DNA from: Lachnospiraceae bacterium
GTDB taxonomy: Bacteria; Bacillota; Clostridia; Lachnospirales; Lachnospiraceae
NCBI GenBank assembly: GCA_017455525.1
Contig: JAFTAP010000013.1
Location: forward strand, 1 to 34,028
DNA length: 34,028 nucleotides
Direction of reading: 5' to 3'
Shown here: positions 1-34,028 of the stretch, in pieces
How the letters are laid out: every line of letters starts with the position of its first letter
Position numbering within the stretch: position 1 is the first letter of the stretch
Program-made: the position numbers and the translations under genes
The notes under the pieces: generated by a model
Seen by the model: the letters and a program-made list of their open reading frames with translations, nothing else
What the model was told of the DNA's origin: nothing
Database searches by the model: none

Positions 1-216
1 ATATTATGATGTCGGGGTCAAAAGCCCCTTTGCGTTGTTTATGATGCTTACGCATGGCTATGCAGCAAGCTGCTCCCGCCATGCTCCGTCCATTCGGAAT
101 CCGCTAATTTGCTACGCAAATTGCTACTTCCTCATGTCCGGGCGGGTCACAAGTTCCAAATCCTATTTGTGCAAGCACAATCGGATTTGTACCTTTTGAC
201 CCTAGCATCATTATAT
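1..216. repeat. Inverted-repeat-bounded, multi-hairpin dispersed element (full copy)
   Basis: The element is bounded by imperfect 25-bp terminal inverted repeats: 1-25 against the reverse complement of 192-216, about 20 of 25 matching, with the core GGGTCAAAAG shared. Inside are three hairpins: GCATGG (52-57) with CCATGC (79-84), enclosing GCAGC/GCTGC at 62-66 and 69-73; AATTTGC (106-112) with GCAAATT (116-122); and CAAATCC (157-163) with GGATTTG (183-189), enclosing TTGTGC/GCACAA. It contains no convincing gene. It sits 17 bases past the stop of the YgjP-like gene. Its first 141 bases recur exactly at the right end of the window. It looks like a MITE or a REP-like structured repeat; I cannot assign it to a named family. 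Confidence 0.75.
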
Positions 217-233
217 GCTGCCGGAAAAACATT

Positions 234-815
234 TTACCCCAGCATCCTTGCCATTAGAGCATCTCCGTTGTCGTTGAACCATTTTATGCTTTCTTTATAA
301 TCAGGAAGGACACGCTCCACCTCGCTCCAGAAGCGTCTGGAGTGGTTCATTTCCTTGCGGTGGCATAGCTCGTGAACTACAACATAATCGCGATGCTCCG
401 GCGGTGCAAGCATAAGCAAACAATTGAAATTTAGGTTGCCCTTTGACGAGCAGCTTCCCCAGCGGCTTTTCTGATTGCGTATGGTTATACGACCGTAAGT
501 CACGCCTATTATAGACGCATATTTTTTAACCCTCTCAGGTATGTCTTTCACGGCTTCATCCGCAAGCTTCCGTATCTCTTCGACAGACATTTTATGCACA
601 CCGGGAGTTTCCGCCATCCTCTGCGCTGCCTTCGCCCTGTGCTTTTCTATCCAGTCCTCGCTGTCATGCAGGAACTTTTTTATATCCCTGTCAGGCATAT
701 AGTAAGGCGCTCTTATCAGCACTGAAAGGTCAGGTTCTATCTCGACAGATATTGTCTTTCTCCTGCTTCTTTTTATATAATACTTTATATCATCTTCATA
801 AGCCGAGCTGCTCAA
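234..815 (-). CDS. YgjP-like metallopeptidase domain protein (DUF45, M48-like)
   Basis: This is a 193-residue protein. It has the DUF45 signature RWGSCS (about 118-123) followed by the zinc site HELCH (148-152) with a third histidine at 158, in the pattern HELxHxxxxxHxxxFW. The family is predicted to be zinc-dependent and its substrate is unknown. The start is a TTG at 815 whose first bases overlap the TGA of the upstream gene. A GGAGG seven bases upstream supports it. It is the last gene of the overlapping panE-to-YgjP run and is followed at once by the terminal repeat. The assignment to the family is firm; the cellular role is not known. Confidence 0.9.
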
Positions 816-1027
816 TCCATATCCTCCGGCCTGTCCTCTGCGTCATGCAGGTATTCAGTATCTATCTTCCCCGACACATCATCTAAGACCGCCTCATCTA
901 TCGCATCCTCATAGCCTGTCAATGCCGCAAAGGGCGAAAACTGCGCCGCCCTGTCCTTCATGGACATCCTCGGATGCACCTTGGAAACATGATGCGGCAT
1001 GTCAATGATGTCATCATACTTTCCCAT
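812..1027 (-). CDS. YolD-like small protein
   Basis: This is a 71-residue acidic, soluble protein. It carries the conserved core [14 protein letters not shown] followed by [19 protein letters not shown], as seen in small YolD-like proteins encoded beside Y-family polymerases in Firmicutes. Its ATG overlaps the polymerase stop codon (TAATG arrangement), so the two are almost certainly co-translated. Established context suggests a role linked to the translesion polymerase, but the biochemical function is unknown. The tail from about residue 45 is variable and rich in Asp and Glu. Confidence 0.8.
823..827 (-). promoter_or_regulatory. Ribosome binding site supporting a TTG start
   Basis: GGAGG on the minus strand lies seven bases before the TTG at 815. 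It lies inside the last codons of the YolD-like gene, which suggests translational coupling. Confidence 0.6.
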
Positions 1028-2478
1028 TATGCCTTGTGTCCCCCTATCTGCCGGTTCCTGTCTATGCCGGTAGCTCCCTCCTTAAAGCTTGTTCCCTTAA
1101 GGACTGCGTTCTTGCCGAATTTAAGCTTTATATCTATTACGGCATCCTGCAATCTCCGCTCCTTCCCCAGCCTTACGCTCTCCGCTGCCCTCTCCTCATC
1201 TCTTGCCGCATAATCAGTGAATAGATCCATCTGCTCATACTCTGCCGTAGCTTCTCCCGTATCAAAGGATAAACTGCTGTCATCTGCTACGTGATTCGCC
1301 ACCACATACATCCTACGAACGAAAAGACTTTTTTTCACTTCCCTGTCATATATCGCAAGCGCTGCCTCTATTATCCTATCCGTCGATGAAGTAAATCTGT
1401 CGAGATTATATGTCCCATGCGCATGCTTGGGTATGCTCCTGCCGTAATGATCCGTCATTATCTCGCCCTTATATTTATCCTTGATAGACTCATCAGTCAG
1501 ATTCTCCACGTCATAGCCCACGGTGAGCACTATCTGATCCGTAACGAGGTGCTTAACGACCAGGTCGTATGAAAGCATCTCTGCCATCTCACGTATTATG
1601 ACACGCCCTTTTTCATTAGTATACGGCTCATGCAGCACCTGTCCCTGACTTATGCTGTTATTCTTCGGCTTGTATGCCTTTATTTCAGCCATCGTGCAGG
1701 ACTCGAAGCCCCATGCGTGATCTATCAGAAGCTCGGCGTTTACCCCGAACATCTTATATAATAACTCCTCATTATAGTAATCAGAAGCAGAGCCTGCAGA
1801 GCACTTCGCTATATCGCCCATTGTATATAGTCCCTGAGCCTCAAGCCGTCTCCTGTAGCCCCTGCCGACTCTCCAGAAATCAGTTATCGGCGTATGATCC
1901 CAGAGGCTCCTGCGGTAGCTCATCTCATCAAGCTCCGCTATCCTGACGCCGTGCTCATCCTCTTCCATCTTCTTCGCCTCTACATCCATGGCGATCTTCG
2001 CAAGATACAGATTAGTGCCGATGCCTGCCGTAGCCGTGATACCTGTCTCTTCTCTCACGGCATCTATCATCTTCCTCGCAAGCTCATAAGGCGTAGTATC
2101 ATAAATATGCAGGTAGGAAGTCACATCGATGAAGACCTCATCTATTGAATAAGCGAATATATCCTCCGGCGCTACGAACCTGAGGTAAATCCTGTATATC
2201 CTCGTGCTGTAGTCCATGTATAAGGCCATGTGCGGCTTGGCTATCTTGTAGTCTATACCAAGCTCCCTTGTCCTCTGCACCACTTCAAAAAGCCTCGGTC
2301 TTCCGGGTATGCCATATGCCTTCAGGGCAGGTGTGACAGCCAGGCATATAGTCTTTTCCGTCCTGCTCTCATCGGCAACCACAAGCCTCGTAGTCAAAGG
2401 ATCAAGTCCTGCCTCGACACATTCCACCGAGGCATAGAAAGATTTAAGATCTATCGCAATATAATGCCTGTCACCCAC
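1027..2478 (-). CDS. Y-family translesion DNA polymerase (UmuC/UvrX-type)
   Basis: This 483-residue protein opens with the Y-family palm: the metal-binding Asp10 is in [14 protein letters not shown], and the second acidic pair, Asp113-Glu114, is in YSIDEVFID. The stretch PSLKAYG-like [15 protein letters not shown] (52-66) is typical of the Firmicutes UvrX/YqjW branch rather than DinB. The little-finger and thumb regions follow. Such enzymes copy damaged templates and are error-prone. The start is GTG at 2478, eight bases inside the end of potCD. The YolD-like gene follows with a one-base overlap. I see no obvious LexA box of its own, and expression with the polyamine transporter is implied by the overlaps. 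Confidence 0.93.
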
Positions 2479-4348
2479 CCGACTTCACTTTCTTCCACAT
2501 ATCATTATAGAGAGCATCGCCGTCTTCACCCAGATATGAATAAGTGTCGCATCTTTCCAGAACCTCCTCCGACGGAAATGCTACCTCGGAGTTCCTTATA
2601 GCCTCGTCCTCTATAAGCTCCCTCGCCGCCGTATTGGGCGAAGAATAAGTGATGAAATCAAAGTTCATAAGCGCAATCTCCGGTCTGCACAGAAAGTCTA
2701 TCCACTTCATCGCAGCCTCCGGATTCCTCGCATGCTTTGTCACGACCCAACCGTCAATCCATACATTCGATCCCTCGTCAGGCACCGAGTAAGCGAGGTC
2801 AGGATTCTCCCTCTGTGTATATATGACCTCTCCCGAATAAATGACCGCAAGAGCAGCCTCCCCGCCTATCATCTTATCCCTCGCCTGATCTATGACATAA
2901 GCCTGCACAAGAGGTCTCTGCGCAATAAGGTCGTCCGCAGCCTTCGACAGCTCATCGGGATCAGTCGTATTAAGCGAATAACCGCGCCTCTTCTCCGCCA
3001 CCATGAAGGCATCCCTTATAGAATCCTGCATAAGTATCTGTCCTGCGTATTTCTTATTCCAGAGTATATCCCATGAGGTCACGGGCTCTTCCACCATGTT
3101 CTTATTATAAAGTATGCCTACCGTCCCCCAGCAGTACGGCACGGAGTATTTATTCTCCGGATCGAAGCTCTTAGCCGATTCGAGATACTGCTCCCCTATA
3201 TACTTCCTGTTAGGTATCGCATCAAGGTCAAGCTCACGCAGCATGCCGTTATCTATCATCTTAGCTATCATGTAATCAGAAGGACATATCACGTCGTATG
3301 CGGAATCATCCTGCACCATCTTCGCATACATTATCTCAAGCGTCTCGAACTCATCATATATAACATCGATCCCGGTCTCCGCCTCGAACATATCTATGAC
3401 CTTCGGATCAATGTACTCGCCCGCATTATAGACGAAAAGCTGGTTGCTCTTCCTTGCAAAGACACCCCCGAAGTACAGCCCCAGCATAATGATAAATACG
3501 GTCACAGCTCCGATAGCAAAAGCCTGACCGCTCGTTATCTTCTTCTCCACCTTATAAAGCGAGACCTTCTTCTTAGCACCTGTCCCCTGCCTGCCTTTAA
3601 TCATAGATGATGTGACAAGCAATACTATGACAACCACAAAGATAATAGACGATAAAGCATATATTTCAGGCTGTATTCCCCGCTTCACTTCGTTATATAT
3701 CTTGGTCGAAAGTGTATCAAACCCCGAGCCCTTAGTGAAATAAGTGATAATGAAATCGTCAAGCGACATCGTGAATGCCATCAGCGCGCCTGACAGCACC
3801 GCAGGCATAAGGTCAGGCAATACGCTCTTCCTGAAGGCGTAGAAAGGCTCTGCGCCGAGATCAAGCGCCGCCTCATAGACATTAGGATTTATCGTCTTCA
3901 TGCGCGGCATCACTGCAAGCAGCACGTAAGGTATATTAAACGTGACATGCGCAAGCAGCACCGTGACAAAGCCTGTCCCAAAACGCAATACCTTGAATAA
4001 GAGCATAAGCGATATGCCGGTAACTATATCGGCGTTTATCATGGGTATATTAGTGATTCCCATGATAAATGCCCTGCTCCTTCTCTTAAGCCCCATAAGC
4101 CCTACACAGGTAAGGGTTCCTATGATCGTAGCGACAACGGTTGATATAAGAGCGATTATAAGCGTGTTCGCAAGAGCGTTGAGTATTTTATCGTCCCCGA
4201 AAAGATTTATATACCACTTAAACGTGAACCCGCCCCATCTTGCCCTTGATTTACTTCCGTTAAAGGAAAGCACGATAAGCGTCGCTATAGGCGCATACAT
4301 GAAGACCAGGATTATCCCCATATAGATTTTCTCTATCCTTGACCTCAT
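2471..4348 (-). CDS. potCD: Fused polyamine ABC transporter permease and substrate-binding protein (PotC-PotD)
   Basis: This is a 625-residue fusion. Residues 1-255 are a PotC-type permease with about six membrane segments and the EAA loop at about 159-178 (EAALDLGAEPFYAFRKSVLP), which docks on the ATPase. A basic linker and a further membrane segment (about 275-297) lead into a PotD-type binding domain (about 300-625, beginning LFVYNAGEYIDPKVIDMFE). The extra segment replaces the usual lipoprotein anchor, so the binding domain is tethered outside the membrane. It overlaps potB by four bases (ATGA) and the polymerase by eight. The predicted substrates are spermidine and putrescine, inferred from the family. 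Confidence 0.93.
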   Translation of the reverse strand: MRSRIEKIYMGIILVFMYAPIATLIVLSFNGSKSRARWGGFTFKWYINLFGDDKILNALANTLIIALISTVVATIIGTLTCVGLMGLKRRSRAFIMGITNIPMINADIVTGISLMLLFKVLRFGTGFVTVLLAHVTFNIPYVLLAVMPRMKTINPNVYEAALDLGAEPFYAFRKSVLPDLMPAVLSGALMAFTMSLDDFIITYFTKGSGFDTLSTKIYNEVKRGIQPEIYALSSIIFVVVIVLLVTSSMIKGRQGTGAKKKVSLYKVEKKITSGQAFAIGAVTVFIIMLGLYFGGVFARKSNQLFVYNAGEYIDPKVIDMFEAETGIDVIYDEFETLEIMYAKMVQDDSAYDVICPSDYMIAKMIDNGMLRELDLDAIPNRKYIGEQYLESAKSFDPENKYSVPYCWGTVGILYNKNMVEEPVTSWDILWNKKYAGQILMQDSIRDAFMVAEKRRGYSLNTTDPDELSKAADDLIAQRPLVQAYVIDQARDKMIGGEAALAVIYSGEVIYTQRENPDLAYSVPDEGSNVWIDGWVVTKHARNPEAAMKWIDFLCRPEIALMNFDFITYSSPNTAARELIEDEAIRNSEVAFPSEEVLERCDTYSYLGEDGDALYNDMWKKVKSGG

Positions 4349-5166
4349 CTGTCCTCACCCTTCTTGTCCGATAAAGCGGACACCACCATGTTTATGACGA
4401 TGAAGACCATGAGGACTATGGAAAGTCCCGCACCTAAGTTCCAGTCATAGGACAGCGTGAATTCCTGCTCGATTATATTTCCTATGAGCAGTATCTTTGA
4501 TCCTCCAAGCATCGTGGATATAGCAAAGGTCGTAAGAGCCGGGATGAATACCATCGTGATCCCCGATATGATGCCGGGAACGGTCAATGGAAGCGTCACC
4601 TTGAAGAAGGTCTGCACTGCGTCAGCGCCCAGATCCCTCGCCGCATTTATCACGTTATCGTCTATGCTCGACAGCGAATTGTATATCGGAAGTATCATGA
4701 AGGGCAGGAAGTTATAGACCATGCCAAGCACTATCGCCCCCGGAGTATTTATCACATTTATCTCCGGAAGCCCTATGAAATCCAGTACTCCGTTTATCAC
4801 GCCTTTGTTCTCAAGAAGCGTCATCCATGCAAGCGTGCGAAGAAGGAAGTTCATCCACATGGGAAGGATGAAAAGCGTGGTGATGATGCCCTGACTTGAA
4901 AGCTTATTCCTCGCAAGTATCATGCCTAAGGGATAAGCTAGGAAGAAGCATATCACGGTGCTTATGACAGACAGGATAAGCGCAAGTATCAGTGATCTTA
5001 GATGCACAGGCTCCGCTATCGCCGCTATATTTGCGAAAGTGAAAGCCCCGCTCTCGTCCGTAAGCCCGTAGAATAATATCATGCCGAGCGGCACTATAAT
5101 AAAAATCATAGCCCAGGCTATATATGGCGAGGCAAGAAGCCTTGAAGTCTTACGGCTGTTAAACAT
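4345..5166 (-). CDS. potB: Polyamine ABC transporter permease PotB
   Basis: This 273-residue protein is hydrophobic with about six membrane segments. The EAA motif [20 protein letters not shown] lies about two thirds of the way along, as expected for PotB/binding-protein-dependent permeases. It pairs with the permease half of potCD to form the membrane channel. The start overlaps the end of potA by eight bases and the end overlaps potCD by four, so the three genes are translationally coupled. Confidence 0.93.
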
Positions 5167-6232
5167 CTATGACCATCGCTTCCTCGTCCTCGGATTCGGG
5201 ACGGTTCATAACCTGTATATTGAAGGGATCAACCTTTATATCGACCTCCGTACCTGCGTCAAACATCCTTGTGGAATGAACGAGCCATTCAAAGCCTCCA
5301 GCCTGCACCTCCATCTCATAATGCACGCCCTTGAATATCACATGAGACACCGTACCGGGAAGCGTCCCCTGTCCCCTTGGCACGAGCTCGACATCTTCAG
5401 GTCTTATCACCACGTCCACGGGCTTATTCTCGCCGAAGTCCTTATCGACGCAGATAAAATCGGTGTCTAATATATTCACGAGCTCATCCCGCACCATAGT
5501 CGCATGTATAATGTTCGAATCACCTATGAAGTCAGCGACGAAAGCATTTTCTGGTTCGTTGTAAATATCCTCCGGGCTTCCCTCCTGCTGTATATAGCCC
5601 TGATTCATGACCACGATATGGTCAGACATCGTAAGAGCCTCCTCCTGATCGTGCGTCACGTATATGAAAGTAATGCCAAGCTCATTTTTAAGCCTTATCA
5701 GTTCATACTGCATATCCTGTCTTAGCTTTAGGTCTAGAGCGCCGAGAGGCTCGTCAAGCAATAAGACCTTAGGCTCGTTGACTATGGCTCTCGCTATCGC
5801 TACCCTCTGCTGCTGCCCGCCTGACAGTGACTCAGGCATGCGATGCTCATACCCTTCGAGATTCACAAGCTTTAACGCATAATGTATCTTATCTTCTATG
5901 TATTCCTGCGGCTTATTCTTTATTTTCAGTCCGAAAGCGATATTCTCCGCTATGTCCATATGAGTGAAAAGGGCATATTTCTGAAAGACCGTGTTCAGCT
6001 GTCTCTTATTCGGAGCAAGAGCCGTGATGTCCTGTCCGTCAAATATGACTCTGCCTTTATCCGGTGTCTCAAATCCACCTATGATACGAAGCGTAGTGGT
6101 CTTGCCACAGCCTGAAGGACCAAGCAGCGTCACGAATTCATTCTCATGAATGGTCAGATTCAGGTCGTCAAGTATCAGCTCTCCGTCAAAGGACTTCGAT
6201 ATATTCTCAAGCCTTATAAGTTCCTTGCTCAT
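5159..6232 (-). CDS. potA: Polyamine ABC transporter ATPase PotA
   Basis: This 357-residue ATPase has Walker A GPSGCGKT (38-45), the Q-loop around QKYALF, signature LSGGQ (136-140), Walker B LLLDEP (157-162), the D-loop ALD and the H-loop THDQEE. A C-terminal TOBE-like regulatory domain (about 235-340) contains [10 protein letters not shown], typical of PotA. It powers import through PotB/PotCD at the cytoplasmic face. The ATG overlaps the panE stop by four bases. Confidence 0.95.
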
Positions 6233-7158
6233 GAGTAAGCTTCCTCTATTTCCTTTACTTTCTTATACAGATACTCGTTCGCAGGTACCTGTATGCCATG
6301 CTTCTTTCCAAGCCTCATGACCTCTCCCGCAAACATCTCTACCTCGGACTTCCTGCCCTGCCTTCTGTCCTGTCCCATAGAGGGCGTAGCGTTAGGATCC
6401 AAGGTCGCTATGATATCAAGGTACTGATTTATCTCCTTCTCACCGATATCTATACCCTCGGCACGTCCCACTGCAACCACCTCGCGCATAGCTCCTACCG
6501 TATATACTCTGGCCTCGGAGCCCTTTTCAGTCGCTCCGGCATAGCCGGTGTCAAAGACCATGCAGGTCTGGTTTATGCCGACATTCAGCATGAATTTACT
6601 CCATGACCTGTACATTATCTCCGGCTCTGCCACATGGGGAACCCTGCATTCTTCAAAAAGCTTCGCAACTTCGTCAAGACGGGCTTTAAGCTTATCGCCC
6701 GCATCCTTCGGCACACCTATGAAAAGCTCGCCGTGCTTTGAATAAACTATGCCCGTACCCTCTCTCTGCGCATCCATTCCCTGTGATACAGTATATATCA
6801 CATTATCCATGCCGTACTTCTCTCCGATGATGCGCTCGCTCGATATGCCGTTCATCATTGAGACAAATATAGTATCCTCGCCTACTATCGGTTTTATAAG
6901 ATCAAGAGATTCTTCAAGCGCAGGAAACTTAACTCCCACAAGCACGAGATCTGCCTTGCCAGCCTTGCTTGCAAAAGTCTCCGGCGTCTCCATAGGATAG
7001 GATACCTCACGGCCGTTTATCGTATATATATCCTTCTCATGCCTTGAAAGCCTCGACTCGTCCATAACGAATGAAGCATGTCCTTTGAAATTCTCGACTA
7101 TCTCTCCGCCGAATAAAAGCCCTAAAGCTCCCATTCCAAGTATCGCTATGTTGTCCAT
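6229..7158 (-). CDS. panE: 2-dehydropantoate 2-reductase family protein (PanE/ApbA)
   Basis: This 309-residue protein has an N-terminal Rossmann motif GMGALG (8-13). It has the two-domain length of ketopantoate reductases and a C-terminal helical domain carrying the family-typical region [16 protein letters not shown] with the catalytic-type Glu. The family reduces ketopantoate with NADPH in pantothenate synthesis. Many paralogues act on other 2-keto acids, and no other panthothenate gene lies nearby, so the substrate is uncertain. AGGAGG five bases before the ATG is a strong ribosome site. It heads the overlapping run panE-potA-potB-potCD-polymerase-YolD-YgjP. Confidence 0.85.
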
Positions 7159-7240
7159 CTTTTCCTCCTGATTAATACAAATCCTTTCTCCGCCATCCGT
7201 CCGACACTCGCCTTATCACCTGCGCTAAGGCTTTCCCCGG

Positions 7241-8173
7241 CTACTCCGCCGGTCTCTGATAAAACCGTCCTATTACTCTCTCTGTCTTAAGCACATTCGC
7301 AAAAGCATTCGGGTCTTCCTTATTCACGGCAGCGATAACCCTTCCCGCCTCTCCTCCCGACACCACGGAATAAACCACATTCCTCTCGCAATGCTCATAA
7401 GAACCCTCGCCCTCAAGCACCGTAGCCCCGTGATTGCTTATCTTCGATATTACCTCGCATACCTCTCCGGGTTTATTCGTCACGATAAATAAAGTCGCCT
7501 GCTGATACTTATGATAGAGCGTGCGTATCATAATCGTGGAAGCCATCTGGAATATGATCGAATATAAGGCTTTATTCCAGTTAAACAGCAGTCCTGCAAC
7601 TGTAAGTATGACTGCATTTATCATCAATGTGATGTGAAAGGAATCTATACCTCTGCGCTCCGAGAGGAATATAGAAATAAAATCCGTACCCCCGCTCGTT
7701 GCGTCCATCAGCAGGCACATGCTTATAGCAGTTCCATTTATGAGCCCGCCGAATACGCTGATAAGCAGGATATCCTGCGTTATGACATGATACGGTATGA
7801 GGTCAGTGAAAATACCTGTCAGGAATATCACCCAGCACGACAGCACCGTGAATCTCTTCCCGATAAACCTGAAGCCTATATAGACAGGCACAGCATTTAT
7901 CAGCAGGTTTATAACTGTATAGGGCAGACGCACATCAAAGAACTGCAAGGCTATCTCCTGTATAAGAATAGTAAGTCCTGTAGCACCGCCGGGTATCAGT
8001 CCGCCTGTATGCACGAAAGTGTTGATATTCACAGCCATAATAAGAGATGCCATCGAGATGACAATCACTCTCCATACCATGTTGCCCTTAAGCTTCTTTA
8101 TCTCCTTCTCGCCCCTGATGGATATATTCATTACATGAATATAGCCGCATGACCGTACCTTTGGCACAGTCAC
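7241..8173 (-). CDS. YitT family membrane protein (DUF161 plus DUF2179)
   Basis: This protein of about 310 residues has five or six membrane segments, with the YitT hallmarks HTGGLIPGGATGLTIL and DATSGGTDF. A cytoplasmic C-terminal DUF2179 domain follows (about 215-305, including GEVCEVISKISNHGATVLEG). Its function is unknown; the C-terminal domain resembles small-ligand-binding regulators. The GTG at 8173 is preceded by AGGGAG nine bases upstream, placed right after the previous stop codon, which argues for coupling. An internal ATG at 8131 (MNISIRGEK) is an alternative start but lacks a ribosome site. Confidence 0.88.
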   Translation of the reverse strand: MTVPKVRSCGYIHVMNISIRGEKEIKKLKGNMVWRVIVISMASLIMAVNINTFVHTGGLIPGGATGLTILIQEIALQFFDVRLPYTVINLLINAVPVYIGFRFIGKRFTVLSCWVIFLTGIFTDLIPYHVITQDILLISVFGGLINGTAISMCLLMDATSGGTDFISIFLSERRGIDSFHITLMINAVILTVAGLLFNWNKALYSIIFQMASTIMIRTLYHKYQQATLFIVTNKPGEVCEVISKISNHGATVLEGEGSYEHCERNVVYSVVSGGEAGRVIAAVNKEDPNAFANVLKTERVIGRFYQRPAE

Positions 8174-8191
8174 ACGGCAGCACTCTCCCTC

Positions 8192-8965
8192 TTATTCTGA
8201 TATTTTCTCTATAGTGTCGGTAAGCTTTGTGAGCTCTGCATTTATCGCAGCCGCAGATGACGACATCTCTGATGCGAGATTCTGCACCTCCTGTGCCACG
8301 ACAGCGAAGCCCCTTCCCGCTTCTCCTGCCCTTGCAGCCTCTATCGAAGCATTAAGCGCCAGTATCTTCTGCTTTCCACCGAAGCCCGATATCTTGCTGT
8401 TTATCTTATTTATATCCTCAATAAGCTCCGCAGCATCTTTTATCCCCGCAGTCATATGCTCAAGCATCCTGCCGTTAGTAGCTTCGCTGTAGCAGGAATG
8501 TATATACATATTGAGCACGTCACCCAGCATGTGAGCCGATGCCTCTATCTCTTCCCTGGTCTTTACAGAGACCTTCCGCAGAGCCTTGATATACTTATCC
8601 TCGTCTATCCCAAGCTCCCTTGCATAATCCCTGAACTTCTGCTCATCAGGCTTCTCAGGAAGCACCTGACCGCCTATGACTGAGCCCATCACCGTGCCAT
8701 CGGGCAGCGTCAGAGGTATGCCGAAGTCCATAAGCCCCGCATGGCACTCATACACGCCCTCGCCCTCCTGATCGTTTTTCACGCATCTCCTGCAGCCTTC
8801 CTCATTTCCCCTCGTGTACTTGATGCAGAAATCAGTGAAGTTAATGCAGTCCGAAATATACTCACCGTCAGCTCCCACAGCGACTGTAGCTAACCCGGTA
8901 GCCTTCCCCCACTGCACCATAATGTCGTTGAACTTCTCCATGTCGCAAAAATCCTGAATCTTCAT
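8192..8965 (-). CDS. Soluble PocR sensor fused to a minimal chemoreceptor signalling tip
   Basis: This is a 257-residue cytosolic protein with no membrane segment and no HAMP domain. Residues 1-155 form a PocR domain with Cys40, Cys47, Cys58, Cys61 and Cys74; PocR domains are ligand or redox sensors related to PAS. Residues 160-257 are a short methyl-accepting-type coiled coil whose tip, [20 protein letters not shown] (201-220), matches the CheA/CheW-binding hairpin. The ribosome site AAGGGGG is close to the ATG. It is followed 18 bases later by the YitT-like gene. It may feed a chemotaxis array or a stand-alone signalling pathway; no che genes are in view. Confidence 0.88.
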
Positions 8966-9011
8966 ACCTTACCCCCTTAAAAATCCAGTTCGTCCCAATA
9001 TAATATTTATA

Positions 9012-11672
9012 CTATCCCTTTATCTGCGTTGCAAGTATCTCCTCCGCTTTTTCTATGGCCTGCGGTATGCCGGATGCGTCTTTGCCGCCTGCCTGCGCCA
9101 TGTTGGGGCGTCCGCCTCCGCCTCCGCCTACGCACTTTGCTGCTTCTTTTATAAGGTTTCCTGCATGGGCGCCCTTCGCTATCGCTCCATCGGTTGCGGA
9201 TACGACTACATTTACCTTACCTCCCGCATCTGATAAAAGTACTACCACGCCCTCACCAAGCTTTGCCTTAAGCTCATCGGAGAGATCCCTTAATCCGTTC
9301 ATGTCAACGCCCGCAGGAGAAGCCGTAAGCAGCTTCACGCCGTTTATATCTTTCACATTATCCATGACATCGCCCAAAGCGTCCTTCGCAGCCTTGGATT
9401 TAAGCGAATCATTCTCGGACCTGAGCTCCTTTATTTCCTTCTGAAGCTTCTCGATATGTGAAGCAAGCTCTGCGGGAGTTGATTTCGCCATCCTTGCAGC
9501 ATCATCAAGAGTCTTCTCGACTCCCTCATAATACTTTATAACATTATCCCCGGTCACGGCCTCTATACGTCTGACTCCAGCCGATATGCCTGACTCCGAA
9601 AGTATCTTGAAATACTTGATATCAGAAGTATTCTTAACATGCGTACCGCCGCAAAGCTCTATGGACCAGTCGCCCATATTAACGACTCTTACCTCATCAC
9701 CGTACTTCTCACCGAAAAGCGCCATAGCCCCGCTCTTCTTAGCGTCTTCGATAGACATTATCCTCGTATCGACGGATACGGCTTCCCTTATCTTGCCATT
9801 CACTATCTCCTCAGCCCGCTTCACTTCATCACTAGACATAGCCTTGGAATAAGAGAAATCAAACCTAGTCCTCATATTATCCTGATACGAACCCTGCTGC
9901 TCAACTGCATCTCCTAAGACCTCACGAAGCGCCTTCTGTAAAAGATGCGTAGCGGAATGATTCCTGCAGGTATTAGCTCTGTATGTCTCGTCAACCTCAA
10001 AAGAAGCCTCGTCATTAAGCTTAAGCACGCCTGACTTTACGACTCCCACATGACCTATCCTGTCGCCCGGAAGCTTCACGGTATCACGCACTTCAAACTC
10101 AGCTCCGCCCTTCGTCACTATCCTTCCCATGTCGCCCTTCTGTCCGCCCATAGTCGCATAGAAAGGCGTCTTATCGGTGATAATAGTTCCCTCTGCACCG
10201 GTCGATAAAGAATCAACAAGAGCCTTGCCGTCAGACATCGCAAGTATCTTCCCCTCTGTCTTAAGACTGTCATAACCCATGAACTCACTCGTAATATTTG
10301 AATCAAGCCCGTCATATACTGACATATCGTTTGAAAGATCCGCAGCAAAGCTCTGATTATCCCTTGCCTTCTGCTTCTGCTCCTCCATAGCCTTGTCAAA
10401 GCCATTTTCATCCACGTCAAAGCCTTTTTCCTTAGCCATCTCTTTCGTCAGCTCCAGAGGGAAGCCAAAGGTATCGTAAAGGTAGAAAGCGTCTCTTCCG
10501 TCTATGACGGCTCCGCTCTTATCGCCCTGTCTTGCAAGTATCTTATCAAGCTCCTTCATGCCGTTCTCTAATGCGCTCTCAAACCTGTCTATCTCGGCAC
10601 CGAGCTCGCGCACTATGAAGTCCTTATTCTTAGTAAGAAGCGGATAACTTTCCTTGTATATATCATCTATGTAGATACCCGCTATATCAAGCAGGTTCTC
10701 CTTCTTAAAACCAAGCACCCTTCCATGCCTTATCGCTCGTCTTATTAGCCTGCGGAGCACATAGCCTGCTCCTGCGTTTGACGGAGTAAGCCTTGCCTCA
10801 TCGCCTATAAGCATGACGGATGTACGCAGATGATCCGCAAGTATCCTCATGGATCTAGTCTTCTCATCATCAGCATCATAAGAAGCCCCTATCTTCTTCT
10901 CAATATACTCTATGACAGGAGCGAATAAGTCTGTCTTATAGACATCCTTAGTGCCGTTAAGAAAAGCAAGGATACGCTCCAAGCCCCAGCCTGTGTCCAC
11001 GTTCTTCTGCTTAAGAGGCGTCAGATGGCCATCCTTATGCTTCTCATACTGCATGAAAACATCATTTCCAAGCTCCGTATACTTGCCGCAGTCGCAGCCC
11101 GGTCCGCAATCAGGACCGCAGTCAGGCACGTCGGCTATATAGAACATCTCGCTGTCAGGTCCGCAGGGTCCGTATTCAAGTCCCCACCAGTTATCTGATG
11201 CCGGAAGATAATAAATATTCTCCTCCTTAAAGCCTGACTCTATACGGTACTTTGCTCCCTCTTCATCTCTGGGAGCGTTATCATCTCCCGCAAATACGGT
11301 AGCCGCAAGGTGATCCCTGTCAAAGCCCAATACTTCGGTTAAAAGCTCATAACTCCACTGACATCTCTCTTTCTTAAAATAATCCCCAAGGCTCCAGCTT
11401 CCCATCATCTCAAAGAAGGTGACATGGCTCTTATCTCCCACGGAATCTATATCATTCGTCCTGACGCACCCCTGCACGTTGCAAAGCCTCGTCCCCTTCG
11501 GATGCTTCTGCCCCAGAAGATAAGGCATAAGAGGCTGCATGCCCGCCACATTAAAAAGCACTCCTGTCGAGCCGTCCGATACGAGCGACACAGCCCCGAC
11601 ATCCACATGTTCCCTCTCCTCATAAAACTTCTTCCAAGCCTTCCTTAATTCATCTGATGTAAACTGCTTCAT
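9012..11672 (-). CDS. alaS: Alanyl-tRNA synthetase
   Basis: This 886-residue protein has family-typical length. The class II catalytic core is at 1-240, with the tRNA-recognition region following. The editing domain has the zinc-type set His572 and His576 (HSATH) with Cys674 and His678 (CGGTH). The C-terminal DHHA1-type domain has the glycine-rich VGGGGGGRPNMAQAGG. It charges tRNA-Ala and clears mischarged Ser and Gly. The catalytic domain carries a cysteine cluster, Cys185, Cys189, Cys193 and Cys195, that may bind a second metal. It sits 15 bases after glyQS, probably in the same transcript. I see no T-box leader. Confidence 0.97.
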   Translation of the reverse strand: MKQFTSDELRKAWKKFYEEREHVDVGAVSLVSDGSTGVLFNVAGMQPLMPYLLGQKHPKGTRLCNVQGCVRTNDIDSVGDKSHVTFFEMMGSWSLGDYFKKERCQWSYELLTEVLGFDRDHLAATVFAGDDNAPRDEEGAKYRIESGFKEENIYYLPASDNWWGLEYGPCGPDSEMFYIADVPDCGPDCGPGCDCGKYTELGNDVFMQYEKHKDGHLTPLKQKNVDTGWGLERILAFLNGTKDVYKTDLFAPVIEYIEKKIGASYDADDEKTRSMRILADHLRTSVMLIGDEARLTPSNAGAGYVLRRLIRRAIRHGRVLGFKKENLLDIAGIYIDDIYKESYPLLTKNKDFIVRELGAEIDRFESALENGMKELDKILARQGDKSGAVIDGRDAFYLYDTFGFPLELTKEMAKEKGFDVDENGFDKAMEEQKQKARDNQSFAADLSNDMSVYDGLDSNITSEFMGYDSLKTEGKILAMSDGKALVDSLSTGAEGTIITDKTPFYATMGGQKGDMGRIVTKGGAEFEVRDTVKLPGDRIGHVGVVKSGVLKLNDEASFEVDETYRANTCRNHSATHLLQKALREVLGDAVEQQGSYQDNMRTRFDFSYSKAMSSDEVKRAEEIVNGKIREAVSVDTRIMSIEDAKKSGAMALFGEKYGDEVRVVNMGDWSIELCGGTHVKNTSDIKYFKILSESGISAGVRRIEAVTGDNVIKYYEGVEKTLDDAARMAKSTPAELASHIEKLQKEIKELRSENDSLKSKAAKDALGDVMDNVKDINGVKLLTASPAGVDMNGLRDLSDELKAKLGEGVVVLLSDAGGKVNVVVSATDGAIAKGAHAGNLIKEAAKCVGGGGGGRPNMAQAGGKDASGIPQAIEKAEEILATQIKG

Positions 11673-11687
11673 CTTAAAATAATCTCC

Positions 11688-13076
11688 TTAAAAGTCGAAC
11701 TTACCGCTGAAATATGTTTCGAGCTCCGCAATCGGAACCCTCTCCTGCTCCATCGAATCCCTGTCCCTTATCGTAACCGCATTATCAGTCTCCGAATCAA
11801 AATCATAAGTCACGCAATAAGGCGTTCCTATCTCATCCTGCCTGCGATACCTCTTGCCTATCGCTCCCCTCTCGTCAAACTCGCAGTTATAATGCTTTGC
11901 GAGCATGTCATATATCTTCTCCGCGCCCTCATTAAGCTTCTTTGAAAGCGGCAGCACGCCGATCTTAACAGGCGCAAGAGCCGGATGGAAATGCATGACG
12001 GTACGCACGTCCCCGCCCTCTAAGGTCTCCTCATCATAAGCCTCACATAAGAAGGCAAGCACCACCCTGTCAGCACCGAGCGAAGGCTCTATGACATAGG
12101 GCAGATACTTCTCATTCGTAGTATCATCAAAGTAAGTCATATCCTGTCCCGATGTATTCTGATGCTGGGAAAGATCGTAGTCCGTCCTGTCGGCTATACC
12201 CCAGAGCTCTCCCCAGCCGAACGGGAATAGATACTCGAGATCCGTAGTGGCCTTGGAATAAAAGGCAAGCTCTGCCGGATCATGATCCCTTGTCTTTATA
12301 TGCTCCGGATTCATCCCAAGATCATGCAGGAAATCAATACAGTACTGCTTCCAATAGTCAAACCACTCCAAGTCAGTCCCCGGCTTACAGAAAAACTCCA
12401 ATTCCATCTGCTCGAACTCCCTCGTCCTGAAAGTAAAGTTTCCGGGAGTTATCTCATTCCTGAAGGACTTACCAATCTGACCTATACCGAAAGGCACCTT
12501 CTTCCTTGAGGTCCTCTGCACGTTCTTGAAATTAACGAAGATTCCCTGTGCCGTCTCAGGACGCAGATATACGACATTCTTAGCATCCTCGGTGACACCT
12601 TGGAAGGTCTTGAACATAAGATTAAACTGCCTTATGTCTGTGAAATTATGCTTGCCGCAGGTAGGACAGGGTATCGAATTCTTCTTGATAAAATCCATCA
12701 TCTCCTCATTCGACCACCCGTCAACGGACGACTCAAGCGTGACATTATTCTCCTTCGTCCAGTCCTCGATTATATTATCCGCCCTGAACCTCTCATGGCA
12801 TTCCTTACAGTCTATAAGCGGATCGGAGAAGCTTCCGATATGTCCCGACGCCACATAAGTCTGTGTATTCATAAGGATAGCACAGTCAACGCCCACGTTG
12901 TACTTATTCCCCGTGACGAACCTGCTCCACCAAGCCTTCTTCATGTTATTCTTAAGCTCAACTCCTAAATTCCCGTAATCCCAGGTATTGGCAAGCCCCC
13001 CGTATATCTCCGAGCCCGGATAAATAAACCCCCTGCCCTTACATAAATTCACAATCTTTTCCATCGAATCAACCAT
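11688..13076 (-). CDS. glyQS: Glycyl-tRNA synthetase, single-chain homodimer type
   Basis: This class II synthetase has about 462 residues. Recognisable are the N-terminal [20 protein letters not shown], motif 2 around [20 protein letters not shown], and motif 3 around [15 protein letters not shown]. An anticodon-binding domain follows at the C-terminus, and Cys pairs (CKEC and CPTC) form an inserted zinc site. It charges tRNA-Gly. Two ATGs lie in tandem at 13079 and 13076. GGAGG six bases before 13076 favours the second. Neighbours are alaS downstream and a membrane protein of unknown function upstream. Confidence 0.96.
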
Positions 13077-13100
13077 CATAAACCTCCAAATAATATTATT

Positions 13101-13742
13101 CTAATAAATCACAAATGCAATACTCCCATCCTCCGTCGTACAATGCGCGAGCTTCTCATTATCCTCATCAATCGTGACGGCTCCTCCGGTATAAAGTATC
13201 TTCTTAGGACACCTGATATCCAAAGGCTCCGAGACGATCACGGCATGCGTCCCTCCGGTCTTTATAGCGGCACTGTCAAAACTCACCCCTTGAGACACGA
13301 GATTATCTATAGTGTCGGCATAAAAAATCTCATCATTGAACGCCGCCATATCGTCATCCGTCTCATATTCAAGCTTCAAGGTAGCTACGCCATTAGAGAA
13401 ATCAAGCCCCTCATACTCCACCTTGCCGCCGGACGCCGATATCTTGCTCTCCACATCCGCCTTAAGCGAAGCCTCATCATAAAAGCCGGGATTGAACTCC
13501 TCTATAATGGTCTCCTTGATGCTGCCGTTCCTTGCGACAGTAACCGTCGTCACCTCATAATCCTGCGACATCCCGTCAGTTATAATAGCATATACCTTAT
13601 AAGCTCCCCAGAAAAGAAACACGAGTATCCCCAGCACGCATAAACCGAATATGAACCTCGCTATATAGACCTTAGCCCTGTTTCTTCTTTTCCTTTTCTT
13701 CTTTCTCCTGCTTCTGTTGTAGCTGTTATTTGCCTGCGGCAT
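13101..13742 (-). CDS. Unknown single-pass membrane protein with a polybasic N-terminus
   Basis: This protein has about 213 residues. Residues 10-24 are almost all Arg and Lys (RSRRKKKRKRRNRAK). One membrane segment follows at about 27-50. A soluble domain of about 160 residues then faces outside by the positive-inside rule. That domain mixes acidic patches and Gly/Val strands (for example GGKVEYEGLDFSNGVATLKLEYETDDD split over 140 onward), with no motif I recognise. A GGTGG five bases before the ATG at 13742 supports this start over the GTG at 13751. It lies between recO and glyQS, all with short gaps. Confidence 0.75.
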   Translation of the reverse strand: MPQANNSYNRSRRKKKRKRRNRAKVYIARFIFGLCVLGILVFLFWGAYKVYAIITDGMSQDYEVTTVTVARNGSIKETIIEEFNPGFYDEASLKADVESKISASGGKVEYEGLDFSNGVATLKLEYETDDDMAAFNDEIFYADTIDNLVSQGVSFDSAAIKTGGTHAVIVSEPLDIRCPKKILYTGGAVTIDEDNEKLAHCTTEDGSIAFVIY

Positions 13743-13775
13743 CTTCTCCACCCAAATCTATAATCTGAATATCAA

Positions 13776-14426
13776 TCAATAACCCATGTCTCTCATAACG
13801 TCAAGCGACTTGAAGCTTCCCTGCAAAAATCTCTGTCTGTATTCATCCGCCACAGAATAAAGCTCCTCTGCCACTCCCTCGCTCACCTTGAAAGAATATA
13901 ACCCCTTCATATCGGAAACCTCTATATGCTTCATGGCATTCGCTGTCCCCTGCATGATGCTTCGTGCCGGAAGTCCCGGATACACGCCGTTTTCCATCAC
14001 CATGCGAAGCTCATAAACCGCGCGTATCAGCCTGTTATCTATGCTCTCAGTCTCAAGGGCCTGCAGCGATCTGTATAGAAGGAGCAATACCTCGCGCCCG
14101 TCCATATTCTCTTTCACCGAATAGTCCGCAAGGTCTGCGAAGTAGGACGCATAGCACATCCTTTCCATATCAAGCCTGATGCCCTCGAAATAATTCGATA
14201 TGTCAAGTCCTGACAAGTTGTAGGCGCTCTTCCCTGCAAAAAGCCTGAACTCCCCGAAAGCAAAGGAATCCGTCATCCCCATGAACTTGGAATTCTGCCT
14301 TCTTACTCCCCTCGCGAATACCGTAACCTTGCCAACGTCCGCTGTCAGCACCACAAGGCGCTTATCATATTCCATATAATCAAAGCCCGAAAGCACCATT
14401 CCCGCCGTGGTAATAAGATCATTCAT
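13776..14426 (-). CDS. recO: DNA repair protein RecO
   Basis: This protein has 216 residues. The N-terminal OB-fold region contains GMVLSGFDYMEYDKRLVVLT and TVFARGVRR, the usual RecO opening, and a helical domain follows. RecO loads RecA on SSB-coated DNA with RecR. At 216 residues it is shorter than most (about 240-260). It also lacks the paired cysteines that form the zinc finger in many RecO proteins; Cys91 is the only cysteine I see. Position directly after era, with a nine-base gap, is the standard Firmicutes order and supports the call. Confidence 0.88.
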   Translation of the reverse strand: MNDLITTAGMVLSGFDYMEYDKRLVVLTADVGKVTVFARGVRRQNSKFMGMTDSFAFGEFRLFAGKSAYNLSGLDISNYFEGIRLDMERMCYASYFADLADYSVKENMDGREVLLLLYRSLQALETESIDNRLIRAVYELRMVMENGVYPGLPARSIMQGTANAMKHIEVSDMKGLYSFKVSEGVAEELYSVADEYRQRFLQGSFKSLDVMRDMGY

Positions 14427-14435
14427 CCCTTTGAT

Positions 14436-15335
14436 CTACTTCTCGGCATATCCAAGGTCCTTAAGCATCATGGCATTCTGCCTCCAGCCCTGCCTTACCT
14501 TCACGAAAAGCCTCAGGTTCACATGCGCCTCTAAAAGCTCCTCTATGTCCTTACGGCTCTCAGAGCCTATCTTCTTCAGCATGGAGCCGGACTTTCCTAT
14601 TATGATGCCCTTATGCGAGTCCTTGTCGCATATTATGTCCGCCTCTATATTTATAAGTCCGTCGTCCCTCTCCTTGAAAGAGATGACGCTTACCGCAACG
14701 CCGTGCGGCACCTCATCTTTAAGGTTCCGAAGGACCTTCTCCCTTACTATCTCGGCGACTATATCCCGCTCGGTCTCATCCGTCACGGTATCCTCGTCAT
14801 ACAGCATCGGACCTTCCGGCAGGCGCTTCATAAGGACGGAAATAAGACCGTCTATATTCATCCCCTTAAGGGCGGATACAGCGACCGCATCCTCTATATC
14901 AACCGCCTGCCTATAAGCATCTATCGCCTTATCTATGTGCTCTGTATCCGTCATGTCGCATTTATTCACGGCAAGCACCACAGGCTTTCCTGATTCCCGT
15001 ATCCGTTCTATCATCTGTCTCTCGCCCTTGCCTATATAAGTCTCAGGCTCAACGACAAAGAGTATCACGTCCACATCCGACACGGACTTATATGCGACAC
15101 TGTCCATATATTCGGACAGCTTATTGTGCGGCAGATGGATCCCGGGAGTGTCAAGGAATACTATCTGTCCCTCATCATTAGTAAATACGGTCTGCATCCT
15201 GCGTCTCGTAGTCTGGGGCTTATTCGAGGTTATCGCTATCTTCATGCCTATGAGATGATTCATAAGCGTGGACTTGCCTACATTGGTCCTCCCGACTATG
15301 GCTACGAAGCCTGAGTGAAAACCGCTTTTACTCAA
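14436..15335 (-). CDS. era: GTPase Era
   Basis: This 299-residue GTPase has the full Era motif set: G1 GRTNVGKS (15-22), switch I threonines 42-43, G3 DTPG (62-65) and G4 NKCD (124-127). A C-terminal KH domain follows, with GIIIGKSGSMLKKIG. Era binds the 3' end of 16S rRNA and assists small-subunit assembly. The ATG overlaps the M16 peptidase stop by four bases. The more common upstream partners ybeY and dgkA are absent and an M16C peptidase takes their place. Confidence 0.97.
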   Translation of the reverse strand: MSKSGFHSGFVAIVGRTNVGKSTLMNHLIGMKIAITSNKPQTTRRRMQTVFTNDEGQIVFLDTPGIHLPHNKLSEYMDSVAYKSVSDVDVILFVVEPETYIGKGERQMIERIRESGKPVVLAVNKCDMTDTEHIDKAIDAYRQAVDIEDAVAVSALKGMNIDGLISVLMKRLPEGPMLYDEDTVTDETERDIVAEIVREKVLRNLKDEVPHGVAVSVISFKERDDGLINIEADIICDKDSHKGIIIGKSGSMLKKIGSESRKDIEELLEAHVNLRLFVKVRQGWRQNAMMLKDLGYAEK

Positions 15336-18259
15336 AGCAGGTTATCCACCTTCCCGAATATATCACGGTTAGCATCTATCTTAGACTCAGAGCCTATCAC
15401 GACAAGCGTCTCGTCAGCAATGACGGCATCTATGTAAGATGCAAGCTCTCTTATCTTACCGGCATCACAGTTAAGTATCTCATCTCTCTCCCTCTGCACG
15501 TCAGCAAAATCAATGCCATGCATATACGCCGCAAGGCTTCTGTGCCCCTCGGTCTTAGGAGTTAAAGGAGTGTCCAGATCCGATATGGTCCCTATTATGA
15601 ACTTCGTCATATCCCTGTCCGATACCTCAAATTTTCTTATATAATCCGCAGCCTTCTTGAATACTCTTATCGAATTATTCAGATGCGGATCCCTGTATGT
15701 AGCAAAGAAAGCATTTCCCGTCCTCATGAAGGTTGCTCCGCATCCGTAAGCTCCGCCGAGCACTCTTATATTATTCCACAGATAGTCATAGCCCATGATG
15801 ACACGCAGAACCTTTAATTCTCCGCGGTACGGAAGCCCCTTCTTCTTGAAGTTCCCCGCCTTCGCAACGAACTGAACCTGAGAAGCGGTACGGAAGCCTT
15901 CGTTAAGCTTCGACTTGGAGAAATCAAAATCCGTAACCCTGGACTTCTTCACAGAAAGCTTCCCCATGAACTCCTTCGCCAAAGGAATGAAGCTGTCATA
16001 CATCTCCTTGGTTCCCGTGATGTCAAGCATCAGATTGTCCTTATGGAGCAGTATGTCAAGCGTCTCCTGCAGGTCGCTCTTGATAGCATTTGCCTTTGTC
16101 TCGAAGTTCTTATCAAGATCCTCTATGAAACGGTAAAAATCAACTCCGTGTACCTTGCCCCCATAATAGTAAGCATCAGAAATATATGACAGCGCCCTCT
16201 CCGCAGCCGTAGCATTACCGGAAGCTATGAGCGAGGTCTGAAGCCTTGACTTCACCATACGCAGTATCTCGCGCAGCCTCTTATCGTCAGAGAAATCAGA
16301 GGAGAACAGTATCTCGTCCGCAAGCGACATGAAGGCAGGGATATTCTGAGTGAAGACCTTCGTCCTTATCTCAAACTCGTGATCGAAATCATCCTCCGAA
16401 TTCATGTCAGGATATGAAGCAGGCGCAAAATACATGCCGCCTGTCGCAAGGTTTATCTCTGAATTCAAATCCTCATACTTATGCAATGCAGTATTGACAT
16501 TTCCAAGCACAGCGGCAAGCAGTCCAATATATGGGACAAGACGCTCCGGCACTGCCTGGGTCGAAAGCATCAGCCCTATATAAGCTATGCCGTTAGTCTC
16601 TATATCATGGTGAAGCGCCGTCACGCCGTTCACCTTCTGTACGTCATTCTTGAAGGGATGCGCCGCCTTATCTATATCGGATACCGAAAGCATGGGGATC
16701 GTCCTAAGCTCCTCATCGCTTGAAGGCTCCTCCTGATATGCCTTAAGCTCCTTCGTATCCTCTACTATCTTCTGGATATCATCCGCAGTAAGCGATGCCC
16801 TGTACTTAGAGAGTTTCTTCGCTACAGCCTTCTCCTTCCTTGCGGTAAGCCCTTTCTCAGGCTTTAGTATCACGACGGATGAATGAGGGTTATCTATAAG
16901 GTATTTCTCAATAAGCTCTTCAAAATACCTGCTGTCTGACTGCGCCTCCTTCTTTAAGTATGCGTAGGTCGCATTCTGCTCTATATGCATGAAAGGATCG
17001 TTATCCTTATAAAGCCATGAATCAAGCGACTGCAGGCCGTACATAAGTCCCTTGGGATAATGTCCGAAATCAGCCTCCCTGTACCTGAACTCATAAAAAT
17101 TGATTCCGGCAAGAAGCGTCTTTTTATTTATCCCGTTCTTGGCGATATCAGTAAGAGTCTTTCTTATTACCTTGAGGAACTTCTCCTTATCCGACGGGTC
17201 GGCGTACTTCGCTATGACTGCAAAGTATGGCTGCAATATGCCGTTCTCATACGAGCTTTCTATATCCTGTCCTACCTTTGCGTCAAGCAGCGCCTGCTTC
17301 AAGGGCGCTCCGGGACTTTCAAGCAGGGCGTACTGCAAAATAGCAAACGCCACATAAAGCCTTGGGTCTAAGCTCTCCCTTATCACACAGTTATAGGACA
17401 GATAAGTGTTATGAAGAGTGCTCTCGGCATCAGAAAGACCGTAGGTCTTCTCGAAGTCAACTGTCTTCGTGAAGGGATCCTGTCTTGAAAGCGAGGAGTT
17501 AATCTTCTGCGCCTTATAGTGCGAGAGATATTCCTTATCAAGCCATGTAAGGCGCTCCGCCATGTCGCAGTCCCCGTAGAGATAAATATATGAATTTGAC
17601 GGATGATAGTATTTCTTATGCATCTCAAGAAACTTCTCATAGGTAAGTTCCGGTATTTCCTCAGGGTCTCCGCCGGACTCTAAAGCATAAGCCGTATCGG
17701 GATAAAGTGAAGACAATATATATCTGTCAAGCACGTCGTCGGGCGTAGAATAAGCCCCTTTCATCTCGTTATAGACAACGCCGTTATACTTTAGCTCATC
17801 CTTTTCCGACATCAGCTCATAATGCCAGCCCTCCTGCTGGAAGATTTTCTTATTCTCGTAAATGGCAGGATGCAGCACCGCATCCATATACACATCCGAA
17901 AGATTAGCGAAGTCCTTGTCGTTCGTGCTCGCTACGGGGAACACGGTCTTATCGGGATAGGTCATCGCATTGAGGAATGTATTAAGCGAACCCTTAGCAA
18001 GCTCTATGAATGGGTCCTTCGCCTTATACTTCTTGGAGCCGCAGAGCACGGTATGCTCTAATATATGAGGCGTTCCCGTAGAATCCTCAGGCGGTGTCCT
18101 GAAGGCTATGTAAAAGACCTTATTCTTATCATCATTGGACACGATGAATATCCTCGCCCCGCTCTTTATATGCTGCAGAAGATACCCCTTGGAATTAAGG
18201 TCCGGCATGTCCTTCTTCTTTATTATCTTATATTGCTTCAGTTCCTCTATAGTCTTCAT
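15332..18259 (-). CDS. M16C metallopeptidase (insulinase/PreP family)
   Basis: This is a 975-residue protein. The inverted zinc motif HILEH (65-69, HxxEH) is in TPHILEHTVLCGSKKY. A downstream acidic partner is plausible in YNEMKGAYSTPDDVL (about 160-175). A C-terminal peptidase-like half starts at about 545, giving the two-halves clamshell typical of the family. These enzymes degrade short peptides in a closed chamber. No signal peptide is seen, so it is probably cytosolic. It overlaps the sigma-like gene upstream and era downstream by four bases each. Confidence 0.94.
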   Translation of the reverse strand: MKTIEELKQYKIIKKKDMPDLNSKGYLLQHIKSGARIFIVSNDDKNKVFYIAFRTPPEDSTGTPHILEHTVLCGSKKYKAKDPFIELAKGSLNTFLNAMTYPDKTVFPVASTNDKDFANLSDVYMDAVLHPAIYENKKIFQQEGWHYELMSEKDELKYNGVVYNEMKGAYSTPDDVLDRYILSSLYPDTAYALESGGDPEEIPELTYEKFLEMHKKYYHPSNSYIYLYGDCDMAERLTWLDKEYLSHYKAQKINSSLSRQDPFTKTVDFEKTYGLSDAESTLHNTYLSYNCVIRESLDPRLYVAFAILQYALLESPGAPLKQALLDAKVGQDIESSYENGILQPYFAVIAKYADPSDKEKFLKVIRKTLTDIAKNGINKKTLLAGINFYEFRYREADFGHYPKGLMYGLQSLDSWLYKDNDPFMHIEQNATYAYLKKEAQSDSRYFEELIEKYLIDNPHSSVVILKPEKGLTARKEKAVAKKLSKYRASLTADDIQKIVEDTKELKAYQEEPSSDEELRTIPMLSVSDIDKAAHPFKNDVQKVNGVTALHHDIETNGIAYIGLMLSTQAVPERLVPYIGLLAAVLGNVNTALHKYEDLNSEINLATGGMYFAPASYPDMNSEDDFDHEFEIRTKVFTQNIPAFMSLADEILFSSDFSDDKRLREILRMVKSRLQTSLIASGNATAAERALSYISDAYYYGGKVHGVDFYRFIEDLDKNFETKANAIKSDLQETLDILLHKDNLMLDITGTKEMYDSFIPLAKEFMGKLSVKKSRVTDFDFSKSKLNEGFRTASQVQFVAKAGNFKKKGLPYRGELKVLRVIMGYDYLWNNIRVLGGAYGCGATFMRTGNAFFATYRDPHLNNSIRVFKKAADYIRKFEVSDRDMTKFIIGTISDLDTPLTPKTEGHRSLAAYMHGIDFADVQRERDEILNCDAGKIRELASYIDAVIADETLVVIGSESKIDANRDIFGKVDNLL

Positions 18260-18660
18260 GTCTCCTCCTGATCATCTTTCGGATCGACCCCTTCTTCCCT
18301 TAACTTCATGTCTATTTCCTCATAAACCGCCTGATCCATGGCATCCATTATCATCTTCCCTACGAATGAATCCACCTCGTCAGGGCTTTCAAGCGTGGTG
18401 AGCGCCCTTATAGCGGTCATAAGACCTATGTTGCCCTCGCCAATTAAATCCTCGGCGGGTATCTCCTGATACTCATAAAGCTTTGCCATATCGACGACAT
18501 CCTTCAAGTAATGATTCATAAGCACCGCTTCGGCTTCCTTATCATCACCCGCTATCGCCCTGGTCTTAGCCTCATATATCTCATCATCCGTATATGAAGG
18601 AAGCGAATCAAGCTCCTCTATGTACAGATGCAGATGCTTGCTCTTATTATTATCTGCCAA
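18256..18660 (-). CDS. Stand-alone sigma-70 region-2-like protein
   Basis: This is a 134-residue acidic protein. Residues 45-85 (LMNHYLKDVVDMAK followed by DLIGEGNIGLMTAI) closely follow the sigma-70 regions 2.1-2.2 that bind the RNA polymerase clamp. Past that point the region 2.3-2.4 aromatics and arginines used to melt and read the -10 element are absent, and there is no region 3 or 4. The start is TTG at 18660 behind a strong GGAGG. It lies 14 bases after the rhomboid-like gene and overlaps the peptidase by four bases. It may be a polymerase-binding regulator or a decayed sigma factor; I cannot tell which. Confidence 0.75.
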   Translation of the reverse strand: MADNNKSKHLHLYIEELDSLPSYTDDEIYEAKTRAIAGDDKEAEAVLMNHYLKDVVDMAKLYEYQEIPAEDLIGEGNIGLMTAIRALTTLESPDEVDSFVGKMIMDAMDQAVYEEIDMKLREEGVDPKDDQEET

Positions 18661-18664
18661 TGCT

Positions 18665-18669
18665 CCTCC
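18665..18669 (-). promoter_or_regulatory. Ribosome binding site supporting a TTG start
   Basis: GGAGG on the minus strand lies four bases before the TTG at 18660. It fixes the start of the sigma-like protein, which has no ATG nearby. Confidence 0.6.
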
Positions 18670-18674
18670 GTCTT

Positions 18675-19730
18675 TTATTTCCCGAACTTCACATGCGTGT
18701 GGCTGAACAGGTGATCCTGACAGTATTCATAATTCCCTGCGCATTTGCTGCAGAAGCGGAACTCCAGCATATCTCCGTCAAGCTCCGTCCTCCCGCAGAT
18801 GGCGCATCTGTGCTTCGTTATCTGCTCCTGCCCCCTGTGCCTTACGCTATGGAAGGCTGACGAAGCCTGACCTGCGTTACCCGAAGCATTCTGCCCCGTC
18901 TGGTTCCCATTAGCATTCTGCCCTGCGTAGCCACTGTTCTGTCCTGCGCTTTGTCCGCCCTGTCTTCCGAAGCCGCTCTGTCCGAAGCCGCCGGCAGCGC
19001 CCCAGCCTGCCCGCCTCTTATTCCCCTGATAATAAGGTCCTCTCTCGAAAGCCTTCTTGAAGTTATTCTTTCTTGCGCGCTCCTTAGGCGATATAGACTT
19101 ATAATTCCTCGTAGTGAAAAAGAAGATGATGAAGTTAAGCAAGGATACGATGATCGCGACCCTCTCTTCCCATCTCGAAACCAATGCCTGATACACAAGG
19201 AAAGCCACATCTATGAAAGCGAGATACTTGATCTTCAGCGGTATCAGGAAATAAAGCATCACCTGCATGTCAGGATAGCATGCAGCGAATGCGAGGAATA
19301 TCGATAAGTTTACATAATACGTCGTAAACATACCATCCACACTGTAGCCAAAGGCGTATAGCAGGAAAGCGCCTATGATCATAAGTATCAGACCTGAAAA
19401 TATATAAAGATTATACTTGAAATCCCCCCAGGTCTGCTCTAATGCCGTACCTATCTGATAATAAAAAAGGAGCATTATTATCGTGAATATCCCCGGAGCG
19501 GACGGTGGCATGAATATCCATGTAAACAGCCTCCATATCTGTCCGTGAAGCACGTGCTCAGGACTTAGCATTATGAACTGCAGCAGGGGGAGCCTGGTCC
19601 CAAGCTCCACGAAATAAATGATATATCCTATGATATAAGTGAGTATCATATATTTCGTAAGCTGAGGCACGGCATACCTGCCCACCTTGCGTTCAAGCCT
19701 ATTGACTACTGAATTTATCTTATCATTCAT
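18675..19730 (-). CDS. Rhomboid-like pseudoprotease with low-complexity linker and C-terminal zinc ribbon
   Basis: This protein has 351 residues. Residues 25-207 hold about six membrane segments in a rhomboid/derlin-like layout, with WRLFTWIFMPP (66-76) and the ExxWG-like LEQTWGDFKYN (97-107). The rhomboid GxSG serine motif is replaced by TYYVNLSIFLAFA (137-149), and the partner histidines are not evident. An inactive fold is therefore likely. Residues 210-300 are rich in Gly, Gln, Asn and Ser. The end is a metal-binding ribbon with Cys309, Cys312, Cys327, Cys330, Cys337 and His340, His344, His346. The ribosome site is weak. It begins the cluster that continues with the sigma-like, M16C, era and recO genes. 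Confidence 0.8.
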   Translation of the reverse strand: MNDKINSVVNRLERKVGRYAVPQLTKYMILTYIIGYIIYFVELGTRLPLLQFIMLSPEHVLHGQIWRLFTWIFMPPSAPGIFTIIMLLFYYQIGTALEQTWGDFKYNLYIFSGLILMIIGAFLLYAFGYSVDGMFTTYYVNLSIFLAFAACYPDMQVMLYFLIPLKIKYLAFIDVAFLVYQALVSRWEERVAIIVSLLNFIIFFFTTRNYKSISPKERARKNNFKKAFERGPYYQGNKRRAGWGAAGGFGQSGFGRQGGQSAGQNSGYAGQNANGNQTGQNASGNAGQASSAFHSVRHRGQEQITKHRCAICGRTELDGDMLEFRFCSKCAGNYEYCQDHLFSHTHVKFGK

Positions 19731-19786
19731 ACTTCGGTTTCTTTCGTATTTATTCCCTGTGCTGCGTCAAAATCATTGCAACACAA

Positions 19787-19815
19787 AACCTGACTGCAAA
19801 AAATGCAATCAGGTT
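19787..19815 (-). terminator. Candidate intrinsic terminator after the PHP gene
   Basis: Seven outer pairs, AACCTGA with TCAGGTT, continue through one wobble into TGCA/TGCA, giving a 12-pair stem with a five-T loop. A short T-rich run (TTGTGTTG) follows on the minus strand. On the plus strand the flanking ATTTTAT is also T-rich, so it could work both ways. It would end the transcript that carries the PHP gene. Confidence 0.45.
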
Positions 19816-19848
19816 ATTTTATAATACTTTTCACCTATTGTCTATGAC

Positions 19849-19965
19849 TTCTTAGACGAATTAATGACATCCCGTCTAAGAATCCGGCTATGCCAGACAC
19901 GCCGTCCGGCAAGCCGGCCGCCTGGTCAAATACGGATATTGATTTTTTGATTAAAATCAATATCC
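19849..19965 (-). repeat. Three-hairpin element after the PHP gene
   Basis: It comprises three stems. GGATATTGATTTT pairs perfectly with AAAATCAATATCC (19934-19946 with 19953-19965, loop of six). CCGGC pairs with GCCGG (19906-19917), inside a wider CCAG/CTGG closure. TTCTTAGACG pairs with CGTCTAAGAA (19849-19858 with 19873-19882). On the minus strand the linker CCGTATTTG joins the first two. The same linker and stem order recur after ftsY (26912-27015). It begins seven bases past the PHP stop codon. Confidence 0.75.
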
Positions 19966-19972
19966 TATGAAT

Positions 19973-20719
19973 TTAGGAGAATATAACACCTGTTTCTTCA
20001 AGAAAGCCGTCCATGCCCCGTATCCCCTCCGGCTGAATCACCTGAGTCGGCTTATGCGCATCGCAGCCGAAGATGAAGCTGCAGCCCTCACAGACAGCGA
20101 GCTTGAAGAAGTCCTCCCTCGGGTACCATCTGCCCGTCAGCATGCCAAGCCCGTTTATCTCAAGGGGCACTTCTTTATCACTTGTATACTCGCAGAGTCT
20201 TTTCATATGGCTTAGGTATATCTCATTGTCACCAATATAGTGAATAAGGTCAGGGTGAGCAAGATACATAAACTCCTTCGTCTCAAGTGCTTCTATCACT
20301 GCGTCAATATAAGCGTCAATGTCATACGTCCTGTCGGTCTTGCTCCCGGCATAAAAGCCCTCCTGCTCCTCAGGGACAAAATGCTGTCCAAGGATCAGGT
20401 AATCTATGTCCCTCTTCCTGACCTCTTTCATCAGCTTATCAAAACACGATGGATAATACTCGACCTCAAGCCCTATCCTGATATCTATCCTGTCTGCGTA
20501 CTCCTCCCGCAAGGCTTTAAGGGTGTCCACGTAGCCGTCAAGCTCTTCCATGTCCATCCTTATACCCGATACGAAGCCGTCATCAAAGGGCTGCGGCGTA
20601 TGGTCCGAAAAGCCAAGTGTCTTAAACCCATTGGCGATCGCAGCCTCTATGTATTCTCTCTCGCTTCCCTCTGCATGTTTGCACCTGGGGGTATGAGTGT
20701 GATAGTTCGCCTGTATCAT
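19973..20719 (-). CDS. PHP-domain histidinol-phosphatase family protein
   Basis: This is a 248-residue protein. The N-terminal metal cluster HTH (His7, His9), with Cys13 and His15 in HTHTPRCKHAEG, is followed by GFSDHTP, the pattern of the HisJ/HisK PHP phosphatases. More His and Asp ligands appear at LAHPDL and FGCDAHKP. The family hydrolyses L-histidinol phosphate in histidine synthesis. No his genes are nearby and related PHP proteins act on other phosphates, so the substrate is open. It starts three bases after the C_GCAxxG_C_C gene and is followed by the three-hairpin element. Confidence 0.87.
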   Translation of the reverse strand: MIQANYHTHTPRCKHAEGSEREYIEAAIANGFKTLGFSDHTPQPFDDGFVSGIRMDMEELDGYVDTLKALREEYADRIDIRIGLEVEYYPSCFDKLMKEVRKRDIDYLILGQHFVPEEQEGFYAGSKTDRTYDIDAYIDAVIEALETKEFMYLAHPDLIHYIGDNEIYLSHMKRLCEYTSDKEVPLEINGLGMLTGRWYPREDFFKLAVCEGCSFIFGCDAHKPTQVIQPEGIRGMDGFLEETGVIFS

Positions 20720-20722
20720 CGT

Positions 20723-21130
20723 CTAGGAAATCTTTCCTCTCTCTCTTAGTATCTCCTCCACGATGGCTACGCTGTCATAGACCATCTCGTCGCAATGCGG
20801 CTTCTTCGGAAGCCCCTTCTCATGGTTTATGCGAAGCAGGTCCTTACAATCAAGATAGCCCTCATGCTTTTCCTTGATGCGGTTGGCAAAATCAACGACC
20901 ACCTTCGGATCGTCCACACCAAAAAGCCCAAGCGTCATCAGCCCGCCCGTAAAGGAGCCACAGACAGAAGCTATCCTCATGCCGCTTCCAAAATTCGCTC
21001 CCATCCTCATCGCTGTCTCCTCATCTATGCCTGCTTCCTCAGCAAACGGCACTATGACCGACTGTGCGCAGTTATAATGTGGCTCCGTGATAGCCCTGAT
21101 CTCCTTCGCCTTGTCAAGATATTTGCTCAT
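20723..21130 (-). CDS. C_GCAxxG_C_C family protein
   Basis: This is a 135-residue protein. The four family cysteines are present: Cys21 in HYNCAQSV, Cys57 in ASVCGSFTGG, Cys95 in GYLDCKDLL and Cys113 in KPHCDEMV. Family members are thought to be redox-active, but the reaction is unknown. I chose the ATG at 21130 because GGAGAAAGGAAGG precedes it. Longer readings to 21238 run through a stem-loop and give no family similarity. It is probably co-transcribed with the PHP gene, three bases downstream. Confidence 0.88.
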   Translation of the reverse strand: MSKYLDKAKEIRAITEPHYNCAQSVIVPFAEEAGIDEETAMRMGANFGSGMRIASVCGSFTGGLMTLGLFGVDDPKVVVDFANRIKEKHEGYLDCKDLLRINHEKGLPKKPHCDEMVYDSVAIVEEILRERGKIS

Positions 21131-21189
21131 ATTCCTTCCTTTCTCCTCTAATAACGCTAGTTTATTATCTGACTTACACCGTTCGGGGC

Positions 21190-21230
21190 TGATACCGTAA
21201 CCGCCCAAAACACGGGCGCTAACGGTATCA
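21190..21230 (-). promoter_or_regulatory. Strong stem-loop between the SGNH hydrolase and the C_GCAxxG_C_C gene
   Basis: TGATACCGT pairs with ACGGTATCA (nine pairs), then a small internal loop, then CGCCC with GGGCG (five pairs), and a seven-base loop. No T-run follows on the minus strand, so it is not a classic terminator. It lies about 60 bases before the ATG at 21130 and could act in the leader of that gene or protect the 3' end of the previous message. Confidence 0.55.
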
Positions 21231-21249
21231 TGCTCCATAAAATAATAAT

Positions 21250-22002
21250 TCAGTACAACAGATTATCACTAACTAAGTCTAATGGATCATAAACTTCTAT
21301 AGGTAAGATATATCCCTGTAATATTTTCTCATAAATAATTTTTCCAACCTGCCTGTTTCCCGCATCGTTCGGGTGGATATCATCGGCAAAATACTCAGGC
21401 GTACTTAGCAGGCTTAAATCCATATTATAAAAATCAACTACAGTGAAGCCATATACATTAGCCTTGTCAGCCTGATACTGCATGAACTGCGCTAAGCTTG
21501 CGCCCCTGTCGGTTCTAAGAGCTTCAGATCTGTTCTTAAATGTCGTGACCACCACGATCTTTGTATTCGGGAAATAATTCTTCATATAGGCAAACGCATA
21601 GTCAACATCATCCTTATACCGCTCATAGTTCATAGGCGTGCCCCATATGAAATCATCAACCCCCGCCCAAAAAACAATCACATCGGTATTTTGAGGGATA
21701 TTATAAAGCCTTTGCATTATGCAGTTATTTATTCCGTAATCACCGATCTGCACCCCTTCAAAGCTGGAATTATAAACCGCTGCCCCCGAGTACTCACCTA
21801 TATAATCCGTATAACTTATATAGTGTCCGTTTATGTCCTTATTGCCGCCTATCGCCAGCGTTATGGAATCACCGACGCAATATATAGTCCGTCCCAGCAA
21901 AGGCTTAGCCTCAATCTCGCCTGCATATGCACTTTCAGCATTTAAAAGCACCGTTATGGTTATAAGGCAAATACTTAATAATACCGCCGATATTCTTTTC
22001 AT
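21250..22002 (-). CDS. Exported SGNH/GDSL-type hydrolase
   Basis: This is a 250-residue protein. A signal peptide is clear at 1-27, ending AESAYA before GEIEAK. The nucleophile block GDSIT gives Ser46 and the C-terminal block DDIHPND gives Asp207 and His210, as in SGNH esterases. The third block reads GVDD (114-117) instead of the usual GxND, so the oxyanion-hole Asn is replaced by Asp. The family removes acyl groups from lipids or glycans; the substrate is unknown. The start at 22002 has AGGAT upstream and matches the signal peptide, so I preferred it to the ATG at 22044. Three 23-bp repeats lie just upstream. Confidence 0.85.
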   Translation of the reverse strand: MKRISAVLLSICLITITVLLNAESAYAGEIEAKPLLGRTIYCVGDSITLAIGGNKDINGHYISYTDYIGEYSGAAVYNSSFEGVQIGDYGINNCIMQRLYNIPQNTDVIVFWAGVDDFIWGTPMNYERYKDDVDYAFAYMKNYFPNTKIVVVTTFKNRSEALRTDRGASLAQFMQYQADKANVYGFTVVDFYNMDLSLLSTPEYFADDIHPNDAGNRQVGKIIYEKILQGYILPIEVYDPLDLVSDNLLY

Positions 22003-22024
22003 GATCAATCCTGTCTCAATGCCA

Positions 22025-22093
22025 ATTCGGTAAAATGTCAACATTCCATTCGGTAATTTGGCGTTTTTTCATTCGGTAATTTGGCAATATATC
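22025..22093. repeat. Three tandem 23-bp direct repeats
   Basis: Three units begin ATTCGGTAA at 22025, 22048 and 22071, spaced exactly 23 bases. Units 2 and 3 agree over ATTCGGTAATTTGGC (15 bases), while unit 1 keeps the first nine bases. The array fills almost the whole gap between the lipoprotein stop (22092-22094) and the hydrolase start. The two-helical-turn spacing is what an operator array or an iteron set would show. Confidence 0.8.
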
Positions 22094-23240
22094 AGTCGTT
22101 GCTCGTATAGTGCGTCTTTACCGGCTCATTGCCGTCTTGTTGATCCGCATTTCCTTCGTTTACAGGTGCATTTTCATTCGGCATGCCCTGTAGTGTGGAC
22201 ACCGAAGCCGTCATAGCATTATTCTTCGCCTGTGCCTTCATAGCCTTCTTCTCCGCACGGCTTGGCTTTGATTTTTTCTCCTTGCCCGACTTCCCTATTA
22301 TAGCCTTTATTATCTTAACTATGATGAATACGACAAGCGCAAGTATCGCAAAGAGCGGAAGCCTCGTGATCAGCCATATAAGAAGGTCTATAGCAGTCTC
22401 CAGCCCGTCCTCCATCTCGCTTGTGAAATTCTCTCCCACCTTCGACCAGAAGGACTTCTCTCCCTTATGCCCTGCAAGCGTCCTCGTCTCCTTGGCATTC
22501 ACATTCACTGTGCTGTAGGATACCTTATTCTGCATGGATTTCAGCTGGCGGTTAAGGCTGTCAAGCTCATAATTCACGTCTGCTATCTTATCACGGATAG
22601 TAATGATATCCTTTAGTGTATTCGCCTTATCAAGAAGCTCCATGAGGCTGTCCCGCTCCGCTTCATAGGTGGCTATGCGAGCCTCGACATCCACATACTG
22701 TAATGTCACGTCCTCCGCAGACTCGCTCTTTTGCGTGACTGTCCCCTCGTCCTTTACGATATTAAGGAAATCATCAAGCTTCGCCGCCGGGATGCGTACC
22801 GTGAAATACCCGTACCTGGACTCGGAATATTCCGAATCATAGGAATTCACGTCCATGCTCTCCATGTATCCGCCGTAGTCGGTGACGGTCTTCTTCAGAT
22901 TGTCAGCGAACTCCTCAAGGTTTCCTACATCAAGAGATAAGCTCGCATTCCTGATTATCTTGGAACCGTACTCCTCCACATCTTCATTGCTTATCTCCTT
23001 GGTCGCTCCCTCTTCGTACTCTACGTCATCCTCGATAGCCGCTTCCTCCCGAGCGTAATCTTCGGAATCATAACCAGAGCTGAACTCACTCGTCTCATAG
23101 GCATTGTCCTCATAGCTGTAGTATGACTCCTCCGCAGCAGCCGCTGTCTCATAAGCCCCGCTGTCAGCACTTGCCGAGCTTCCGCAGCCTGTGAGCGCAA
23201 TTCCCAGACACAGGCAAACAATAAATAACCTCTTCTTCAT
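22092..23240 (-). CDS. DUF4349 lipoprotein
   Basis: This protein has about 382 residues. A lipoprotein signal ends in LTGC with Cys19. An acidic, Tyr/Ser/Glu-rich stretch (about 20-95) leads into the DUF4349 domain (about 95-265, containing IIRNASLSLDVGNL and YFTVRIPAAKLDDFL). A helical hairpin, one membrane segment (about 290-315) and a basic cytoplasmic tail follow. It should be anchored at both ends, by lipid and by membrane helix. Its function is unknown. GGGAGG seven bases before the ATG at 23240 sets the start over that at 23270. Confidence 0.88.
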   Translation of the reverse strand: MKKRLFIVCLCLGIALTGCGSSASADSGAYETAAAAEESYYSYEDNAYETSEFSSGYDSEDYAREEAAIEDDVEYEEGATKEISNEDVEEYGSKIIRNASLSLDVGNLEEFADNLKKTVTDYGGYMESMDVNSYDSEYSESRYGYFTVRIPAAKLDDFLNIVKDEGTVTQKSESAEDVTLQYVDVEARIATYEAERDSLMELLDKANTLKDIITIRDKIADVNYELDSLNRQLKSMQNKVSYSTVNVNAKETRTLAGHKGEKSFWSKVGENFTSEMEDGLETAIDLLIWLITRLPLFAILALVVFIIVKIIKAIIGKSGKEKKSKPSRAEKKAMKAQAKNNAMTASVSTLQGMPNENAPVNEGNADQQDGNEPVKTHYTSND

Positions 23241-23334
23241 AATCAGCCTCCCTTCAAAAAGCATAACCACAAATCCGCACTGAAGCCATGCAGCAGACGC
23301 CTGTCCCAGCGTCCGGATAAAGCAAAACGCCTGC

Positions 23335-24261
23335 CTAATTCATGAAATCCGCAATAAGCATCGTTATCGTAACGACCGCCGCAATCGCTATTCCTATTAT
23401 CAGCGGGATCGAGAATAAATGTCCGTATCTTTCCGCCTTACTCTTCTGCCTGAATATATTCTCAAAACAGCCGGTACGCCCCTCGTTAAGCGATATCACC
23501 CGAAGCATCAGCATTGCAAGCATGGTCGTGAATATGGAAATAATAAGAAAAGTAAAGCCCGTAGCAGCATAGGATAAGGCAGCACCCGCGCCGCCCGCTT
23601 CGATAATCTCTTCAAGTCCCCCTATGCTGTCCTCTAAAAGATAAGCCAGTATCACGCTCACGCTGTTCATGGTTATATGGCATATCATCGAAGGTATGAT
23701 GCTTCCCGTCGCCTCGGCAAGAAGCCCCCAGAATATCCCCATGCATAAAGTATACGAGAATTGATTTACATTCATATGAATAAGCCCGAAAAGTAGGGCG
23801 GAAAGCAGTATCGGAGTGAAAATCCTTCCCGTAGTCCTAAGACCGCCAAGGATTGCTCCCCTGAATATAAGCTCCTCGACGACAGGCCCTACAAGCCCTA
23901 CGAAAAGCCATATCAGAAAGAACGGCTCTCCCTGAAACTGTGCCGTAAGGTCAAGCGCCTCATTATCCGATATTGCCATAGTGAAAGAATTCATCGCTAT
24001 GACAAGGGGGTAGCAGCATATATGATATACAAGGACTAAAAGCACGGTCGCAGGTTTTATTCCCCGAAACTTAAGCTGCACAGGTATCTGTGCCCTGCCC
24101 CTTATCAGACAGCATAAAACAGGGATCAACAGGCAAAGTTCGCTAAGCAGCGCCGTGATGCTTATTCCCATATATGGGCTAAAATAACTTACGAAAAGCG
24201 AAGCAATAACAAAAGTCGCCGTCATCCATAGATATGCCCATCCAACTCTCTTTGTGTTCAT
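23335..24261 (-). CDS. CPBP-family intramembrane metalloprotease
   Basis: This 308-residue protein has about eight membrane segments. It contains the CPBP/Abi motif set: Glu129-Glu130 and Arg134 in VEELIFRGAI, His162 in LIHMNVNQ and His195 in MICHITMNS. These match the Rce1-like glutamate/histidine site. Relatives process prenylated or peptide substrates, or act in bacteriocin immunity. The target here is unknown, and I see no bacteriocin gene beside it. Confidence 0.9.
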   Translation of the reverse strand: MNTKRVGWAYLWMTATFVIASLFVSYFSPYMGISITALLSELCLLIPVLCCLIRGRAQIPVQLKFRGIKPATVLLVLVYHICCYPLVIAMNSFTMAISDNEALDLTAQFQGEPFFLIWLFVGLVGPVVEELIFRGAILGGLRTTGRIFTPILLSALLFGLIHMNVNQFSYTLCMGIFWGLLAEATGSIIPSMICHITMNSVSVILAYLLEDSIGGLEEIIEAGGAGAALSYAATGFTFLIISIFTTMLAMLMLRVISLNEGRTGCFENIFRQKSKAERYGHLFSIPLIIGIAIAAVVTITMLIADFMN

Positions 24262-24302
24262 CTTAACGCACTACCCTCTTACGAATAAATATATCCAAAC
24301 CA

Positions 24303-25637
24303 CTATACCTTAATCATTTCCCCTTTATCAAGTGCTTCTCTTATCTCAGGAAGCATAGCTGTGGTGCCAAGCACGACCGCAGGATATCCGTAATCCTTTG
24401 CAGCCCTCATCGCATCGATGAGACTGTCCTTATATTCGCAGGATATCCCTGCTTTAAGCAGCTCCTTCATCTGTATCCCGTCGAACCGATAGTGTTTGTT
24501 TTTCACCTTAGTCAAAATTATACCATATCCTTTGGAAGATACAGCCTCAGCCACTCCCATGTAGTCCTTATCGTCGGGAATAGCCAGAATAAATACCGCC
24601 CTGCTTCCGGCAAGCTCTTCTATGGCTTCCATTGCTCCGTCTGCGCTCGCCCTGTTAATGCAGCAGTCAACCAGCATAAGCGGCTCCCGCTTTATGACAG
24701 AAAGCCTTCCGAACCACTCAAGACTTAAAAGCGCTTCCCTGATGCGTCTCTCACTTTCATCGCTGTCACAGAAACTATCCCCTATGATATCCTCAGCGGC
24801 TGCCATTGCAAGCGCAAGATTCCTGCACTGATTCGTCCCTATAAGAGATATGCAAAGCTCCTCATACCTACGCCTCTTAGTCGTAACAGTGCATGACATT
24901 CCGCCATCCGTAAAGTTAATATTGCTTACATCAAAATCCCTGCCTGCAAGATATAATGGCACATCATGCTCTTTCGCCCTGCGGGATATGACAGATGATA
25001 CGCCATACTGCTGCCAGCCCACAAATATTCCCTTCATTCCGGCTCTTATGATATGCGCCTTATCCCCGGCTATCGCTTCTATCGTCCCGCCAAGCTCTCT
25101 CGTGTGCTCAAGGAATACGGAATTAATAATGCCGTATGAAGCCGGTATATTATTCACATCATCATATTGCACGCCCTTTCCATGCTCATATATATCGAAT
25201 TCAGTTTCATGTCTGGAAAAATAAGATTCCGCTATCGCCGTCTCTATTCCGATAGGACTTACGAATTCTCCCTTAGCAGGATTTAGTTTTATATCGTTAA
25301 ATAAGGGCTTGATCCCGGATACGATATCTATTAGCTCGTCATCGGTTATAAGCTCCTCTCCGATCCTGAATCGTTCGTTAAAGCTTGATATATGCGGTCC
25401 CGTCATTAGGCCTGTCCTGCCGTATGTCCCAAGTATCGCAGCTAAAATATAAGCTGCGGAGCCTTTCCCCTTGCTCCCTGTAACGGCTATCGAGGGTGTA
25501 CCCGCATAGAGCTTTTTTATTATAGCTTCGGTATATTCAGGATGCCGCTTTCCGCTGTCAGGCAGGTCATACGAAAGATAGGGCAGCGCCTTCATGTATG
25601 AGGAATAAATATAATCCTCCGCCTCTTTTCTGTTCAT
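24303..25637 (-). CDS. FolC-like Mur ligase family protein
   Basis: This 444-residue ligase has an ATP loop GSKGKGS (54-60) in VTGSKGKGSAAY, and the FolC-type sequence GPHISSFNERFRIG (80-93). A GDKAHIIR block and a C-terminal domain follow. It resembles folylpolyglutamate/dihydrofolate synthase. However, the FolC EVGLGGRLDATN block reads EHGKGVQYDDVN (about 150-161), and the loop reads GSKGKGS rather than GTNGKGS. It may therefore be a paralogue with another substrate. It lies between ilvA and a membrane protease, with no folate gene near. Confidence 0.8.
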   Translation of the reverse strand: MNRKEAEDYIYSSYMKALPYLSYDLPDSGKRHPEYTEAIIKKLYAGTPSIAVTGSKGKGSAAYILAAILGTYGRTGLMTGPHISSFNERFRIGEELITDDELIDIVSGIKPLFNDIKLNPAKGEFVSPIGIETAIAESYFSRHETEFDIYEHGKGVQYDDVNNIPASYGIINSVFLEHTRELGGTIEAIAGDKAHIIRAGMKGIFVGWQQYGVSSVISRRAKEHDVPLYLAGRDFDVSNINFTDGGMSCTVTTKRRRYEELCISLIGTNQCRNLALAMAAAEDIIGDSFCDSDESERRIREALLSLEWFGRLSVIKREPLMLVDCCINRASADGAMEAIEELAGSRAVFILAIPDDKDYMGVAEAVSSKGYGIILTKVKNKHYRFDGIQMKELLKAGISCEYKDSLIDAMRAAKDYGYPAVVLGTTAMLPEIREALDKGEMIKV

Positions 25638-25657
25638 AAGATCTGCTGATTCATCCC

Positions 25658-26872
25658 TTAAAGCGTCGTTCGCACTATCTTGGGTTTATAGCCCTCTTTT
25701 TCAAGCACCGTAAGTATCTTGTCCTTATGCTCCGTGCCGAAGGCCTCAAGAGTGATCCGAAGCTCCACTGCCGCGTTCCTGTTCGTTGATACGAACTGAT
25801 TATGCTCAAGCTTTATGACGTTTCCATTCTCTCCTGCTATCACGCCCGCAACCTTCTGAAGCTCACCGGGCTTATCGGGAAGCAGCACGGAAACCGTGAA
25901 TATCCTGTCTCTTAAAATAAGCCCCTGCTGGACGACGGACGACATCGTTATGACATCCATATTCCCGCCTGATATGACACAGACTATCTTCTTATTCTCG
26001 CAGTCAAGCTGCTTCAGAGCCGCAACCGTAAGCAGTCCGGAGTTCTCGGCTATCATCTTGTGATTCTCGACCATATCAAGGAAAGCCGCGACCAGATCCT
26101 CATCGGGGACCGTCAGCACCTTGTCTATATTCTTCTGCAGATAAGGAAATATCTTCGCTCCCGGTGTCTTGACGGCAGTACCGTCCGCTATCGTAGATAC
26201 CTGCGGTAAGGTCAAGACCTCACCTGCGTCTAATGACGCCTTAAGGCATGCCGCCCCCTCTGGCTCCACGGCAACTATCTCTGTATTAGGATGCAGAAGC
26301 TTCGTAAAGGTAGACACCCCCGTGGCAAGCCCGCCTCCGCCTACAGGGACAAGTATCATGTCCGTAAGAGGCTGCTCCTTGAATATCTCCCACGCTATCG
26401 AGCCCTGTCCCGTAGCTACATCCTCATCATCAAAGGGATGCACGAAGGTATAGCCCTCGCTTTTTGCAAGCTCATAAGCCTTATCACATGCCTCATCGTA
26501 GATATCACCGTATAGCACGACCTCCGCACCAAGCGCCTTGGTTCGGTTCACCTTTATAAGAGGAGTCGTAGTCGGCATCACTATGACCGCCTTAACTCCA
26601 TACTCCTTTGCGGCATAGGCTACGCCCTGCGCATGATTTCCCGCAGACGCAGTTATTACGCCCTTTGCCTTCTCATCCTCTGAGAGCCTGCTGATCTTAT
26701 AATAAGCTCCCCTTATCTTATAGGCTCCCGTGCGCTGCATATTCTCAGGCTTTAGGAAGACCTTGTTTCCCTTTCCAGCGATGGCAGAGAAATAATCGCT
26801 GTATATCAGCTTCGTATCAAGAGTTACTTCCTTTACTTTTTCAGCGGCTTCCTCAAATGACCTTAGATCCAT
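25658..26872 (-). CDS. ilvA: Threonine ammonia-lyase
   Basis: This protein has about 404 residues. The PLP lysine is Lys52 in RTGAYKIRGAYY, the substrate-binding SAGNHAQG follows at about 76-83, and the phosphate loop VGGGGLATG comes later. A single ACT domain (about 325-404, from VSVLLPDKPGEL) suggests amino-acid feedback control. The reaction is threonine to 2-oxobutyrate and ammonia, the first step to isoleucine. Its size and single ACT domain fit the short biosynthetic or catabolic form. The start at 26872 has AAAGGTG six bases upstream; the GTG at 26881 is embedded in that site. Confidence 0.93.
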   Translation of the reverse strand: MDLRSFEEAAEKVKEVTLDTKLIYSDYFSAIAGKGNKVFLKPENMQRTGAYKIRGAYYKISRLSEDEKAKGVITASAGNHAQGVAYAAKEYGVKAVIVMPTTTPLIKVNRTKALGAEVVLYGDIYDEACDKAYELAKSEGYTFVHPFDDEDVATGQGSIAWEIFKEQPLTDMILVPVGGGGLATGVSTFTKLLHPNTEIVAVEPEGAACLKASLDAGEVLTLPQVSTIADGTAVKTPGAKIFPYLQKNIDKVLTVPDEDLVAAFLDMVENHKMIAENSGLLTVAALKQLDCENKKIVCVISGGNMDVITMSSVVQQGLILRDRIFTVSVLLPDKPGELQKVAGVIAGENGNVIKLEHNQFVSTNRNAAVELRITLEAFGTEHKDKILTVLEKEGYKPKIVRTTL

Positions 26873-26911
26873 AATAATCACCTTTTTCTACTGTATTACG
26901 CCACATTACCT

Positions 26912-27015
26912 GGTTGATAGACATGCCAAGGAAGCATGTCTATCAATCCTACGGACAGGATTCTTACGAATCCTGCCAAATACGGTTTAGAAATTGCCGA
27001 TGCAATTTCTAAACC
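26912..27015 (-). repeat. Three-hairpin element after ftsY
   Basis: It comprises three stems. GGTTTAGAAATTGC pairs with GCAATTTCTAAACC (26984-26997 with 27002-27015, 14 pairs, loop CGAT). CAGGATTC pairs with GAATCCTG (26956-26975, loop TTAC). TTGATAGACATGC pairs with GCATGTCTATCAA (26914-26926 with 26934-26946, 13 pairs). The first stem abuts the ftsY stop codon. The CCGTATTTG linker, the stem order and the third-stem pattern match the element at 19849-19965. It fills most of the gap before ilvA. Confidence 0.8.
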
Positions 27016-27884
27016 TACTCCAACACTCCCGCCATGAATTTCTCTGTGTCGAACCGTCTTAAGTCGCTCACTCCCTCGCCAAGCCCCACGAACTTCACAG
27101 GTATCTTAAGCTCATTCTCTATTGCTATGACGATACCGCCCTTAGCCGAACCGTCAAGCTTAGTTAAGACGACTCCGGACACATCCGTGACCTCTGCAAA
27201 TTCCTTTGCCTGCTCCTTCGCATTCTGCCCTGTAGAAGCGTCTACGACGCAGAGCGTCTCCTTTACGGCTTCGGGATATTCTGACTTTATTATCTGATTT
27301 ATCTTGGAAAGCTCGTTCATGAGATTTTTCTTATTATGAAGCCTGCCCGCCGTATCTACTATCAGCATGTCGTAATCCCTTGCCTTTACGGACTGTATTG
27401 CATCATATATCACAGAGCCGGGATCTCCACCCTCTCTGCCCTTTACTATATCGGCGCCGGTCTTCATAGCCCAGGAGGTCAGCTGCTCTATGGCCGCTGC
27501 ACGGAAGGTATCGGCAGCTACAAGCATGACCTTCCTCCCAAGCGACCTGTATCTTGCGGCAAGCTTGCCTGCAGAAGTAGTCTTTCCCACTCCGTTCACG
27601 CCTACGACAAGCACTACCGACTTCTTATCCTCGTAATCAAAATCATGCTCCGTGGATATGGCGTCAAGCTTCTCCTTCATTATGACGGTAAGGAGCTCCT
27701 TTGCCTTGTCAGTATCCCTTACCCGCTCCTGCCTTATCCTGTCCTTAAGTTCTTCGACTAATTCCTCCGCAGTCGTCATTCCTACGTCACCCATTATAAG
27801 GGTGTCCGTCAGGTCATCGTAAAACTCCTCGTCTATCTGCTCATATCCTACGAAGAAATCAGAAAGCTTACTGAAAAATCCCAT
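27015..27884 (-). CDS. ftsY: Signal recognition particle receptor FtsY
   Basis: This is a 289-residue protein with the SRP-GTPase motifs G1 GVNGVGKT (95-102), DTAGR (177-181), TKLD (241-244) and the closing GLGEGVSDLRRF. The acidic A domain found in E. coli FtsY is absent, as usual in Gram-positives, leaving the N and G domains. It docks SRP-bound ribosomes at the membrane. It follows smc, as in Bacillus and clostridia, but the usual next genes ylxM and ffh are missing here. Confidence 0.97.
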   Translation of the reverse strand: MGFFSKLSDFFVGYEQIDEEFYDDLTDTLIMGDVGMTTAEELVEELKDRIRQERVRDTDKAKELLTVIMKEKLDAISTEHDFDYEDKKSVVLVVGVNGVGKTTSAGKLAARYRSLGRKVMLVAADTFRAAAIEQLTSWAMKTGADIVKGREGGDPGSVIYDAIQSVKARDYDMLIVDTAGRLHNKKNLMNELSKINQIIKSEYPEAVKETLCVVDASTGQNAKEQAKEFAEVTDVSGVVLTKLDGSAKGGIVIAIENELKIPVKFVGLGEGVSDLRRFDTEKFMAGVLE

Positions 27885-27927
27885 CGTGTGCTTTACCTTT
27901 ATTCCAACCTATCAGCGTGCTGCTTCA

Positions 27928-30900
27928 CTAATCCGTCTTGTTATCATCATCCCACTGGGAATCCTCAAGGTTCACCGCAACCTGCGTCGAAACTCCCTTT
28001 TCCTGCATAGTTATACCATATAACCTGTCGCACTTCGTCATCGTGCCCCTCCTGTGGGTTATGACTATGAACTGCGTATGCTCGGTAAGCTTCGAAAGAT
28101 ATGATGCGAACCGGTCCACATTAGCCTCGTCAAGCGCTGCCTCTATCTCGTCAAGCAGACAGAAGGGAGAAGGCTTTAAGTTCTGTATAGCAAATAAAAG
28201 CGCTATCGCAGTCAGCGCCTTCTCTCCGCCGGAGAGCTGCATCATGTTCTGAAGCTTCTTACCGGGCGGACGGGCAATGATATTTATACCTGCATCAAGC
28301 ACGTCCTCTTCGTCCGTGAGCGTAAGCGTGCCGTGCCCCCCTCCGAACATCTCGCCGAATACTATATCGAACTGCTTCTCTATCTCCCGGAACCGCTCTA
28401 TGAACTGCTTCCTCATTGACTCCGTAAGCTCGGTTATTATCGTATTCAGGTCTTCCTCCGCATGGATGATATCGTCCCTCTGCTTCGTAAGGAACTCATA
28501 CCTCTCCGAAAGCTCCCTGTACTCCTCGATAGCTCCGACATTCACATCGCCTAAGTTCCTGATCTCCGACTTAAGCTTCATGGACTCCTGCCGCATCGTG
28601 GAAAGATCTCCTAACGTATCGTCCTTAAGCTCCCTTGAAGCAATAAGCGTAAGGTTATATTCATCCCACATATACTTAGTGCGGCTCTCCGTATTCTCAT
28701 TGAGCTTTTCGCGCTGGTTCTCTATCCTTATCTTCTCCCGGTCAAGCCCGGCCTTTCTTTCATTTATGGAATCCCTGTCCTCGTACAGCTTCTTCTGAAC
28801 CTTAGTCGCCTCGTCTCTGCTCTCTATAAGGGCTTTAAGCTCTTCCTGCTTCTTACTGTCGAACTCACCGGCGTTAAGCAGCGTCTCTTCAAGCGACTTT
28901 ATCTGATCCTGCTTGAAAACCGTATCCTCGTCATTTTTCGCAAGACTCTCCGTGATAGACGTAAGCTCCGATTCAAGGCGGAGCCTCTCGCCCTCGACCC
29001 TCGATATATTCTCTGCCGCATAGCCCTGCTGCTCCTTAAGCTGGGTCATCCTGATATCATTCTCTCCGACCTCCTTGCGGAGCGTCATTGATTCCTCAGT
29101 AAGCGTCTTTATAAGACCGTCAAGCCTTGCCGCTTCCTCGTCTGCATCCTTCTCTATGGTCTCTGATTCCTTAAGCTTATTCTCATTTGCTTCCTGCTCT
29201 GACTTAATGGATGCGATCTCATCCTCAAGCGTACGAGCCTCTGAAGATATGCCCTCGCTCCCGCTCTGATTCTCGCTTCTCTTCTCCTCGGCAAGATTCA
29301 GGTTCATATTCGCCGTATTAAGCCGCAAGCTTTCCTTCTGCATCTCATCAGTGATATCCTGCAGGGCATTCCTGATCTCGCTCTTATTATCACGGAGCTC
29401 TTCTATCTTCTGTAATATCTTGTCCCTGTCTGCCAGCTTTTGTTTAAGCGTGGCAGTAAGTTCATCTATCTCACGGCTTCTCCCCAGCAGATTACTCTGA
29501 TTCCTGAAGAAGCCTCCAGCCATCGAACCGCCGGGATTTAAGGATTCACCTGCCAGAGTCACGACCCTTAATGTAAAACGATATTTTCTCGCAAGAGCAA
29601 GCGCATTATCTATATTATCCACTACTATGAAATTACCCAGAAGGTTCTTCGCAACGATGTCATATTTCTTATCCATCCTGACAAGCGTATCCGCCATACC
29701 TATTACGCCTGTCTCGTTTACGGCATCCTTCGCCTTGAAGTCACGCTCTTGTATAGTATTAAGCGGAAGGAAGGTGACTCGCCCCGCCCTTTGCTCCTTA
29801 AGCATAGCTATGAGCTTCTTAGCCGATGTATCGTCCTCCACGACTACATTCTGTATATTAGCGCCGAGAGCCGTCTCTATCGCAGTCTCGTATTTATGAT
29901 CGACCTTAATAAGATCTGCGACTACGCCGCATATCCCTGATGACTTATCCCTCTTCCTGTCCATTATGAAGCGTACGGCATTACCATAACCCTCGTAACG
30001 CTCCGCTATATTCTTAAGGCTCTCTAATCTTGTCTTCTCCTCCGTATAGGCGGTCTGAAGCTGCCTCTCCGACTCTACAGCGTTGTCGATCTCCTCGTTT
30101 ATGTCGGAAAGCTTCTTCTCCTGCTCCTCCCTTGTTATGCCAAGCTCCTTGATCTTATCCTGGATGCCCTCCATCTCCTTGCGCATGGCGTCTATCGCAT
30201 CCTTAGCCTCAGCCTCTGAGCTCTTAGCCTTAAGGAGCCTTGACGAAAGCTCCGCCTTCCTTATCTCTGCCTGTGACAGCAGCGTGGCAAGCCTCTCCTT
30301 CTCCCCCTTTAGGGCACCCCTGCCCGCTATCGTATCAAGGACAAGCTGCTTTTTCGCCTCCGCCCCCTCGGATGCCTCCGCTATACGCTTATCGAATGAC
30401 GCAAGCTCTTCATTCTTCCCGCTTCCCGAAGCCTCCGCTTCCTCTATCTTCTTGTCTATGTCAGCCTTCGTCTCATTCAGCTTTTCAAGCTCCCCGGCAT
30501 GCTTTTCTAGCGTCTTACGTATCTCCGCATCCCTGCCCTTATAATGCTCCGTTGATGTGATAAGAGAATTTATCTGCTCCTTAAGCACCTGTATCTGGGA
30601 ATCGATCTGACCGCGCTTAAGGGTCGTGTCGGATATCTCCTTCCGCATGTCCTCTATCTTATGGTCAAGCTCTTCTATCTTCTCCCCTGCCTCCGCATAT
30701 TTTGAATGGCTCTCGGAAAGCTCACGCTCCACGCCGTCTATATCATTCATCACGGAGTCATATTTGCCGTTAAGCTCCGCAAGCTGTCCCTCGTAACGCT
30801 CTGATTCCGCAAGGAATATATTCACGTCAAGCTTCTTTAATTTCTCCTTCTTATCGAGATAGACCTTCGCATCCTCCGACTGCTTCTGCAAAGGACCAAC

Positions 30901-31503
30901 CCTGCCCTCTACCTCGGAGAGAATATCTGTCAGACGAAGCAGATTCGCCTTTTCGCTTTCAAGCTTCTTGACCGCAGTATCCTTCCTCTTGCGGAACTTC
31001 ACTATCCCGCACGCCTCGTCGAAAAGTTCCCTTCTCTCCTCAGGCTTCCCCGAAAGTATCTGGTCGATCTTTCCCTGACCGATTATGGAATAACCGTCCT
31101 GGCCTATGCCGGTGTCATAGAAAAGCTCGTTTATATCGCGAAGCCTCACGGGATTCCCGTTTATAAGATAATCAGACTCTCCTGACCTGTAGACGCGCCT
31201 GGTTACCGATACCTCGTCATACTCCGCGGCCAGCACATGATCGGAGTTATCCATAGTTATAGTTACATAGGCATAGCCCATAGGCTTTCTTATTTCCGTG
31301 CCTGCGAAAATAACATCCTGCATAGAAGCGCCCCTAAGCTGCCTTGCGCTCTGCTCGCCGAGCACCCATCTGACGGCATCCGACACATTACTCTTACCCG
31401 AGCCGTTCGGTCCTACTATGCCTGTTATGCCATATTTAAAATCAAGCTTTATCTTATCCGCGAATGATTTGAATCCGTGTATCTCTATGCTCTTTAAGTA
31501 CAT
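27928..31503 (-). CDS. smc: Chromosome segregation protein Smc
   Basis: This 1191-residue protein has normal Smc length. Walker A GPNGSGKS is at 31-38, and long coiled-coil arms flank a hinge at about 515-650. The signature LSGGEKALTAIALLFAI and Walker B CLLDEIEAALDEANV lie near the C-terminus. Smc, with ScpA and ScpB, compacts and aligns the chromosome. It starts three bases after rnc, behind AAGGGAT. Confidence 0.98.
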   Translation of the reverse strand: MYLKSIEIHGFKSFADKIKLDFKYGITGIVGPNGSGKSNVSDAVRWVLGEQSARQLRGASMQDVIFAGTEIRKPMGYAYVTITMDNSDHVLAAEYDEVSVTRRVYRSGESDYLINGNPVRLRDINELFYDTGIGQDGYSIIGQGKIDQILSGKPEERRELFDEACGIVKFRKRKDTAVKKLESEKANLLRLTDILSEVEGRVGPLQKQSEDAKVYLDKKEKLKKLDVNIFLAESERYEGQLAELNGKYDSVMNDIDGVERELSESHSKYAEAGEKIEELDHKIEDMRKEISDTTLKRGQIDSQIQVLKEQINSLITSTEHYKGRDAEIRKTLEKHAGELEKLNETKADIDKKIEEAEASGSGKNEELASFDKRIAEASEGAEAKKQLVLDTIAGRGALKGEKERLATLLSQAEIRKAELSSRLLKAKSSEAEAKDAIDAMRKEMEGIQDKIKELGITREEQEKKLSDINEEIDNAVESERQLQTAYTEEKTRLESLKNIAERYEGYGNAVRFIMDRKRDKSSGICGVVADLIKVDHKYETAIETALGANIQNVVVEDDTSAKKLIAMLKEQRAGRVTFLPLNTIQERDFKAKDAVNETGVIGMADTLVRMDKKYDIVAKNLLGNFIVVDNIDNALALARKYRFTLRVVTLAGESLNPGGSMAGGFFRNQSNLLGRSREIDELTATLKQKLADRDKILQKIEELRDNKSEIRNALQDITDEMQKESLRLNTANMNLNLAEEKRSENQSGSEGISSEARTLEDEIASIKSEQEANENKLKESETIEKDADEEAARLDGLIKTLTEESMTLRKEVGENDIRMTQLKEQQGYAAENISRVEGERLRLESELTSITESLAKNDEDTVFKQDQIKSLEETLLNAGEFDSKKQEELKALIESRDEATKVQKKLYEDRDSINERKAGLDREKIRIENQREKLNENTESRTKYMWDEYNLTLIASRELKDDTLGDLSTMRQESMKLKSEIRNLGDVNVGAIEEYRELSERYEFLTKQRDDIIHAEEDLNTIITELTESMRKQFIERFREIEKQFDIVFGEMFGGGHGTLTLTDEEDVLDAGINIIARPPGKKLQNMMQLSGGEKALTAIALLFAIQNLKPSPFCLLDEIEAALDEANVDRFASYLSKLTEHTQFIVITHRRGTMTKCDRLYGITMQEKGVSTQVAVNLEDSQWDDDNKTD

Positions 31504-31506
31504 CTT

Positions 31507-32217
31507 TTATCCCTTGCCTATTATCTTCAATGCGTCATAAGCCGCCTTCTGCGCGGCATTCTTCTTGGAGCTTCCCATGGCCCTCGATATCTCCTTGCCG
31601 TTAAGTATCACTGCCATAGTGAACCTCTTATCATGCTCAGGCCCAGACTCGTCTGCTACCATGTACTCCAGGCTCCAGCCCTCTCCCTGTGCTATATTCT
31701 GTAGCTGTGTCTTCGAGTCATGGAATAAAGCCTTATGCTCTATGTCGGTGAGCACGAACCTCTTAACAAACTTTCTCGCCTCATCAATCCCCGAATCAAG
31801 ATATATCCCGCCGATAAGCGCTTCGAAGACATCGGATACTATGGAATCCTTATGTCTGCTGTCCTGCCTCTCCTCGCCCCGGCCCAGCATTATGAAATCA
31901 GAAAGTTTTATAGCCTTGGCGCACTCTGCAAGCGTAGGCTCGCATACAAGTGAAGCGCGAAGCTTCGTCATCTCCCCTTCACGCATATCAGGATGGACGT
32001 GAAATATAAACTCAGATGATATAAGCTCCAGCACGGCATCTCCAAGGTATTCAAGCCTCTCGTAGTCATCCCTCTTGCCATCCTCAAGCTCATTTTTAAG
32101 CGAGGAATGCGTGAGTGCCGTAAGGAGCAACTCCTTATCCTTGAAACAATATCCTATATTCTCTTCTAGTTTTTCAAGCGGATATCCGTTATTCATAAGC
32201 TTAATTGCAGATGACAC
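31507..32217 (-). CDS. rnc: Ribonuclease III
   Basis: This protein has 236 residues. The catalytic signature ERLEYLGDAV is at 53-62. The second acidic block DVFEALIGGIYLD comes later in the catalytic domain. A C-terminal double-stranded-RNA-binding domain covers about 160-235. It processes rRNA precursors and other RNA duplexes. The start at 32217 is a GTG with a poor ribosome site; an ATG at 32196 is the alternative. It precedes smc by three bases. Confidence 0.95.
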   Translation of the reverse strand: MSSAIKLMNNGYPLEKLEENIGYCFKDKELLLTALTHSSLKNELEDGKRDDYERLEYLGDAVLELISSEFIFHVHPDMREGEMTKLRASLVCEPTLAECAKAIKLSDFIMLGRGEERQDSRHKDSIVSDVFEALIGGIYLDSGIDEARKFVKRFVLTDIEHKALFHDSKTQLQNIAQGEGWSLEYMVADESGPEHDKRFTMAVILNGKEISRAMGSSKKNAAQKAAYDALKIIGKG

Positions 32218-32233
32218 TGATGAACATCACTAA

Positions 32234-32260
32234 TGAGCCGGCTAAAAAAGCTCCGGCTCA
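32234..32260 (-). promoter_or_regulatory. Stem-loop between acpP and rnc
   Basis: TGAGCCGG pairs with CCGGCTCA around an 11-base loop that contains six T on the minus strand. The T-run lies in the loop and not after the stem, so it is not a standard terminator. It may partly separate acpP from the rnc-smc-ftsY messages or be an RNase III or processing site. Confidence 0.4.
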
Positions 32261-32283
32261 CACGTATGACTATGTCACCCTCT

Positions 32284-32520
32284 TTAATTCTTCTCCCTTG
32301 CAGCCTTTATAAGCTCAACCGCATCGCCCACGGTCTTTATACCCTCTACTTCATCAGTATCTACCGTAAGCTCAAACTCCTGCTCTATGCCCATGATGAT
32401 CTGAAACACATCGAGCGAATCAGCCCCAAGGTCGTCCGTAAACGTGGTATCCATCGTAACCTCATTCTGATCCACGCTAAGGACCTCTGCTATGATTTCC
32501 TTCAGCTTTTCAAACTCCAT
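32284..32520 (-). CDS. acpP: Acyl carrier protein
   Basis: This 78-residue acidic protein has the phosphopantetheine site DSLD with Ser35 in DLGADSLDVFQI, the exact family pattern. It carries growing acyl chains in fatty acid synthesis. AGGAGG seven bases before the ATG is the strongest ribosome site in this part. It follows plsX by 37 bases, whereas fabD and fabG, often found between the two genes, are missing. Confidence 0.97.
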   Translation of the reverse strand: MEFEKLKEIIAEVLSVDQNEVTMDTTFTDDLGADSLDVFQIIMGIEQEFELTVDTDEVEGIKTVGDAVELIKAAREKN

Positions 32521-32557
32521 ACGTATTCCTCCTCTGTATTTTCACGACCTCAGCACA

Positions 32558-33553
32558 TCAAAGGTCAAGGTATTGCTTTATCTTACCGTTAACGTCCTGC
32601 TCCTTGAACGTGATGCACTGTATGACGGCGTTCTTTACCTCGGTTGCCTTAGCAGAGCCATGAGTCTTGACTACAAGTCCCTTAAGCCCTAAAAGCGGAG
32701 CACCCCCATACTGCGTAGCGTCAAATTCCTTTAGCGTGCCTTTTAATGAATCCTTTATAAGCAGCGCTCCTATCTTAGTCTTAAGACTTGACATCATGAC
32801 GCCCTTTATCTTAGAAAGCAGCACTTTGGCGACTCCCTCATACATCTTAAGCGCCACGTTGCCGGCGAAGGCATCGCAGACTATCACATCAGCGCCGCCC
32901 TCAGGTATATCCCTTGCTTCTATAAAGCCGGTGAAATTTATATCCACTCCCTGAGAAAGCAAAGGATAGGTCTCTTTAACGAGAGCATTTCCCTTCTCCT
33001 CTTCCGTCCCTATATTAAGCAGAGCTACCTTGGGGGCTTTAACACCCATGGCATACTCCATATAAGCAGACCCCATTTTAGCAAACTGCACGAGCTGCGT
33101 AGGTCTCGCATCCACATTTGCACCACAGTCCACCAGAAGCGATACTCCCTTAGCCGTAGGTATTAAAGGCGCAAGGGGAGGTCTCTCTACCCCTTTTATC
33201 CTTCCCACTAGAAGCTGTCCTCCCGCAAGCACGGCTCCCGTGCTTCCTGCGGATACGAAAGCGTCGCATTTACCATCCTTCACGAGATTAAGAGCCACCA
33301 CTATGGAAGAATCCCTCTTCTTCCTTATCGCCATGACAGGCGGCTCTCCCATGTCTATGACCTCGGCAGCGTTTACTATCTCCATCCTGTCAGAAGGATA
33401 CTCATACTTATCAAGCTCCGCCTTGACTGCATCCTGCTTTCCTACAAGGCACACCTTCACATTATCATTTGTCTTTACGGCATCGACAGCGCCCTTTACT
33501 ATTTCCTCCGGCGCATTGTCCCCGCCCATGGCGTCCACCGCCACATTGACCAT
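32558..33553 (-). CDS. plsX: Phosphate acyltransferase PlsX
   Basis: This is a protein of 331 residues. The N-terminal VNVAVDAMGGDNAPEEIV and the glycine-rich AGSTGAVLAGG are PlsX signatures, as is GVSLLVDCGANVDARP. PlsX makes acyl-phosphate from acyl-ACP for PlsY, at the head of phospholipid synthesis, so the neighbouring acpP is its partner. I start at 33553 because AGGAA lies nine bases upstream, while the ATG at 33562 overlaps that site. Confidence 0.96.
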   Translation of the reverse strand: MVNVAVDAMGGDNAPEEIVKGAVDAVKTNDNVKVCLVGKQDAVKAELDKYEYPSDRMEIVNAAEVIDMGEPPVMAIRKKRDSSIVVALNLVKDGKCDAFVSAGSTGAVLAGGQLLVGRIKGVERPPLAPLIPTAKGVSLLVDCGANVDARPTQLVQFAKMGSAYMEYAMGVKAPKVALLNIGTEEEKGNALVKETYPLLSQGVDINFTGFIEARDIPEGGADVIVCDAFAGNVALKMYEGVAKVLLSKIKGVMMSSLKTKIGALLIKDSLKGTLKEFDATQYGGAPLLGLKGLVVKTHGSAKATEVKNAVIQCITFKEQDVNGKIKQYLDL

Positions 33554-33598
33554 GCTTCCCATTTCCTACTGTTCCTTAAGCTTAATAATCCTCTTACA

Positions 33599-33627
33599 AC
33601 CTTACCAAACGAATTATCCTATGTCAA
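33599..33627 (-). promoter_or_regulatory. Candidate promoter for plsX
   Basis: A perfect TTGACA (33622-33627, minus strand) is followed after 17 bases by TAAGGT (33599-33604), a weak -10 match of three out of six. It lies about 45 bases before the plsX start in a gap without any other gene. The -35 is convincing and the -10 is not. Confidence 0.3.
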
Positions 33628-33676
33628 ACTTAATCCATATCCTCAGCTGCGATTTGGTTATATTTTCCGGTATTTC

Positions 33677-33889
33677 CTACGGTTCGCCGTCATGCCTCCA
33701 GTCAAGCTCTCCCGGCATATACACATGCCTTGTAGAACCGAAGCTCATGCGGTATACCTTCCGCCACACCTTCCATATATAGGACAGCGAAATATACGAC
33801 CTGTCGACCTTCTTCATGTCGGCAAGCGCAGAGACCTCCATATACAGTTCTTTTGCAAGATCAGATTCGAATCTTATATTCTTTTTCAT
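33677..33889 (-). CDS. Small unknown protein, possibly truncated at its 5' end by the repeat
   Basis: This ORF has 70 codons. The product is basic and aromatic-rich in the middle (SYISLSYIWKVWRKVYRMSF), with no membrane segment and no motif I recognise. The ATG at 33889 uses bases of the terminal repeat. It has no ribosome site before it, and the same frame meets a TGA inside the repeat arm. Either the ORF is a fragment of a gene interrupted by the element or it is not translated. It precedes plsX by about 120 bases. Confidence 0.4.
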   Translation of the reverse strand: MKKNIRFESDLAKELYMEVSALADMKKVDRSYISLSYIWKVWRKVYRMSFGSTRHVYMPGELDWRHDGEP

Positions 33890-34028
33890 ATTATGATGTC
33901 GGGGTCAAAAGCCCCTTTGCGTTGTTTATGATGCTTACGCATGGCTATGCAGCAAGCTGCTCCCGCCATGCTCCGTCCATTCGGAATCCGCTAATTTGCT
34001 ACGCAAATTGCTACTTCCTCATGTCCGG
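33888..34028. repeat. Second copy of the first 141 bases of the terminal element
   Basis: These 141 bases match positions 1-141 exactly. The copy carries the left terminal inverted repeat and the first two internal hairpins, then stops because the window ends. The exact length and position at both ends suggest an assembly overlap, discussed under findings. The outermost bases overlap the ATG of the small ORF at 33677-33889. Confidence 0.9.

Follow-up and report, generated by a model that had tools for sequence, protein, structure and literature searches.

A dispersed four-way-junction repeat of Lachnospiraceae that may be a small mobile element

The window analysed here, a 34,028-nucleotide stretch of a Lachnospiraceae contig (JAFTAP010000013.1), hosts two structured elements on its minus strand, one in the gap after a PHP gene and one in the gap after ftsY (Table 1). 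A sequence-only reading had pointed to both gaps, and much of its description holds. The long stems pair without mismatch over 13 bp on the PHP side and 14 bp on the ftsY side, the linker CCGTATTTG is present in both elements, and in the third stems two altered positions on one arm are answered by changes at both partner positions on the other. The shared architecture also stands, but the number of hairpins is four rather than three. The GC-rich middle forms two stems in the PHP copy; in the ftsY copy the family alignment places a 3-bp mini-stem (UCC-GUA-GGA) there, in a region where the single-sequence minimum-energy fold favours a different pairing. Both sites consist of a hairpin of 13-14 bp (H1), a linker that starts with CGTA, and a short closing helix (P2) enclosing the hairpins P3, P4 and P5; P2 to P5 meet in a four-way junction that has no unpaired bases. 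Each single strand folds far better than its shuffles (z of -7.15 and -11.60, with 0 of 200 shuffles as good in each case). The left end of the ftsY-side element, which we call type B, itself forms the TAG stop codon of ftsY.

Table 1. Elements in the window and their parts, in window positions.
Feature	Positions	Strand	Score, source or remark
Complete type A element as matched by R1 (PHP side), bounded by CATA and ATA flanks	19843..19969	-	R1 109.9 bits, E=5.1e-25; itself among the 15 copies used to build R1
Type A H1, AT-rich hairpin, 13 bp	19934..19965	-	
Type A unpaired linker GTATT	19929..19933	-	CGTA here in 90/92 rows
Type A P2 closing helix, 5' strand TGAC	19925..19928	-	
Type A P3 hairpin, CAGGC..GCGTG, G-G mismatch kept in most copies	19898..19924	-	
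Type A P4 hairpin	19883..19897	-	
Type A P5 hairpin (the 'third stem' of the sequence-only reading)	19849..19882	-	
Type A P2 closing helix, 3' strand GTCA	19845..19848	-	
Type A right-hand ATA	19843..19845	-	comparison with relatives L235, L236, L237
Complete type B element as matched by R1 (ftsY side)	26909..27019	-	R1 match of L048 1472-1582, 44.5 bits
Type B H1, 14 bp, loop ATCG	26984..27015	-	
Type B unpaired linker GTATTT	26978..26983	-	
Type B P2 5' strand GG	26976..26977	-	alignment A7; assigned by homology
Type B P3 hairpin	26956..26975	-	
Type B P4 mini-hairpin UCC-GUA-GGA	26947..26955	-	predicted from family alignment
Type B P5 hairpin, TTCC in loop	26914..26946	-	
Type B P2 3' strand CC	26912..26913	-	assigned by homology

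The two window elements belong to one real repeat family and are more than a chance similarity. The covariance model R1 was built from 15 PHP-type (type A) copies only and matches the ftsY copy directly, with an E-value, rough as all R1 E-values are, of 1.6e-9 over 103 kb (44.5 bits). With 150 of 902 candidates scored, the host genome yields at least 27 R1 matches, including two on the opposite strand that overlap a copy; the ftsY copy and its sister on contig 28 are not among the matches listed. In the host genus 24 of 48 genomes carry matches, in some cases fragments only; in a second genus (g192) 28 of 29 genomes do, with 1 to 43 in each. Outside the Lachnospiraceae there are only two matches, both weak, and the confirmed matches in named records come from MAGs of uncultured Lachnospiraceae and from one MAG labelled Oscillospiraceae. 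The repeat measures about 105-130 bp, the type A unit about 122 nt. Some copies lie at contig ends, which suggests that the element breaks assemblies.

The sequence-only reading had named a lack of other copies, or copies with freely mismatched stems, as what would refute it. The covariance search instead recovered many more copies whose stems pair, both in the host genome and in its relatives, and this bears out the proposal that the element is dispersed, structured and maintained for its fold; the suggestion of a mobile hairpin repeat is also supported. The linker fared less well as a signal. Since the genome contains CCGTATTTG about as often as the reversed control sequence (27 against 26), the linker alone is not the evidence. 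None of 4227 curated Rfam families gave a match over its gathering score for the two window copies and four others, even at lenient thresholds. Phage, plasmid and viral collections gave no match covering most of the element, and R1 did not confirm the single pattern match on a viral contig. Searches of open-licence literature, judged by titles and opening abstract lines, turned up no description of this repeat family.

The fold is maintained by covariation. Across 34 diverse copies, pairing holds in 96.8% of pair cells, and both sides change in 35 of the 38 pairs. The covariation score is 0.697 for these 34 rows and 0.554 for 82 distinct rows, against 0.200 when shuffled in each case, and it is 0.315 against 0.153 in a 15-row MAFFT alignment that was not fitted to the structure.

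Several features of the insertion sites point to mobility. In comparison with other species, in which the element may also have been lost, R1 matches none of 29 orthologous ftsY loci, and the PHP site reads as one uninterrupted CATAGACAAT in three relatives. The host genome has CATA on the left of the PHP element and ATAGACAAT on its right, one extra ATA relative to these species. Nine head-to-tail pairs were found, in which the model matches share 4 nt. Copies lie in either orientation and beside genes of no particular kind, as mobile DNA would. The preferred target is a palindromic dyad, about 20 bp long and with AT at its centre, in type A copies of the host genus (r=0.76 over 70 copies, next best offset 0.37) as well as in the other genus (r=0.81 over 71 copies, next best offset 0.47). 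A hairpin-forming target was rejected, the self-complementarity of individual targets being 0.331 against a mean of 0.315 and a maximum of 0.361 for shuffled halves.

The ends are asymmetric. Terminal inverted repeats are absent from 86 type A copies (mean best identity 36.9%, against 36.8% shuffled), and the left boundary mostly reads (C/T)ATAG, adjoining the 32-nt hairpin. An element moved by a serine recombinase would share a 2-bp crossover core between its two joints; most type A copies have AT at both joints, and the type B/C copies of the host genome are mostly without AT on the right. ATA flanks both sides of 51 of the 86 copies. A strict target duplication is not supported, since the left and right triplets match in only 2 of the other 35. 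Guide pairing of the linker TAT with the flank ATA was dropped because g192 copies with the linker CGGA retain their ATA flanks.

Judging from these sequence comparisons, we consider it probable that the copies are a small (about 105-130 bp), non-autonomous, structure-dependent mobile element of Lachnospiraceae. The most serious competitor, possible although distinctly less probable, is an RNA element acting in cis in the 3' regions of mRNAs (a stabiliser, processing site or attenuator) that is under host-gene selection, with mobility secondary. Copies with a GG/CC-type closing helix often adjoin a stop codon in sense orientation, and in the host genome 7 of the 10 type B/C copies lie directly at the stop codon of a gene in sense, against 19 of the 77 copies of type A (p=0.007). 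A copy after dnaK is common to four genomes and one after fba to three, and between the species that have diverged further 3-4 pairs are compensated; in two genomes the dnaK copy is the single match. However, other shared places are without compensated changes (L303/L327, 0 compensated and 3 broken; L296/L302, 0 and 1), and the relatives without the element at the ftsY and PHP sites also count against this explanation. The same is true of the orientations of type A copies: 73 PHP-type copies divide into 27 sense, 20 antisense, 16 divergent and 10 convergent, and the pooled excess of sense over antisense between co-directional genes (69 vs 52, p=0.15) is not significant. As a general rule, the 3'-end stabiliser or processing site put forward by the sequence-only reading is not supported; for copies of types B and C it is possible. 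The dnaK and fba copies, retained from species to species with compensated stems, suggest that some copies may act in mRNA 3' regions. The bias of the left end towards stop codons is explicable in another way, because only this end restores a stop.

Far less probable are single-strand DNA repeats like those of IS200/IS605 or REP/RAYT, which a Y1 HUH transposase would mobilise by recognising hairpin feet and a guide. The hairpin at the left boundary, the lack of inverted repeats, the head-to-tail copies and the ATA that most type A copies have at either end would all fit such repeats, and the TAG foot resembles the GTAG of REPs, which the ftsY copy itself carries. Against this, the target is a dyad, unlike a target found by a single-strand guide, and the enzyme shows no positive association with the repeat: the host genome (93% complete) has no Y1 match, Y1 is not enriched in carriers across 48 genomes (9/24 carriers vs 15/24 non-carriers, p=0.15; 15 of the 24 carriers have none), and none of 30 Y1 loci contains an R1 match. 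On these results Y1/HUH is not supported as a resident partner. A partnership with IS110 (a DEDD recombinase with a bridge RNA) was rejected as well: among the genomes tested, its cut-off was exceeded in 4 of 17 carriers and in 7 of 12 non-carriers. Neither search gave a mobilising gene. There is no recurrent neighbour gene, as each of 201 Pfam families occurs in at most 3 of 144 proteins, and no gene-bearing version of the element among the loci examined. Partial and lone-H1 matches were considered as the ends of such a version, and the six examined are seemingly fragments or diverged copies.

Least probable is that quasi-palindrome (template-switch) correction during replication keeps the arms matched by itself, without selection on the fold: copies of the host genus that are 1-8 differences apart do favour two-sided changes (11 vs 7 broken), but those of g192 do not (7 vs 14), and the conserved loop and linker letters, the G-G mismatch or bulged G retained in P3 (79 of 92 rows) and the covariation of P2 all speak against it. 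The P2 strands (2-4 bp) lie about 80 nt apart and covary only in model-fitted alignments across types and genera; this covariation is absent within the 15 host-genome rows of the MAFFT alignment. Correction may nevertheless contribute to the matched arms, since two-sided changes are already common between copies 1-8 differences apart.

Returning to the mobile element, we propose that copies would spread through recognition of their fold, namely H1, the CGTA-starting linker and the four-way-junction module of P2 with P3, P4 and P5. A recombinase or transposase, working as a dimer and provided in trans, would bind the AT-rich dyad sites, recombine or cut at the central AT, and join the type A ends as ...GTC|AT|AG... 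Because the ends of the element are asymmetric, a serine-type or other site-specific recombinase is a better candidate than a classical inverted-repeat transposase. The left end, reading TAG, would provide a stop codon upon insertion into the end of a gene, and some copies, chiefly those with a GG/CC-type closing helix at sense stops, may have been kept afterwards, probably as structures of mRNA 3' regions. A bolder version, which we regard as unlikely, is that the cloverleaf-like nucleic acid (RNA or single-stranded DNA) is itself the substrate that some machinery recognises and integrates at AT-centred dyads in double-stranded DNA, a new class of structure-dependent mobile element. H1 and P2 of a circular form would then stack into one closed fold and, if true, this would be a bacterial counterpart of a SINE or of a viroid-like hopper.

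Dispersed repeats are common in bacteria. What is unusual here is a body of about 122 nt that keeps a four-way junction by compensatory change, and the combination of a palindromic, AT-centred target with a lack of inverted repeats. The family points to a putative mobilising enzyme in gut and rumen Lachnospiraceae, and the shared dnaK and fba copies suggest a route by which an mRNA may take up a mobile repeat as one of its parts. Strain typing could use the family as a marker.

Some known systems share parts of this picture. HEARO and omega-RNA are structured RNAs within mobile elements and also have copies without the gene. Unlike these, the Lachnospiraceae repeat has no Rfam match in the six elements examined and no recurrent neighbour gene. 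The REP/RAYT (TnpA-REP) system is similar in its palindromic repeats, its arrays and its TAG-containing foot beside a hairpin. REPs are given as 20-40 bp in PMC3733652, and PMC8266576 associates them with a Y1 transposase; our unit is about 122 nt, in a host genome without a Y1 match and with no Y1 association. Where a REP has a GTAG (or CGTC) tag by a palindrome of 20-40 nt, type A copies mostly read (C/T)ATAG, although the ftsY copy reads GTAG. The bcr1-bcr18 families of the Bacillus cereus group are intergenic; some are MITE-like, and some have a conserved secondary structure and are transcribed in UTRs, as outlined in PMC3446304. Compared by description rather than by sequence, these are also intergenic repeats with structure, in another taxon. 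The MITE portrayed in PMC10969869 is short, non-coding and dispersed, with AT-rich intergenic targets and a stable predicted transcript fold, and the Lachnospiraceae repeat resembles it in all of these respects (a stable predicted fold included). The repeat differs from a MITE in that no parent insertion sequence was found among the loci examined, in its asymmetric ends without terminal inverted repeats, and in a four-way-junction fold that is conserved by covariation across genera.

The hairpins that the sequence-only reading had described after the PHP gene and after ftsY belong to two copies, of types A and B respectively, of a repeat family of about 105–130 bp. On re-reading the sequence, the stems and linker at both sites are borne out, and the fold beats shuffled versions strongly (z -7.15 and -11.60). 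The linker CCGTATTTG fails as a signal on its own, being found at 27 places in the host genome against 26 for its reverse, with no enrichment. It was the sequence flanking these matches that revealed the family; a longer core, TCCGTATTTGACCAGGC, is found with up to three mismatches at 23 places, against 4 for the reversed control.

Features with coordinates (window, or locus where a locus is named)
Feature	Location	Strand	Remark
Type A element, PHP side	19843..19969	minus	
Type B element, ftsY side	26909..27019	minus	
Hairpin and T run	19788-19822		between PHP-side element and next gene
RF03531 (n00280, C. difficile sRNA family)	L071 1723-1820	minus	beside type A copy; 43.6 bits, below gathering score 65.2
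Second hairpin family	L152 1773-1946		nested in type A copy; ~45-54 nt, AAGGGG..hairpin..GGATTCCTT
Second hairpin family	L153 1735-1916		nested in type A copy; same family

A covariance model, R1, was built from 15 full-length type A copies, all from the host genome and including the one in the window, aligned with MAFFT. With 150 of 902 candidates scored, it has at least 27 matches in that genome, two of which lie on the opposite strand and overlap a copy; the ftsY copy is absent among the matches listed. Searched directly, this type B copy, which took no part in building the model, scores 44.5 bits, with E=1.6e-9 in a search of 103 kb. None of the element copies examined matches Rfam above the gathering score.

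In the consensus the first hairpin, H1, has 14 bp as a rule and, in 78 of 92 rows, a loop reading ATCG or ATCA; the linker begins CGTA in 90 of the 92; and the helix P2, which in type A pairs TGAC with GTCA, closes a four-way junction with P3, P4 and P5 that has zero unpaired bases. An alignment fitted to the model gives types A, B and C one topology, with P2 varying as GAC/GTC, GG/CC or CC/GG, P4 reducible to UCC-GUA-GGA and TTCC frequent in the P5 loop. The P4 region of type B is assigned by homology, because the single-sequence minimum-energy fold of two type B copies favours another pairing near P4 (-59.1 versus -50.6 and -48.2 versus -44.4 kcal/mol).

Covariation argues for this fold. The unfitted 15-row MAFFT alignment is 91.9% paired, 21 of 38 pairs are altered on both sides, and its score of 0.315 (shuffled, 0.153) exceeds that of every slid version; the two-sided changes are located in H1, P4 and P5, with none in P2 or P3. 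Alignments fitted to the structure, and so biased towards it, give 96.9% of cells paired, 31 of 38 pairs altered on both sides and a score of 0.554 for 82 distinct rows, and 96.8%, 35 of 38 and 0.697 for 34 diverse rows (shuffled, 0.200 in each case). Automatic correction of quasi-palindromic arms, the alternative offered by the sequence-only reading, would also keep arms matched, but as sole cause it is disfavoured by P3, where a G-G mismatch is retained in 68 of 92 rows and a bulged G in 11. For nearest copies with 1–8 differences, the host genus has 11 pairs changed on both sides and kept versus 7 broken; in a second genus, g192, the counts are 7 and 14.

Some copies are shared between species. 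One, following a gene that we take to be dnaK, is common to genomes G764, G615, G645 and G766, the last two having a single match apiece, at this place; another, following what is presumably fba, is common to G243, G778 and G770. Both genes are named here by the residues that they encode, and fba is consistent with a Pfam tally in which members are not named. Across the more diverged species these copies have 3–4 pairs compensated and 0–2 broken. Among nearer pairs of loci, L303/L327 has none compensated and three broken, L389/L325 one of each, and L367/L295 zero pair changes. At two further shared places, L296/L302 has none compensated and one broken, and L319/L377 is unchanged.

Comparison of sites points to mobility. 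At the PHP site, three relatives, those read across the site among 12 loci fetched, carry a single CATAGACAAT, in place of which the host carries CATA-element-ATAGACAAT. The hairpin next to this element has counterparts in relatives without the element and looks like a native terminator. Orthologous ftsY loci from 29 other host-genus genomes, one each, have zero R1 matches; the gap is short in the nearest relatives and elsewhere longer or occupied by other repeats. The compared genomes are other species, at about 65–85% DNA identity, so loss of the element there is also possible. In three of the genus's other genomes (loci L224, L225 and L226) this gap is filled by dispersed repeats of other kinds, such as GTCATTCTGAGC... 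/ GATCCTTCGGGCTGACGCCCTCAGGATGACA. Among the loci fetched, which cover part of all copies, no host-genus copy lies at the orthologous place in another locus.

Profiled over 70 host-genus type A copies (16 of 86 were left out for abutting another element), the target preference spans about 20 bp and forms a palindrome centred on the AT of (C/T)AT(A/G). The dyad has a correlation of 0.76, the next best offset 0.37; for 71 copies of g192 the values are 0.81 and 0.47. ATA stands at both boundaries in 51 of the 86 copies, and the remaining 35 have the same triplet left and right in only 2, counts which suggest that the letters are brought or duplicated by the element. In the host genome, type B/C copies usually have no AT on the right, and most of those in genome G232 end in GGCAT. 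Terminal inverted repeats were sought and none found. In nine head-to-tail pairs the model matches overlap by 4 nt, and head-to-head arrangements of type C with type A, with TATA in common, occur as well. At six of eight G232 loci (L280, L282, L286, L288, L290 and L291) another repeat of about 320–430 bp, with inverted ends (ATTTCTGGAACACCCACT) where the far end is visible, directly adjoins the type C right end.

Placement relative to genes, counted with a simple ORF caller, is varied. Among 75 type A copies examined, 73 were classified as co-directional sense (27), antisense (20), divergent (16) or convergent (10), and 6 overlap an ORF of at least 100 aa; the 98 g192 copies divide into 42, 32, 14 and 10, with 2 within an ORF. 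Left ends abut gene ends in 19 of 77 host-genus copies and right ends in 4 of 77 (p=0.003); the left end can restore a stop because it carries TAG, and the right end cannot. GTC-type copies of g192 show no left excess (15 of 80 versus 14 of 80). In the host genome 7 of 10 type B/C copies abut a sense stop, as do 12 of 18 g192 copies without the GTC end, some of the latter mutually orthologous.

R1 matches occur in 24 of 48 host-genus genomes, up to 28 per genome in a strict scan, several carriers having fragments only; in g192 the model hits 28 of 29 genomes, between 1 and 43 times. Carriers number at least 3 among 397 genomes sampled family-wide and at least 14 among 392 sampled order-wide, and some may be missed, since scoring in these two samples was limited to 8 candidates per genome. 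The order-wide carriers are all Lachnospiraceae but for one weak match; a second weak match beyond the family came from another scan. In named genomes the model upheld 11 of 18 pattern matches, all in uncultured Lachnospiraceae MAGs except one record labelled Oscillospiraceae, and upheld neither the other 7, all in other groups, nor the single viral-contig match. Pattern matches at L126, L129, L131, L132, L138 and L141 fall right where MAG contigs stop, a sign that short-read assembly probably breaks at the repeat.

Y1 transposases have zero matches in the host genome and are not commoner in carriers (9 of 24, versus 15 of 24 non-carriers), and 30 Y1 loci examined have zero R1 matches. IS110 scores above the cut-off for 4 of the 17 carriers tested (G032, G232, G243 and, by a narrow margin, G000) versus 7 of 12 non-carriers. 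Scanning 144 of the 178 nearest ORFs gave 201 families of at most three members each.

The dispersed structured element proposed earlier is thus upheld by its dispersal, common fold, target dyad and sites without it in relatives. The dyad and joints suggest an enzyme that would act in trans at the AT. The titles and abstracts searched do not describe the family; the known repeats nearest to it are REP/RAYT (PMC3733652, PMC8266576), the reviewed short dispersed non-coding elements (PMC10969869) and bcr1-bcr18 (PMC3446304). Covariation among copies with arbitrary neighbours suggests that the family's fold may be retained because mobility requires it, and the placement and persistence of some copies suggest that these later serve in 3′ regions.
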